Assembly (NCBI GenBank): GCA_902580855.1 | Contig: CACHMF010000004.1 | Span: forward strand, 1 to 57,419 | DNA: 57,419 nt | Direction: 5' to 3' | Origin: an uncultured Bacteroidota bacterium | GTDB taxonomy: Bacteria > Bacteroidota > Bacteroidia > Flavobacteriales > UBA7312 | In this document: positions 1-57,419 of the stretch, in pieces | Position numbering within the stretch: the first letter of the stretch is position 1 | How the letters are laid out: each line of letters starts with the position of its first letter | Translations under genes and position numbers: made by a program | Notes under the pieces: model-generated | Told to the model about the DNA's origin: nothing | Databases searched by the model: none | Seen by the model: only the letters and a program-made list of their open reading frames with translations

Positions 1-1350
1 GGTAAAATGGGACAAATTAAAGAACAGGGTTATCGCTTTGATACGGGCCCATCACTTTTCACTAAACCCCATCTATTAGAAGAACTTATTCTTTTGTGCA
101 ACAAAGAACCAAATGAGTATTTTCATTATTATAAGCTCAATGAATCATGCCGATATTTTTTTGAAGACCAAACTATGATTATCGGTTATTCAGATTCAAA
201 GCTTTTAGCAAAAGAGCTTTCTAAAAAGACTAATATTGATTCCTCAAAGGTTATTAATCACTTAAAAAAAAGCGCTTTTCTTTATAATTCTACTAGAAGA
301 TTATTTTTAGAGAATTCATTACACAAGCTTTCTACCTATCTTAATTTCAAATCGTTTATTGCCATATGCAAAATACCTTTTCTTGATCTATTCACATCTA
401 TGAGCAAACGAAACAAAAAGCGTTTCAACGATACAAAAACTGAACAAATCTTCAATCGTTATGCTACATATAATGGATCAGATCCTTTTAAAGCTCCTGC
501 AATTTTAAACTTAATCCCACATCTTGAAATTAATCAAGGAGCATACTTTCCTGAAAAAGGAATGCGCTCTATTTCAAATTTATTAGAACGCCTGTGCAGA
601 GAAATGGGCGTGCATATACATACAAACACAAGTGTAGAAAGTATTTCTCATGAAAACCAAAAAGTTAATGGTGTTCATACCAAAAATGAATTTCACGAAT
701 CAGATATAGTTATTTGCAATCAGGATATTTATTTTGTTTATGAACGCCTATTAAAAAACAAAAAAGTTGCTCAGGATTTAAAGCAACAGGAACGTTCAAC
801 TTCAGCAATCATTTTTTACTGGGGTATTAATAAGGAATTTGATGACTTGAAGCTTCACAATATCTTTTTTTCAAAAAATTACAAGGACGAGTTTAATGAG
901 ATTTCTTGCGAAAAGAATGTGCCTGATGATCCGACTATTTATGTAAACATTACTAGTAAAGAACAAAAAAATGATGCTCCAAAAAATTGTGAGAATTGGT
1001 TTGTTATGATCAATACCCCTTCAAATTATGGTCAGGATTGGGAAACTATCGTTTCTAGAGCTAGGAAAAATATAATTGATAAGCTAAATAGAATTTTGGG
1101 CACCACAATTGAGCATCATATTGTTTTCGAGAATATATTAGACCCGCGAAGTATTGAGTCAAAAACAGGTTCTTATAAAGGATCATTATACGGATCAGCT
1201 TCTAACAAAAGAAAAGCAGCTTTTTTTAGACATCCAAACTTTTCTAAAAATATTCAAGGTTTATATTTTTGTGGTGGTAGCGTTCATCCTGGAGGCGGGA
1301 TTCCATTGGCATTATCATCGGCTAAAATTGTAGACAAATTGATTGCATGA
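1..1350 (+). CDS. crtD: Carotenoid 3,4-desaturase, CrtI/CrtD family (5' end cut by window)
   Basis: FAD-dependent carotenoid desaturase. The frame is open from base 1 (codons for G-K precede the first Met at 7), so the true start and the N-terminal Rossmann FAD-binding segment lie upstream. What is visible begins at the conserved GYRFDTGPSLF segment and runs to the C-terminal signature YFCGGSVHPGGGIPLAL, which contacts FAD. The internal segments FNRYATYNGSDPFKAPA and IIFYWGI resemble the flavobacterial CrtD group more than phytoene desaturase CrtI. CrtD-type enzymes introduce the 3',4' double bond after 1'-hydroxylation, which fits the adjacent cruF. The stop overlaps cruF by 4 nt, so the two are co-translated. 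Family membership is very secure. The choice of CrtD over CrtI rests on remembered similarity and context. Confidence 0.85.
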   Translation, partial: GKMGQIKEQGYRFDTGPSLFTKPHLLEELILLCNKEPNEYFHYYKLNESCRYFFEDQTMIIGYSDSKLLAKELSKKTNIDSSKVINHLKKSAFLYNSTRRLFLENSLHKLSTYLNFKSFIAICKIPFLDLFTSMSKRNKKRFNDTKTEQIFNRYATYNGSDPFKAPAILNLIPHLEINQGAYFPEKGMRSISNLLERLCREMGVHIHTNTSVESISHENQKVNGVHTKNEFHESDIVICNQDIYFVYERLLKNKKVAQDLKQQERSTSAIIFYWGINKEFDDLKLHNIFFSKNYKDEFNEISCEKNVPDDPTIYVNITSKEQKNDAPKNCENWFVMINTPSNYGQDWETIVSRARKNIIDKLNRILGTTIEHHIVFENILDPRSIESKTGSYKGSLYGSASNKRKAAFFRHPNFSKNIQGLYFCGGSVHPGGGIPLALSSAKIVDKLIA

Positions 1351-1967
1351 GAAATCATAAAGAAAATATTGGATTAGCACTATTAATAATTATCAATATA
1401 GTAGGTGTTGTTGGATTTCGTTCAGATTGTCTTTTGCCTTATTTTAAATCATTAACTCCATTTAATCTGCTTTTCTCTCTTTTGATCTGCTTTTTCTACC
1501 TTCCATGGAGATCCTTTATTTCTATTTTTCTTCTTCTATTTTCTATAGGTTTTGGTGTAGAGTTTCTAGGTGTAAAAACAGGCCTTCTTTTTGGAAGTTA
1601 TGAATACGGTTCTACACTGGGTTTTAAATGGTATAACGTTCCTTTAATTATTGGCGTAAATTGGTTTGTACTTGCAATAGGAGCAAGAGGGTGTGCGAAC
1701 CGTATTACTGAAAATACTATCTTCCAAGTTTTGTGTGCTGCTTTATTTATGGTAGGATTAGATTATTTTATTGAACCTGTGGCTATGAAATATGACTTTT
1801 GGGACTGGTCTCAAAACAAAGTTCCACTGCAAAATTATTTTATGTGGTTTCTTGTTTCTATATTGATGCAAATTTTGTTGAATAAAAGGAGCATACAAAT
1901 ACCCTTTTCACTTGCATTTGCTATACTAATCTCGCAATTCATTTTTTTCGGAGCCTTATTATTATGA
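1347..1967 (+). CDS. cruF: Carotenoid 1',2'-hydratase CruF (DUF422 / carotenoid biosynthesis family)
   Basis: Integral membrane protein of 206 aa with about six hydrophobic segments. The motif EFLGVKTGLLFGSYEYG followed by VPLIIGVNWF, and later a PVAMKYDFWDW segment, are characteristic of the CruF/DUF422 family. This family hydrates the terminal psi-end of acyclic or monocyclic carotenoids to give a 1'-hydroxyl group. The ATG overlaps the crtD stop (ATGA) and its own stop overlaps crtYcd by 4 nt, giving a tightly coupled crtD-cruF-crtYcd unit. The combination predicts a myxol- or saproxanthin-like monocyclic carotenoid with a 1'-hydroxy-3',4'-didehydro end. The end product is inferred from pathway knowledge. 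Confidence 0.85.
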   Translation: MRNHKENIGLALLIIINIVGVVGFRSDCLLPYFKSLTPFNLLFSLLICFFYLPWRSFISIFLLLFSIGFGVEFLGVKTGLLFGSYEYGSTLGFKWYNVPLIIGVNWFVLAIGARGCANRITENTIFQVLCAALFMVGLDYFIEPVAMKYDFWDWSQNKVPLQNYFMWFLVSILMQILLNKRSIQIPFSLAFAILISQFIFFGALLL

Positions 1968-2674
1968 TAGATTGGTTAGACACTAGGCACTACTATTTAC
2001 TTTTAATGCTATTAAGTATCAGTTACCCCTTTATTAGAAGTTTTGAAAATAAGATAAGTTTCTATAAAAACTGGAAGGCTTTAGCATTGGCCATAACACT
2101 TATGATGATGATTTTTATTACGTGGGATGTTATTTTCACAACTCTTTCGGTATGGTCATTTAATGACAGGTATATTTTAGGGTACAAGCTTTTGAGTTTA
2201 CCCATTGAAGAGTGGATGTTTTTTGTTTGTGTACCTTATTCATGTATATTTATTCATGAAGTATTAAATTATTTCTTTCCACTAAAAAAAATCAATATAA
2301 ATATACATAGGTGGAATTATTGGGTTGCATTACTGTTAATTGTTATCGGAGTTGTATGTTGGAGCAAAATATATACCTGTGTTTGTTTTACACTTACAGG
2401 TCTATTTTTGTTATTGTTACAACGAAAAAATACTCAACTAATAGCAGTAACATATCGTACTTTTATAGTGAGTCTAATACCTTTTTTTATTGTTAACGGG
2501 ATATTGACAGGAGCATTAACAGATGAGCCAATCGTAATGTATAATAATTTACAAAACACTATGATCAGAATAATCACAATTCCTATTGAAGATTTTGTTT
2601 ATTGCTTATTTATGCTCGGGTTAACGATTTGGATTTACGAATCACAAAAAAAGAGGATAAAATCTAAACCTTAG
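1964..2674 (+). CDS. crtYcd: Lycopene beta-cyclase, fused two-domain CrtYcd type
   Basis: A 236-aa membrane protein made of two tandem lycopene-cyclase domains. The first half carries FNDRYILGYK and LPIEEWMFF, and the second half repeats the motif as IPIEDFVYC. The paired P-x-E-(E/D) motifs after a transmembrane helix are the hallmark of the heterodimeric CrtYc/CrtYd type fused into one chain, as found in Bacteroidota and archaea. It cyclises a psi-end of lycopene to a beta-ring. It overlaps cruF by 4 nt and is the last gene of the carotenoid operon. The next gene starts 20 nt later from its own promoter. Confidence 0.87.
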   Translation: MIDWLDTRHYYLLLMLLSISYPFIRSFENKISFYKNWKALALAITLMMMIFITWDVIFTTLSVWSFNDRYILGYKLLSLPIEEWMFFVCVPYSCIFIHEVLNYFFPLKKININIHRWNYWVALLLIVIGVVCWSKIYTCVCFTLTGLFLLLLQRKNTQLIAVTYRTFIVSLIPFFIVNGILTGALTDEPIVMYNNLQNTMIRIITIPIEDFVYCLFMLGLTIWIYESQKKRIKSKP

Positions 2675-2682
2675 CTTTTTAT

Positions 2683-2690
2683 TATTTTTG
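2683..2690 (+). promoter_or_regulatory. Bacteroidota -7 box (TATTTTTG) for the GT4 gene
   Basis: Perfect match to TAnnTTTG, starting 9 nt after the crtYcd stop. Only 4 nt separate it from the ATG at 2695, so transcription should begin at or within a base or two of the start codon (leaderless mRNA). No clear -33 TTTG was found. Confidence 0.55.
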
Positions 2691-2694
2691 CAGC

Positions 2695-3732
2695 ATGGCT
2701 AAAAGGCAAAAGGTTTTTTTAGGTGCATATGTCAATAGTATAAATGCGCAAAACTTAAATTGCAGAGCTCTAGCACTACATTTAGATTCGAAAAGATTTA
2801 AATGTAGTGCAATGGAGTTACAAACAGGAGAATTATCTTCCCTTTCTGGTTCAATAAAAATTTTTAAAGTATGCTGGCCACATCGGCTTAACAAGTATAC
2901 CTCCTACCTAAGAGGTATTTTATGGGCGGACGTAGTATATCTGCCCAAAAGAGAAGTGTCAAGATGGTGTCGATTTTTATGTTGGTTATTCAAAAAGCCA
3001 AGTTTTAGCACTATGGAAAGTGTTGACGAGGGGGCAAACTGGGATAAACAGCTAAAAAAATTTGGAAATAAAATAGCATACTTGAGACACTACAAGGGAT
3101 TTAACAAGCTTTTTGCAATAAGTAAATTTATTTCTAATAAAAATGCAGATTTACATGAAATAAGTTTCGATGGTTTGTTGCCTTTGGGAGTGGATTCAAC
3201 TTCTTTTGATAGCAATATTAAAAAAGAACTTCAATCAGTAATTTTAATAGGGAATAACTTATACTATAAAGGTTGGCGATTTTATTTACAGTTAGCTACG
3301 GCATTTCCGACTATCACTTTTCATGTGGTAGGAAGTGGGGTAGGATTGGTTGACCCGAAAAAAGAAAGTCAACATCTAAACAATGTTGTTTGTCATGGAC
3401 GGTGCACACATCACGAGCTAAACGAAATTCTTAAAACTGTAGATCTTCATATTTTGCCCTCTAGAAACGAAGGCTTCCCAAAAGTAGTTTTAGAATGTGC
3501 GGCTGCAGGTATTCCTAGTTTACTTTTTTCAGATTATGGAGCAAAAGAATGGATGGAAGGAGGCTTTGTAGTTGAAAAGAATGAAGAAATGAAGCAAATA
3601 ATTAATTTGCTATTACAGGATCCAAATCGTCTGTGTCAAGCATCAAGCCAGTCAATACTACTAGCAGAAAAGTATGATTGGAAACATGTTGTAAAGCATT
3701 GGGAAGAAGTATTGAGCAGCTTAAGTCCTTAA
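2695..3732 (+). CDS. Glycosyltransferase family 4 (GT-B fold)
   Basis: A 345-aa retaining glycosyltransferase-like protein without signal peptide. The N-terminal half is divergent. The C-terminal half is a typical Glycos_transf_1 domain: SVILIGNNLYYKGWRF (approx. residues 180-195), FHVVGSG, and the nucleotide-sugar binding E-x7-E segment in PSRNEGFPKVVLECAAAGIP (approx. 255-275). Substrate and acceptor cannot be read from the sequence. It follows the carotenoid operon directly, so glycosylation of a hydroxylated carotenoid is one possibility. Its own promoter argues for an independent role, for example in cell-surface polysaccharide synthesis. The start ATG has no Shine-Dalgarno, consistent with leaderless expression. 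Confidence 0.85.
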   Translation: MAKRQKVFLGAYVNSINAQNLNCRALALHLDSKRFKCSAMELQTGELSSLSGSIKIFKVCWPHRLNKYTSYLRGILWADVVYLPKREVSRWCRFLCWLFKKPSFSTMESVDEGANWDKQLKKFGNKIAYLRHYKGFNKLFAISKFISNKNADLHEISFDGLLPLGVDSTSFDSNIKKELQSVILIGNNLYYKGWRFYLQLATAFPTITFHVVGSGVGLVDPKKESQHLNNVVCHGRCTHHELNEILKTVDLHILPSRNEGFPKVVLECAAAGIPSLLFSDYGAKEWMEGGFVVEKNEEMKQIINLLLQDPNRLCQASSQSILLAEKYDWKHVVKHWEEVLSSLSP

Positions 3733-3735
3733 AGG

Positions 3736-3799
3736 AGTTCAAAGCTTAATTTAATAAGCCCCATCATTTTCTTAACTTTGCGTTTATAAGCTTTGAACT
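3736..3799. repeat. Perfect 13-bp inverted repeat bracketing the surface-operon promoter
   Basis: Left arm 3736-3748 (AGTTCAAAGCTTA) and right arm 3787-3799 (TAAGCTTTGAACT) are exact reverse complements separated by 38 bp. The spacer holds the -7 box at 3773-3780, so the right arm falls at the expected transcript start or early leader. This could be a dimeric regulator site forming a loop, or an RNA structure ending read-through from the upstream gene. Confidence 0.6.
3773..3780 (+). promoter_or_regulatory. -7 box (TAACTTTG) of the T9SS/CotH/VTC operon
   Basis: Perfect TAnnTTTG match 47 nt before the ATG at 3828 and inside the 38-bp spacer of the inverted repeat at 3736-3799. It predicts transcript start near 3785. 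No obvious -33 TTTG at the expected distance. Confidence 0.5.
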
Positions 3800-3827
3800 A
3801 CTAAAAGGTTTTTAGAAAAATCAATCT

Positions 3828-5354
3828 ATGAAATTAGCCAACAATCTATTAATTGCAATAATAATGTTGCTTTTTAATTCGGCTTATTCCCAAACCATAG
3901 GAGAGTCTTCAGTTTATTTTATGTACTCTCCATTGCAAAGTAGTACCACCTATTTAGTAGATACTGATGGGGTAGTATATCATACATGGGATTGTATTGC
4001 TAGCCCAGCTAGTACAGCATATCTTCTTCCTGATGGAAGTATTATTCGACCGTATAGAGTTAGTAGCCCAACTATGATGGGAGGAGCAACAGGTGGTGGA
4101 ATGCAGCGTATAGATTGGAACGGAAATGTTATATGGGACTACACTTGGTCTGATCCTAATCATCAACAGCACCACGAGTGTATTCCAATAGATCAAGGAA
4201 ATGGGAATTATAATGTGTTAATTATTTCTTGGGAGCGAAAAAGTAATGTAGAAGCTATTCAAGCTGGGCGTCAAAATGTAAATGGAGAAATGTGGCCCTT
4301 AGAAATTTTAGAAATAGAGCCTCAAGGAAATAATGGTGGGAATGTTGTTTGGGAATGGCATGCTTGGGATCACCTTTGTCAAGATATTGATTCTACAAAA
4401 GATAACTATTATATAGATTGTTCGTTACATCCAGAACTTATAGATGTGAATATTGGAACATTACCAAGTGGAGGGCCGTTAGGAGGCAGTGGAGACTGGA
4501 TACACGCTAATGGTATTGATTATTGTCCAGAACTTGATCAAATTGTTTTCAGCTCTCATAAGCTACATGAAATATTTGTAATTGACCATAGTACTACAAT
4601 TAATGAGTCAGCGAGCCATAGCGGAGGAAATTCTGGGATGGGAGGAGATATCTTATATCGTTGGGGCAATCCTCAAAATTATGGAGCAGGAACAGCAGCA
4701 GACCAAATTCTTCATGTAGTTCATAGTGCTAACTTTATCGATACTGGATATCCAGGAGAGGGCAATATATTAATGTTTAATAACGGAGATAGAAGCGGTT
4801 CTCAAAATGACTATTCTTCGGTTGAAGAAATAACAGCTCCTTTGAGCGGATATACCTATAATCTACCGTATAACCAAAGTCAGCATTGGATGTACTCTAA
4901 TGGCGGGACATTTTATTCAAATCATTTATCAGGAGCCTTCAGGTTAAAAAACGGCAATACATTAGCAACAGAAGGAACTTCGGGAAGAATTTCCGAAATT
5001 GACAATAATGGAAATATTATTTTTCAATACACTCATCAAGGCGGAGGAAGTAACATGGCTAAAGCGGTTCCATATGAGAAGGATTATGAAGGAATATTGG
5101 GTTTAGCAACAGGTGTTTCGACTCATGAGAAACAAGTATATCACATATATCCAAACCCGGCAAATCATTTTATTCAGCTTTCAACAGATGAGGAAGGTGA
5201 ACTTAAAATTATAGATTTTCTAGGGAAAGTGAGCCATGTAGAATCATTTAAGAAAAGTAGCCGTATAAATATAGAGAATTTACCCAGTGGTGTTTATTAC
5301 ATACAATTGCAAACAACAGAACATTTGTACACAAAATCCCTTATTATTCAATAA
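3828..5354 (+). CDS. Secreted arylsulfotransferase (ASST)-like protein with T9SS sorting domain
   Basis: 508 aa. A signal peptide (residues 1-21) ends before Gln22. The body is a beta-propeller-like arylsulfotransferase fold with segments typical of the family: GDWIHANGIDY (about residue 230), LHVVHSANFI and ILMFNNGDRSG (about 295-320), then LSGAFRLKNGNTLATEG followed by GRISEID. Histidines in the first two segments correspond to the conserved His positions of the family, which transfers sulfate between phenolic esters. The last about 75 residues are a T9SS type A sorting domain (YPNPA, then IIDFLGK, then LPSGVYYIQL, ending KSLIIQ), so the protein is predicted to be cell-surface attached or secreted. 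First gene of a seven-gene operon; its TAA overlaps the next ATG by one base (TAATG). Actual sulfotransfer is unproven, as many propeller proteins of this family are uncharacterised. Confidence 0.8.
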   Translation: MKLANNLLIAIIMLLFNSAYSQTIGESSVYFMYSPLQSSTTYLVDTDGVVYHTWDCIASPASTAYLLPDGSIIRPYRVSSPTMMGGATGGGMQRIDWNGNVIWDYTWSDPNHQQHHECIPIDQGNGNYNVLIISWERKSNVEAIQAGRQNVNGEMWPLEILEIEPQGNNGGNVVWEWHAWDHLCQDIDSTKDNYYIDCSLHPELIDVNIGTLPSGGPLGGSGDWIHANGIDYCPELDQIVFSSHKLHEIFVIDHSTTINESASHSGGNSGMGGDILYRWGNPQNYGAGTAADQILHVVHSANFIDTGYPGEGNILMFNNGDRSGSQNDYSSVEEITAPLSGYTYNLPYNQSQHWMYSNGGTFYSNHLSGAFRLKNGNTLATEGTSGRISEIDNNGNIIFQYTHQGGGSNMAKAVPYEKDYEGILGLATGVSTHEKQVYHIYPNPANHFIQLSTDEEGELKIIDFLGKVSHVESFKKSSRINIENLPSGVYYIQLQTTEHLYTKSLIIQ

Positions 5355-6418
5355 TGAAAAAGATAATATTTATTATTCCATTCTTGTTGTGCTTTCAAAA
5401 AGTAAAGGCACAATCCATAATATTACCTGAATTAAATTTAGCAACCTCATTTTATTTTGATCAATGGGTACTAAGCTCAGATACCTTTTTTGTAGCACCT
5501 GTTTATATTGACACCTATCTAGATTTTAATGAATTTCATTTAAATATTAAATATAACCATAATGTAGTAGAGCCCTTAATTAGTGAGTTAAACCAAATCA
5601 ATGACGATAGCTATATTATGGTTGCCAACTATATGGGTTTTGCTGATTTTGCAATGGTTAGTGGAGGTAATATTACTGGTGTAGTGAACACTATAAATGC
5701 GTCACAATCACTTCTAACCTTGTCGTTTAACGGAAGTACTGCCGCACAAACATTGTTTAATTCTTGTAATGGGAACTTATTATATTTAGCTTTTAAAAAG
5801 GTTAATCCTTGCTTCAAAGGGCCTTTTTATTTGCAGTTTTGGAATGGAGATGATAATGGAGCCTTTATCAATCCAAACCAAACACATGCATGTCAAATTA
5901 TCGGGACAACAACTACCCACTCTACAGAAACTGGAAATCTTTTAGCGGTCCAAGGAGAGGTTACTTTTGATATCCCACAAGCAAATATTCAGTTAAATGG
6001 AAATATTTTAGAAGCATTTGTAGTAGGTGGTTCATTGCCGCTATCTTATGAATGGTCTGACAAGTTTGGAACGGTGTTAGGGAGTAGTTATGATTACTCT
6101 CCGATTGATACGGGAATGGTTGTACTAACTGTCATAGATGCAGATGGATGCATGAGTGTCACAAGCCATAATTTTTATTTTTCTTCAAGCACTATTAATG
6201 AGGAAAATAGCTTTCAGACTATATATCCAAACCCTTCAGGGGGTATAATTCATTTGCAGAAAGAGATAGACAGAGTTGTGGTCTTAAATACAATGGGGAA
6301 CGTATGTTATTTAGGAAAAGAAAAAGTTATAGATTTAACATCATTTCAGAAAGGAGTTTATTTGATTCAAACAACAAGAAATAATTACACAACAACCGAA
6401 AAAATAATATTGCATTGA
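5354..6418 (+). CDS. T9SS-secreted protein with cohesin-like N-terminal domain
   Basis: 354 aa. The signal peptide ends KVKA before Gln20. Residues about 20-180 form a beta-rich domain resembling cohesin/Ig-like folds (a VAPVYIDTYLDFNEFHLNI segment and later NLLYLAFKKVNPCFKG), but the assignment is weak. Residues about 195-275 look like a PKD/SprB-type repeat (LPLSYEWSDKFG, then VVLTVIDADGCMSV). The C-terminus is a T9SS type A domain (YPNPSGG, then VVLNTMGN, then FQKGVYLIQ, ending EKIILH). It overlaps its neighbours by 1 and 4 nt and is probably translated together with the CotH gene. It may be a surface scaffold or binding partner; no enzymatic motif is visible. Confidence 0.65.
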   Translation: MKKIIFIIPFLLCFQKVKAQSIILPELNLATSFYFDQWVLSSDTFFVAPVYIDTYLDFNEFHLNIKYNHNVVEPLISELNQINDDSYIMVANYMGFADFAMVSGGNITGVVNTINASQSLLTLSFNGSTAAQTLFNSCNGNLLYLAFKKVNPCFKGPFYLQFWNGDDNGAFINPNQTHACQIIGTTTTHSTETGNLLAVQGEVTFDIPQANIQLNGNILEAFVVGGSLPLSYEWSDKFGTVLGSSYDYSPIDTGMVVLTVIDADGCMSVTSHNFYFSSSTINEENSFQTIYPNPSGGIIHLQKEIDRVVVLNTMGNVCYLGKEKVIDLTSFQKGVYLIQTTRNNYTTTEKIILH

Positions 6419-8637
6419 TAAAGAAATATGTTTGGGCCTTATTGGTTCTTTGTTGGGGACATGCACATACACAATCATTGTACGATAACACCAATGTTAC
6501 GACAATTGAAATCTTCTTTTCCACCTCTAATTGGGATCAGATTTTAGACAATTATTATGCCGCAGGCATGGATCAGAGGTTAATTGCTGATTCAGTTGTG
6601 ATTAATGGAAGCATGAAGGACAGTGTTGGAGTGAAGTATAAAGGTAACAGCACTTACAATGCTAACAATGATAAAAATCCATTAAACCTGTCTTTAGACT
6701 ATATCAAAGGAAATCAAGATTATCAAGGGTTTAGAACTATTAAGCTATCTAATGGAAAAAATGATCCATCTTTTATTCGAGAAGTTCTTTCTTATGAAAT
6801 AGCGCGAAAATATATGGTGGCCCCGCAATCTAATTTTGCAGAGGTGCATATTAACGGGAATTATCACGGAATGTATGTTAATTCAGAGTCTATAAATTCT
6901 GACTTTCAAGATGATTATCTCTACGCTGATCGAGACAATACGCGCTTTAAGTGCAATCCGGAAACTGTCTTTGGAGGCAACGGCTCTTCTTTAGAATACT
7001 TAGGAACCGACTCTGCTTTTTACGAAGATTATTATGAGTTGAAGTCTGATTTTGGTTGGCAAGATTTAATCAACCTTACATATGATATAGTTAATAATCC
7101 ATTAAACTTAGAATCTTCATTAGATATTGATAGAGCATTATGGATGTTAGCATTTAACAATGTCCTGGTGAACCTTGATAGCTATACAGGGCCTTTCCGT
7201 CAGAATTATTACTTAATAAAAGATAATAATAATCGAATGAACCCGATTATTTGGGATTTAAATGAGTGTTTAGGCGGTTTTGAAATGATTAATAATGGAG
7301 GAGGCCCTCCCTCGCTTCAAAATTTAATCCAACTTGACCCTTTAATTAGAATCAATGAAGCTGACTGGCCACTAATACAAACACTACTGAATAATGACAC
7401 TTATCAGCGAATGTATATAGCGCATATGCGAACAATTCTAGAAGAGAATTTTTCAAATGGACTATACCTAACAAGAGCCAACGATTTACAATCTCTAGTG
7501 AGTAGCTTGATTCAGGCAGATGCTAATTCGTTTTATTCTTTTAACGATTTTTCAAATAATATTAATAATTCTGTTGGTGGAGGTCCTAGTGGCTCAGTAG
7601 GAATTACAGAATTGATGGATGCTAGAACAAATTTTTTACAATCACATTCTTTGTTTTTAGTTGCTCCACCTAGTATTGGAGCAGTGTCATCAACTCCATT
7701 ACAAATAAACCCTTACACTGAACCATTTATTACGGTAGATGTTAGTAATGCCACAAATGTATATTTAGCCTATAGGTTTAGGCCACAAGATGTATTTACA
7801 AAACTCGAAATGTTTGATGATGGAATGCATGGAGATGGAAGTGCAGGAGATGGGATTTATGGTATAGATGTTATGGTAGACGCTAGAGATATGCAGTATT
7901 ACATTTATGCTGAAAACAATGATGCAGGAGTATTTTCTCCAGAAAGGGCAGAGCATGAATATCATTATCTTCCTGTTGTTAGCGATTTAGTAATCAACGA
8001 GTTAATGGCGTCTAATATGAATGCGGTAGCAGATCAAAATGGAGAATATGATGATTGGGTAGAGTTATACAATAACGGCACAAACTCAATCATGCTAGAT
8101 GGCTATTTTCTTTCTGATAATGAAAATAATCTAGGTAAATGGCAATTTCCTAACACAGTCCTTCCATCTGGAGGATACTTAACAGTTTGGCTTGATGGAC
8201 AGGATGGATTACAAGCAGGTTTACACACAAGTTTTAAACTATCTGCTGATGGAGAGGAACTGTTTTTGTCAACCCCAACTTTAGACGTGGTCGATGCTAT
8301 TTTTTACACAGCTCTCCCTACAGACATGTCGTTTGCTCGTGTTCCAAACGGAACAGGCCCTTTTACAGTTCAGGCACATACAAACAATGCTAATAACAAT
8401 GGGGTGCTAGAGGTTTTACATTTAGAAAATGAAGTTCTTCTTTATCCAAATCCAACACAGTCAACAATAACAATTGAGCATCCTTCGATAGAAAAGATTG
8501 CTATTTATGATGTGATGGGGAAGTTAATGCATCTAGAAAAATCATACGAAACAACAACAATAAATTGCGAGCATTGGCCTGCAGGAATGTATATTGTAAA
8601 AGTAGGAACTCAAGCACATCGTTTAATTATTCAATAA
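6415..8637 (+). CDS. CotH-type kinase with lamin-tail domain and T9SS sorting signal
   Basis: 740 aa. A signal peptide ends HAHT before Gln20. The CotH kinase domain spans about residues 28-400: GVKYKGNSTYN (about 72-82), FRTIKLSNGKNDPSFIREVL (about 106-125), NLDSYTGPFRQNYYL with Asp255, and IIWDLNECLGGF with Asp281. The last two are the conserved Asp positions that bind metal in CotH kinases. CotH enzymes are atypical protein kinases that phosphorylate surface proteins such as spore coat components. Residues about 525-650 are a lamin-tail domain (VINELMASN, then DDWVELYNNG). The end is a T9SS domain (YPNPTQSTI, then IYDVMGK, then PAGMYIVKV, ending RLIIQ). The only usable start is TTG at 6415, overlapping the previous stop by 4 nt, so translation is probably coupled. 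Kinase activity and target are inferred. Confidence 0.85.
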   Translation: MIKKYVWALLVLCWGHAHTQSLYDNTNVTTIEIFFSTSNWDQILDNYYAAGMDQRLIADSVVINGSMKDSVGVKYKGNSTYNANNDKNPLNLSLDYIKGNQDYQGFRTIKLSNGKNDPSFIREVLSYEIARKYMVAPQSNFAEVHINGNYHGMYVNSESINSDFQDDYLYADRDNTRFKCNPETVFGGNGSSLEYLGTDSAFYEDYYELKSDFGWQDLINLTYDIVNNPLNLESSLDIDRALWMLAFNNVLVNLDSYTGPFRQNYYLIKDNNNRMNPIIWDLNECLGGFEMINNGGGPPSLQNLIQLDPLIRINEADWPLIQTLLNNDTYQRMYIAHMRTILEENFSNGLYLTRANDLQSLVSSLIQADANSFYSFNDFSNNINNSVGGGPSGSVGITELMDARTNFLQSHSLFLVAPPSIGAVSSTPLQINPYTEPFITVDVSNATNVYLAYRFRPQDVFTKLEMFDDGMHGDGSAGDGIYGIDVMVDARDMQYYIYAENNDAGVFSPERAEHEYHYLPVVSDLVINELMASNMNAVADQNGEYDDWVELYNNGTNSIMLDGYFLSDNENNLGKWQFPNTVLPSGGYLTVWLDGQDGLQAGLHTSFKLSADGEELFLSTPTLDVVDAIFYTALPTDMSFARVPNGTGPFTVQAHTNNANNNGVLEVLHLENEVLLYPNPTQSTITIEHPSIEKIAIYDVMGKLMHLEKSYETTTINCEHWPAGMYIVKVGTQAHRLIIQ

Positions 8638-8639
8638 TA

Positions 8640-9044
8640 ATGAAGAAAGGAATCACAATACTCAGCCTACTAATTCTTGTTGCAGCGTGCGACAAGCCTT
8701 CAGGGGAAGGAGGAACTTCTTCCATCGAAGGTAAAATTTTAGTTCTAGAAGGGTTTTATAATGTATTTACTCAGAGTTTTGATACAACAGCATTGTATTT
8801 TTCTGAAAATGAAGACGTCTATATTATTTACGGAAGCGATTCATCCAGTATATATAACGATTCATTTGAAACATCTTGGGATGGAACGTATCGATTCGAT
8901 TATTTGCGCAAAGGAAACTATGTGCTGTACGCATACAGTGATTGTGATAGTTGCCCATCAGGCAAAGAGCCTGTTTTTTGGGAGGTAACGATTGACAAAA
9001 ACAATCAATTATATCAGATTTCGGATCAAGTAATACGCAAGTAA
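8640..9044 (+). CDS. Small lipoprotein of unknown function
   Basis: 134 aa. The start chosen is ATG at 8640, 2 nt after the CotH stop, because it begins a typical lipoprotein signal (MKKGITILSLLILVAAC, lipobox LVAAC at residues 13-17). An upstream in-frame ATG at 8565 would lie inside the CotH gene and bury the signal. After the lipid-modified Cys comes a Gly/Ser-rich stretch and a small beta-rich domain. Near the C-terminus YSDCDSCPSGKEP holds a CxxC pair. I do not recognise the family; the domain looks transthyretin/carboxypeptidase-regulatory-like (YRFDYLRKGNYVLYAY), which is tentative. Being between CotH and VTC genes, it probably serves the same surface system. Confidence 0.7.
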   Translation: MKKGITILSLLILVAACDKPSGEGGTSSIEGKILVLEGFYNVFTQSFDTTALYFSENEDVYIIYGSDSSSIYNDSFETSWDGTYRFDYLRKGNYVLYAYSDCDSCPSGKEPVFWEVTIDKNNQLYQISDQVIRK

Positions 9045-9045
9045 A

Positions 9046-9786
9046 TTGAGCGAATTAATTAAGCAAATATCGTTATTTGAACCTATATCATTGTCGGAGA
9101 TGGACAGTGTGAAGCTAATGAATCGTTCCGATACGAAATTCGTTTTTTCAAACCAAACGCTCTTGCAAATATTACCAAAACTACAAGGATACTATCGAGT
9201 TCTAGAAATTGAAAACATACGCTTAAGCTCGTATCAATCGTTATATTATGACACCGAAGATTTTCAATTTTACCACCAACATCACAATGGTAAAACCAAC
9301 AGAAACAAGGTTCGCTATAGAGAATATATAGATTCTGGAATTTCTTTCCTTGAGGTTAAGCATAAAAACAATAAAGGCAAAACGATCAAAAAGCGCATTC
9401 CTGTAAATGCGATTCAAGAAATGTTAGAGGGGGATCATCAATCTTTTGTTGATGAGGTGATAGGAGAAAATCTTAACCTAATACCTCAACACAGAAATAA
9501 ATTTCAACGGCTTACATTAGTGCACAAAATCAATAAAGAACGCCTGACAATTGATATTAACTTTCAATATCAAAACACGATTAAACAAGGCGGGGTTGAA
9601 CAGTTGGTAATTGCCGAAGTTAAACAAGAAAAGAAGAGTCGATCTTCAGATTTTATAAGAATTATTAAAGAAGCGGGCGTTCATCCTTTTAGGATCAGCA
9701 AATACTGTATTGCTACAGCCAGTTTATACACAGAATTAAAAAGGAATAATTTCAAAATGAAATTTTTACATTTAAACAAAATTTAA
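9046..9786 (+). CDS. Polyphosphate polymerase (VTC) domain protein
   Basis: 246 aa, cytoplasmic, belonging to the VTC/triphosphate-tunnel fold family. Charged strand residues expected to line the tunnel are present: NRSDTKFVF (about 25-33), VRYREY (about 92), FLEVKHKNNKGKTIKKR (about 104-120), KFQRLTL, LTIDIN, VIAEVKQE and a late SKYC segment. In yeast Vtc4 this fold polymerises ATP phosphate into polyphosphate; related tunnel enzymes hydrolyse triphosphates instead. The start is TTG at 9046, one base after the lipoprotein stop. The gene lies between a secreted CotH kinase and a DUF4956 membrane protein, a neighbourhood seen repeatedly for this family. The reaction in this organism is unknown. 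Confidence 0.85.
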   Translation: MSELIKQISLFEPISLSEMDSVKLMNRSDTKFVFSNQTLLQILPKLQGYYRVLEIENIRLSSYQSLYYDTEDFQFYHQHHNGKTNRNKVRYREYIDSGISFLEVKHKNNKGKTIKKRIPVNAIQEMLEGDHQSFVDEVIGENLNLIPQHRNKFQRLTLVHKINKERLTIDINFQYQNTIKQGGVEQLVIAEVKQEKKSRSSDFIRIIKEAGVHPFRISKYCIATASLYTELKRNNFKMKFLHLNKI

Positions 9787-9790
9787 AATA

Positions 9791-10432
9791 ATGAACGAGT
9801 TATTGTTATTGCTAACAGATTTAGAAATATTCGGAACGGATTTTTTCGATAAAAAAGATTTTTTTGAGTTACTGATAAAGGCTGTTTTTAACTTTTTTAT
9901 CATTGCCTATATCGTTCGCTATTTATATTACCCAGCAACAAAAAACAAAGATTATCTATTTACCTATTTATTGATTAGTATCACGGTATTCTTTCTTTGT
10001 TTCTTGCTAGAAAATGTGAAGTTACAACTAGGGTTTGCGCTAGGTCTTTTCGCCATCTTTGGGATTATTCGCTATCGAACAGATCCTATTCCAATTAAAG
10101 AGATGACTTATTTGTTTATTGTGATTGGAGTTTCTGTAATAAACGCTTTAGCAAACAAAAAAATCAGTCATTCCGAGTTACTATTTGCAAACTTTATAAT
10201 CATAGCTGTCACCTACGGGTTGGAAAAAATATGGTTATTGCGACACGAAACACGCAAAACCATTACCTATGAAAAAATAGAGCTTATCAAACCTTCAAAG
10301 AAAGAAGAATTGATGGCAGACTTAAAGGAACGAACAGGACTAAATATCACGCGCATAGAGGTGCGTAGAATAGATTTTTTAAGAGATACGGCTCAAATAA
10401 GAATCTTCTTTTTCGAAGATGAAAAAGCTTAG
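9791..10432 (+). CDS. DUF4956 membrane protein
   Basis: 213 aa with about four transmembrane segments in residues 25-150, then a basic cytoplasmic C-terminal domain. The signature GFALGLFAIFGIIRYRTD (about residues 79-96) followed by IPIKEMTYLF identifies DUF4956. The C-terminal part (LKERTGLNITRIEVRRIDF) resembles the small ferredoxin-like domain of this family. It starts 4 nt after the VTC gene and ends inside the DUF2490 gene (14-nt overlap). DUF4956 proteins often pair with VTC-domain proteins. A plausible role is membrane partner or channel for the VTC product, analogous to the membrane part of eukaryotic VTC complexes; this is inference. Confidence 0.83.
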   Translation: MNELLLLLTDLEIFGTDFFDKKDFFELLIKAVFNFFIIAYIVRYLYYPATKNKDYLFTYLLISITVFFLCFLLENVKLQLGFALGLFAIFGIIRYRTDPIPIKEMTYLFIVIGVSVINALANKKISHSELLFANFIIIAVTYGLEKIWLLRHETRKTITYEKIELIKPSKKEELMADLKERTGLNITRIEVRRIDFLRDTAQIRIFFFEDEKA

Positions 10433-11048
10433 CATATTATGTTGCTTGTTGCCGCTCTTTGCGATTGGTCAAGATGATTTTCAACTTTGGTCTAAAGTAG
10501 AATTAGGATATAAAATCAACAAAAAGGTATCCGTAGAGCTTACAGAAGGATTTCGTTTAAGAGAAAACGCATCTCTTCCATCTAAAACATTTACAGATTT
10601 TAACGCTACCTATAAGCATAACAAAAAAGTAAGAATAGGAACGGGTTATCGTTTCATTCAGGTTTTCAACCTTGCACAAGACATTCATTTGCGACATCGT
10701 TGGTATGTCTATATGACATTGAGACAAAAAGTAAAAAGATATCAATTTGGCTTTCGTTCTCGTATACAACACCAAAAAGGAGTTGATCATTTAGAGCGAT
10801 ATTATAGAGGGAAAATATCGGCTTCTTATAATTTCCGAAAAACACCTCTGGAGCCAACTATTTCTATAGAGTCTTTCCTGAATTTACAATCTCCCCAATT
10901 TGATAAATTTCGCTACACGGCAGCTCTTTCATATCCGTTACGTAAAAAAGTGCAAGCAAGCTTATATTACCGTATTCAGCAAGAAATTAATGTGTCTTTC
11001 CCTAATACGTTTTACATATTAGGCGCAGGGGTTTCTTACAATTTTTAA
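10419..11048 (+). CDS. DUF2490 family outer-membrane beta-barrel candidate
   Basis: 209 aa. The signal peptide ends FAIG before Gln18. The remainder is a regular series of amphipathic beta strands with alternating aromatic and charged residues (DFQLWSKVELGYKI, VRIGTGYRFIQ, YQFGFRSRIQHQ, ending ILGAGVSYNF with terminal Phe), typical of outer-membrane barrels and of DUF2490. It overlaps DUF4956 by 14 nt and is the last gene of the operon. Context suggests an outer-membrane component of the CotH/VTC/DUF4956 system. Confidence 0.78.
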   Translation: MKKLSILCCLLPLFAIGQDDFQLWSKVELGYKINKKVSVELTEGFRLRENASLPSKTFTDFNATYKHNKKVRIGTGYRFIQVFNLAQDIHLRHRWYVYMTLRQKVKRYQFGFRSRIQHQKGVDHLERYYRGKISASYNFRKTPLEPTISIESFLNLQSPQFDKFRYTAALSYPLRKKVQASLYYRIQQEINVSFPNTFYILGAGVSYNF

Positions 11049-11100
11049 TGAATAAGTAAGAATACGCATGCTAAATAGCTCTAGTTACGAGTGTTAATGT

Positions 11101-11108
11101 TAAATTTG
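11101..11108 (+). promoter_or_regulatory. -7 box (TAAATTTG) of the C25 protease gene
   Basis: Perfect TAnnTTTG 23 nt before the ATG at 11132. It overlaps the alternative GTG start at 11108, which supports the downstream ATG as the real start. Confidence 0.5.
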
Positions 11109-11131
11109 TGGCAATAAATTTTTTAAGTACT

Positions 11132-14100
11132 ATGAAAAAGAGAATTGGGATATTTATAGCAGTATTATTAAGTTCTTTAGTTTCTGCACAACAGATTACG
11201 TTTAATTCAGAAACAAATGATGTTGTTTTAACAGCTAATACAGAACAGTATTTTGAAGTTTTTTCTGGCATTCAATCAATAGAGTCTATTAATGTTAACA
11301 CATCTGAGGGGATTTTTACAAAACTGATTCTTCCTGGATACGTCCATTCGAAAGAATTCGGTAAGCCTGAGCTTCCTCAAATACAAAAACTTATAGAAAT
11401 TCCATTTGGGGCAGAAATAAAAACAGACATTTTAGCGTATGAAAAACAAACGCTATTACTTTCAGATTATGGCATTGTAAACCCATTAATACCATCTCAG
11501 CCGTCTATATCAAAAGCAGAGGATGCCGCTAATGTTCCGTTTAAATATTATCCACAGATATATCAACAAAATGAATTTTTAGGAAAAGAAATTGTTACCG
11601 TAGAACCTTTAGGAGTATTAAGAGGTGTTCAAATGGCAAGATTAACAATAGCTCCATTTAAATATAACCCAGTAACAAACGAGTTAATGGTGTTTAACAA
11701 TCTTGAGGTTCAAGTAGATTTTGGCGATGCTGACTATGAAGAAACAGTAATTCAGAAGCAAAAACATTATTCAGCAGCTTTTAATCCAAGCTATTTAGAG
11801 CTTTTAAACTACAAGCCGTTAGCTAAAGATGTTATCACAACATATCCGGTTAAATATGTTATTGTTTCTGACCCGATGTTTCAATCCGACCTACAAGGTT
11901 TTGTGGAATGGAAAACGAAAAAAGGATTCACGGTCGTTGAAGCTTATACGAACGATCCTGCAGTAGGAAATACAACAACTTCTATTAAAGCATATTTAGA
12001 AGGACTTTATAATGCAGGGTCACCTTCTGATCCAGCTCCATCTTATGTATTATTTGTTGGTGATGTGGCACAAGTACCTTCTTTTAGCGGAAATACTGGC
12101 TGGCATGTTTCAGACTTGTATTATTGTACTTATGATGGGCCTTCGGATATTTATCCAGACATGTATTATGGTAGGTTCTCAGCAACAAATTCTTCACAGC
12201 TAATGCCTCAGATAGAAAAGACACTAATGTTTGAGGAGTACACCTTTCCAGACCCTTCTTATTTAGATGAAGTTTTATTGGTTGCAGGTGTAGATGCTAG
12301 CATGGCACCTACTTATGGCAATGGACAAATAAATTATGGAACTGACAACTATTTTAATTCCGCGCATGGAATAACATCGCATATTTATTTATATGGTTCG
12401 GGAAGTCCAGTAACTTCAGATCAATCCATAGCATCAGGACTTATTATTGATGATGTAAATAATGGAGTTGGCTTTGCTAATTATACAGCGCATTGTTTTG
12501 AGCAAGGATGGGCAGACCCCTCATTTGAATCTAGTGATGTCCCTGGATTAACAAATGAAAATGAATATTGCGTAATTGTTAGTAATTGCTGCTTACCAAA
12601 TGCCTTTGATAATGCAGAATGTTTTGGAGAAGCGATTTTAAGAGCTCACGGTAAAGGTGCAGTTGGACACATTGGAGGATCTAACAATACTTATTGGAAT
12701 GAAGATTATTGGTGGGCAGTCGGAACAGGTTCAATCTCAGCAAATCCTACTTATACTCAAACAGGTCTTGGTGTTTTTGATTGCCTGTTTCATGAAAATG
12801 GTGAGCCAGTTTCTGACTGGTTTGTTAGCTTATCTCAAATGGTACATTCAGGAAACCTTGCTGTTACAGCAGCGGGAGGATCAGAAGATTATTATTGGGA
12901 AATATACCATGTAATGGGTGATCCATCTTTAATGCCTTATATGTCAGTCCCAGACCCTATGACAGTAACGCACTTAGCAACAACTCCTCTAGGATCCTCA
13001 ACATTAAATGTGTCAGCAGAAGAAAATGCATATGTAGCTGTTTCTCAAAATGGCATCTTATTAGACGCTCAGTTAGTGGGAGCTAGCGGAAATGTAACAA
13101 TGACTTTTGCCCCACTTGCTTCTATGGGAGTGTTAGATGTAGTGGTAACAAAGCAAGACCGTCAGCCTTACATTGGAGCAGTTCAGGTTATATCCACAAA
13201 CGCGCCATTTATTACAGCGATTTCTTATCAGATTGATGATGCAGCGGCGAATAACAATCAACTCGCTGATTTTAACGAACAATTTTATTTGGACGTAGAT
13301 TTTCAAAACCTAGGCAGTATAACTGCATCAGGTGTTACAGCTACTCTTACCTCTTCAGATCCTAATGTTACGATTATTGATGGGGTAGAAAATCTAAATA
13401 CTATAACATCTTCAACAACCATAAATGCAACTGGTGCATATGAACTAGCAATTGCCGACGGTATTCAAGATCAACACATTGTAGTGATGGATGTTGCTAT
13501 TACAGATAATGCGTCCAATACTTGGAACGTACCAATCAACATTGTTGTAAATGCTCCTGAACTTAATGTTGGAGGTTTTGAATTGATAGATGCTTCAGGT
13601 AACGGGATTTTAGAGCCCGGAGAAACAGCAACCATCAATATTGAAAATTTTAATGATGGATCTGCTGACTGTGGTAGTTCTGACGCTATTTTAAGTACAA
13701 CAAACATGTATGTTAGTATCACTTCCTCATCATATAACTTTATTAGTTTCCCTCAAGGAGGCACAATGCAGCAAGCATCGTTTACTATCCAGGCAGACGC
13801 AAACATTCCTTATGCAACTGCTGTAACATTTGATTACGATTTATCATTTGGTCTTTATAATGCACAAGAGTCTTTTGACATTATAGCTAATATGGCTAGT
13901 GAAGATTATGAAACAGGCAATATGTTGCAATATGATTGGTCTGTTTCAGGAAATGCTCCTTGGCTTATTGTTGGAACAGGGCAGTTTGAAGGTGATCATT
14001 GTGCGAAATCTGGTCCAATTGGAGGTAATCAAGTGTCTACTATGGAATTAGAATTAAATGTAGCAGTGCCTGGCGAGGTATCATTTTATAAAAAGGTTTC

Positions 14101-14566
14101 TACAGAAGACGGATATGATTATTTGCAATTTTATATTGATAATACCTTAAGAGATGAGTGGTCGGGTGTAATAGATTGGTCAAAAGAATCTTATTTTTTA
14201 ACATCTGGAGTTCATACACTAAAATGGGAATATGTAAAAGATGGTTGGGTAGATGAAAATGATGATTGTGCATGGGTAGATTATATACTATTCCCTCAAT
14301 TAGTTTCAAGTACTGATATAGAAGATCAATTAACATTTGATGTTCAGATTACACCCAACCCCGCATCAAATCAATGCTCTATAAATTTTGATAAAATGGT
14401 TGACGCAAGAGTTCAATTATACGACACGCAAGCGCGATTGATTCTAGAAAAGAATACGGCTGGAGAATCAATTTTATTGAATTTAAGTAATTTAGCAACA
14501 GGTGTATACTATTTAGAGATACATTCAGAGGAAGATAAAATTGTAGAAAAGCTAATAATCAAATAG
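11132..14566 (+). CDS. Gingipain-like C25 cysteine protease with T9SS sorting domain
   Basis: 1144 aa from ATG 11132, chosen because it begins a clean signal peptide (MKKRIGIFIAVLLSSLVSA before Gln20) and the upstream GTG lies in the promoter box. Residues about 40-230 resemble the C25 propeptide. The caspase-like protease domain spans about 235-600. It contains FVGDVAQVP, DLYYCTYDG, DMYYGRFSA, the catalytic His region FANYTAHCFEQGWADP, and the catalytic Cys region VIVSNCCLPNAF followed by CFGEAIL and GHIGGSNNTYWNEDYWW. The classical gingipain GHG is replaced by AHC, with His kept. Then come CARDB/Ig-like repeats (about 690-910), a jelly-roll/MAM-like domain (about 920-1050) and a T9SS CTD (ITPNPASNQ, LYDTQAR, ATGVYYLEI, ending KLIIK). 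It probably degrades external proteins. The stop overlaps the next GTG by one base. Confidence 0.9.
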   Translation: MKKRIGIFIAVLLSSLVSAQQITFNSETNDVVLTANTEQYFEVFSGIQSIESINVNTSEGIFTKLILPGYVHSKEFGKPELPQIQKLIEIPFGAEIKTDILAYEKQTLLLSDYGIVNPLIPSQPSISKAEDAANVPFKYYPQIYQQNEFLGKEIVTVEPLGVLRGVQMARLTIAPFKYNPVTNELMVFNNLEVQVDFGDADYEETVIQKQKHYSAAFNPSYLELLNYKPLAKDVITTYPVKYVIVSDPMFQSDLQGFVEWKTKKGFTVVEAYTNDPAVGNTTTSIKAYLEGLYNAGSPSDPAPSYVLFVGDVAQVPSFSGNTGWHVSDLYYCTYDGPSDIYPDMYYGRFSATNSSQLMPQIEKTLMFEEYTFPDPSYLDEVLLVAGVDASMAPTYGNGQINYGTDNYFNSAHGITSHIYLYGSGSPVTSDQSIASGLIIDDVNNGVGFANYTAHCFEQGWADPSFESSDVPGLTNENEYCVIVSNCCLPNAFDNAECFGEAILRAHGKGAVGHIGGSNNTYWNEDYWWAVGTGSISANPTYTQTGLGVFDCLFHENGEPVSDWFVSLSQMVHSGNLAVTAAGGSEDYYWEIYHVMGDPSLMPYMSVPDPMTVTHLATTPLGSSTLNVSAEENAYVAVSQNGILLDAQLVGASGNVTMTFAPLASMGVLDVVVTKQDRQPYIGAVQVISTNAPFITAISYQIDDAAANNNQLADFNEQFYLDVDFQNLGSITASGVTATLTSSDPNVTIIDGVENLNTITSSTTINATGAYELAIADGIQDQHIVVMDVAITDNASNTWNVPINIVVNAPELNVGGFELIDASGNGILEPGETATINIENFNDGSADCGSSDAILSTTNMYVSITSSSYNFISFPQGGTMQQASFTIQADANIPYATAVTFDYDLSFGLYNAQESFDIIANMASEDYETGNMLQYDWSVSGNAPWLIVGTGQFEGDHCAKSGPIGGNQVSTMELELNVAVPGEVSFYKKVSTEDGYDYLQFYIDNTLRDEWSGVIDWSKESYFLTSGVHTLKWEYVKDGWVDENDDCAWVDYILFPQLVSSTDIEDQLTFDVQITPNPASNQCSINFDKMVDARVQLYDTQARLILEKNTAGESILLNLSNLATGVYYLEIHSEEDKIVEKLIIK

Positions 14567-15228
14567 TGAAAAAAACCGTATTCATATTATTTTTATCATT
14601 AGTATCGAGCTCACTTAGTGCTCAGTCAATTTTTCAAACGCTTTTTACTTCTACTGATGAGCAGGGACAGCTAGGTAGTATGACAGAAATCACGGGTTTA
14701 GTTATCAATAACGACTGTTGTACAGTAACTAAGTTTATACAACACTTAACTTCTTGTGAAATGCCATCTGATTGGCTATGGAGTCATTGCACCCCTGATA
14801 TGTGCTTGCCAACAGGAGATTCGCTAGGGTATTATTATTTAATGCCATCTGATACAGGCGAAGTATCCTTTCGTTTTTATGTGGGGAACACACCGGGGTC
14901 AGCCGAAATGAACATAAGATTTGCTGACAGGGACAATCTATCGGATTATCAGGATGTCCAATTTACCGTTTGGGCAGGCACTAGTGATTTGCAAGAATCT
15001 AATTGGCAACTTCTCATTTACCCCAATCCAGTGAATAATTTCATTCATATTGATGGAGACATTTCAGATCTAACTTGCGATCTTTTTGATGTAAGAGGTA
15101 AAAATTTGTTAAGCTCACTGAATGTGGAAGGAAGAAAGATAAATGTATCAAACATTCAACCAGGAGTATATTTTCTAGCCTTACACAAGCCCGGTGGAAG
15201 GCTAATTAAACGCATCATCATTCAGTAG
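14566..15228 (+). CDS. Small Cys-rich T9SS type A sorting-domain protein
   Basis: 220 aa. Start is GTG at 14566, sharing a base with the C25 stop (TAGTG), so it is translationally coupled to the protease. The signal peptide ends SLSA before Gln20. The N-terminal domain (about 20-140) is beta-rich with a cluster of cysteines (NNDCCTVTKF, HLTSCEM, SHCTPDMCLP), likely disulfide bonded. The C-terminal about 75 residues are a T9SS domain (YPNPVNNFI, LFDVRGK, IQPGVYFLAL, ending RIIIQ). I do not recognise the N-terminal family. Coupling to the protease suggests a partner, inhibitor or accessory adhesin; this is inference. Confidence 0.75.
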   Translation: MKKTVFILFLSLVSSSLSAQSIFQTLFTSTDEQGQLGSMTEITGLVINNDCCTVTKFIQHLTSCEMPSDWLWSHCTPDMCLPTGDSLGYYYLMPSDTGEVSFRFYVGNTPGSAEMNIRFADRDNLSDYQDVQFTVWAGTSDLQESNWQLLIYPNPVNNFIHIDGDISDLTCDLFDVRGKNLLSSLNVEGRKINVSNIQPGVYFLALHKPGGRLIKRIIIQ

Positions 15229-15370
15229 GAGAAATAAGCTTTGTATTCTAACAATACATTGAGTTAGTAATTTCATTAATAGTATTTCAAAATAAAAAGA
15301 AGATTGTATCAATAAGCAGAAAACTGGCGCAATATCCTTGTCGTATCCAACTACAAGTAAAATCATTCAT

Positions 15371-15378
15371 TATCTTTA
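15371..15378 (+). promoter_or_regulatory. Near-consensus -7 box (TATCTTTA) of the rhomboid gene
   Basis: Seven of eight bases match TAnnTTTG. It ends 6 nt before the ATG at 15385, implying a leaderless or almost leaderless transcript. Confidence 0.4.
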
Positions 15379-15384
15379 CAAAGA

Positions 15385-16020
15385 ATGAAGAAAAAAGTTC
15401 TATTTCGTCAAGTTGTACCATCCTTACTTTTTGTCGCGATAATAATTACGACTAAGTTATTAGAGGATTATTTTCAAGTTCGCTGGACAAAATACGGAGT
15501 ATATCCTAGGTCATTTGAGGGCGTTTTAGCCATTATCACCTCCCCTTTCATTCATGGTGATTGGAAGCATGTATTTAACAATTCTGTGCCATTAATCGTT
15601 TTAGGAACATCACTTCGTTATTTTTATAAAGACATTTCAAAAGAAGTGTTTTTGTGGTCTTGGTTCATGAGCGGATTGTGGCTTTGGGCAATTGGTAGGC
15701 CAAGTTTTCATATTGGAGCAAGCGGCATAGTCTATGCATTAGCATCTTTCTTATTTTTCAGTGGACTCATTCGAAAGCATACTAGTTTAATGGCGGTATC
15801 ATTTGTCGTAGTTTTTTTATATGGCAGTATGGTATGGGGTATTTTCCCAATAAAAGAACATATTTCTTGGGAAGGACACTTATCAGGAGGATTAGCCGGT
15901 GTTATTTTAGCATGGTGGTTTCGATTTGAAGGACCTCCAAAGCAAAAATATCAATATGAAATAGACGAAGAATTAGAAGAAAATGAAGTTATGATTGAGT
16001 ATCATTATAAAGAGAATTAG
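15385..16020 (+). CDS. Rhomboid family intramembrane serine protease
   Basis: 211 aa with about six transmembrane helices. Family motifs are all present: HGDWKHVFNN (the conserved H-x3-H-x2-N region, about 54-63), GASG with the catalytic Ser (about 108-111), and EGHLSGGLAG with the catalytic His (about 169-178). It cleaves transmembrane substrates within the membrane; the substrate is unknown. The C-terminus is an acidic cytoplasmic tail. Its TAG stop overlaps the TAA stop of the convergent DUF2061 gene (TTAG), leaving no room for an intergenic terminator. Confidence 0.9.
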   Translation: MKKKVLFRQVVPSLLFVAIIITTKLLEDYFQVRWTKYGVYPRSFEGVLAIITSPFIHGDWKHVFNNSVPLIVLGTSLRYFYKDISKEVFLWSWFMSGLWLWAIGRPSFHIGASGIVYALASFLFFSGLIRKHTSLMAVSFVVVFLYGSMVWGIFPIKEHISWEGHLSGGLAGVILAWWFRFEGPPKQKYQYEIDEELEENEVMIEYHYKEN

Positions 16021-16277
16021 TCCTCTTTTTTGTTGGGTTTTGCTACACCAAAGTTCGAGGAAAACCACGCTCTTTCGTGTCCGTAATAAAAAACCAATTT
16101 CACTAATCGGTCAACGATTGTTAAAAATCCAGCACCCTCTTTAGAGATGCCTTCTAACCCAAAATAAGGAGGCAATATGGTTAGGACTAGATAGGTTGTT
16201 GTCATGGCCAATACATTCCATGTTATCGCTTTAAAAACGTGTCTTTTCCTGTTAATTTTTACCTTATTTTCACTCAT
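16017..16277 (-). CDS. DUF2061 family small membrane protein
   Basis: 86 aa. The start is taken at the internal ATG (16277) because family members begin close to the RKRHVFKAITWN segment and the upstream 19 codons overlap the neighbouring PAP2-like gene region. Two transmembrane helices are visible (WNVLAMTTTYLVLTI and FLTIVDRLVKLVFYYGHERAW); the H-E-R-x-W end is typical of DUF2061. Function unknown. It is the last gene of the asnS-rpoN-PAP2-like-DUF2061 group, 37 nt after the preceding stop. Confidence 0.8.
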   Translation of the reverse strand: MSENKVKINRKRHVFKAITWNVLAMTTTYLVLTILPPYFGLEGISKEGAGFLTIVDRLVKLVFYYGHERAWFSSNFGVAKPNKKED

Positions 16278-16314
16278 AGTACTTTCAAATAATGATAACA
16301 ATGATAAGAAAAAT

Positions 16315-16920
16315 CTATAATAATGAAACGGCAATCCATTCTACGATTACTCCTAATATAAACCCAGCATAAACCTGTCGATAGTTGTGTGAATTGGTTT
16401 TTAATCGAGCATAACCAATGAGTCCCGCTACAAAAAATAGAGCCAGGATAAGATAAAAATGATTGAACTGAAAGCGATGTGATAGTCCAACCATGGCTCC
16501 GATTACGCCACCGATACCGAGCATATGGACACTTATTTTCCAACGCAGTGTAATAAAGTGCGCGATTAAAATAACAGTGATGGCACCAATCATTAATAGG
16601 TATAAACTAATGGGTAGCGCTAGATTGGTTAATATTTCAAACCCTAAATAATACCACAAAACGGACAGTAAAAACGGCCATTTTCTCTCTTCGGCTGTTT
16701 TCATATAAATGCTTTTCACTACACCCAATTTCTGTAAAACAATAGCGGTTATAAGAGGTAGTAAAATGGTGAACACGCTTAATATAGTCAGTACAATTGC
16801 TTGAATGCTGTTAGGTACTTGTAAATCGATGTATGGATTAAACTCAAAGATTAAAACCATGGCGTAAACAGGCATAAAAAGTGGATGACCCACAACGGAT
16901 ATGAATTGAGCAAATCGCAT
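16315..16920 (-). CDS. PAP2-like integral membrane protein, catalytic motif degenerate
   Basis: 201 aa with five or six transmembrane helices. The region RWKISVHMLGIGGVIGAM and the late HNYRQVYAGFILGV segment follow the spacing of PAP2 phosphatase motifs 2 and 3. The canonical PSGH is instead SVHMLGIGG, and the H-x3-D of motif 3 reads H-N-Y-R-Q, so lipid phosphatase activity is uncertain. Its ATG overlaps the rpoN stop by one base (TAATG), making it co-translated with sigma-54. Could be an undecaprenyl- or phosphatidate-phosphatase relative that has lost activity. Confidence 0.65.
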   Translation of the reverse strand: MRFAQFISVVGHPLFMPVYAMVLIFEFNPYIDLQVPNSIQAIVLTILSVFTILLPLITAIVLQKLGVVKSIYMKTAEERKWPFLLSVLWYYLGFEILTNLALPISLYLLMIGAITVILIAHFITLRWKISVHMLGIGGVIGAMVGLSHRFQFNHFYLILALFFVAGLIGYARLKTNSHNYRQVYAGFILGVIVEWIAVSLL

Positions 16921-18254
16921 TATAATTCCCTCCTTAATCGGGCAACTGAAACACCTAATTGTTCTCGATATTTTGCCACGGTTCTCCTTGCAATGTGATA
17001 CCCTTTTTCATCTAGTAGTTCAGACAGTTTTTCATCAGTTAAGGGTTGCCTTTTGTCTTCTTTTTCCAAAAGGTCTTGCAAATGACTTTTCACTACCTTA
17101 TTTGAAATGGTTGTGCCATCCTCTTTGCTAAAGGCTTCAGAAAAGAATTCCTTGAGTAAAAAAGTGCCAAATGGAGTTTCAATGTATTTACTATTCGTGA
17201 CTCTTGAAACGGTGGAAATGTCAAGCTTAACTTTCTGTGCTACATCTAATAATTTCATAGGTTTCAAATCTTTCACATCACCAGATTTGAAAAAATTATC
17301 CTGCAAGTCTAAAATGCAAGTAATAGTGCTCAGCAGGGTGTCTTCTCTTTGCTTTAACGCATCAGCAAACCATTTTGCTGATTCTAACTTTTTCTTTAAA
17401 AATTCGCTAGCCTCCTTATCCCCTTCTAGTTCAGTAAGCATTTGTTGGTATTGCTTGCTTGGACCAATTTTCCATTTACGCTTATTGTTCAGTCGTAAGT
17501 TTAAATCGCCATCAATATTTTCTAAGATAAAGTCTGGAGTGATATAAGCAGTCCCTTCCTGCGTGTTTGCAAAACCACCTCCAGGCTTTGGGTTCAGTTT
17601 AGAAATCTCTTGAAAGGCTAGTTTCAAATCTTTTTCATTTATTTCTAATTCTCGTTGAATTTTATCAAAGTTTTTGGTGCTAAAAGATTGATATTGCTGA
17701 TTCAGTATCTTTTGCGCTAGCAAAATACCTGAGTTCTCAGCCTTTCTTTTTAATTGAAGTAACAGGCATTCTTGTAAGTTTTGCGCGCCTACCCCTGCAG
17801 GATCTAATGATTGCACTACCTCTAATACAGGCAGTAAATCTCGCTCACTTATTTGCATGTTTTGTTTGAAGAGTAAATCATCAGCAATAGCGTATAAATC
17901 CCTAGCTAAAAAGCCATTATCATCTAAACAACCAATAAGAAATGTTGCTAAAAAAGACTCTTCTTCATTGAGGCTTTGTAGGGGTAATTGTTTGAGCAAA
18001 AATTCTTGAAGTGTTTCTTCTCTTTCAGCTATTACGGGCCTACTATTTTCTTGAGTCTGTTGTGATCTGTAATTTGAAGTGTATTCGTTCTCCCAATTTT
18101 CCTCTTCACTTTCTTCAAGCGCTGGGTTATCCTCTAACTCTTCTTCAATGCGTTTTTCTAGAGATACAATAGGAATTTGTAACAAGTTCAAAAACTGTAT
18201 TTGCTGTGGTGACAGCTTCAGTTGTTGGTTTTGTTGTAATCGCTGTTTTTGCAT
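16920..18254 (-). CDS. rpoN: RNA polymerase sigma-54 factor
   Basis: 444 aa. The Gln/Leu-rich region I at the start (QQLKLSPQQIQFLNLLQIP) is the activator-interacting segment. An acidic region II follows (EEELEDNPALEESEE). The core-binding domain contains LDPAGVGAQNLQECLL (about 155-170). The C-terminal DNA-binding part has an HTH (LDISTVSRVTNSKYIETPFG, about 345-365) and the RpoN box ARRTVAKYREQLGV near the end. It directs transcription from -24/-12 promoters with AAA+ activators; no such activator is in the window. It lies 10 nt downstream of asnS and is probably cotranscribed with it. Confidence 0.96.
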   Translation of the reverse strand: MQKQRLQQNQQLKLSPQQIQFLNLLQIPIVSLEKRIEEELEDNPALEESEEENWENEYTSNYRSQQTQENSRPVIAEREETLQEFLLKQLPLQSLNEEESFLATFLIGCLDDNGFLARDLYAIADDLLFKQNMQISERDLLPVLEVVQSLDPAGVGAQNLQECLLLQLKRKAENSGILLAQKILNQQYQSFSTKNFDKIQRELEINEKDLKLAFQEISKLNPKPGGGFANTQEGTAYITPDFILENIDGDLNLRLNNKRKWKIGPSKQYQQMLTELEGDKEASEFLKKKLESAKWFADALKQREDTLLSTITCILDLQDNFFKSGDVKDLKPMKLLDVAQKVKLDISTVSRVTNSKYIETPFGTFLLKEFFSEAFSKEDGTTISNKVVKSHLQDLLEKEDKRQPLTDEKLSELLDEKGYHIARRTVAKYREQLGVSVARLRREL

Positions 18255-18264
18255 TTATTGATTT

Positions 18265-19707
18265 TTAAAAGGACGCATTTTGCGGAGTACGCGGAAAGGC
18301 AATCACATCTCGCACATTCTTCATCCCTGTTACAAACATGATGAGTCGTTCGAAGCCTAATCCAAATCCGCTGTGTGGACAAGTTCCAAATTTTCGTGTT
18401 TCCAAATACCACCACAGTTCCTCTTGACACACATCCATCTCATCCATTCTAGTTTGCAGTTTATCTAAGCGTTCCTCTCTTTGTGAGCCTCCTACAATTT
18501 CACCAATTCCAGGGAACAGAATGTCCATAGCGCGAACCGTTTCTCCATCTTCATTCATACGCATGTAAAAGGCCTTAATCCCTTTTGGATAATCGGTTAA
18601 GATTACAGGTTTTTTGAATTTTTTCTCAACTAAATAACGCTCGTGTTCCGATTGCAAATCTGCTCCGAATCCTTCAATAAGGTATTGGAACTTCTTTTTT
18701 TTGTTTGGTTTAGAGTTGCGTAAAATATTGATTGCTTCGGTGTATGTTAATCGTTCAAAGTCATTCTCTACAACAAATTTCAATCGCTCAATCAGCCCCA
18801 TTTCCGACTTCTGTTCTTTCGGTAAGTTTTTCTCTTCATCTGTTAATCTCCTATCTAAAAAGGCTAAATCTTCCGGACAAGTGTCTAAAACATATTGAAT
18901 ACAATATTTTAAGAAGTCTTCTGCCAAATCCATATTATCGTTCAAGTCAGCAAAAGCAACCTCTGGTTCAATCATCCAAAACTCTGCTAAATGGCGAGAA
19001 GTGTTGGAGTTTTCAGCACGGAAAGTAGGTCCGAAAGTGTATACTTCTCCAAACGCCATAGCCCCTAATTCAGCCTCTAATTGCCCAGATACAGTTAGGT
19101 TAGTTTTCTTTCCAAAGAAGTCTTGTGTTTCATCTACCTTTCCATCTTTTCGTTTTGGAGGGTTATCCAAATCAAGACTTGTTACTTGAAACATTTCGCC
19201 CGCCCCTTCTGCATCTGCACCGGTAATAATAGGGGTGTGCATATATACAAACCCTTTGTTGTTGAAGAATTGATGAATAGCAAAAGCAAGTGCGTGGCGC
19301 ACTCTAAAAACAGCACTAAAAGTATTGGTTCTAAAACGAAGATGTGCTTTTTCGCGCAAAAACTCTAAACTATGTTTTTTAGGTTGAAGCGGGTATTCGT
19401 CAGGATCAGCAGCACCTAAAACATCAATGTTTTCGGCAGTAATTTCTACCTTTTGGCCACTTCCTTGAGACTCTACTAAGGTCCCGTCTACAGATATACA
19501 TGCGCCTGTAGTGATTTGCTTAAATAGTTCTTCCTCAAAATTTTCTGCTTCGGCAACTACTTGGATGCTGTTGATGGTTGAGCCATCGTTCAGCGCAATA
19601 AATGATACATGCTTACTTCCTCTACGGGTACGAACCCATCCTTTCACATTGATTGATTGACCCACCTTGTCGGCCTGTAAAAGCGTACTAATTTTTGTGC
19701 GTTTCAT
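18265..19707 (-). CDS. asnS: Asparaginyl-tRNA synthetase
   Basis: 480 aa from the ATG at 19707. This start gives the usual N-terminus ([11 protein letters not shown]) and has a -7 box 20 nt upstream; the longer reading frame to 19791 would cross that promoter. An N-terminal OB-fold anticodon-binding domain (about 15-110, [20 protein letters not shown]) precedes a class II catalytic core. Motif 2 is [20 protein letters not shown] and motif 3 is [15 protein letters not shown] near the C-terminus. Length matches bacterial AsnRS. Confidence 0.97.
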
Positions 19708-19727
19708 CCTTAAATTTTCAATTGTGG

Positions 19728-19735
19728 CAAAGATA
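19728..19735 (-). promoter_or_regulatory. -7 box (TATCTTTG) of the asnS-rpoN operon
   Basis: Perfect TAnnTTTG on the minus strand, 20 nt upstream of the asnS ATG at 19707. Confidence 0.5.
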
Positions 19736-19815
19736 TAAAACAAAATGGTTTCTCTAGGAAATTTAATTGCAGGAAACATTAAGGACTTCAAAACGTTTCT
19801 TCCGTGTAAAAAGTA

Positions 19816-19823
19816 TATTTTTG
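19816..19823 (+). promoter_or_regulatory. -7 box (TATTTTTG) of the TetR-efflux operon
   Basis: Perfect TAnnTTTG. Seven nt separate it from the ATG at 19831, so the tetR mRNA is probably leaderless or nearly so. Confidence 0.5.
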
Positions 19824-19830
19824 CAGTCCA

Positions 19831-20436
19831 ATGAGCAAGAAAGAAAAAATAGTAAATGGTGCATTAGAACTCTATATGCGTATGGGTGTAAAGAGTGTAA
19901 ATATGGACAAAGTGGCAACCAACTTAGGTATTTCTAAAAAGACTTTGTATGTGTATTTTGATAATAAACAAGATTTAGTTAATCATTGTTTTCAGAAGCA
20001 TTACGATTTAGTTTCTGAAATGATAAATACTACAGCAGCTCAATTTGAAAATGCGATTGATGAGCTTTTTGCTATCGATGAGAGTTGTTCTTTAGTTATG
20101 AAACAAACCAACCCTTATTTGTTGGGGGAGTTAAAGCGATATTATCCTAATACTTGGGCTTTAATTGAGCAATTAAAACAAAAGGTTCTGTTCAATATTA
20201 TGAAGAAGAACCTCAATAAAGGAGTTGAACAAGGGATTTACAGAAAGGAAATAGATGTGGATATTATTGCCAAGCTCATGATTAATAGAATAGACGCTTT
20301 GATCAATGAAGAAGTTTTTCCATTGACGCACTACGATTTTAGAAAATTACTGACGGAAATTAGAATTTATCACCTTAGAGGAGTAGCAACTCTAAAAGGC
20401 ATCAACTATTTAGAACAAAAAATCAATGAAGAATAA
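19831..20436 (+). CDS. TetR/AcrR family transcriptional regulator
   Basis: 201 aa. An N-terminal TetR-type helix-turn-helix (residues about 8-55: [13 protein letters not shown], then [20 protein letters not shown]) is followed by an all-helical ligand-binding domain with no recognisable ligand signature. It overlaps the downstream tolC-like gene by 11 nt and heads the efflux operon, so it probably represses its own operon and is released by a pump substrate. The ligand is unknown. No palindromic operator stood out by eye around the start. Confidence 0.9.
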
Positions 20437-21748
20437 TTTATTATTAATCTATATTCTAATAGCGTTTACTTCTTCTGCTCAACAACGCCTATCTGTTACA
20501 GAAGCACAAGAATTAGGGTTACAAAATAATGTCAATGTTAAAAACGCAAAGCTAGAAGTTTCCCTTGCAAGGAAAAAAGTATTGGAAACTATTGGCATTG
20601 GTTTACCCAAGATAAATGCCGAAGTGAATTGGCAACAGTTTTTAGAGATTCCAACCACGGTTGTTCCTGCTAATATGTTTGTGCCAACAGCACAAGAGGG
20701 CGAATATGCTGAATTGCAGTTTGGCACAGAGCATAACTCTACGACATCTATGACAGCATCACAACTTTTGTTTGATGGTAGTTATATAATTGGACTTAAA
20801 GCTACTGCTATTTATAAGAGCCTATCACAACAATCTTTGCAATTGACTGAACAGCAAATACAAGATAGTATTGCAGCAGCATACTACAATGTCTTGGTGG
20901 CAGAAGAAAGAAAAGACTTCTTGAAGCTTATTGCTGAAATACATCAGGGTATTTTGTATGAGGTACAAGCTCGCTATGACCTGGGGATGGTCGAGGATTT
21001 AGATGTGAATAGAATGGCACTCACACTTTCTAATATGGAGATTCAATCTGAAAATATGCAGAGAATGACTGAAGTCGCTTATTTATATTTGAAGTTAATA
21101 TTAGGGATTCCTCTTGAAGAAGAATTAGTGCTTACTGACAGCTTACCTAGTTTATTAAGTCAAAACCAAACACTAAAAATACGAGAACCAAATATTGAAA
21201 ATCGCTTAGAGTTTCAATTGGCTGAAACACAGAGAAAATTATCCAAGTTAGATTTAAGACGTTACCAATCACAATTTTTGCCGAGTATATCTGCATTTGG
21301 CACATACAGTCAAAATGCCTTTCGTGATGACTTTACCTTCTTCGATGACGATTTACGTTGGTACCCCACAAAGGTAGTAGGCGTGAAAGCAACAATGAGC
21401 TTATTTGATGGGTTTTCTCGTATAGCTAAAGTACAACAAGCTAAAATTGAGCTCGAAAAAGCTAAAAATAATCAATCTCAAGTTTTAGAATCTTTGAGCC
21501 TGGCTCATAAAGTAGCGTTGTCAAATTACCTTACAGCCTATCATACTCAAAAACAAAAATCTGAAAGTTTGGAACTGAGTAAAAAAATCTATTTAAAAAC
21601 TATGGCTAAATATAAAGAGGGTTTAGTCAGTAGTATGGAACTATCCCAGTCGGGGGCTGATTACAGTCAGGCTCAAGCCGATCACGCCCAAGCCATATAT
21701 AACTTACTTATTGCAAAAACTAATTATAATCGTTCAGTCGGAAACTAA
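20426..21748 (+). CDS. TolC family outer-membrane efflux protein
   Basis: 440 aa. The signal peptide ends FTSSA before Gln19. Two OEP repeats of long amphipathic helices and barrel strands follow (LSVTEAQELGLQNNVNVKNAKLEV near the start of the first repeat in shortened form LSVTEAQELGLQNN; LSIFDG-like strand TMSLFDGFSR near residue 328). It forms the outer-membrane exit duct of the tripartite RND pump encoded by the next two genes. It overlaps tetR by 11 nt, and its stop shares a base with the adaptor ATG (TAATG). Confidence 0.92.
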   Translation: MKNNLLLIYILIAFTSSAQQRLSVTEAQELGLQNNVNVKNAKLEVSLARKKVLETIGIGLPKINAEVNWQQFLEIPTTVVPANMFVPTAQEGEYAELQFGTEHNSTTSMTASQLLFDGSYIIGLKATAIYKSLSQQSLQLTEQQIQDSIAAAYYNVLVAEERKDFLKLIAEIHQGILYEVQARYDLGMVEDLDVNRMALTLSNMEIQSENMQRMTEVAYLYLKLILGIPLEEELVLTDSLPSLLSQNQTLKIREPNIENRLEFQLAETQRKLSKLDLRRYQSQFLPSISAFGTYSQNAFRDDFTFFDDDLRWYPTKVVGVKATMSLFDGFSRIAKVQQAKIELEKAKNNQSQVLESLSLAHKVALSNYLTAYHTQKQKSESLELSKKIYLKTMAKYKEGLVSSMELSQSGADYSQAQADHAQAIYNLLIAKTNYNRSVGN

Positions 21749-22863
21749 TGAAAACATTAAAATTATTATCAGTATTATCACTTTCCATCCTTGTTGGTTG
21801 TGGCGAAGAGGTCAATGAATTAAGTCAAAAAAAAGAAACCCTAAAAGAGCTTAAGCAACAAATGGGTAATTTAAAATCTCAAATTTCTACTTTAGAAAAA
21901 GAGATAGCTCTTTCCGACACCCTTGCTGAAGGGGGGGTGGTTGTACAAACACAAGTTGTTGAAGGAACTAGCTTTACCCATTATATCAGTCAGCCAGGTA
22001 TTGTCAGTTCCAAGGAGAATATTTTGGTTAGTATTGAGATGGGTGGCATTGTCGTTAATCGTTTGGTAGAAGAAGGGCGTTGGGTCAATAAAGGGGATGC
22101 TATAATACAGCTCGATGCGAGTATTTTATTAAATCAAGTGGAAGATTTAAGACAATCTAAGGACTTAGCCAAAACCACTTACGAGCGTCAAGATAATTTA
22201 TGGAAACAAGGCATTGGTTCAGAAATGCAATACTTACAAGCCAAAAACCAGTACGTTTCATTACAAAAAAAGCTAGCCGCTATGGAAGCTCAGCTTGATA
22301 AGTTGGAGTTGATAGCACCTATTAGTGGACGATTGGACGAAATTTATATCAATGTGGGTGAGTTTGCTGCTCCAGCAATGCCAGCCTTTCGTATCGTCAA
22401 TTCAAAGAAGTTACAAGTCGAAGTAGATGTAGCAGAACGCTATTCGGCAATTATTAAAAAAGGAGACATGGTCAATCTTTCATTTGATGCGTTAGGTATA
22501 AATCGTCAAGAGAAAGTATCTTTTGTAGGGCAGGTTATAAACCCACAAAACAGAACATTCAAAGTAAAGATAAACCTTAATAACATCTCAGGCGACATTA
22601 AGCCTAATGCGGTGGCTTCTGTAAAGTTACAAGACTTTAGTCAAGAGGGCGCTATGGTTTTGCCATCGGCGTGTATCAAAAAAGATATGCGTGGTTCTTT
22701 TGTTTTTGTGGCGGACAATAATAAAGCGATTAAAAAATATGTAGAGACAGGTCTTTCTCAAGACGATATGACACACATTTCCTCAGGCTTAGATTTAGGT
22801 CAAGAAGTAATTGTGATTGGTTATGATGGTGTAGCTAATGGAAGTAAAATAGATATCAAATAA
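21748..22863 (+). CDS. Efflux RND periplasmic adaptor (membrane fusion protein), lipoprotein
   Basis: 371 aa. The N-terminus is a lipoprotein signal with lipobox LVGC (Cys18), followed by a coiled coil (about 24-55). A biotinyl/lipoyl-like half-motif (LVEEGRWVNKGDAIIQLD, about 104-121), an alpha-hairpin (about 125-180), the second half-motif (LELIAPISGRLDEIYINVGE) and a beta-barrel domain complete a standard HlyD/AcrA-type adaptor. It bridges the inner-membrane pump and the TolC-like channel. It lies 8 nt upstream of the pump gene. Confidence 0.93.
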   Translation: MKTLKLLSVLSLSILVGCGEEVNELSQKKETLKELKQQMGNLKSQISTLEKEIALSDTLAEGGVVVQTQVVEGTSFTHYISQPGIVSSKENILVSIEMGGIVVNRLVEEGRWVNKGDAIIQLDASILLNQVEDLRQSKDLAKTTYERQDNLWKQGIGSEMQYLQAKNQYVSLQKKLAAMEAQLDKLELIAPISGRLDEIYINVGEFAAPAMPAFRIVNSKKLQVEVDVAERYSAIIKKGDMVNLSFDALGINRQEKVSFVGQVINPQNRTFKVKINLNNISGDIKPNAVASVKLQDFSQEGAMVLPSACIKKDMRGSFVFVADNNKAIKKYVETGLSQDDMTHISSGLDLGQEVIVIGYDGVANGSKIDIK

Positions 22864-22871
22864 TTAAGTCG

Positions 22872-25800
22872 ATGAGCGAAAGATATTTTAAAATTACTAA
22901 CCTATCGCTGAGAAACAAAACCACTGTTTTTATTCTCACTGCACTTTTGACACTGTTTGGGATATTTTCATATAAATCTATGCCTAAGTCCTTGTATCCA
23001 GATATCGTTATGCCAACGATAATGGTGCAAACCGTATATCCTGGTAATTCGCCTGCCGATATAGAAAACCTCATAACTCGACCATTAGAGAAAGAGATTA
23101 AGTCGGTCAAAGGGCTAAAAAAATTAACCTCTAACTCTGTACAAGATAATTCTTCAGTTATTGTAGAATTTAATACCGATATAGAATTAAAAGTCGCCTT
23201 ACAAGATGTTAAAGATGCAGTTGATAAAGCCAAAAGTGATTTGCCATCTGACCTAGAAATGGATCCGATGGTTTTGGATATTGACTTCTCGGAGTTCCCT
23301 ATTTTAAACATTAATCTTTCAGGAGATTTTAGTCTTGATGAGTTAAAAATTCATGCTGAATATTTACAAGACGAGATAGAGGCTTTTTCTGAAATATCTA
23401 AAGTTGAAATAACAGGGCTATTAGGAAAAGAAATAAAAGTTGAAGTAGACTTGCATCGTATGGAAATGAGTCAAGTTAGCTTTAGAGATATAGAAGACGC
23501 TATTGCTTTTGAAAATACCTCTATTGCAGGTGGAGATGTGCTAATTGGAGATACTAGAAGAATGGTACGCACTTCAGCTGAATTTACTTCAGCCGAAGAA
23601 ATAGCCAATATCATTGTCAAACACGAGAAGGGTAATATTGTTTATCTGAAAGATATTGCTTTAGTAACTGATGGCTACGAGGAAAGAGAAAGTTATGCTA
23701 GACTAGATTCTCAGCCCGTTGTTTCCTTAAATGTTGTTAAAAAAAGTGGTGAAAACCTTCTAGAAGCTACGGATAAAATCATCTCCCTACTAGCAACTGC
23801 CAAACAATTAAATAGATTACCTGGAAATTTAAATATTTCCATTACAAACGATCAGTCTGAACAAACAAGAAACCAGCTTAGCAACCTAGAAAATAGTATC
23901 ATTTTTGGTGTAATTTTGGTAGTTTTAGTCCTTCTATTTTTCTTGGGCTTGCGCAACGCCTTATTTGTTGGTATGGCGATACCGCTATCTATGTTCATCA
24001 GTTTCGTGGTGTTAGGCGGCATGGGTACAACTATGAATATGGTGGTCTTATTTGCTCTTATTTTGGCTTTAGGAATGTTGGTAGATAACGCCATTGTGGT
24101 TATTGAAAATATCGACAGACTGTATAGGCAAGAAGGACTCACTAGATTGGAGGCTGCTAAACAAGGTGTTGGTGAAATAGCAGTCGCTATTATTTCTTCT
24201 ACTCTAACAACTCTAGCTGCTTTTTTTCCACTATTATTTTGGGAAGATTTAATGGGTGAGTTTATGGGTTATATCCCTATGACGTTAATAATAGTTTTAG
24301 GTTCATCTTTATTTGTGGCATTAGTCATAAATCCAGTCTTTGCATCTCAGTTTGTGAAAAAAAATGAGCGTATTGCACTAAATAAAAAGAAACTTAAAAT
24401 AACCTCCATTTATGCAGCTGTATTAGCTATAGTATCTCTTCTTACTGGATTCAGAATGTTAGGGTCTTTAGCCCTAGCTTTTGCTTTATTGAACTTATTA
24501 AATGGCTTGTACCTAACTCCTTTATCACATAATTTTCAAGATAAATTTTTAGTGCGATTAGAAAGACTATATTCTAAACTTTTAAATTGGGCTCTTGGTG
24601 GAAGACAACCATTAAAGTTATTGGCTGGAACATTTGGATTGTTGATTTTTTCAATTGGATTCTTTGCTTTAATGAAGCCTAATGTGGAATTTTTCCCTGT
24701 CAACGAGCCTAAGTATATTAATGTATTTTTAGAAATGCCTGAGGCGACAGATGTTGTGGCAACCGATTCTTTAGCTAGAATTGTTGAGGAAAAAGTCATT
24801 ACTATTTTGGAGCCTTGTAAGCATGTGGTATCTTCGGTACTGACTAATGTAGGAGCAGGTACTTCCGACCCTAATGAAATGGGTGGGGCTAATGGCATTA
24901 CTCCTAATAAGGCAAGAATAACAATAAATTTTGTAGAATTTAAATACAGAGATGGTGTTATTACGGGCGATGTGATGAAAGAACTTTCAGCCTCTTTAGC
25001 AGGTATTCCAGGCGTAGATATTAGCGTGGATAAAAATAGAGATGGCCCTCCTATGGGGCGCCCTATAAACATGGAAATTACTGGAGATAATTTCGATCAA
25101 TTGTTATTAATTTCTGAAGATATTCAACATCTTATAGAACAGGAAAATATTGCTGGTATAGAGGGTTTGAAAGTAGATTTAGAAATGAACAAAGCCGAAC
25201 TATTGGTAAATATTGATCGTGACATGGCTCGTCGAATGGGAATTTCTACCGCCCAAGTAGGTTCAACTATCCGTACTGCTTTATTTGGTAAAGAAGTGTC
25301 CAAATTTAAAGATGGAGAAGACGAGTATCCAATTAAAATAAGATTAGCAGACAAATACCGCTACGATGTATCTTCTCTAATGAACCAGCGCATCACTTTC
25401 AGGAGTCAATCGAATGGTAGGATTATGCAAATTCCTGTTTCTTCAGTTGCTGATTACACTTATAATAATACTTATGGTTCGGTTAACAGAAAGAACATGA
25501 AACGACAAGTCACACTTTATTCTAATGTGATTGAGGGATTTAACGAGAATGCAATCAACGATCAGTTAAAAAAACTATTAGCAGACTACCCTATGCCAGA
25601 GAGTTACGACTTGCAGTTTACTGGAAAACAACAAGAACAGCAGCAAACCCAAGATTTTTTATCCAAAGCTTTAATGATTGCCGTCGCTTTGATTACTTTA
25701 ATATTAGTGTCCCAATTTAATTCGGCTTTCAAGCCAGTTATTATAATTATGACGGTACTATTCAGCACAATAGGAGTATTCTTAGGCTTAGCCATTTTCA

Positions 25801-26282
25801 ATATGGATTTTGTCGTTATCATGACAGGGATAGGTATTGTTTCTTTGGCAGGTATTGTAGTAAACAATGCGATTGTATTGATAGATTATATTGATTTGTT
25901 AAAAAGTCGTAAAAGACAAGAACTAGGACTAGAAGAAGAAGCTAAACTAGATGCTAAATCGGCAGTAGAGTGCATTAAACAAGCTGGGCAAAAACGTTTA
26001 AGACCTGTATTATTAACAGCTATAACTACTGTGCTAGGTTTGTTGCCATTAGCTACGGGTATGAATATCAATTTTACAACTTTATTGACAGAATTTAACC
26101 CTCAAGTATTCTTTGGGGGCGATAATGCTATTTTCTGGGGACCAATGGCTTGGACGGTTATATTTGGGTTAACTTTCGCTACTTTTCTCACCTTGGTGAT
26201 TGTACCTGTGATGTATTTATTATCTGACAAAATTAAAGATAGACTTTTAGTGTTTTTTAAAAAAGGAAGTTTTTCCTCGTGA
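22872..26282 (+). CDS. Efflux RND transporter permease (AcrB/HAE1-like)
   Basis: 1136 aa, the usual RND length plus a small insertion. The first helix is at about 18-35, and two large periplasmic loops follow TM1 and TM7. TM4 contains LALGMLVDNAIVVIENIDR, the proton-relay region, with Asp-Asn in place of the Asp-Asp pair of AcrB. TM10-11 contain GIVSLAGIVVNNAIVLIDY and RLRPVLLTAITTVLGLLPLA. Together with the adaptor and TolC-like protein it forms a complete tripartite pump under TetR control. Substrates cannot be read from the sequence. Confidence 0.94.
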   Translation: MSERYFKITNLSLRNKTTVFILTALLTLFGIFSYKSMPKSLYPDIVMPTIMVQTVYPGNSPADIENLITRPLEKEIKSVKGLKKLTSNSVQDNSSVIVEFNTDIELKVALQDVKDAVDKAKSDLPSDLEMDPMVLDIDFSEFPILNINLSGDFSLDELKIHAEYLQDEIEAFSEISKVEITGLLGKEIKVEVDLHRMEMSQVSFRDIEDAIAFENTSIAGGDVLIGDTRRMVRTSAEFTSAEEIANIIVKHEKGNIVYLKDIALVTDGYEERESYARLDSQPVVSLNVVKKSGENLLEATDKIISLLATAKQLNRLPGNLNISITNDQSEQTRNQLSNLENSIIFGVILVVLVLLFFLGLRNALFVGMAIPLSMFISFVVLGGMGTTMNMVVLFALILALGMLVDNAIVVIENIDRLYRQEGLTRLEAAKQGVGEIAVAIISSTLTTLAAFFPLLFWEDLMGEFMGYIPMTLIIVLGSSLFVALVINPVFASQFVKKNERIALNKKKLKITSIYAAVLAIVSLLTGFRMLGSLALAFALLNLLNGLYLTPLSHNFQDKFLVRLERLYSKLLNWALGGRQPLKLLAGTFGLLIFSIGFFALMKPNVEFFPVNEPKYINVFLEMPEATDVVATDSLARIVEEKVITILEPCKHVVSSVLTNVGAGTSDPNEMGGANGITPNKARITINFVEFKYRDGVITGDVMKELSASLAGIPGVDISVDKNRDGPPMGRPINMEITGDNFDQLLLISEDIQHLIEQENIAGIEGLKVDLEMNKAELLVNIDRDMARRMGISTAQVGSTIRTALFGKEVSKFKDGEDEYPIKIRLADKYRYDVSSLMNQRITFRSQSNGRIMQIPVSSVADYTYNNTYGSVNRKNMKRQVTLYSNVIEGFNENAINDQLKKLLADYPMPESYDLQFTGKQQEQQQTQDFLSKALMIAVALITLILVSQFNSAFKPVIIIMTVLFSTIGVFLGLAIFNMDFVVIMTGIGIVSLAGIVVNNAIVLIDYIDLLKSRKRQELGLEEEAKLDAKSAVECIKQAGQKRLRPVLLTAITTVLGLLPLATGMNINFTTLLTEFNPQVFFGGDNAIFWGPMAWTVIFGLTFATFLTLVIVPVMYLLSDKIKDRLLVFFKKGSFSS

Positions 26283-26305
26283 CTCCCTTGTGCAATGAAG
26301 TTTTG

Positions 26306-26313
26306 TATATTTG
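26306..26313 (+). promoter_or_regulatory. -7 box (TATATTTG) of dxs
   Basis: Perfect TAnnTTTG. It overlaps the possible TTG start at 26311, so that codon would not be in the mRNA. It places transcript start near 26318. Confidence 0.5.
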
Positions 26314-26334
26314 CATTTTGGTAATGTTATACAA

Positions 26335-28263
26335 TTGGTAAAAGCAAAAAACAAATTATTAGATAGAATTCAGCTTCCATCTGATCTAAGAAAGTTGAAA
26401 CAACAACAACTTCCACAGTTTTGCGAGGAACTGAGGCAATTTATTGTTGATGTAGTTTCTTCTAAAGGAGGGCATTTTGGCGCTAGCTTAGGTGTAGTCG
26501 AGATGACAGTTGCTTTACATTATGTCTTCAACACTCCTTATGATCAATTGGTTTGGGATGTTGGGCACCAAGCCTATGGACATAAAATTCTTACTGGGAG
26601 AAAAGACAACTTTCATACCAACAGACAATACAAAGGGGTAAGTGGCTTCCCAAAAAGAAGCGAAAGTGTATATGATACTTTTGGCGTAGGACATTCTTCT
26701 ACTTCTATTTCTGGAGCCTTAGGAATGGCTGTTGCTTCGCAGTACAATGGAGAAAAAGATAAGCAACACATTGCAGTTATCGGAGATGGCTCTATGACAG
26801 CTGGTATTGCATTTGAAGGATTGAACCATGCTGGTATTGAAAACTCAAATCTATTGGTTATACTAAATGACAATTGCATGTCTATTGACCCTGCAGTTGG
26901 CGCGCTTAAAGAATACCTTACAGATATTGCTACTTCTCATACTTACAACAAAGTAAAAGATGAAGTATGGAATTTGCTAGGAATGGTCAGTAAGTTTGGA
27001 CCAAATGCCCAAGCTATTGCATCTAAAGTTGAGAATGCAGTTAAGTCTGCTTTACTAAAGCAAAGCAATTATTTTGAGTCTTTAAACTTCCGTTATTTCG
27101 GGCCAGTAGATGGACATGATGTAGTTCATTTAGCTAAAGTTTTAGATGATTTAAAAGATATTCCAGGACCTAAAATTCTACATTGCATAACAAAAAAAGG
27201 AAAAGGATATCAACCAGCAGAGGAGGGTAGCGCAACTAAGTGGCACGCCCCAGGGTTATTCGATAAGAAAACAGGTCAAATCATTAAGAATTCTCCGAAA
27301 AGTCCACAAGCGCCCAAATATCAAGATGTATTTGGTAAAACAATTGTAGAGCTTGCGGAAAAGAATGAAAAAATTATGGGAATTACCCCAGCAATGCTGA
27401 CAGGTTCTTCATTAACATACATGATGGAACAAATGCCTGATAGAACTTTTGATGTCGGGATTGCAGAACAGCACGCTGTTACTTTTTCTGCAGGTTTAGC
27501 AACACAAGGATTATTACCTTTCTGTAACATTTATTCCACTTTTATGCAACGCGCTTACGATCAGGTTATCCACGATGTAGCATTACAAAATTTAAATGTA
27601 GTATTTTGTCTAGATAGAGGAGGTTTGGTTGGAGCAGATGGAGCAACGCATCATGGAGCTTATGATTTAGCCTATTTCCGTTGCATTCCAAACATGATTG
27701 TTTCAGCTCCGATGAACGAGCAAGAGTTGCGTAATTTGATGTATACAGCTCAGCTCAAAGAATGTGGTCCGTTTTCTATTCGCTACCCCAGAGGAAACGG
27801 AGTGATGTTAGACTGGGAAACACCATTTGAAGAAATTAATATTGGTGAAGGAAGACAAATATCCGAAGGAAATGAAGTAGCAATTTTATCGATAGGACAT
27901 CCAGGAAACTTTACTACAAAAGCCAGAGAAAATATGGAGCAAAATGGCTACAGTATTGCTCATTACGATATGCGTTTTGTAAAGCCTTTAGATGAAAAAT
28001 TATTACATCAAGTATTTAAAAAACATAACAAAGTCATTACGGTAGAGGATGGATGTCTGCAAGGAGGTTTTGGTAGTGCTATTTTAGAATTCATGGCTGA
28101 CTATAACTATCACGCAGAGGTAAAGAGGTTAGGTGTACCGGATGATTTTATTCACCATGGAACACAAGCAGAGTTGTGGCGCGAATGTAATTATGATTCA
28201 CAAGCCATTGAGGAAGCCATACAGCAATTAGTTGGCGTTAAAAAAGTAGCTACTACAGCATAA
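26335..28263 (+). CDS. dxs: 1-deoxy-D-xylulose-5-phosphate synthase
   Basis: Thiamine-diphosphate enzyme that condenses pyruvate and glyceraldehyde-3-phosphate, the first step of the MEP isoprenoid route that feeds carotenoids and menaquinone. About 642 aa from TTG 26335. That start is chosen because the reading frame has no ATG nearby and the earlier TTG (26311) lies inside the -7 box. Key segments are LVWDVGHQAYGHKILTGR, the ThDP motif GDGSMTAGIAFEGLNHAG ending in NDNCMSID, and FDVGIAEQHAVTFSAGLA with the catalytic Glu. The C-terminal transketolase domain is complete. A strong hairpin terminator follows directly. Confidence 0.96.
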   Translation: MVKAKNKLLDRIQLPSDLRKLKQQQLPQFCEELRQFIVDVVSSKGGHFGASLGVVEMTVALHYVFNTPYDQLVWDVGHQAYGHKILTGRKDNFHTNRQYKGVSGFPKRSESVYDTFGVGHSSTSISGALGMAVASQYNGEKDKQHIAVIGDGSMTAGIAFEGLNHAGIENSNLLVILNDNCMSIDPAVGALKEYLTDIATSHTYNKVKDEVWNLLGMVSKFGPNAQAIASKVENAVKSALLKQSNYFESLNFRYFGPVDGHDVVHLAKVLDDLKDIPGPKILHCITKKGKGYQPAEEGSATKWHAPGLFDKKTGQIIKNSPKSPQAPKYQDVFGKTIVELAEKNEKIMGITPAMLTGSSLTYMMEQMPDRTFDVGIAEQHAVTFSAGLATQGLLPFCNIYSTFMQRAYDQVIHDVALQNLNVVFCLDRGGLVGADGATHHGAYDLAYFRCIPNMIVSAPMNEQELRNLMYTAQLKECGPFSIRYPRGNGVMLDWETPFEEINIGEGRQISEGNEVAILSIGHPGNFTTKARENMEQNGYSIAHYDMRFVKPLDEKLLHQVFKKHNKVITVEDGCLQGGFGSAILEFMADYNYHAEVKRLGVPDDFIHHGTQAELWRECNYDSQAIEEAIQQLVGVKKVATTA

Positions 28264-28267
28264 CATT

Positions 28268-28303
28268 AAAAAGAAAAGCTCGCTATAGCGAGCTTTTCTT
28301 TTT
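28268..28303. terminator. Bidirectional intrinsic terminator between dxs and accC
   Basis: A perfect 16-bp stem (28268-28283 with 28288-28303) around a TATA loop. The GC-rich core is GCTCGC/GCGAGC. A-rich and T-rich flanks give a U-tract in both directions, serving the convergent dxs and accC transcripts. Confidence 0.9.
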
Positions 28304-28316
28304 AATTGTATTTCGA

Positions 28317-29654
28317 TTATTTCAATTCGAAAGTATTCATAAACTTCGTGGTATAATTTCCATTTAGGAAGTCTTCATTCTTCATCAGTTGTTGATGGAA
28401 TGGGATAGTTGTTTTTATACCTTCAATTACGAACTCATCTAATGCTCTTTGCATTTTAGCAATTGCCTCTTCTCTAGTTTGTGCTACTGTAATCAGTTTA
28501 GCAATCATCGAATCGTAATTTGGAGGAATCATATAGTTTGCATATACATGCGTATCGATTCGGATTCCGTGACCACCAGGAGCATGGAAATTATTGATTA
28601 TTCCGGGAGATGGACGGAAATCGTTGTATGGATCTTCGGCATTGATACGACATTCAATAGCGTGTAATTGTGGGTAATAGTTCTTTCCTGAGATAGGAAT
28701 TCCTGCAGCTACTTTAATTTGCTCTTGGATTAAATCGTAATCAACAACTTCTTCTGTAATTGGATGCTCTACCTGAATGCGTGTATTCATTTCCATGAAG
28801 TAAAAGTTACGGTGTTTATCCACCAAAAACTCTACTGTTCCAGCCCCTTCATATTTTACTGCTTCGGCTGCTTTTACGGCTGCTTGCCCCATTGCTTCAC
28901 GGAGGCTATCTGTCATAAAGGGAGAAGGTGTTTCTTCTACCAATTTTTGATGTCTTCTTTGTACGGAACAATCTCTTTCAGAAAGATGACATGCTTTTCC
29001 CCTGCTATCTCCAATAATTTGGATTTCGATATGGCGAGGATCTTCAATGAATTTCTCCATGTACATTCCATCGTTTCCGAAGGCTGCAGCTGACTCCTGA
29101 CGAGCAGAATCCCAAGCCGCTTCTAAAGATTCTTCTTTCCAAACAAGACGCATTCCTCTACCACCCCCACCGGCAGTTGCTTTAAGCATAATAGGATAAC
29201 CGATTTCTTCTGCTAATTTTTTACAATGAGCAAAGTCATCAATTAAGCCGTCCGACCCAGGAATAGTTGGAACGCCTGCTTTTTTCATGGTGTCTTTAGC
29301 AGCAGCTTTATCGCCCATGCCTTCAATCATTTCTGGAGAAGCACCAATGAATTTAATACCGTTTTCTTCACAAATTTTTGAAAACTTAGCGTTTTCAGAA
29401 AGAAAACCATAACCAGGGTGAATAGCATCTGCATTAGTGATTTCTGCTGCGGCTATAATGTTTGGAATATTTAGATAAGATTCTGCACTAGCAGCAGGAC
29501 CTACACAAACAGCTTCATCAGCAAAACGAACATGCAAACTATCTGCATCGGCAGTAGAATATACTGCCACAGTTTTAATGTCCATTTCTTTACATGTTCT
29601 GATAACACGCAGCGCAATCTCACCTCTGTTGGCAATTAATATCTTTTTAAACAT
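28317..29654 (-). CDS. accC: Acetyl-CoA carboxylase, biotin carboxylase subunit
   Basis: 445 aa, typical length. Three parts: an N-terminal pre-ATP-grasp domain ([20 protein letters not shown]), an ATP-grasp with glycine loop [12 protein letters not shown] (about 160-172), and the metal/biotin-site segment [15 protein letters not shown] (about 287-301), then the C-terminal biotin carboxylase domain. It carboxylates the biotin carried by the AccB encoded 16 nt upstream. Last gene of the fatty-acid block. Confidence 0.96.
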
Positions 29655-29670
29655 TTTATTGCTGTATAAA

Positions 29671-30180
29671 TTATGATGGATCTACCAGGAACAATGCTTG
29701 ATCATACTCAACTGGAGAAGAATCATCTGCTAAAACTTTTACAATTTTGCCAGATATTTCTGATTCAATTTCGTTGAACAGCTTCATTGCTTCTACTACA
29801 CACAAAACATCACCTGGCTTGATTTCGTCACCAATATTAACAAAAGCATCTTTATCTGGTGATGGTTTGCGATAGAAAGTTCCAATCATTGGTGATTTTA
29901 CTGTGATATATTTAGAATTATCTTCTTCAACTTCAATTGCAGTTGGAGTATCTTCTGAAGTAGCAGTTGTTGCTGCTGCTGTTGTTACAGGAGCGGCTGC
30001 AACTAAAGGAGTTGCAACAGGTATATCTGAAACTAATGTTACAGGTGGCTCAATTACTTTACCAGCTTTCATCGCTGGTGATTTGATCGAAATTTTCATA
30101 TTATCGATTTCTAAATCTACTTCTGTCGCACCTGATTTGGCTACAAATTTGATTAATTCTTGAATGTCTTTAATGTCCAT
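29671..30180 (-). CDS. accB: Acetyl-CoA carboxylase biotin carboxyl carrier protein
   Basis: 169 aa. An N-terminal helical region is followed by an Ala/Thr/Val-rich flexible linker (about 50-80) and a C-terminal biotinyl domain containing [12 protein letters not shown], whose Lys in EAMK is the biotinylation site. Start is the ATG at 30180, preceded by a perfect -7 box between fabH and accB. Pairs with accC. Confidence 0.95.
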
Positions 30181-30200
30181 ATTTAATGGTTTTATAAGTT

Positions 30201-30208
30201 CAAAGATA
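30201..30208 (-). promoter_or_regulatory. -7 box (TATCTTTG) of accB-accC
   Basis: Perfect TAnnTTTG on the minus strand, in the 32-nt gap between fabH and accB and 20 nt before the accB ATG. It allows accBC expression independent of fabH. Confidence 0.45.
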
Positions 30209-30212
30209 TAAA

Positions 30213-31211
30213 CTATTTGCTGTCATAAGCCCATTTCAAGTAAATAGACCCCCAAGTGAATCCACCACCGAATGCAGCTAATATGATATTATCTCCTTTA
30301 TTTAACTGATTTTCCCATTCCCATAAACAAAGAGGAATAGTAGCATTAGTTGTATTTCCGTAACGCTGAATGTTCAACATTACTTTATCTTTACCTACAC
30401 CCATTCTATTGGCTGTAGCGTCAATGATTCTTTTATTTGCCTGATGTGGAACAAGCCAAGCAATATCGTCACCTGTCAGCTTGTTACGCTCCATAATCTC
30501 AGCAGAAACATCTGCCATACCTTTTACTGCAAACTTAAAGACAGTTTGACCCTCCTGGTGAATAAAGTGTTCTTTAGAATCTACTGTTTTATGAGATGCA
30601 GGTTTAACAGAACCGCCTGCTTTCATGTGTAGGTAATGTCTTCCTTCACCATTACTTTTTAATATAGAGTCTTGAACACCCATTCCATTTTTTGTAGGCT
30701 CTAAAAGAGCTGCCCCAGCGCCATCACCAAAAATGATACAAGTTTGACGATCTTCATAATCAACAATGGATGACATTTTATCTGCTCCAATAACTAGAAC
30801 ACATTTATGGCTTCCACTTTCAATATATTTTGCAGCCGTTGCAACTGAGAATAAAAAGCCAGAGCATGCAGCCATTAAATCGAAACCAAAAGCATTTTTA
30901 GCACCAATTTTATCGGCAATAACACAAGCAGTAGAAGGGAATATCATATCAGGAGTAGCAGTAGCACAAATAATTAAATCGATGTCTTCTGCCGAAAGCC
31001 CTTTCTTTTTTAGCAAACCTCTTGCTGCTTCAGCACCCATGTCTGAACTTCCAAGTCCTTCACCTTTCAGTATCCTTCTTTCTTTGATGCCTGTTCTGGT
31101 TGTTATCCACTCATCGTTAGTGTCAACCATGGTTTCCAATTCTTGATTAGTTAACACATAGTCTGGCACCCAACCATGAATGCCGGTAATGGCAGCTTTT
31201 ATATCACTCAT
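30213..31211 (-). CDS. fabH: Beta-ketoacyl-ACP synthase III
   Basis: 332 aa thiolase-fold condensing enzyme that starts fatty-acid synthesis from acetyl-CoA and malonyl-ACP. The catalytic triad is visible: Cys in [11 protein letters not shown] (about 115), His in [11 protein letters not shown] (about 255) and Asn in [10 protein letters not shown] (about 285). The ATG lies inside the 3' end of plsX (8-nt overlap), the common plsX-fabH arrangement. Confidence 0.96.
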
Positions 31212-32157
31212 TATTGAAAGTATTTTTTATTTTGGATGGTAAATCTGCTTCTACCACATCAGCAGTAAGCACAATCATATTTTTTATTGCGATGTTGTTG
31301 GAGATACCATGCCCAATTACTACAGACTTGTTAAGTCCTAAGATTGGTGTACCACCATAATTTTCGTAGTTGAATCGATTGAAATATTCGTCTTCAATCT
31401 TTCTTTTTTTAATAAGCGTATAAAACGCTTCAGCTTCTTTTAACACCACATTTCCAGTGAAACCATCACACACAATTACATCGGCATGATCACCAAAAAT
31501 ATCGCGACTTTCTATGTTTCCATCGAAATTAAAATGAGAACTATCTTTCATCATTTCGTGTGTTGTTGTGGTTAGCATATTACCTTTCGTTTCTTCTTCG
31601 CCAATGTTTAATAATCCTACTTTTGGATTATTAATGCCACACACATACTCTGCAAATAAAGAGCCTAAAATACCGAACTGATATAGTACATCTGGCTTAC
31701 AATCTGCATTAGCACCTACATCCAAAATAATATTGACACCACCATCTTCTTTTGGTAAAACAGACGAGATACAAGGGCGTAATACTCCAGCAATAGGTTT
31801 TACTGACATGTAGCCACCAACAAACATAGCTCCTGTGTTTCCTGCACTAGCAAAGCCATCAATTTTACCATGTTTAAGTAAGTGAAATCCAACAGCAATA
31901 CTAGAGTTTGGTTTTTTAGTAAAAGCTTTTGTAGGGTGGTCACCCATTTCGATAACATCAGGAGCATTTACAATGCTGAAATGTGTGCTATCTGCCCCTT
32001 TCTTTTTTAAGATGGAAAGAATAGCTTTTTCATCTCCGATAAGAACTAAATCTACGTTGTTGTTTAGCTCCTTTTGAGCTAAAATAGCTCCTTCGGTTGT
32101 TGCTTGTGGGGCAAAGTCCCCACCCATTATATCTATGCCTATTCGGATATTAGCCAT
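31204..32157 (-). CDS. plsX: Phosphate acyltransferase PlsX
   Basis: 317 aa. It makes acyl-phosphate from acyl-ACP for phospholipid synthesis. The N-terminal [19 protein letters not shown] signature is diagnostic, with later segments [11 protein letters not shown] and [12 protein letters not shown]. Located 83 nt downstream of rpmF and overlapping fabH by 8 nt. No perfect TAnnTTTG box was seen in the 83-nt gap, which is AT-rich, so it may be cotranscribed with DUF177-rpmF. Confidence 0.96.
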
Positions 32158-32240
32158 TATATAAAAGTAGATTTAACTTCCTTAATTATAACAGCAGCTA
32201 AACATACAAATATTACAGCGTAAATTTAATTTGTGGTAAA

Positions 32241-32420
32241 TTATTTTTCCATTACTATTTTACCCTTGTGGTAAAGAACTCCATCTACCCAGTGCGCTTT
32301 ATGTGTTTGATGTGTTTCACCAGTCGTTGGGCAGGTAGTTAGCTGTTGACTTTCAGCTTTGTAATGTGTTCTCCTTTTGTCTCTTCTAGTTTTGGAGATT
32401 TTTCGCTTTGGATGTGCCAT
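32241..32420 (-). CDS. rpmF: 50S ribosomal protein L32
   Basis: 59 aa from the ATG at 32420, chosen because L32 begins [17 protein letters not shown]; the 14 codons upstream in frame are not part of the family. The Cys cluster is reduced (single Cys in [10 protein letters not shown]), so this is the zinc-free type common in Bacteroidota. It sits between DUF177 and plsX as in many bacteria. Confidence 0.96.
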
Positions 32421-32431
32421 TGTTCCTAGTT

Positions 32432-32944
32432 TTATTTTTTCAAGTTTTGAAGTGCTGACCAACGTGGGTCTGCTATTTCTGGCTCTTGAAAGGCCAATTC
32501 TTCTAATTTTTCTAACATTTCTTGATTGCAGTCTGCTCTATCGGCATGTATTCTTCTGCTTGGTAGTGACAAATGAATAAATTCATACAAATGATGTGCC
32601 AATTTAAGCGTGTGCTCATTAGTTGGCAGGATGATGATTTCATCTGTTTCATCTGTTTCTAAAACATCAGAAAACTTTACAATCTGTTTATAGTTGCCTT
32701 CAATGCTTTCTATATAATTTTCGGTGCAAGTATCGCATGCTAATGTTACACTTCCCTTAATTTGGAGGTCTAACTCTAGCATATTGCTTTTTTTTTGAAG
32801 CAATATAATAGCGCTTACTTGTCCTGAACTTAGTTCGGCATAATCAAACAACTGAAAGAACGCGTCCTCAATTTGAAAGTCGAATTTGTGGTTTCCCAAC
32901 TTCAGTCCCGAAAAGGTAATCTGAAAATCTGTTAGCTTCACCAT
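32432..32944 (-). CDS. DUF177 (YceD-like) protein
   Basis: 170 aa. The central part carries [10 protein letters not shown] with the family C-x2-C pair (about 88-91), and a late Cys sits in ADCNQ. The gene lies immediately upstream of rpmF (11 nt), the conserved yceD-rpmF arrangement. The family is linked to 23S rRNA/ribosome accumulation, but its biochemical role here is not evident from the sequence. Confidence 0.88.
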
Positions 32945-32969
32945 AATTCAATTCGCTCAAAAAGGGGAG

Positions 32970-32977
32970 CAAATCTA
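32970..32977 (-). promoter_or_regulatory. -7 box (TAGATTTG) of DUF177-rpmF-plsX-fabH
   Basis: Perfect TAnnTTTG on the minus strand, 25 nt before the DUF177 ATG at 32944, in the 74-nt gap after pdxA. Confidence 0.5.
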
Positions 32978-33018
32978 ATAAATTTAATAGAAAATAACTC
33001 CTTTTTTGCCTTTAGTTT

Positions 33019-34092
33019 TTATTCAGGCCGTTGGTGTTCAGACGATTCATGCTGTTTCTTCTGGCTAATTAAAAGTGGATTTTCATTAATTTCGTTAAAT
33101 TCTTGACGCTTTTTGTATATGTCGCAAGCCGTAAAAACTGCCTCTCTGAAAGAGTATTCATTTGCTTTATTTTTTCCAGCAATTTCAAAAGCTGTGCCAT
33201 GATCTGGCGAAGTTCTTATAAAGGATAATCCCGACGTAAAGTTCACACCTTTACCAAAAGCCAATGTTTTGAAAGGAATTAAGCCTTGATCGTGATACAT
33301 GGCTAAAATACCATCGAAAGCACACAATTTATCTGAACCAAAAAAACTATCAGCAGGATAAGGACCAAAAGACATAATATTTTCTTTTTTCGCTTTTAGG
33401 AGAGCAGGACTGATAATGTCATCTTCCTCACTGCCCAATACACCTTGGTCGCCGGCATGTGGGTTAAGTCCAAGTACTGCTATTTTAGGTTTTCTAATCC
33501 CAAAATCTTGTTTCAAGGATTTGTTAAGCAGTCGTAGTTTTTCCAATACTTTATCTTGGCTGATATTGGCGCTAACATGATTCAGTGGAAGATGTCCTGT
33601 TACTACTCCGATTCTTATGCTTTCCGAAAGCATCAACATCAATGCATTTTTTTTGTCTTTTGCGGCTAGGTATTCTGTATGTCCTGGAAATTGAAAAGAA
33701 TTGGATTGTATATTCTGTTTATTGATAGGTGCTGTTACTAACACATCTACCTCATTTTTTTGAAGCGCATTTGTGGCCGCCTCCAAAGATTTGAAAGCAA
33801 ACTTTCCTCCCTCAGAAGTATTTTCGCCTAGTGCGATTTTTGCTTCCTCTTTCCAGCAGTTGATGAGGTTAGCTTTTTTATTGTTAGCCTTGGAGGTATT
33901 GTCTACTACATTGAAGCTGAAATCTTCAATGCCCATTGCTTTTCGGTGAAAAGAAGCCACTTTTGAGCACCCGAAAATAATAGGTGTACACAGCTCTTGC
34001 ATACGCTTATCCATGAAGGTTTTAATAATCACCTCCATTCCAATTCCATTGATATCGCCAATGGATACACCAACTCTTACTTTTTTACTCAT
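33019..34092 (-). CDS. pdxA: 4-hydroxythreonine-4-phosphate dehydrogenase
   Basis: 357 aa, slightly longer than the usual 330. It oxidises 4-phosphohydroxy-L-threonine in pyridoxal-phosphate synthesis (DXP-dependent route, which also uses the Dxs product). Segments: VGVSIGDINGIGMEVIIK at the start, QFPGHTEYLA, VVTGHLPLNHV and MYHDQGLIPFK with metal-binding His residues. It overlaps the upstream leucyl aminopeptidase gene by 4 nt. The extra C-terminal residues are charged and poorly conserved. Confidence 0.95.
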   Translation of the reverse strand: MSKKVRVGVSIGDINGIGMEVIIKTFMDKRMQELCTPIIFGCSKVASFHRKAMGIEDFSFNVVDNTSKANNKKANLINCWKEEAKIALGENTSEGGKFAFKSLEAATNALQKNEVDVLVTAPINKQNIQSNSFQFPGHTEYLAAKDKKNALMLMLSESIRIGVVTGHLPLNHVSANISQDKVLEKLRLLNKSLKQDFGIRKPKIAVLGLNPHAGDQGVLGSEEDDIISPALLKAKKENIMSFGPYPADSFFGSDKLCAFDGILAMYHDQGLIPFKTLAFGKGVNFTSGLSFIRTSPDHGTAFEIAGKNKANEYSFREAVFTACDIYKKRQEFNEINENPLLISQKKQHESSEHQRPE

Positions 34093-35498
34093 GCTAATTT
34101 ATTTTTCAGGAAGTTGAATAATAAACGAACACCCACTCCTGTTCCTCCTATTCCTCGATAGTTAAATTGAGACAACATAAAGGCAGGCCCTGCAATGTCT
34201 AAATGGGTGTAAGGGTAATTGGTAAAATGTTCCAGGAATTTTCCTGCGGTAATAGCGCCTGCTTCAGGACCTCCTAAGTTTTTCAAATCAGCAATGTTTG
34301 ATTTTAAATCATCAGCGTATTCATCCCAAAAAGGAAATTCTGCTAATCGTTCCTGCACCTCATCACCACTTGCTTTCAAGGCTGCCATGGTGTTTTTATC
34401 ATTTCCCATCGCAACAATTCCCTGCTTGCCAATGGCTCGAGCAGCAGCCCCAGTCAAGGTAGCTAAATCAATCACTAATTCTGGATCGTATTTTTTGGCA
34501 TAACTCAATGCATCTGCTAAAATCAAGCGCCCTTCTGCATCTGTGTTCAAAACCTCTACGCTTGTTCCATCATACATAGTAATTACATCTCCTGGCGCGT
34601 ATGCATTTCCAGATGGACGGTTGTCCGTTGCAGGAACCAAACCAATAACATGTATGTTGAGTTTCGCTTTAGCAATGGCTGTCATTACACCTACAACTGC
34701 TGCAGAACCACCCATATCACTCTTCATTAAATCCATAGAATTAGGAGTTGGCTTTAAGCTCAATCCGCCAGTATCGTATACAATACCTTTACCAACTATG
34801 ACTATTGGCTTTTTGTTGGTCGCTTCTTTTGGTTTCCAATTCATAATACTGAAGGTAGGAGGGTCAATACTGCCTTGATTAACTGCTAAAAGACCGCCCA
34901 TTTTAAGGGCTTCAATTTTCTTTTTGTGGAGCACCTCTACTGTGAATCCAAACTTTTTTCCATAAGCTTCGATGTCTTTACTGTATTGTATAGCGTTAAG
35001 GTAAGATAATGGCTCGTTTACCAAATCTCTAGCGACAAAAGTTCCGTTAATAATAGCTTGTAACTCTTCCACATCCGTATCTTGCATGCTTGCGCATAGA
35101 TTAATGGTTTTTAAGCTATACTCTTTTTTGTCTGTTAAGTATTTTAAAAACTGATAATTACTCAAGGCAAGTCCTTCCGAAAAAGCAAAACATATAGGCT
35201 TTTTTTTAACTGTGTCAATCACCGTCACCTCTTCTATTTTATTGGCAACAATTGTAGCGTGTAAACTGTTGGCGGCTTTTCTTGCAGCCTCTCTGCAATC
35301 GCCAATTACTTGTACAAAAACCCATCTATTATATTGATTAATAGCAAAGTTCATTTGCTCAAATTCTAAGCATTTTTTTGCATAATCCATCTCATCTTTC
35401 GATAAAGAAAAGTCTTCTAATTGAGCGACATTATTGATTAAAACAATAAGGTTGTCTGTATCTTTAATACTCGTTTTGCGAGCAATAAAAGTGTTCAT
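34089..35498 (-). CDS. Leucyl aminopeptidase family (M17) metallopeptidase
   Basis: 469 aa from the ATG at 35498. The reading frame continues 12 codons upstream, but those would overlap the promoter boxes. The catalytic domain carries the M17 signatures GKGIVYDTGGLSLKP (catalytic Lys and metal ligands), LMKSDMGGSAAVVG and NTDAEGRLILADALSYA (metal ligands and catalytic Arg). A cytoplasmic aminopeptidase using two metal ions. It heads an operon with pdxA and is divergent from mqnC. Confidence 0.93.
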   Translation of the reverse strand: MNTFIARKTSIKDTDNLIVLINNVAQLEDFSLSKDEMDYAKKCLEFEQMNFAINQYNRWVFVQVIGDCREAARKAANSLHATIVANKIEEVTVIDTVKKKPICFAFSEGLALSNYQFLKYLTDKKEYSLKTINLCASMQDTDVEELQAIINGTFVARDLVNEPLSYLNAIQYSKDIEAYGKKFGFTVEVLHKKKIEALKMGGLLAVNQGSIDPPTFSIMNWKPKEATNKKPIVIVGKGIVYDTGGLSLKPTPNSMDLMKSDMGGSAAVVGVMTAIAKAKLNIHVIGLVPATDNRPSGNAYAPGDVITMYDGTSVEVLNTDAEGRLILADALSYAKKYDPELVIDLATLTGAAARAIGKQGIVAMGNDKNTMAALKASGDEVQERLAEFPFWDEYADDLKSNIADLKNLGGPEAGAITAGKFLEHFTNYPYTHLDIAGPAFMLSQFNYRGIGGTGVGVRLLFNFLKNKLA

Positions 35499-35507
35499 AA
35501 TATTGTG

Positions 35508-35515
35508 TATTTTTG
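35508..35515 (+). promoter_or_regulatory. -7 box (TATTTTTG) of mqnC-ribE-DUF3817
   Basis: Perfect TAnnTTTG 24 nt before the mqnC ATG at 35540, only 6 bp from the opposing box of the aminopeptidase gene (35522-35529). Confidence 0.5.
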
Positions 35516-35521
35516 AGCATT

Positions 35522-35529
35522 CAAAATTA
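35522..35529 (-). promoter_or_regulatory. -7 box (TAATTTTG) of the M17 aminopeptidase-pdxA operon
   Basis: Perfect TAnnTTTG on the minus strand, 23 nt before the ATG at 35498. The two divergent promoters physically overlap within a 41-bp intergenic region. Confidence 0.5.
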
Positions 35530-35539
35530 GACAATTTAG

Positions 35540-36664
35540 ATGAATACGGACTCTTTGTTGAATCGCGCTTTAGAATTTGAATTTTTAACGGCAGAAGAAG
35601 GACAATTTCTATTTAAAAATGTTCCTACTGCAGAGCTGATGTATGTTGCTAATGAACTGCGAAAAATTCAAAAGCCCGATGGCAAGGTAACTTGGCAAAT
35701 AGATCGTAACGTAAATACGACTAATGCCTGCATTGCCAACTGTAAGTTTTGTAATTTTTTCCGTCCACCGGGTCATGAGGAGGTCTATGTGACTAAAATA
35801 GAAGATTACAAAACCAAGATAGAAGACACCTTGCGTTATGGTGGCGATCAGTTGCTTTTGCAAGGAGGACATCACCCAGATTTAGGCTTAAACTACTACA
35901 CAAATTTATTTAGTGAATTAAAGTCATTATACCCCAATATTCGTTTACACGCTTTGGGACCTCCAGAAGTAGCACACATCTGCAAGTTGGAAGGTAAATC
36001 GCACACAGAAGTATTAAGCGCTTTAAAGGAGAGCGGGATGGATAGCTTACCAGGTGCAGGAGCAGAAATATTAAACGATAGGGTGCGTAGATTGATTTCT
36101 CGTGGTAAGTGTACAGGGCAAGAGTGGTTAGATGTGATGCGAGCTGCGCATAAGCTGAATATCACCACTTCAGCCACAATGATGTTTGGGCATATTGAAA
36201 CGCTAGAAGAACGCTTTGAGCATTTGGTTTGGTTGCGAGAGGTCCAATCAGAAAAACCAGTAAATGTAGATGGTTTTTTGGCATTTATTCCATGGCCATT
36301 TATGGACGATGGTACTCTTTTAAAACGCTTAAGAGGCATTCAAAATAATGTGTCTGCCGATGAATATTTACGCATGATAGCCATCAGCCGTATCATGCTT
36401 CCTAACATTAAAAATATACAAGCATCTTGGCTAACTGTAGGTAAAGAAACCGCACAGCTTTGTTTGCACGGTGGCGCCAACGATTTTGGATCTATCATGA
36501 TAGAGGAAAATGTGGTTTCAGCAGCAGGAGCACCGCACCGCTTCACTTATAAAAGTATACAGGAATCTATCCGAAAGGCAGGATTTGTACCACAGCTTAG
36601 AAGTCAAGACTATAGTTTTAGAGATATTCCAGAAGGTATTGAAGAGCAACTAATAGATTACTAA
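35540..36664 (+). CDS. mqnC: Cyclic dehypoxanthinyl futalosine synthase (radical SAM)
   Basis: 374 aa radical SAM enzyme of the futalosine menaquinone pathway. The cluster-binding CIANCKFC (C-x3-C-x2-C) sits at about 63-70. Other hallmarks are LLLQGGHHPDLGL, LPGAGAEILNDRVRR and TSATMMFGHIET. MqnC is preferred over its paralog MqnE because of the FIPWPF segment (about 252-257) and the RNVNTTNACIANC context. The last third (ASWLTVGKETAQLCLHGGAN) also fits MqnC. The stop shares a base with the ribE ATG. Confidence 0.92.
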   Translation: MNTDSLLNRALEFEFLTAEEGQFLFKNVPTAELMYVANELRKIQKPDGKVTWQIDRNVNTTNACIANCKFCNFFRPPGHEEVYVTKIEDYKTKIEDTLRYGGDQLLLQGGHHPDLGLNYYTNLFSELKSLYPNIRLHALGPPEVAHICKLEGKSHTEVLSALKESGMDSLPGAGAEILNDRVRRLISRGKCTGQEWLDVMRAAHKLNITTSATMMFGHIETLEERFEHLVWLREVQSEKPVNVDGFLAFIPWPFMDDGTLLKRLRGIQNNVSADEYLRMIAISRIMLPNIKNIQASWLTVGKETAQLCLHGGANDFGSIMIEENVVSAAGAPHRFTYKSIQESIRKAGFVPQLRSQDYSFRDIPEGIEEQLIDY

Positions 36665-37248
36665 TGTTTACAGGTATTATAGAACATATGGGCGAAGTGG
36701 TCTCTTTGCAAAATGAAGCAGAAAACCTATATATTTCGATGCGGACACCGATAACGCAAGAGCTAAAGATAGATCAATCGGTCGCACATAATGGTGTTTG
36801 TTTAACAGTCGTGGCTATTGAAGGGGACATATATACCGTTACTGTCATAAAGGAAAGCTTGCAAAAAACTAATTTGGGTAATCTAAAAGTAGGTGACCAA
36901 GTAAATATTGAGCGTTGTATGAAGCTAGGCGATAGGTTGGACGGACATTTAGTACAAGGGCATGTTGACCAAACTGCGAAATGTGTAGATGTTGTTGAAG
37001 TAGATGGATCATGGTATTTTACTTTTTCTTACGAAAATTTAGGTAATATTACAGTAGAGAAAGGCTCTATATGTGTCAATGGAGTAAGCTTGACAGTTGT
37101 TAACTCTCAAGCTGATTCTTTTTCTGTAGCCATTATCCCATATACTTATAATCACACTAATTTCCATAATTTTAAGATAGGCACTATAGTTAACCTAGAA
37201 TTTGACATTTTAGGTAAATACATTGTTAAAATGAATCAATTAAAATGA
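36664..37248 (+). CDS. ribE: Riboflavin synthase, alpha subunit
   Basis: 194 aa with two tandem lumazine-binding domains. The family N-terminus MFTGIIEHMGEVV is intact, and the repeated HNGVCLTVV (about 41-49) and VNGVSLTVV (about 138-146) mark the two halves. It dismutates 6,7-dimethyl-8-ribityllumazine to riboflavin. It overlaps mqnC by one base and the DUF3817 gene by 4 nt. Confidence 0.96.
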   Translation: MFTGIIEHMGEVVSLQNEAENLYISMRTPITQELKIDQSVAHNGVCLTVVAIEGDIYTVTVIKESLQKTNLGNLKVGDQVNIERCMKLGDRLDGHLVQGHVDQTAKCVDVVEVDGSWYFTFSYENLGNITVEKGSICVNGVSLTVVNSQADSFSVAIIPYTYNHTNFHNFKIGTIVNLEFDILGKYIVKMNQLK

Positions 37249-37517
37249 ATTCAATTTTCAGAATCACAGCCTTTCTTGAGGGTCTTTCCTATATCTTACT
37301 ATTATTTGTAGCTGTACCTATTAAGTATCAAAGTGGAGACGACTTTTATGTGCAACTATTATGCATGCCACACGGACTACTATTTATGGCTTATGTGTTT
37401 TTAGCGCTGTACCTCAAGCCACAATACAATTGGGATACTAAAACATTCCTATTGGTGCTAGCAGCATCCATTATTCCTTTCGGTACTTTTTATGTGGATA
37501 GAAAGGTGTTGAAATAG
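37245..37517 (+). CDS. DUF3817 small membrane protein
   Basis: 90 aa with three hydrophobic segments. ITAFLEGLSYILLLFVAVP at the start, then LCMPHGLLFMAYVFL with the conserved P-H-G, matches DUF3817. Function unknown. The ATG overlaps the ribE stop (ATGA), so it is the third gene of the mqnC operon. Confidence 0.83.
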   Translation: MNSIFRITAFLEGLSYILLLFVAVPIKYQSGDDFYVQLLCMPHGLLFMAYVFLALYLKPQYNWDTKTFLLVLAASIIPFGTFYVDRKVLK

Positions 37518-37542
37518 AACGATTTCTCTTCATAAATTTAAT

Positions 37543-37550
37543 TATTTTCG
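37543..37550 (+). promoter_or_regulatory. Near-consensus -7 box (TATTTTCG) of lepA
   Basis: Seven of eight bases match. It ends 6 nt before the lepA ATG (37557), implying a leaderless or nearly leaderless mRNA. Confidence 0.4.
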
Positions 37551-37556
37551 CAGTGC

Positions 37557-39344
37557 ATGAAAAAGATTAGAAATTTTTGCATCATTGCTCATATCGACCA
37601 CGGTAAAAGTACTTTGGCGGATAGGCTGTTAGAATATACAGGTGCGGTAACAGAAAGAGAGGCACAAGACCAATTACTAGACAATATGGACTTGGAGCGC
37701 GAAAGAGGGATTACCATCAAAAGTCATGCCATACAAATGGAGTACGAACTTAATGGAGAACAGTATGTGTTAAACTTGATTGACACTCCTGGTCATGTGG
37801 ATTTTTCCTATGAAGTATCGCGCTCTATCGCGGCTTGCGAGGGGGCTTTGTTAATTGTAGATGCGGCACAAGGCATACAAGCGCAGACTATTTCCAACCT
37901 CTATTTGGCTTTGGAAAATAATTTAGAAATCATCCCGGTACTAAATAAAATTGACCTCCCTTCAGCCGAGCCAGAATTAGTTAAAGACCAAATTATTGAC
38001 CTTATTGGTTGTGATGATGAAGACATTATTCCCGCTTCTGCTAAAACAGGTTTAGGAATACACGATATTTTACGTGCTATAGTAGAACGTGTGCCAGCTC
38101 CAGAAGGAGATCCACAAGCGCCTTTGCAAGCCATGATTTTCGATTCGGTATTTAATCCTTTTAGAGGGATTGAGGCTTACTTTAAAGTAGTTAATGGATC
38201 CGTCAAAAAAGGAGATGAGGTACAGTTTATGGCTACAGGGAAAAAGTATTTTGCTGATGAGATTGGAGCGCTTAAACTAAAACAACAACCAAAAAAAATA
38301 CTTTCGACAGGTGAGGTAGGCTACATTATTTCAGGAATAAAAGATGCGCGTGAAGTTAAAGTAGGAGATACTATTACCCGAACTGACGAACCTGCACATG
38401 AGGCAATTCAAGGATTTGAGGATGTGAAACCGATGGTCTTTGCAGGAATTTATCCTGTTGACACTGAAGATTATGAAGAATTACGTAATTCAATGGAAAA
38501 GTTGCAATTAAATGATGCTTCTTTAACCTTTGAGCCAGAATCCTCTGCAGCATTAGGCTTTGGTTTCCGTTGTGGATTCTTAGGAATGTTGCATATGGAA
38601 ATTATTCAAGAACGCTTGGAGCGTGAGTTCGGCATGACAGTGATTACTACTGTGCCAAACGTATCTTACTATGCCTACACCAAAGCAGGAGAGGAGCTGG
38701 TTATTAACAACCCTTCTGATTTACCAGAACCCTCTACTTTAGATTATGTGAAGGAGCCGTATATCCGTGCTCAAATCATCACTAAATCCGACTTTGTGGG
38801 TTCGGTTATGAGCTTGTGTATTGATAAAAGAGGCGAGCTGAAAAACCAGGTTTATTTAACCACTGACCGTGTAGAGCTGACTTTTGAAATGCCTTTAGGA
38901 GAGATAGTATTTGACTTTTATGACAAGCTGAAAACGATTTCTAGAGGATACGCTTCTTTCGATTATTTTCCACTAGAATTCCGCCAATCGAACTTAGCAA
39001 AATTAGATATACTTCTAAATGGAGATCAGGTAGATGCATTGTCTGCTTTGATTTTCAGAGACAACGCATATGCCCTAGGGAAGAAGATTTGTTTGAAGCT
39101 AAAAGAATTGATTCCTCGCCAACAATTTGATATTGCCATTCAGTCGGCTATTGGTGCAAAAATCATATCTAGAGAAACAGTGAAAGCACTCAGAAAAGAT
39201 GTTACAGCAAAGTGTTATGGTGGTGATATTACGCGTAAGCGCAAGTTGCTTGAAAAGCAGAAAAAAGGAAAGAAGCGTATGCGTCAAGTAGGAAATGTGG
39301 AGGTGCCTCAATCGGCATTCTTGGCGGTTTTAAAATTAGACTAA
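37557..39344 (+). CDS. lepA: Elongation factor 4 (LepA GTPase)
   Basis: 595 aa, typical length. G1 is [19 protein letters not shown] (about 11-29), G3 [12 protein letters not shown]4 [13 protein letters not shown]-like domains II, III and V follow, then the LepA-specific C-terminal domain ([20 protein letters not shown]). It acts on ribosomes during initiation or stalled elongation under stress. Confidence 0.97.
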
Positions 39345-39349
39345 AACAC

Positions 39350-39357
39350 TATCTTTG
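39350..39357 (+). promoter_or_regulatory. -7 box (TATCTTTG) of yebC
   Basis: Perfect TAnnTTTG, 6 nt after the lepA stop and 35 nt before the yebC ATG at 39393. Confidence 0.5.
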
Positions 39358-39392
39358 GATAACCAGTAATAGTTCGAAATAAACAAAAAACT

Positions 39393-40142
39393 ATGGGTAG
39401 AGCATTTGAGTTTAGAAAAGCGCGTAAGATGAAACGTTGGTCCAAAATGGCCAAGACTTTTACGCGTATTGGAAAAGACATTGTGATGGCGGTGAAAGAT
39501 GGGGGTCCGAATCCGGAAACAAATTCGCGATTGCGCCAGATAATTCAAAATGCCAAAGCTGCCAACATGCCGAAGGATAATGTAGAGCGCGCCATTAAAA
39601 AAGCAAGCGGAGCAGATGCAACAAACTATGTAGAGATGTCTTTAGAAGGATACTCCGCCAATGGAGTAGCTGTTTTTGTAGAGTGTACTACAGATAATAA
39701 CAACCGAACAGTTGCTAATGTACGTTCTTACTTCAATAAATGTGAAGGAAACTTAGGGACCAATGGATCTTTAGAATTCATATTTGACAGAAAAGGGGTG
39801 TTTACAGTAGATCCTTCTAAGGTGGAAATGGACTTGGAAGAGCTAGAAATGGACTTGATTGATGGTGGTTTGGAAGAGCTAGAGCAAGATGAAGAAGCAA
39901 TTATTATCTACACCGATTTTGCAGACTTCTCTAACATGACCAATCTATTAGAAAAGTTAAACATTGAAGTAAAGAATGCAGAGCTACAACGCATTCCAAA
40001 TAATTTCAAATGCATCACTTCGGAACAAGCGCCATTGGTGTTAAAGCTGCTGGATAAATTAGAGGAAGACGACGATGTGCAGAATGTATTTCACAACATG
40101 GAAATGAGCGAGGAGATTATGTCTTTAATGGAGGGAGAGTAA
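39393..40142 (+). CDS. YebC/PmpR family translation/regulatory protein
   Basis: 249 aa. The conserved N-terminus (MGRAFEFRKARKMKRW, then VKDGGPNPETNSRLR) and NMPKDNVERAIKKASG are diagnostic of YebC/TACO1. Family members were annotated as transcription regulators, and TACO1/YebC members relieve ribosome stalling at proline stretches. The acidic C-terminal half is normal for the family. It lies 9 nt upstream of the carboxylase gene and is probably cotranscribed with it. Confidence 0.94.
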   Translation: MGRAFEFRKARKMKRWSKMAKTFTRIGKDIVMAVKDGGPNPETNSRLRQIIQNAKAANMPKDNVERAIKKASGADATNYVEMSLEGYSANGVAVFVECTTDNNNRTVANVRSYFNKCEGNLGTNGSLEFIFDRKGVFTVDPSKVEMDLEELEMDLIDGGLEELEQDEEAIIIYTDFADFSNMTNLLEKLNIEVKNAELQRIPNNFKCITSEQAPLVLKLLDKLEEDDDVQNVFHNMEMSEEIMSLMEGE

Positions 40143-40151
40143 AAATCTGAT

Positions 40152-41693
40152 ATGAAAAAGAAATTAGAAATATTAGAAGCGAAAAAAGCAGAAGCCCAAT
40201 TGGGTGGAGGTGAAAAACGTATCGAATCGCAACATGCTAAAGGAAAGTTAACAGCGCGTGAGCGTATCCACTTTTTATTAGACGAAGGCTCTTTTGAAGA
40301 GATAGGCATGTTGGTAACACACCGTTCTACCAACTTTGGTTTGGATAAACAAAAGTTTTTAGGTGATGGTGTGGTAACGGGTTACGGAACCATTGATGGC
40401 AGATTGGTGTATGTATTTGCACAAGACTTTACGGTTATGGGGGGGTCTTTGGCAGAGGCACATGCCGAGAAAATCTGCAAGGTGATGGATCTTGCTATGA
40501 AAAATGGCGCACCCATTATTGGATTAAACGATAGTGGCGGAGCACGTATTCAAGAAGGCGTTGTTTCTCTTGGTGGCTATGCCGACATCTTTTATAGAAA
40601 CACTAAGGCCAGTGGCGTTATCCCACAGCTTTCAGCCATTATGGGTCCTTGTGCAGGAGGGGCAGTTTATTCTCCAGCACTTACTGACTTCATTATGATG
40701 GTAGAGAATACCTCATATATGTTTGTTACAGGCCCTAATGTGGTAAAAACAGTAACTCATGAAGAGGTGACTGCCGAAGAATTGGGAGGAGCATCTACTC
40801 ACTCTACTAAATCCGGGGTAGCACATTTTACTTATGCCAATGAGATTGAACTCATCAATAACTTGAAAAGGTTGTTGAGTTATATGCCTCAAAATTGTGA
40901 GGAAGACGCTCCTGCTTTAGCGTATAAGGGTGGCGATGAAACCATAGCTGCTTTGGATGAAATCATTCCAGAAAATCCAAACCAGCCTTATGATATTCGA
41001 GAGGTGATTGAAGGAACAATAGATGAAGGTTCTTTCCATGAAGTGCATAAAGATTATGCCGAAAACATTGTGTGTGGGTTTGCACGATTAGGCGGTCGTT
41101 CTATCGGTATTGTAGCAAATCAGCCAGCTTTTTTAGCAGGTGTTTTAGATAACCATGCTTCAATCAAAGCAGCACGTTTTGTGCGTTTCTGCGATTGCTT
41201 CAATATTCCTTTATTGGTTTTTGAGGATGTTCCTGGATTTTTGCCTGGAACCGATCAAGAGTGGAATGGAATCATCAATAATGGCGCAAAATTATTGTAT
41301 GCATTTTCGGAAGCATCAGTGCCGCGTATTACAGTGATTACGCGTAAAGCTTATGGTGGTGCATATGATGTTATGAACTCTAAGCACATTGGTGCAGATC
41401 TGAACTATGCATGGCCATCGGCAGAAATTGCAGTGATGGGAGCTAAGGGTGCAGCCGAAATCATTTTCCGCAAAGAAATTAAAGAGTCAACAAATGCAGA
41501 GGTTAAGTGGAGGGAGAAAGAAGCAGAATATGCCGAACTTTTTGCAAACCCCTACAGTGCTGCCGCTCGGGGTTTTGTAGATGAGGTGATAACACCTTCC
41601 AAAACAAGAGAAAAGTTAATCAAGGCATTCAAAATGCTTGAGAATAAGGTAGACAGCCTACCAAAGAAAAAACACGGAAATATTCCTTTATAG
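40152..41693 (+). CDS. Acyl-CoA carboxylase, carboxyltransferase (beta) subunit
   Basis: 513 aa of the propionyl-CoA/methylmalonyl-CoA carboxyltransferase family with two crotonase-like halves. Segments: [20 protein letters not shown] and [18 protein letters not shown] in the N-terminal half, and [17 protein letters not shown] and [15 protein letters not shown] in the C-terminal half. It transfers carboxyl from biotin to an acyl-CoA, most likely propionyl-CoA. A partner biotin-bearing subunit is not adjacent, so it may use another locus or the accB/accC products. Confidence 0.92.
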
Positions 41694-42980
41694 ATGAACG
41701 TATTAGTAGTAGGATCGGGAGGTAGAGAACATGCCTTGAGTTGGAAAATAGCACAGAGCAGTTTGTGCGAAAAACTCTTCATTGCGCCTGGAAATGCAGG
41801 AACAGCTAGCTTGGGAGAAAATATATCCATTGCAGTGGATGACTTTGAAGCGATGAAAGACTTAGTCTTGGAACATAACATCAGCATGGTTGTGGTTGGC
41901 CCAGAAGATCCATTGGTAAAAGGGATTTACGATTACTTTTCTGCAGACGAAGCTTTGAAGGAAGTTACTGTAATTGGGCCCTCTAAAAGAGGGGCTCAGC
42001 TAGAAGGAAGTAAGGAGTTTTCTAAACAATTTATGCAAAAATTTGGTGTGCCAACAGCCGCTTACCGAAGTTTTACCAAAGATACGTTGGAAACGGGATA
42101 TGATTTCTTGGAAACCTTGAATCCGCCATTCGTATTAAAAGCTGACGGATTAGCTGCAGGGAAGGGTGTATTGATAATTGACGACTTAACTGAAGCAAAA
42201 GCAGAGTTGAAGGCTATGTTGGCAGATGCAAAGTTTGGTGATGCAAGTTCTAAAGTTGTGATTGAAGAATTCTTAGATGGAATAGAGCTTTCTGTTTTTG
42301 TGTTAACAGATGGAGAAAGCTATAAAGTGTTGCCATCAGCAAAGGATTACAAGCGAATAGGTGAAGGTGATATAGGCTTAAATACGGGAGGTATGGGAGC
42401 TATTTCTCCTGTCCCGTTTGCGGACAAATTCTTTTTAGAGAAAGTTGAAGACAGAATTATTAAGCCAACCGTTAATGGATTAAAAGAAGAAGGAATTGTT
42501 TACAAAGGATTCATCTTTATTGGCTTGATGAATGTGAATGGAGATCCTTATGTAATTGAGTACAATGTGCGTATGGGTGATCCTGAAACAGAGGTGGTCA
42601 TTCCTAGAATCAAATCAGACTTATTGAATCTATTTAAAGGAATTGGCGATGGCACTTTCAGTGAAAAAGATTTTTATGTTGATGAAGATACTGCAGTGAC
42701 CGTTATGTTGGTGTCGGGAGGATATCCAGAAGCATACGAAAAAGGCAAGGTAATGAGTGGTTTTGAAGACTGTGAAGATAGTATTCTATTCCATGCTGGA
42801 ACCAAACAGGAAGGAGAAGATGTAGTGACTAATGGAGGCCGTGTATTGGCTATTACTTCTTACGGAAGAGACATGGACATAGCACTTGCTAAATCATTCG
42901 CTAACGCAGAAAAAATAAATTTCGAAAAGAAATACTTCCGAAGAGATATCGGTTTTGACTTACAAACAGAAGAGGCTTAG
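41694..42980 (+). CDS. purD: Phosphoribosylamine-glycine ligase
   Basis: 428 aa ATP-grasp enzyme of purine synthesis. The N-terminus NVLVVGSGGREHALSWK is diagnostic, with VVVGPEDPLVKGI, KADGLAAGKGVLI and MGDPETEVV later. It begins directly after the stop of the carboxylase gene with no gap. The TAG stop overlaps the TAA stop of a small convergent gene. Confidence 0.96.
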   Translation: MNVLVVGSGGREHALSWKIAQSSLCEKLFIAPGNAGTASLGENISIAVDDFEAMKDLVLEHNISMVVVGPEDPLVKGIYDYFSADEALKEVTVIGPSKRGAQLEGSKEFSKQFMQKFGVPTAAYRSFTKDTLETGYDFLETLNPPFVLKADGLAAGKGVLIIDDLTEAKAELKAMLADAKFGDASSKVVIEEFLDGIELSVFVLTDGESYKVLPSAKDYKRIGEGDIGLNTGGMGAISPVPFADKFFLEKVEDRIIKPTVNGLKEEGIVYKGFIFIGLMNVNGDPYVIEYNVRMGDPETEVVIPRIKSDLLNLFKGIGDGTFSEKDFYVDEDTAVTVMLVSGGYPEAYEKGKVMSGFEDCEDSILFHAGTKQEGEDVVTNGGRVLAITSYGRDMDIALAKSFANAEKINFEKKYFRRDIGFDLQTEEA

Positions 42981-43144
42981 GCTTCTCCGTTTCTTTTAAA
43001 CTGAATTAGTTTTACAGTCCAGTAAATAAACAACGCAGAGACAACAAGAATAGAGATGTCATTTGGGATATTACCAATAGAAGGCATGATTGTCCATAAG
43101 CTTTCAAACATATCACCAATTCTGTAAAAGAAATCTCTTATCAT
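42977..43144 (-). CDS. Small membrane protein, 55 aa (DUF6341-like)
   Basis: Short minus-strand gene between purD and the DUF6427 gene. It reads MIRDFFYRIGDMFESLWTIM, then a proline/asparagine turn, then one transmembrane helix (ISILVVSALFIYWTVKL) and a basic tail. It has a perfect TAnnTTTG promoter 23 nt upstream (43168-43175), and its TAA shares bases with the purD stop. A small membrane protein of this shape next to DUF6427 recurs in Bacteroidota, and DUF6341 is my best guess. Function unknown. Confidence 0.65.
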   Translation of the reverse strand: MIRDFFYRIGDMFESLWTIMPSIGNIPNDISILVVSALFIYWTVKLIQFKRNGEA

Positions 43145-43167
43145 TTTTTGTAATTTTAATTTCGAAA

Positions 43168-43175
43168 CAAAAGTA
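43168..43175 (-). promoter_or_regulatory. -7 box (TACTTTTG) of the 55-aa gene
   Basis: Perfect TAnnTTTG on the minus strand, 23 nt before the ATG at 43144. It lends weight to that small gene being real. Confidence 0.45.
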
Positions 43176-43192
43176 GAAATATTCTGAAATAA

Positions 43193-44170
43193 ATGTTAGT
43201 AAAACTGCTTAAAACCACACGCCCTGCGGCACTTTTCTGTTTCTTTGGGATGGCAATCTTATTTTTCGCCTTTCAATTATTACACCTTTCGGATTACTCT
43301 TTTGCACAAACAGGATATCCTTTATTTGATTTAGCCCAGCATTTAATCTTTAGTAATAAGTGGCTGGCAGCCATTTTAGTTTTCGTATTGTCTTTGCTAA
43401 TGGCTATGGGCTTTAACAACTTGATTTCTGAGAAAGGGGTATTAAAGTACAACACAGTATTACCTGCTTCAGTGCTGATTATTTTTGTTTCTATTTTTTC
43501 CTTTTCGCCAGTTTGGTTAGCTGTTTTTTTTCTTCTTTTTTTCCTTAATAAGCTATTAGGATTGTATCAAAAAGAGCGACCATATGCTGTATTGTTTGAC
43601 GCAGCTTTTTTACTTGGGATGAGTGTATTGATATATCCACCAACGATCTTTTTGTTTCCGCTTATTTTTATCGCTAACCTTACTTACAGCGCAGTAGGAT
43701 GGAGGAATTATATCATTCCAGTTTTGGGTTTTATAAGCCCATTGTTAATAATGGCATGTTATTTGTTTTTTGTAGATACACTACCGCTTTACAAAGAGCA
43801 TTATCTACGTATGCTTAACCTGTTTTTACCTAGTATTGAAATTTCACTTTCACAAGGCATCTTTTTCGTGACGTTAACAATTCTGCTTTTAAGCGCTTTT
43901 AAGGAATTGGCACAATGGTTTATAATGAAAAGTTTGCGTTCTAGAAAGGCATTTATTGTTTTTGTAGCGTATCTTTTATTTGCACTTTTCAGTTTTTTTA
44001 CGATTGCTGCGGACGGCCTTCAGCACCTTTTGGTGTTGGCTTTTCCAATAGTAGCATTAGTGGGGAATTACTTGTTGTTTGCGCGTAAGTGGTGGTGGTA
44101 CGAAACACTCTTTGCTCTTTTTCTTTTATCCGCTATTTATTTCCATCTTTCTCAAGTATTCGGATTGTAA
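43193..44170 (+). CDS. DUF6427-like polytopic membrane protein
   Basis: 325 aa made almost entirely of transmembrane helices (about eight to ten), with short basic loops (KLLKTTRPAALFCFF at the start). Arg residues before helices and the position between purD and purQ match the DUF6427 family seen in flavobacteria. No catalytic motif is visible and the function is unknown. No clear -7 box was found in the 48-nt divergent gap on this strand. Confidence 0.7.
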   Translation: MLVKLLKTTRPAALFCFFGMAILFFAFQLLHLSDYSFAQTGYPLFDLAQHLIFSNKWLAAILVFVLSLLMAMGFNNLISEKGVLKYNTVLPASVLIIFVSIFSFSPVWLAVFFLLFFLNKLLGLYQKERPYAVLFDAAFLLGMSVLIYPPTIFLFPLIFIANLTYSAVGWRNYIIPVLGFISPLLIMACYLFFVDTLPLYKEHYLRMLNLFLPSIEISLSQGIFFVTLTILLLSAFKELAQWFIMKSLRSRKAFIVFVAYLLFALFSFFTIAADGLQHLLVLAFPIVALVGNYLLFARKWWWYETLFALFLLSAIYFHLSQVFGL

Positions 44171-44178
44171 ATAATCCG

Positions 44179-44186
44179 TAACTTTA
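44179..44186 (+). promoter_or_regulatory. Near-consensus -7 box (TAACTTTA) of purQ
   Basis: Seven of eight bases match TAnnTTTG; 25 nt before the ATG at 44212. Confidence 0.35.
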
Positions 44187-44211
44187 CTGCATCAATTTTT
44201 ATTCGAAAAAC

Positions 44212-44907
44212 ATGAAGTTTGGAGTAGTTGTTTTCCCAGGATCTAATTGTGATATGGACATGGTATATGTTCTAGAAACCATCATGGGACAAGAAGTAGT
44301 AAAACTATGGCATAAAGACACCGATTTACAAGGTTGTGAATTTATTGTTTTGCCAGGAGGGTTCTCTTACGGAGATTATTTGCGTTCTGGAGCCATTGCA
44401 CGCTTTTCACCAATTATGGAAAAAGTGATTGAGTTTGCCAACAATGGCGGATATATAATGGGTATTTGTAATGGTTTCCAAATTTTGTGTGAGTCGGGGT
44501 TATTGCCGGGCGCATTGTTGCATAATAACAGCCATAAGTTCATTTGTAAAAATGTGAACTTAAGTACACAAACAACCAACACTTTGGTGACGAACAAATT
44601 TGCGGAAGGACAAAATATCTTAATCCCAATTGCTCATGGAGAAGGACGCTATCATGCAGATTCAGAAACATTGAAAATATTGAATGAAAATGATCAGGTA
44701 TTGTTTCGCTATTGTGATGAAAACGGTAACATTACCGATGAAGCAAATCCAAACGGAGCGATTGAAAACATTGCAGGTGTTTGTAATGCAGGACGAAATG
44801 TATTTGGCATGATGCCTCATCCAGAGCGCGCAGCTGATGAGGAGTTGAGCAACACAGATGGTCGAGCTTTATTTGAAAGCATTTTAGCAGCAGTTGAGGC
44901 AGCTTAA
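44212..44907 (+). CDS. purQ: Phosphoribosylformylglycinamidine synthase, glutaminase subunit
   Basis: 231 aa class I glutamine amidotransferase. It opens with KFGVVVFPGSNCDMDM. Then come the oxyanion-hole segment LPGGFSYGDYLRSGAIARF, the nucleophile Cys in MGICNGFQIL (about 87) and the His-Glu pair in MMPHPERA near the C-terminus. It supplies ammonia to PurL, so the organism uses separate PurQ/PurS/PurL rather than the large fused enzyme. A terminator follows. Confidence 0.95.
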   Translation: MKFGVVVFPGSNCDMDMVYVLETIMGQEVVKLWHKDTDLQGCEFIVLPGGFSYGDYLRSGAIARFSPIMEKVIEFANNGGYIMGICNGFQILCESGLLPGALLHNNSHKFICKNVNLSTQTTNTLVTNKFAEGQNILIPIAHGEGRYHADSETLKILNENDQVLFRYCDENGNITDEANPNGAIENIAGVCNAGRNVFGMMPHPERAADEELSNTDGRALFESILAAVEAA

Positions 44908-44928
44908 TTGTGGCCTAAGCATAAATGA

Positions 44929-44955
44929 AAAGCCCCACCTTGAGTGGGTTTTTTT
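44929..44955. terminator. Terminator between purQ and nadD
   Basis: Stem CCCAC (44934-44938)/GTGGG (44944-44948), loop of 5 nt, flanked by AAAAG on the left and a run of eight T on the right. It ends convergent purQ and nadD transcripts. Confidence 0.75.
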
Positions 44956-45526
44956 ATTTGTAAAAATTCATTTCATCTAAATACTGCCACACTTTGGGTG
45001 GTAAAAAGTAGCTGATGTCTTTTTTGTCAGCGATACTTTTTCGGATGAAGCTAGCAGAAATGTCCATGAGCGGAGCTTGTGTTAAATGCACTTTTGGATG
45101 CCTTGCTAAGTTGCAATCTCTGCTTTCAGTTCTTGGGTATACATACAATTCGTGTTCTTCCAAAATGTGTTCGTAGTTTTTCCACTTATGAAATGAATTT
45201 AAATTATCTCCGCCCATAATGAGTGCAAAATTGAGTGTGGGGTATTTCTCTTTTAAATAAGTAAGTGTATCTATTGTGTAAGATGGTTGCGAAAGATTGA
45301 ATTCAATATTAGATGCTTGAAACTGTGGATGATCTTCTGTTGCTATACGCACCATCATTAGTCGGTGTTGTTGGTCTAATAAACTGCGTTTTTCTTTGAA
45401 AGGATTTTGTGGGGAAACCACAAACCAAACTTGCTTTAAATCGGTAAACTCTACCATGTATTGCGCAATGGTAATGTGGCCAATATGCAAAGGATTAAAA
45501 GAACCAAAAAAGAGTCCCGTTTTCAT
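44954..45526 (-). CDS. nadD: Nicotinate-nucleotide adenylyltransferase
   Basis: 190 aa nucleotidyltransferase. GLFFGSFNPLHIGHITIAQY at the start holds the (T/H)xGH-type nucleotide-binding motif HIGH, and SASFIRKSI near residue 163 is the ISSTxxR equivalent. It makes deamido-NAD from nicotinate mononucleotide and ATP. It lies 2 nt after gmk and is last in the yicC-gmk-nadD operon. Confidence 0.94.
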   Translation of the reverse strand: MKTGLFFGSFNPLHIGHITIAQYMVEFTDLKQVWFVVSPQNPFKEKRSLLDQQHRLMMVRIATEDHPQFQASNIEFNLSQPSYTIDTLTYLKEKYPTLNFALIMGGDNLNSFHKWKNYEHILEEHELYVYPRTESRDCNLARHPKVHLTQAPLMDISASFIRKSIADKKDISYFLPPKVWQYLDEMNFYK

Positions 45527-45528
45527 GT

Positions 45529-46098
45529 TTACTTGTTTATAAAGTCAGTGACTTTTGTAATTACTTCTTGGCGCGCAGTATCTAAATCATCATTCACAAC
45601 AACAATGTCAAAAGCATCTTGTTGGGCCATTTCTTCTACAACTTTAGCTAATCGTTTTTGTAAACTCTCAGCAGTTTCAGTACCTCTTCCTTCTAATCGA
45701 CTTTTCAATTCCTCTATAGATGGAGGAGCCACAAAGACGGAAAGTGCTTGCACGCCAAAGTGTTTTTTAATGTTAATTCCCCCTACAACATCTACATCAA
45801 AAATGACTTGTTTGCCATTTGCCCAGATGCGTTCCACTTCCGATTTTAAGGTGCCGTAAAACATGTCTCTATACACCTCTTCCCACTCTAAAAAAGCATT
45901 TTCCGCTATTTTTTCTTTGAAGTCTCTAGGACTTAAAAAGTAGTAATCTTTGCCATCTTTCTCATTTGCTCTTGGCGAACGGCTACAAGCTGAAATAGAA
46001 AATTCTAAAGGTAGCCCTTGATCAAGTAAATGGCGTACTAAAGTTGTTTTACCAGCACCTGAAGGGGCAGAAAATATGACTACTTTCTTAGAGAACAT
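45529..46098 (-). CDS. gmk: Guanylate kinase
   Basis: 189 aa. P-loop SAPSGAGKTTLVRHLL (about 10-25), GMP-binding segment SACSRSPRANEKDGKDYYF, and the lid region RLEGRGTETAESLQKRL. It phosphorylates GMP to GDP. The ATG overlaps the yicC 3' end by 11 nt, a conserved pairing. Confidence 0.96.
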   Translation of the reverse strand: MFSKKVVIFSAPSGAGKTTLVRHLLDQGLPLEFSISACSRSPRANEKDGKDYYFLSPRDFKEKIAENAFLEWEEVYRDMFYGTLKSEVERIWANGKQVIFDVDVVGGINIKKHFGVQALSVFVAPPSIEELKSRLEGRGTETAESLQKRLAKVVEEMAQQDAFDIVVVNDDLDTARQEVITKVTDFINK

Positions 46099-46987
46099 TC
46101 AGCAGTTGTTCTTTAATTTTTTCTAACTCATCTTTCATCTGCACCACCACTTTTTGCATACCTGCTTCTGATGATTTAGAACCAATGGTGTTAATTTCTC
46201 TTCCAATTTCTTGACTAATAAAACCCAGTTTTTTCCCGTTTGGAGAGCCAGCATCCATGGTTTCTAAAAAATAGTTGAGGTGTGCCGAAAGGCGTACTTG
46301 CTCTTCAGTGATATCTTGCTTTTCTAGGTAATAAATTAGTTCCTGTTCAAATCGGTTTTCATCAATATTCTTTGACTCTAATTCAGCTAATTTATCTTGC
46401 AGGCTGCTTTTTACCTTTTCAATACGTTGCTTGGCAAGCGGTGCAATATCTGCTAAAAGTTGCGCGATGATATTGATGCGCTTGCGAATGTCTTCCTCTA
46501 GCTTCTTCCCTTCATCTGTACGGAATTGTACCAAATTACTAATAGCCAAACGAACGCCTTCTTCTACTTTTTGCCATTCGTTCTCATCAGCGGCTTCTTC
46601 TCCTTTAATCATGATGTCAGGCATACGTACCATAGTTTGCATGATGTCTCTGTAAATACTTCTTTCTGACATAGAAAAAGGTTCTTTGTAGCCCAACTCT
46701 TTGCGTAGTTCATCAATTTGTTGGTGGTACGCTTTCACCACTTCTTTGTTGATGGAATAACGACTTGCACTCGCAATCTCTTCGCGCCAAATAGAAAGCT
46801 CTACTTTTCCGCGAACTAACTTTTCTGATAGGATTTTACGCAAGCCAATTTCTTTCTCTCTATAGATAGAAGACATCTTTACATAAGCATCAATTTGCTT
46901 GGAGTTAAGCGATTTCACTTCAATGGTAAAGTTCGCATGAGGTAGGTTCAGTTCGGCTTTTCCGTAGCCAGTCATTGATAGCATCAT
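46088..46987 (-). CDS. YicC/YloC family endoribonuclease
   Basis: 299 aa. The family N-terminus LSMTGYGKAELN is present, and the C-terminal DUF1732 region ends with the typical IGREINTIGSKSSEAGMQ segment. Family members have been described as endoribonucleases affecting mRNA/sRNA stability. The first of two adjacent Met codons is taken as start (46987); 46984 is equally possible. A perfect -7 box lies 17 nt upstream. Confidence 0.92.
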   Translation of the reverse strand: MMLSMTGYGKAELNLPHANFTIEVKSLNSKQIDAYVKMSSIYREKEIGLRKILSEKLVRGKVELSIWREEIASASRYSINKEVVKAYHQQIDELRKELGYKEPFSMSERSIYRDIMQTMVRMPDIMIKGEEAADENEWQKVEEGVRLAISNLVQFRTDEGKKLEEDIRKRINIIAQLLADIAPLAKQRIEKVKSSLQDKLAELESKNIDENRFEQELIYYLEKQDITEEQVRLSAHLNYFLETMDAGSPNGKKLGFISQEIGREINTIGSKSSEAGMQKVVVQMKDELEKIKEQLLNVL

Positions 46988-47004
46988 GAGTCTGAAAATT
47001 TTAA

Positions 47005-47012
47005 CAAAGGTA
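47005..47012 (-). promoter_or_regulatory. -7 box (TACCTTTG) of yicC-gmk-nadD
   Basis: Perfect TAnnTTTG on the minus strand, 17 nt before the ATG at 46987, in the 33-nt gap after the EamA gene. Confidence 0.5.
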
Positions 47013-47020
47013 GCAAATTG

Positions 47021-47908
47021 CTAGTACTGCTTGGGGCGAAAACTCACTAAATATACGCCTGTAAAAATAATAAGGGCAGCACCTATCTTAACAGGACTTA
47101 AAGAATCACTACCTGCAAAAATAGCCACCAAACTAGCCAAAACGGGCTGCAAATAAATGTAGGTGCTTACTGTAGAGGGGTTGAGCGAATTCAGTCCATA
47201 GATGTTTAAGAGGTAAGCCATAAAAGTGGTGCAAATCACTACAAAAGCGGCTTTCCAAAGGATGTCTGTAGGCATGCTAGTCCATTCAATAACTTGAAAT
47301 TCTTCCCAGCCAAAAGGGATGACAAAGATCAAGCCAAACAGAAAAACCCAGGAGATAACTGTAATGGGCTTGTATTTCTGCATAAGGGGTTTGACCAAAA
47401 CGAGATACACCCCATATGATGCCGCATTGATAAGCACCATGATGTTGCCCCAGAAATGATCGGGGTTAAGCTCTAATGCGCCGCCATAAGTGATAAGAGA
47501 AATAGCGCCAGTTGCTCCAAGTGCGATACCCAAAATTTTACGCTTGGTAATAGTTTCAGTAGCTAAAAAAGCACCCATAATCAATACCAAAATAGGATTG
47601 GTAACCATAATTACAGCGGCATTGATGGGGGTGGTGAGATTCAGACCTTCGAAAAATAACATTTGATTTATGGCAACACCAAATAATCCGCAAAGCGCCA
47701 ATTTGAACAAATCGCCTTTGACTACCTTTTCATAAAAGAACATACGATAACAAAACCAAAAGAGTAATACAGCTCCGCTGACCCTTAAGAAGATGAAACC
47801 TAAAGGTTGAATGTAGTCAGGCATAACATCCTTAGCTACTGTGTAGTTAATACCGTATATAAGGTTGGCTGTAAATAGTGCGATATGTGCGAGTAGTCGC
47901 TTACTCAT
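47021..47908 (-). CDS. EamA/DMT family transporter
   Basis: 295 aa with ten transmembrane helices in two EamA repeats (first LFTANLIYGINYTVAKDVM, second NIMVLINAASYGVYLVLVKP), each ending near a conserved Gly/Pro-rich helix. A drug/metabolite superfamily permease; substrate unknown. It overlaps the ArsC-like gene by 8 nt and is probably cotranscribed with it. Confidence 0.92.
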   Translation of the reverse strand: MSKRLLAHIALFTANLIYGINYTVAKDVMPDYIQPLGFIFLRVSGAVLLFWFCYRMFFYEKVVKGDLFKLALCGLFGVAINQMLFFEGLNLTTPINAAVIMVTNPILVLIMGAFLATETITKRKILGIALGATGAISLITYGGALELNPDHFWGNIMVLINAASYGVYLVLVKPLMQKYKPITVISWVFLFGLIFVIPFGWEEFQVIEWTSMPTDILWKAAFVVICTTFMAYLLNIYGLNSLNPSTVSTYIYLQPVLASLVAIFAGSDSLSPVKIGAALIIFTGVYLVSFRPKQY

Positions 47909-48248
47909 GGAGGGCTGTTTGTACTGCTTCTATCGTCTTTTTAGTATTGCCAATAAAGATAGCTCCATCAATTAAAAAGACCGGTCTTTTTAAGAAAGTA
48001 TCTTCCTCTAAAATAAGTTGTTTGTAGTCTGCTTCACTAAGCATTTTCCCTTTCAGCTTCATGGTCTTGTATTTAATTGCTTTTCGGCTGAAAAGTGCTT
48101 CATAAGAACCGGCTAAAATAGCCATTTCATTCAGCTGTTTCTCCGTTATTTTTTCAGAACGAATTTCTTGTGTTTTCTCATCCCAATTCAGTTCCTCCAA
48201 TATACGCTGGCAAGTGGTGCATTTTCCTAAGTGATAAACCTTTTTCAT
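47901..48248 (-). CDS. ArsC/Spx family thioredoxin-fold protein
   Basis: 115 aa. Starts MKKVYHLGKCTTCQRILEEL, with the ArsC-like C-x2-C near residue 10, and continues with the ArsC fold (FLKRPVFLIDGAIFIG, where the conserved R-P occurs). It could be an arsenate reductase or a redox-type Spx relative. No arsenic-resistance genes are adjacent, so an arsenate role is not supported by context. Promoter box at 48265-48272. Confidence 0.82.
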   Translation of the reverse strand: MKKVYHLGKCTTCQRILEELNWDEKTQEIRSEKITEKQLNEMAILAGSYEALFSRKAIKYKTMKLKGKMLSEADYKQLILEEDTFLKRPVFLIDGAIFIGNTKKTIEAVQTALHE

Positions 48249-48264
48249 ATTCTTTTATTTGCTT

Positions 48265-48272
48265 CAAAAGTA
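48265..48272 (-). promoter_or_regulatory. -7 box (TACTTTTG) of the ArsC-like/EamA pair
   Basis: Perfect TAnnTTTG on the minus strand, 16 nt before the ATG at 48248; divergent from the box at 48285-48292. Confidence 0.5.
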
Positions 48273-48284
48273 AGAACAAATCCC

Positions 48285-48292
48285 TACATTTG
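48285..48292 (+). promoter_or_regulatory. -7 box (TACATTTG) of the trans-sulfuration gene
   Basis: Perfect TAnnTTTG, 20 nt before the ATG at 48313. It overlaps an in-frame GTG at 48292, excluding that codon as start. Confidence 0.5.
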
Positions 48293-48312
48293 TGAGGCAA
48301 AATTTTAGAAGG

Positions 48313-49473
48313 ATGAGCAAGCAAGAGATGAAATTCAACACAAAGGTGATACATGCCGGTTTAGAGCCGGATCCAACAACAGGCGCCATCATGACGCCTA
48401 TTTACCAAACATCCACTTATGTACAAGCCTTTCCAGGCGACCATAAGGGGTTTGAATATTCTAGAACAGGTAATCCAACGCGTGCGGCTTTAGAAGCAAA
48501 TTTAGCAGCTTTAGAAAATGCAAAATATGGTTTGTGTTTTGGCAGCGGCTTAGCCGCTATTGATGCAGTTATTAAGTTGCTGAGTCCTGGGGATGAAGTC
48601 GTTTCTACCAACGATTTGTATGGGGGAACTTATCGCATCTTTTCCAAAGTATTTGAAAACTATGGGATCAAGTTCAACTTTATTGGCATGGAAAATGTAG
48701 ATAAAATTGAGGAACATATTACAGAAAAAACCAAGCTCATTTGGGTGGAAACACCAACCAACCCAATGCTGAATATTATTGACATTGAAGCAGTGAATAA
48801 ATTAGCTAAAAGACACGGTATCTTGTTGGGCGTTGATAATACTTTCGCTTCGCCATATCTTCAAAATCCAATGGATTTAGGTGCGGATATTGTGATGCAT
48901 TCTGTGACTAAATATTTAGGTGGTCATTCGGATGTAGTGATGGGTGCTTTAATGGTATGTGATGATGCCTTAGCGGAGCGCTTATATTTTATCCAAAATT
49001 CTTGTGGCGCAGTACCAGGGCCAATGGATAGTTTCTTAGTGCTAAGAGGGATTAAAACTCTACACTTGCGCATGCAGCGCCATTGCGAGAACGGTAAAGA
49101 AATCGCCCATTTCTTAAAGAGCCATCCGAAAGTGGAACATGTATATTGGCCTGGCTTTGAAACACATCCAAATCATGAGATTGCTAAAGCTCAAATGAAA
49201 GATTTTGGAGGGATGATGTCATTCTCCTTGAGAGGTAATAAGTTAGAAGATGCCTTCCAAGTAGTGTCTTCAATGAGAGTATTCACCTTGGCAGAATCTT
49301 TAGGTGGTGTTGAGTCTTTATCAGGCCATCCAGCAAGCATGACACATGCAGCCATTCCAAAAGAAGAAAGAGAAAAAACAGGAGTAGTTGACTCTTTGAT
49401 TCGTTTGAGTGTTGGCGTAGAAGACATCGAAGACTTGAAAGCCGATTTAGCACAAGCCTTAGCGCAACTTTAA
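48313..49473 (+). CDS. Cystathionine gamma-synthase-like PLP enzyme
   Basis: 386 aa of the Cys/Met metabolism PLP family. Key segments: TPIYQTSTYVQ, YSRTGNPTR (about 49-57), GLCFGSGLAAIDAV, VDNTFASPYLQNP, and MHSVTKYLGGHSDVVMG with the PLP-binding Lys (about 203). The C-terminal segment VFTLAESLGGVESLSGHPA is typical. MetB (cystathionine gamma-synthase), MetC and cystathionine gamma-lyase cannot be separated with confidence by eye. The stop shares a base with the next ATG (TAATG). Confidence 0.9.
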   Translation: MSKQEMKFNTKVIHAGLEPDPTTGAIMTPIYQTSTYVQAFPGDHKGFEYSRTGNPTRAALEANLAALENAKYGLCFGSGLAAIDAVIKLLSPGDEVVSTNDLYGGTYRIFSKVFENYGIKFNFIGMENVDKIEEHITEKTKLIWVETPTNPMLNIIDIEAVNKLAKRHGILLGVDNTFASPYLQNPMDLGADIVMHSVTKYLGGHSDVVMGALMVCDDALAERLYFIQNSCGAVPGPMDSFLVLRGIKTLHLRMQRHCENGKEIAHFLKSHPKVEHVYWPGFETHPNHEIAKAQMKDFGGMMSFSLRGNKLEDAFQVVSSMRVFTLAESLGGVESLSGHPASMTHAAIPKEEREKTGVVDSLIRLSVGVEDIEDLKADLAQALAQL

Positions 49474-50174
49474 TGAACCTCATTTACATAACGGGCAGCA
49501 GTAGTGGTTTGGGTAAAGCCCTTGCTGAATTATTGTTGGAAGACAAAAATAATTTTGTTGTAGGAATTGCTCGAAGAGAAACAATTCAGCACGAGCGATA
49601 TACTCATTATACACTAGATTTAAAGGAAGTGATAAATCTAAATATTTTTCAAAAGCTTCCATGCACTTGCAAAAAGGTGGTACTCATTAATAATGCAGGC
49701 GCTGTAGGGCCAATTACAAGAGTCGGTTCTCAATCCTATGAAGAAGTAGCCGATAATTATTCTATTAATGTAACCGCTCCTTCTTTTTTATGTAATCAGT
49801 TTGTAAATGCATATCAAAATGAAAAGGTGCAAAAAATTATAATCAATGTTAGCTCAGGAGCAGGCAAGCACCCCATTGAAGCCTGGAGCACTTATTGTGC
49901 TTCTAAAGCTGCTTTAGATATGTTTACACAGGTTTTACAAGCCGAATATGCCGATTTTAAAGTCTTTGCAGTTGCTCCTGGAATAGTGGATACACCTATG
50001 CAGGATAATATCCGAAATGCAGATGAGCAACATTTCCCCCACTTAGATCGTTTTCAGAACTATAAAGCCGATGGTGAATTAGTTTCTACTAGAGAAGTAG
50101 CGCTGAAATATTTGAAAATCATACAAGAGCCACAAAATTTTAAAGAAGTACTACTTTCAGTGCGTGATTTTTAA
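49473..50174 (+). CDS. Short-chain dehydrogenase/reductase (SDR)
   Basis: 233 aa classical SDR. The NAD(P)-binding motif ITGSSSGLGKALAELLL (T-G-x3-G-x-G) is at the N-terminus, NNAGAVGPI near 75, Ser in INVSSGAGK, and Y-x3-K in TYCASKAALDMF (about 145-156). It resembles the sepiapterin/benzil reductase-like subgroup, but the substrate is unknown. It is coupled to the upstream PLP enzyme through a one-base overlap. Confidence 0.9.
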   Translation: MNLIYITGSSSGLGKALAELLLEDKNNFVVGIARRETIQHERYTHYTLDLKEVINLNIFQKLPCTCKKVVLINNAGAVGPITRVGSQSYEEVADNYSINVTAPSFLCNQFVNAYQNEKVQKIIINVSSGAGKHPIEAWSTYCASKAALDMFTQVLQAEYADFKVFAVAPGIVDTPMQDNIRNADEQHFPHLDRFQNYKADGELVSTREVALKYLKIIQEPQNFKEVLLSVRDF

Positions 50175-50484
50175 CTGTTGATAAAAACGAGTCTTTTTTA
50201 CTTAAAAGACAATCAAAATACAGTATAAAAAGCTATAAATCAGTAAATTAAAAAACAACTCAATTTTTAACAGATTTTTGTTAATAAGCACCTTTTCAAA
50301 AGACCTTAAAACTTATTAATAAAAATATAAACATTTGAAAATCAGCTAAATAAAAAAATATAAGTTATGATTTTGATAATTACAGAGTGAAATATCTTCT
50401 ATAATGTAAAAAGCTTAATTATTTGATAAGTAACAAATTACCTCTTATGTTTGATATCGTATTAACCAAACCTTTTATAATATT
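50175..50484. other. Gene-free AT-rich stretch of 310 bp
   Basis: Very AT-rich, with no open frame of note and no strong hairpin. The only recognisable element is the promoter near its 3' end (50446-50453, with TTTG at 50422-50425, 20 nt upstream). The low-complexity A/T runs may reflect an upstream promoter element region or a lost gene. Confidence 0.6.
50446..50453 (+). promoter_or_regulatory. -7 box (TATGTTTG) of small membrane gene A
   Basis: Perfect TAnnTTTG with a TTTG at 50422-50425, a 20-nt spacer matching the Bacteroidota -33/-7 arrangement; 31 nt before the ATG at 50485. The best two-part promoter in the window. Confidence 0.6.
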
Positions 50485-50706
50485 ATGGACAAGGTATTTA
50501 AGTATTTCAATGACTTTTTTAAAGGTCTTACTGGCTTACTAATGACTTTATTAGGATTAGCAGTAGCGATTCAAATTTTATTTGGTGGCGCTGTTTTCGG
50601 AATGGATGTTATTAAACATGTATCAGATGTTATCACTGTTTTAGGTGATGGTGGTTTTGTTGGCCTATTAACACTACTTATACTTTATTCATTCTTAACT
50701 AAGTAA
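50485..50706 (+). CDS. Small membrane protein A (tandem paralog pair)
   Basis: 73 aa. A short amphipathic N-terminus (MDKVFKYFNDFFKGL) is followed by a transmembrane helix (about 16-38), a short loop with GMDVIKHVSDVI, and a second helix (about 55-72) ending LILYSFLTK. No known family recognised. It is similar along its whole length to the protein at 50801-51031, sharing a pattern of LLGL-A-Q-L-G, G-DV, F-GL-LL-LYS and terminal K. It has its own promoter and terminator, so it is a monocistronic unit. Confidence 0.75.
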   Translation: MDKVFKYFNDFFKGLTGLLMTLLGLAVAIQILFGGAVFGMDVIKHVSDVITVLGDGGFVGLLTLLILYSFLTK

Positions 50707-50728
50707 GATAAGAATGTGTTGAATGAAT

Positions 50729-50757
50729 AAAGCCCGCTCACATGCGGGCTTTTTTTG
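50729..50757 (+). terminator. Intrinsic terminator after small membrane gene A
   Basis: Stem AGCCCGC (50731-50737)/GCGGGCT (50744-50750), 6-nt loop, followed by TTTTTTT; A/T flanks extend the stem. A classic rho-independent terminator. Confidence 0.92.
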
Positions 50758-50774
50758 TTTTTCTAGGAAATTAT

Positions 50775-50782
50775 TAAGTTTG
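50775..50782 (+). promoter_or_regulatory. -7 box (TAAGTTTG) of small membrane gene B
   Basis: Perfect TAnnTTTG, 18 nt before the ATG at 50801 and downstream of the terminator, so gene B has its own promoter. Confidence 0.5.
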
Positions 50783-50800
50783 AACAGACTAAACCCTATT

Positions 50801-51031
50801 ATGAAAAAGAAATTATCACAGTTTAAAGACTTACTTTCAGAGTTAACCTCTTTTGCGGTAGTCTTATTATGTTTAGGTATAACCGTTCAATTACTCATTG
50901 GCGAATCTCTTTTAGGTTGGGATGTAGTAGGAAACATCACTAAATCTATTGGCAAGATGGGGCAGAGTAACTTTATAGGTGTTGCTGCCTTATTAGTGCT
51001 TTATTCTATTTACACTAAGAAAAAAGACTAA
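50801..51031 (+). CDS. Small membrane protein B (tandem paralog pair)
   Basis: 76 aa from the ATG at 50801. The frame is open further upstream to 50723, but that part would run through the terminator hairpin and promoter box, so it is excluded. Two helices (about 14-36 and 55-72) and the layout LLCLGITVQLLIG, LGWDVVG, FIGVAALLVLYSIYTKKKD parallel protein A. Family unknown. Its TAA overlaps the polA TAG stop on the other strand (CTAA). Confidence 0.75.
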   Translation: MKKKLSQFKDLLSELTSFAVVLLCLGITVQLLIGESLLGWDVVGNITKSIGKMGQSNFIGVAALLVLYSIYTKKKD

Positions 51032-53823
51032 TGTGCTTCTAGCCAGCTAATACCTGTTCCCATATCAACCTCTAAAGGAACAGATAGTTGAACAGCATTT
51101 TCCATTTTTTGTTGAATGATGGATTGGATAGTTTCTAATTCATCATTATGTACATCAAAAACTAGTTCATCATGTACTTGTAAAAGCATTTTAGAAAGAA
51201 AGTCCTCTTGCTGAAAAGCTTTGTGTACATCAATCATAGCGACTTTTATAATATCAGCAGCAGAGCCCTGTATAGGAGCATTGATAGCGTTTCGCTCGGC
51301 ATATCCTCTTACAACTGCATTTCTAGAATTGATGTCTTTAAGTAATCGCTTACGCCCCATTAATGTTTCTACATATCCTTTTTCGCGAGCTCTTTCAATA
51401 CTCAAGTCCATGTATGTTTTAACCTTTGGATATTGTGCAAAATAATTTTCTATAATCTCTTTTGCTTCTGATCTTTTGATGCCTAAGCGCTGTGCTAGTC
51501 CGAAGGCAGAAATACCATATATTATTCCAAAGTTTACCATTTTGGCATGTGATCTTTGCTCTCTGCTAACCTCTTCTAGCGAAACTTGATATACTTTTGC
51601 GGCAGTAGCAGCATGAATATCTTCTTTATTTTGAAACGCAGACAGCATGCCTTCATCTTGTGATAAATGAGCCATTAAACGCAATTCAATCTGAGAATAG
51701 TCAGCAGCAAGCAAGGTGAAGTTCTCATTTCTAGCAACGAAAGCCTTGCGTACCTCTCTTCCTTTTTCACTACGGATAGGAATGTTTTGCAGGTTTGGAT
51801 TGATAGAGCTTAAACGCCCTGTTGAAGCTACAGCTTGTTGATAGGTAGTATGTATTCTCTCTTCTTTTTCAGAAGCTAATTCAGGTAAGGCATCCACATA
51901 GGTCGACTTTAATTTTTGTAGCTGTCTAAACTCCAAAATATCATCAATGATTTCATGCTTACCTTTCAGTTTTAACAAGGTTTCTTCAGAAGTGGAATAC
52001 TGTCCTGTTTTAGTCTTTTTAGGTTTGTCAACCAGTTTTAGATGCTCAAAAAGAACTTGTCCCAACTGTTTAGGAGAAGCTAAGTTGAATGGTATTCCTG
52101 CTATCGTTTGCACGCTATCATTTAGCTCCAAAATGCGACTTTCTAACTCTTTAGAAAAGTCATTTAGTGCATCAATATCAATACGAATACCTTCTATTTC
52201 CATAGCGGATAACACAGGAATCAGCGGGAGTTCAATATCGTTGAACAACTTTTCTAGATGTGTTCCTTTTAACTTTTGAGCAAATATTTGCTTCAGCTGC
52301 CAAGTGATGTCGGCATCTTCACATGCGTATTCATACACTTTATCTAACGGGGCTTGGCGCATGCTGAGTTGGTTTTTTCCTTTTTTTCCAATGAGCGTTT
52401 CTATACTAATTGGAGAATAATTCAAATAGTTTTGCGCTAACACATCCATGTTATGTCTTTGATCGGGCTTTAAAAGGTAATGAGCCAACATGGTATCAAA
52501 ATAAGGAGCCGCGACAACTATGTCGTATTTCGCTAATATTTTGTAGTCATATTTCAGATTTTGGGCAATTTTTTCGATGCCTTGTTTTTCAAAAAACACT
52601 TTAAATTCATTTGCAATATTCTGTTCTTCCCCTTCTGGAATGTGCACATAAAACGCTTGGTTTTTTTCAAAGCAAAAAGCGAGTCCTATAAGATCTGCTG
52701 TTAGTGGGTTTAGCCCTGTGGTTTCTGTGTCGAAACAGACAGAAGTCTGTTGCATTAAATCAGTTAAAAGCTGAGAGCGCTGTTCGGTTGTTGAGACAAG
52801 TTGATATTTTATTTGCTTATCGCTGATGTTTTGGTAACAGGCAACAGGAATTTCTTCTTTCATAGAAAATAAATCCATTTGACCAGAATTAGTATTTTTC
52901 TTCGAAGAAGTTGCTTGTGTTGCTCTATTTATAGTGTTTTCTGACTCTACATTTAATATTCTTTTTGCTAAGGTTCTGAACTCAAGTTCTTCAAAAAGAT
53001 TTTGCACTTTTTCTGCATCAAATTTTTGTACCTGTAGCACTTCCTCATCTAATTCTATTGGTGCGTTTAAAAGTATCGTAGCTAGCTTTTTAGACAAGAC
53101 TCCTTGTGCTTTATTGGCTTCAATTTTTTCTTTTATTTTTCCTTTCAGTTGATTAGTATTGGCTAGAAGATTTTCCATGCTTCCGTACTCTGCAAGGAAT
53201 TTTTTGGCAGTCTTTTCTCCTACCCCTGGCAGTCCTGGTATATTATCAACCGCATCTCCCATCATCCCTAGAAAGTCAATGACTTGATCAACTTGATTAA
53301 TCTCAAATTTATCGAGTACCTCTTGCACTCCCCATACTTCTGTTGGCTTCCACTTATTACCAGGTCTATAAAGTAAAATGTTTTCTGAAACCAATTGAGC
53401 AAAATCTTTATCAGGGGTCATCATATATGTGGTAAACCCTGCTTTTTCCGCCTTTTTAGCGAGTGTACCAATAACATCATCGGCTTCATATCCATCCACA
53501 AAAATTTTAGGAATATTGAAGGCATCAAGCACTTGGTCGATATACGGAAGTGCCACCGAAATTCCTTCTGGCATTGCTTCACGGTTAGCTTTGTATTCGG
53601 TGTATTCTATGTGTCGTACGGTAGCAGCAGGGGTATCGAAAACCACTGCTATATGCGTAGGATTTTCTTTCTTTAGCACATCCACAAGTGTATTGACAAA
53701 TCCCAATACAGCCGAAGTCTCGACGCCTTTAGAATTTATGCGTGGATTTTTGCTAAACGCAAAATAAGCGCGATAAATAATCGCAAAAGCATCTATTAAA
53801 AAGAGTTTCTTGATGTTAGACAT
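51028..53823 (-). CDS. polA: DNA polymerase I
   Basis: 931 aa from the ATG at 53823; an in-frame ATG 21 nt upstream is possible but the family begins near MSNIKKLFLIDAF. All three modules are present. The 5'-nuclease covers about 1-290 (VDGYEADDVIGTLA, GMMGDAVDNIPGLPGVGEKT). An intact 3'-5' proofreading exonuclease has exo I CFDTETTGLNPL near residue 365. The family-A polymerase has LAADYSQIELRLMAHLS, NFGIIYGISAFGLAQRLG and LQVHDELVFDV. Proofreading Asp-x-Glu is kept, unlike in Taq polymerase. Confidence 0.97.
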   Translation of the reverse strand: MSNIKKLFLIDAFAIIYRAYFAFSKNPRINSKGVETSAVLGFVNTLVDVLKKENPTHIAVVFDTPAATVRHIEYTEYKANREAMPEGISVALPYIDQVLDAFNIPKIFVDGYEADDVIGTLAKKAEKAGFTTYMMTPDKDFAQLVSENILLYRPGNKWKPTEVWGVQEVLDKFEINQVDQVIDFLGMMGDAVDNIPGLPGVGEKTAKKFLAEYGSMENLLANTNQLKGKIKEKIEANKAQGVLSKKLATILLNAPIELDEEVLQVQKFDAEKVQNLFEELEFRTLAKRILNVESENTINRATQATSSKKNTNSGQMDLFSMKEEIPVACYQNISDKQIKYQLVSTTEQRSQLLTDLMQQTSVCFDTETTGLNPLTADLIGLAFCFEKNQAFYVHIPEGEEQNIANEFKVFFEKQGIEKIAQNLKYDYKILAKYDIVVAAPYFDTMLAHYLLKPDQRHNMDVLAQNYLNYSPISIETLIGKKGKNQLSMRQAPLDKVYEYACEDADITWQLKQIFAQKLKGTHLEKLFNDIELPLIPVLSAMEIEGIRIDIDALNDFSKELESRILELNDSVQTIAGIPFNLASPKQLGQVLFEHLKLVDKPKKTKTGQYSTSEETLLKLKGKHEIIDDILEFRQLQKLKSTYVDALPELASEKEERIHTTYQQAVASTGRLSSINPNLQNIPIRSEKGREVRKAFVARNENFTLLAADYSQIELRLMAHLSQDEGMLSAFQNKEDIHAATAAKVYQVSLEEVSREQRSHAKMVNFGIIYGISAFGLAQRLGIKRSEAKEIIENYFAQYPKVKTYMDLSIERAREKGYVETLMGRKRLLKDINSRNAVVRGYAERNAINAPIQGSAADIIKVAMIDVHKAFQQEDFLSKMLLQVHDELVFDVHNDELETIQSIIQQKMENAVQLSVPLEVDMGTGISWLEAH

Positions 53824-53860
53824 GAAATGGTGATTTCTGTGCAAGATACAAGAATATGCC

Positions 53861-53868
53861 TATTTTTG
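53861..53868 (+). promoter_or_regulatory. -7 box (TATTTTTG) of the 98-aa secreted gene
   Basis: Perfect TAnnTTTG ending 4 nt before the ATG at 53873, predicting a leaderless mRNA. Confidence 0.5.
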
Positions 53869-53872
53869 GGGT

Positions 53873-54169
53873 ATGCGATTAGGCTTATTCATAGCGGTTT
53901 TAACCCTTTGTTTTGCAGCAAAAGCACAAACACAATTAGATACTTTAGAAGGATGGTGGACAATGCAAGACGGTCAACACTATTTTGAAGATAATGATTT
54001 AATCAAAGTTAAGTTTGTTGGAGAAGAAGTATGGGGGATGGAAGATTATTATGCTGCAATGGTACCTCAACTAGGCTTACCACTGCAAGTTATAATCATT
54101 GCTGTCAAAAAAGAAGATTTTTTAGAAGTATATACGCTAAATCCTTCACCAGAGGGTTGTGATAATTGA
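53873..54169 (+). CDS. Small secreted protein of unknown function
   Basis: 98 aa. A signal peptide (MRLGLFIAVLTLCFAAKA) precedes Gln19. The mature part of about 80 residues is acidic and aromatic-rich (LEGWWTMQDGQHYFEDND, then EEVWGMEDYYAAM), with a single Cys near the end (EGCDN). No family recognised. It lies alone between divergent polA and the convergent desaturase gene, with its own promoter. No strong terminator was found downstream. Confidence 0.65.
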   Translation: MRLGLFIAVLTLCFAAKAQTQLDTLEGWWTMQDGQHYFEDNDLIKVKFVGEEVWGMEDYYAAMVPQLGLPLQVIIIAVKKEDFLEVYTLNPSPEGCDN

Positions 54170-54258
54170 CCTATTTCTAAAAAGAATTCACCCTTTAGCT
54201 CTTCCAAAATGTTGCTAATAAGTAGCTTATAGCTAACTCTTTCTTTTATTTGTTAAGC

Positions 54259-54999
54259 TTATTTTAGTGCAACAGGGTTCAACTTTATAATTCCAATCCA
54301 ATCAAACAATCGAATAATTGGATAGATAGGGTCAATTTCGTACCACTTTTCGGCAAAATTAGCTCTTCCCCCATGCGCATGATGGTTATTATGATAACCT
54401 TCTCCTAGCATAAAAGGATCGAATGGCATTAGGTTTTTAGAAGTGTTGTCAATATCATGATTAGTGTAGCCAATTTTGTGTGCAAACCAGTTTACAATTG
54501 TGCCATGTACCGGCCCCATTAAAACATGAATTGGAACTAGTAAGAACATCCACCAAGCAGTTGCAAATTTGATATAAAATAAGATGTAAACAGCAGCCCA
54601 CAACAATTTTACGAAGAAAGAGCCAGCCATCTTATCAAACCATTTCCAATCAGGAAGATTCTTATAGAATGCATCTTTTAATTCTATTGTTTTATCTTGG
54701 ACACCTTTAAACTGATGGTAGGTTTTAACCATTAGCTTAATCACATTATTTGAATATTTCGGAGAATGCGGATCTTTTTCTGTATCTGCATGTGCATGAT
54801 GCATTCTATGCATTGCACCATATACTTTTGGGCTCATGTATGATGAACCTTGAACAATAAAAGAAAAAACAAAAAATATTTTTTCGGTGAATTTATTCAT
54901 CGTAAACATTTGGTGTGCTGAATATCTATGGTGAAAAAAGGATTGTGCGAAAAGCGAAAGATACCAGTGTGCAACAAAAAAAATTAAAATTTCCATCAT
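54259..54999 (-). CDS. Membrane acyl-CoA/acyl-lipid desaturase
   Basis: 246 aa with four transmembrane helices and the three histidine boxes of the di-iron desaturase family: HHRYSAH (about 23-29), HRMHHAH (about 64-70) and NNHHAHGG (about 205-212, with GEGYHNNHHAH context). It resembles stearoyl-CoA (delta-9) desaturase-like proteins but is shorter than the usual 260-300 aa. Introduces a double bond in fatty acids; regiospecificity not readable. Start is the first of two consecutive Met codons. Confidence 0.9.
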   Translation of the reverse strand: MMEILIFFVAHWYLSLFAQSFFHHRYSAHQMFTMNKFTEKIFFVFSFIVQGSSYMSPKVYGAMHRMHHAHADTEKDPHSPKYSNNVIKLMVKTYHQFKGVQDKTIELKDAFYKNLPDWKWFDKMAGSFFVKLLWAAVYILFYIKFATAWWMFLLVPIHVLMGPVHGTIVNWFAHKIGYTNHDIDNTSKNLMPFDPFMLGEGYHNNHHAHGGRANFAEKWYEIDPIYPIIRLFDWIGIIKLNPVALK

Positions 55000-55024
55000 C
55001 TATTTTTGTATAAATTACTTACAA

Positions 55025-55032
55025 CAAAGTTA
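55025..55032 (-). promoter_or_regulatory. -7 box (TAACTTTG) of the desaturase gene
   Basis: Perfect TAnnTTTG on the minus strand, 25 nt before the ATG at 54999, in the 72-nt gap after the M28 gene. Confidence 0.5.
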
Positions 55033-55071
55033 TACAAATTATTTTTAAACTTATTCATGTCTTAAATTTTA

Positions 55072-56043
55072 TTACTCATTGTATACAACTTCCATAATAG
55101 TTTGTCCTACAGCTTTAAGTGTTTCTTTATTGATATTTTCCATATTATCTCCATGTGTATGCCAATGTTTATTGAAACCGCTTAAAGTTTGGTTATCATG
55201 TTCAATAATATCTATGGTAGGTATATGGGCTAGCTTATTAATGTAATAATGATCGTCGATAATTTCTGGTGTTAATTGGTATTGAAAAAATTGTCCGTAG
55301 CCTAAATTATTGGCAATTCCCCAAACCTTTTTCAGAATACTTGGGGCATAATGTTTAGAAACAGCATCATGTTTAAAAACTGCGTTTGGAGCCCCTACCA
55401 TGTCTAGTAAAATACCGTATCTAGCATAATAGTCATATTTATGAGGGTTTTTTGACCAATACTGTGACCCAATACACCATGTATCTTGTTGAGGAGCACT
55501 TAATGAGCTTTGTGGTTGCCCATAATCTTCAGCATCAAATAGGATGATGTCAACACCAATATTACTGTTTTTTATCGCTAACTGTCGAGCTAACTCTAAA
55601 AGAACTCCTACGCCACTTCCACCATCATTTGCACCTAATATGGGTTCGTTAGTTCTTTCAGTATCATGGTCAGCAACATGGCGTGTATCCCAGTGTGCAC
55701 ACAGTAAAATTCGGTTGTTCTTTTCTGGACTAAACTCTGCAATAATGTTTCTTAGTTGATGATTTTTTCCATCATAAGTAGTAAAGGGTGTGTTTTGTTC
55801 TTGCACATAAGGAGTATACTTTTTAAGTTCATTAAAAAGGTAATCTCCACATGCTTCCCATCCCTTACTACTGATGTATCGTGGGCCAAAATCTACTTGA
55901 GTTTGAATGTAATGATATGCGCTATCCGAATTAAAAGTAGGGACTTCTACTTTTGGTTTCTCTGCTTGTTTTTGTTGTTTAGGAGTTTCACTAGAACATG
56001 CTACAAGAAAAGCAATAATAAGAATGTAAAAATATTTTTTCAT
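55072..56043 (-). CDS. M28-fold lipoprotein, probable glutaminyl-peptide cyclotransferase
   Basis: 323 aa. Lipobox LVAC with Cys16 after a short hydrophobic signal, so it should be anchored in the periplasm or outer membrane. The M28 zinc-enzyme fold shows CAHWDTRHVADHD (about 117-129), GANDGGSGVGVLLELARQ (about 138-155), ILFDAEDYGQP and DTWCIGSQYW, LDMVGAPNAVF, IIDDHYYINKLAHIPTIDII and a final HWHTHGDNMENI. The WCIGSQYW and HWHT...D features favour bacterial glutaminyl cyclase over aminopeptidase. Such enzymes convert N-terminal Gln of exported proteins to pyroglutamate. It starts 4 nt after cysS, so they share an operon. Substrate preference is not proven. Confidence 0.83.
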   Translation of the reverse strand: MKKYFYILIIAFLVACSSETPKQQKQAEKPKVEVPTFNSDSAYHYIQTQVDFGPRYISSKGWEACGDYLFNELKKYTPYVQEQNTPFTTYDGKNHQLRNIIAEFSPEKNNRILLCAHWDTRHVADHDTERTNEPILGANDGGSGVGVLLELARQLAIKNSNIGVDIILFDAEDYGQPQSSLSAPQQDTWCIGSQYWSKNPHKYDYYARYGILLDMVGAPNAVFKHDAVSKHYAPSILKKVWGIANNLGYGQFFQYQLTPEIIDDHYYINKLAHIPTIDIIEHDNQTLSGFNKHWHTHGDNMENINKETLKAVGQTIMEVVYNE

Positions 56044-56047
56044 CTGT

Positions 56048-57419
56048 TTAATTTTTCAACTCCCAAGAAGAGCCGTCTTTACCATCTTTTACTTGTATGT
56101 TGAGTTTGTTCAGTTCCTCACGAATCAAATCTGCAGAATCCCAATCTTTATTTTCTTTGGCCTTGGAGCGTAGCTGTAAAACAATATCCATAACTTCATT
56201 AGTAAGGTCGTTTCCAGCTTCTTCTTTAGTTGATTTTAATCCCAAAATATCTGTTACAAATGTTTGGAATAATTGTTTCAAATCAGCAAGATCATTTGCG
56301 CTTAACTGCTCAGTGCCATCTTTAACAGAGTTGATGATGCGTACACCATCAAACAAATGCGATATTAAAATAGGCGTGTTGAAGTCATCATTCATTGCTG
56401 TATAGCATTTGTCTTTCAACGCAGCTACATCATAAGTAGAGCTATCACTTGCAGTTAATCCTTCAAGTGTTTCATACGCATTCATCAGTTTGGCCATGCC
56501 TTTTTCTGCTGCCTGTAAGGCCTCATTTGAAAAATCGACCGTACTTCTATAGTGAGCCTGTAAGATGAAAAAACGAATAGTCATAGGCGTATAAGCGCGC
56601 TCTAATAAGTCATGATTTCCTGTGAAAAACTGCTCTAGGTTTACAGCGTTTCCTAAAGACTTACCCATCTTTTGTCCGTTGATGGTAATCATGTTATTAT
56701 GCATCCAAAATTTAGCGGGATCGCAATCATTACATGCGTTCGATTGAGCAATTTCTGCTTCATGATGAGGAAACACTAAGTCCATTCCACCTCCATGAAT
56801 GTCAAAAGTGTCGCCTAGGTATTTGCTGCTCATGGCAGAACACTCTAAATGCCATCCAGGAAAACCTTCTCCCCATGGAGATGACCAGCGCATGATGTGC
56901 TCGGGAGCTGCTTTTTTCCAAATAGCAAAATCAACAGGACTTTTCTTCTCGTTTTGCCCATCTAGGGAGCGTGTGTTTTCTAATGTATCCTCCAAATTCC
57001 TTCCAGAAAGTTTTCCGTAAGGGTATTTTTCATTGTACTTATTTACATCTAAATACACAGATCCACTTGCCTCATAAGCTAATCCGTTGTCAAGGATTTG
57101 TTTCACCATCTCAATTTGTTCAATAATGTGTCCAGTAGCTCTCGGCTCAATGCTTGGAGAAAGGCAATTCAATGCTTCAACGGCTTGATGATAGCGTAGC
57201 GTGTAATACTGTACTACTTCCATCGGTTCTAACTGCTCTAAGCGCGCCTTTTTAGTAATTTTATCTTCGCCTACTTCAGCATCATTTTCTAGGTGTCCAG
57301 CATCCGTGATGTTGCGTACATAGCGCACTTTAAAATCGAGGTGTTGTAAATATCTAAAAACGATATCGAAAGTAATGGCAGGACGAGCATGCCCTAAATG
57401 AGGGTCTCCATAAACGGTG
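56048..57419 (-). CDS. cysS: Cysteinyl-tRNA synthetase (5' end cut by window)
   Basis: The frame stays open to the window end. The residues before the GTG at 57328 ([18 protein letters not shown] onwards) are conserved CysRS sequence including the HIGH-type motif HLGH, so the gene is truncated at its 5' end here and the GTG encodes an internal Val. Other marks are [15 protein letters not shown] (zinc-ligand Cys), [20 protein letters not shown] (zinc His), and KMGKSLGN, the KMSKS-type loop with Gly for Ser. The C-terminal helical domain is complete. It is followed 4 nt later by the M28 lipoprotein gene. Confidence 0.96.

Follow-up and report, generated by a model that had tools for sequence, protein, structure and literature searches.

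The closest described relatives of the locus analysed here are the accessory genes CotH-PPP-DUF4956 of Gram-positive pel operons (PMC7112168; SIR_1592-1594, PMC12345266), where the same three families stand together. The trio of CotH, VTC and DUF4956 was reported in pel operons of Firmicutes and bifidobacteria in 2020 and 2025 (PMC7112168; PMC12345266); this core is already known and not new. In S. intermedius, loss of either the CotH homologue or the DUF4956 homologue changes aggregation that depends on Pel; Pel production is raised in the DUF4956 mutant and lowered in the CotH mutant, and the VTC homologue is the only one of the three whose deletion has no reported phenotype (PMC12345266). 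A further relative is the VTC/CotH cluster of C. perfringens NELoc-2 (PMC2879425), in which CotH is preceded by two VTC genes and a gene for a short membrane-located protein comes after each of them. That cluster differs from ours in its Gram-positive host and in the annotation of its membrane protein as tubulin/FtsZ.

The present locus is a run of seven genes at positions 3828-11048 of a 57,419-nt stretch of DNA from an uncultured Bacteroidota bacterium (the window). The trio is found together at 6415-10432 and at other Bacteroidota loci. Like the Gram-positive trio, it comprises a secreted CotH protein, a tunnel enzyme and a membrane protein with an ACT-like end. Unlike that trio, it stands apart from pel, its CotH protein is a type IX secretion system (T9SS) cargo with a lamin tail domain, and genes for a DUF2490 protein, a lipoprotein and an arylsulfotransferase (ASST)-like protein are added. 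The 2025 study found no CotH-PPP-DUF4956 synteny outside pel (PMC12345266), whereas the Bacteroidota loci show the synteny without pel. The Bacteroidota version of the trio is free of pel and extended by outer-membrane and T9SS parts. Our best explanation is that the operon is an envelope system of Bacteroidota that combines a polymerase-type VTC enzyme with surface parts, a tentative reading to which we give a probability of about 45%.

Operon organization

All seven open reading frames are present in the sequence on the + strand. The original prediction of seven contiguous genes spaced −14 to +4 nt apart is borne out by these frames and by the gaps derived from their coordinates (−1, −4, +2, +1, +4 and −14 nt). 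Domain assignments are Pfam matches over cut-off, and the CotH and VTC genes both start with TTG.

Ahead of gene 1, the putative promoter region (3720..3815, + strand) contains a promoter-like TAnnTTTG at 3773-3780 within an imperfect 29-nt inverted repeat, with arms at 3720-3748 and 3787-3815. Similar elements (TTAACTTTG, TTATCTTTG, TTAAGTTTG) precede the first operon gene at loci L062, L063, L065, L066 and L067; the paired −33/−7 pattern (TTTG-N-TAnnTTTG) is without enrichment in the window. Another TAnnTTTG lies ahead of the C25 protease gene downstream, and because this next gene has its own promoter-like element, the unit probably ends after the DUF2490 gene, as first stated.

Directly upstream of the operon, here and in some relatives (L064-L067), lies a gene for a GT4 glycosyltransferase. 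Together with the adjacency of the trio to pel operons in Gram-positives, this neighbour is consistent with a role of the operon in modifying exopolysaccharide or a surface glycan. The streptococcal pel-linked genes may act in this way; phosphate or sulfate would be transferred to the glycan by CotH or by the ASST-like protein. However, the glycosyltransferase gene has its own promoter-like element and is not beside the operon at most loci, and PelG is absent from 10 genomes of the family, with no pelDEADAFG linkage. We consider glycan modification the least probable of the readings weighed here.

Linkage across Bacteroidia

In 35 other Bacteroidia loci, selected by DUF4956 alone and scored over five genes on the same strand, VTC is found near DUF4956 at 31, DUF2490 at 23, the lipoprotein at 15 and CotH at 12. 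The linkage of these five families spans many families of Bacteroidia and is not confined to close relatives. The gene set is far beyond chance: three CotH genes and a single VTC gene are all that the source genome has, and the neighbours recur in other families. Divergence of the linked genes is correlated, with r of 0.64-0.85 that includes shared species history. As a unit, the full seven-gene set holds in part: the five-family linkage stands, and neither the ASST-like protein nor the second T9SS cargo is a fixed member.

VTC-DUF4956 often occurs without CotH, the lipoprotein or DUF2490, and the surface parts are therefore not obligatory. The frequency of the pair without CotH or cargo genes, and the mostly unlinked state of ASST relatives (14 of 55 genes in the order lie near VTC), would suit two functions sharing an operon, with VTC-DUF4956 storing cytosolic phosphate and the ASST, cohesin-like, CotH and DUF2490 proteins forming an unrelated adhesion module that hitchhikes. 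Against such a division, VTC-DUF4956 is repeatedly accompanied by CotH and DUF2490 across many families and in several gene orders, and CotH-VTC-DUF4956 recurs with pel in Firmicutes and bifidobacteria; we regard it as distinctly unlikely.

The tunnel enzyme and its proposed membrane partner

The VTC-type tunnel enzyme (246 aa; 9046..9786, + strand; PF09359, E 8e-28) is a probable polyphosphate polymerase. The 13 best PDB fold matches of its AF2 model (pLDDT 94.9) are yeast VTC proteins (3g3r, E 1.2e-11), with ygiF, CYTH cyclases and ThTPase ranking below them; a single-sequence search of the PDB gave no match, a profile being required. Conserved residues K31, H79, R90, R92, K105, K115/R117, R155, R166, E191 and K219 align with tunnel residues of Vtc4. 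All of these, with R117 for the K115/R117 pair, are kept in 40-42 of 42 sequences, and K219 is invariant. We take K219 to be the counterpart of the catalytic Lys458 of Vtc4, and E191, placed by motif, to be that of the metal-site-1 residue E426. A second-metal Glu patch marks other tunnel enzymes (PMC4641920). Here R27 and K193 replace two of its four Glu residues, the fourth position being placed uncertainly, and the acidic patch of triphosphatase relatives is largely absent by alignment. The residue at D29 is acidic in 42 of 42 sequences, at a position where Vtc4 has no acidic residue by alignment. By computation, then, the VTC protein is polymerase-type. Polyphosphate synthesis in vivo is predicted from the fold and the Vtc4-aligned residues. 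No phage relatives of the protein were found.

With the yeast VTC complex (Vtc4 polymerase, Vtc3/Vtc1 membrane parts) the locus shares the tunnel fold, the polymerase-type site and an adjacently encoded membrane protein. It differs from that complex in having no SPX domain (none by Pfam in the 246-aa protein) and in its membrane partner; the Vtc1/Vtc3/Vtc4-type channel subunits that, with SPX, characterize the eukaryotic complex are not found here. The partner is a DUF4956 protein (213 aa; 9791..10432, + strand; PF16316, E 7e-57) in which R96 is invariant and R94 nearly so. Its AF2 model (pLDDT 78.5) has a helical membrane part and a C-terminal cytosolic alpha/beta domain. A fold search of the PDB with this model gave no significant match, VTC channel included, and sub-threshold hits to ACT proteins; DUF4956 has been described as a membrane part plus an ACT domain (PMC12345266).

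The ACT-like domain raises the possibility that VTC and DUF4956 work as a pair in signalling or regulation: a phosphate ligand would be bound or hydrolysed by the tunnel enzyme and sensed by the DUF4956 domain, and the pair would tune how surface adhesins and CotH substrates are exported or assembled. The Pel levels of the S. intermedius DUF4956 and CotH mutants, being regulator-like, point the same way (PMC12345266). The polymerase-type site, in which most of the acidic patch has given way to basic residues, argues against such a role, as does the finding that in five near-complete genomes of the family no polyphosphate synthase other than VTC is detected. We judge a signalling pair unlikely, if foremost among the alternatives.

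A search of ten genomes of the family detected neither PPK1 nor PPK2. Within the order, PPK1 is present in 1 of 49 VTC genomes and in 93 of 147 others. Since PPK1 coexists with VTC in 100 of 136 VTC genomes in a class-wide sample (odds ratio 0.49), VTC does not simply take the place of PPK; we rejected a general replacement of PPK1, the exclusion at order level following family lines and coexistence being usual across the class.

Surface components

The CotH-type protein (740 aa; 6415..8637, + strand) combines a kinase-type domain (PF08757, E 7.1e-38) with a lamin tail domain (PF00932) and a T9SS tail (PF18962), and its profile matches 5jd9 in the PDB (E 1.1e-31). This putative kinase keeps the catalytic Asp residues, D255 being invariant and D281 at least 90% conserved; we infer that the conserved Asp is equivalent to B. 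subtilis D228 (PMC7821199). The likeness to the Bacillus spore-coat CotH kinases (5jd9/5jda) lies in the kinase domain and these residues. In contrast to them, the protein is a T9SS cargo for the cell surface, is fused to a lamin tail and occurs without sporulation.

Genes 1-3 each encode a C-terminal PF18962/TIGR04183 domain over cut-off, the mark of type A T9SS cargo, in agreement with the three cargo products of the original prediction. The T9SS component SprA is found in the source genome and in each of the nine relatives that were searched, and the cargo therefore has an export machine.

The small lipoprotein (134 aa; 8640..9044, + strand) has no Pfam match and is a conserved operon member, with homologues at the same position. 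Its start is ATG 8640, which replaces the mechanically called TTG 8565 and agrees with the lipobox LVAAC and the invariant Cys17 in 29 homologues at the same operon position; G22, G24 and G31 are likewise invariant, and the homologues carry a conserved DGxYxFxYLRKGxY motif. The last gene encodes a DUF2490 outer-membrane barrel candidate (209 aa; 10419..11048, + strand; PF10677, E 2e-23), from a family listed as putative porins (TC 1.B.81; PMC4827864).

Proposed mechanism

In the envelope system that we favour, cytosolic VTC at the inner membrane would most likely polymerize the phosphate of ATP into polyphosphate. DUF4956 would hold VTC to the membrane and, if eukaryotic VTC is a guide, may also feed the chain through to the periplasm. 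There the lipoprotein would be its partner, and at the outer membrane the DUF2490 barrel, with the CotH-lamin tail protein and the other T9SS cargoes acting outside, where CotH would phosphorylate co-exported surface proteins. In a fuller version, the system would be a bacterial counterpart of the VTC complex: polyphosphate would be both made and driven across the inner membrane by VTC-DUF4956, then relayed by the lipoprotein and DUF2490 to the surface, where it would serve CotH as a phosphate donor or be attached to surface proteins. Such a route would solve the lack of extracellular ATP; we consider it a long shot.

The operon places the uncharacterized DUF4956, DUF2490 and lipoprotein families in a shared context and suggests a job for them that can be tested. 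Where neither PPK1 nor PPK2 is detected, as in this family, polyphosphate would come from VTC alone, and the question can be put cleanly. Export, if true, would give bacteria an equivalent of the eukaryotic coupling between polyphosphate synthesis and translocation, with a bearing on how kinases can act extracellularly.

Optional cargo and flanking genes

The ASST-like T9SS cargo (508 aa; 3828..5354, + strand) has a predicted arylsulfotransferase fold (PF05935, E 1.4e-17) and a T9SS tail (PF18962, E 2e-13). H115, H116, H226 and H299 are invariant across ten homologues, and H226 aligns with the His of the HVN motif at position 356 of 3elq. The H356 equivalent is kept, the R374 position is His, and the equivalents of H252 and H436 are without placement. 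With 41 of the 55 relatives unlinked to VTC, we rejected ASST as a dedicated operon part.

The second cargo (354 aa; 5354..6418, + strand) occupies a variable slot, filled by unrelated proteins in other lineages. PF18962 is its sole Pfam match and secures it as T9SS cargo. The cohesin-like character once proposed for it is suggested by weak profile matches, the best in the PDB being the cellulosomal scaffoldin 3l8q (E 0.001), and a further domain accompanies the possible cohesin-like one.

At many loci the operon neighbours porU/porV/ispF or recG/pdh genes, identified by eye from N-terminal sequence. We rejected these as operon parts, their context being housekeeping-like and varying between lineages.

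A conserved envelope operon

The seven contiguous genes of the original prediction are all found on the plus strand of the window at 3828-11048, with junctions of -1, -4, +2, +1, +4 and -14 nt in gene order. Matches above curated cut-offs identify ASST, CotH, lamin tail, VTC, DUF4956 and DUF2490 domains and three T9SS type A tails; the lipoprotein, which starts at ATG 8640, has no Pfam match in the domain scan of the window proteins. We used profiles grown from the window proteins to screen 80 named loci and a further 60 loci, each at most 20 kb long, taken from other Bacteroidia genomes. Among 35 class-wide loci for which DUF4956 was the sole selection criterion, 31 have VTC on the same strand and no more than five genes away; the corresponding counts are 23 for DUF2490, 15 for the lipoprotein and 12 for CotH. 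These fractions are not population estimates, as the loci were chosen among the stronger DUF4956 matches with diversity in mind. Within the order, where loci were selected by VTC, DUF4956 is present in 24/24, DUF2490 in 23/24, and the lipoprotein and CotH in 17/24 each. CotH is upstream in most loci and downstream in a few (L078, L083, L085 and L096), and the full set of ASST, second cargo, CotH, lipoprotein, VTC, DUF4956 and DUF2490 also occurs outside the order (loci L093, L113, L114 and L121). The protein distances of core members correlate (r 0.64-0.85), which fits joint inheritance and is also compatible with shared species history. This is a real, widely conserved envelope operon built around a probable polyphosphate polymerase, and the functions of its members are inferred throughout.

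The operon is bordered 5' by a GT4 glycosyltransferase gene and 3' by a gene for a T9SS-tailed C25 (gingipain-type) protease. The TAnnTTTG element at 3773 lies ahead of the first operon gene, elements of this kind stand ahead of the first operon gene in L062, L063 and L065-L067 too, and a further one lies at 11101, immediately 5' of the C25 gene. This placement fits a seven-gene unit but is only suggestive, because the window shows no enrichment of the paired promoter pattern. The C25 protease gene and the gene directly following it (11108-15228), which encodes a 220-aa T9SS cargo and begins with a GTG that overlaps the stop codon of the protease, likely form a two-gene unit of their own, served by the TAnnTTTG element ahead of the C25 gene. 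Directly upstream of the operon, a lycopene cyclase-domain gene precedes the GT4 gene (1964-3732), and an imperfect 29-nt inverted repeat (3720-3815, 79% complementary), possibly an operator or 5' UTR stem, flanks the promoter-like element.

Several lineages carry an additional, uncharacterised operon member between the lipoprotein and VTC, a secreted protein of 160-200 aa with weak MORN/RHS-like repeats (L113:10926-11408, with similar genes in L095, L099, L114, L116 and L120).

A probable polymerase-type VTC enzyme

The single VTC sequence has no match in the PDB; the family profile matches Vtc2 and Vtc4. The AlphaFold model (pLDDT 94.9) has yeast VTC proteins as fold matches 1-13, followed by ygiF, CYTH cyclases and thiamine triphosphatases. 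In the family profile alignment, K31, H79, R90, R92, K105, K115 or R117, R155, R166 and K219 align with Vtc4 tunnel residues under Vtc4 numbering, and E191 is equated with Glu426 by motif. Each of these residues is conserved in 40-42 of 42 VTC sequences. By our own placement, R27 and K193 occupy the sites of two second-metal Glu residues, and D29 is still acidic; K219 is invariant. Hydrolase-type tunnel enzymes bind a second metal through an acidic patch that Vtc4 lacks, and Lys458 of Vtc4 is catalytic, the counterpart being nearly dispensable in a plant triphosphatase (PMC4641920). The active site favours a polymerase, short of proof.

PPK1 and PPK2 have no match in the 10 family genomes searched, of which five reach 90% completeness or more; for the genome that holds the window, completeness is 75%. 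Across the order VTC and PPK1 are almost mutually exclusive, PPK1 being present in 1/49 VTC genomes versus 93/147 others, an exclusion that follows family lines. Class-wide, PPK1 is also present in 100/136 VTC genomes. One complete genome of the order sample, G392, has VTC and no PPK1 in a mostly PPK1-positive family, possibly an independent swap.

DUF4956 and relation to pel

The DUF4956 model predicts helices at 21-50, 53-74, 80-94, 102-119 and 127-148, followed by an alpha/beta domain; the highly conserved R94, R96 and K103 fall where helix three gives way to helix four. A Foldseek search gave no match below E 0.001. By analogy with VTC, DUF4956 may act as a conduit.

The CotH, VTC and DUF4956 trio is already known: its genes have been described beside pel in streptococci, clostridia and bifidobacteria (PMC7112168). 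In S. intermedius, Pel level and aggregation change when DUF4956 or CotH is lost, with no such change reported for the VTC gene, and that study found no instance of the trio away from pel (PMC12345266). Unlike this Gram-positive, pel-linked trio, the Bacteroidota operon is a case outside pel; PelG is absent from the window's family. A list of iron-response genes includes B. thetaiotaomicron BT3498-3499 (DUF4956, DUF2490) (PMC10434189), and DUF2490 has been classed as a putative porin family with no known function (PMC4827864). To our knowledge, from partial literature coverage that may have missed earlier mentions, the T9SS/outer-membrane version and the pel-free distribution are new.

Exported cargoes

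The second cargo slot holds more than one family: the window and its close relatives have a weakly cohesin-like protein, L069 and L093 have regulator-propeller proteins, L113 has an X25/CBM-like protein, and L117 has a PorP/SprF-like membrane protein near CotH. The ASST relative is facultative, 14/55 genes in the order lying within 12 kb of VTC. Of the catalytic residues H356 and R374 of E. coli ASST, the ASST-like window protein retains the equivalent of the first and has His at the position of the second. The CotH domain matches Bacillus structure 5jd9 (E 1.1e-31), with D255 invariant and D281 nearly so. The same genome encodes two further CotH-domain proteins, L202 (G000:C54) and L204 (G000:C6), one of ~490 aa and the other of >1000 aa with a lamin tail, both on contigs other than that of the sole VTC gene.
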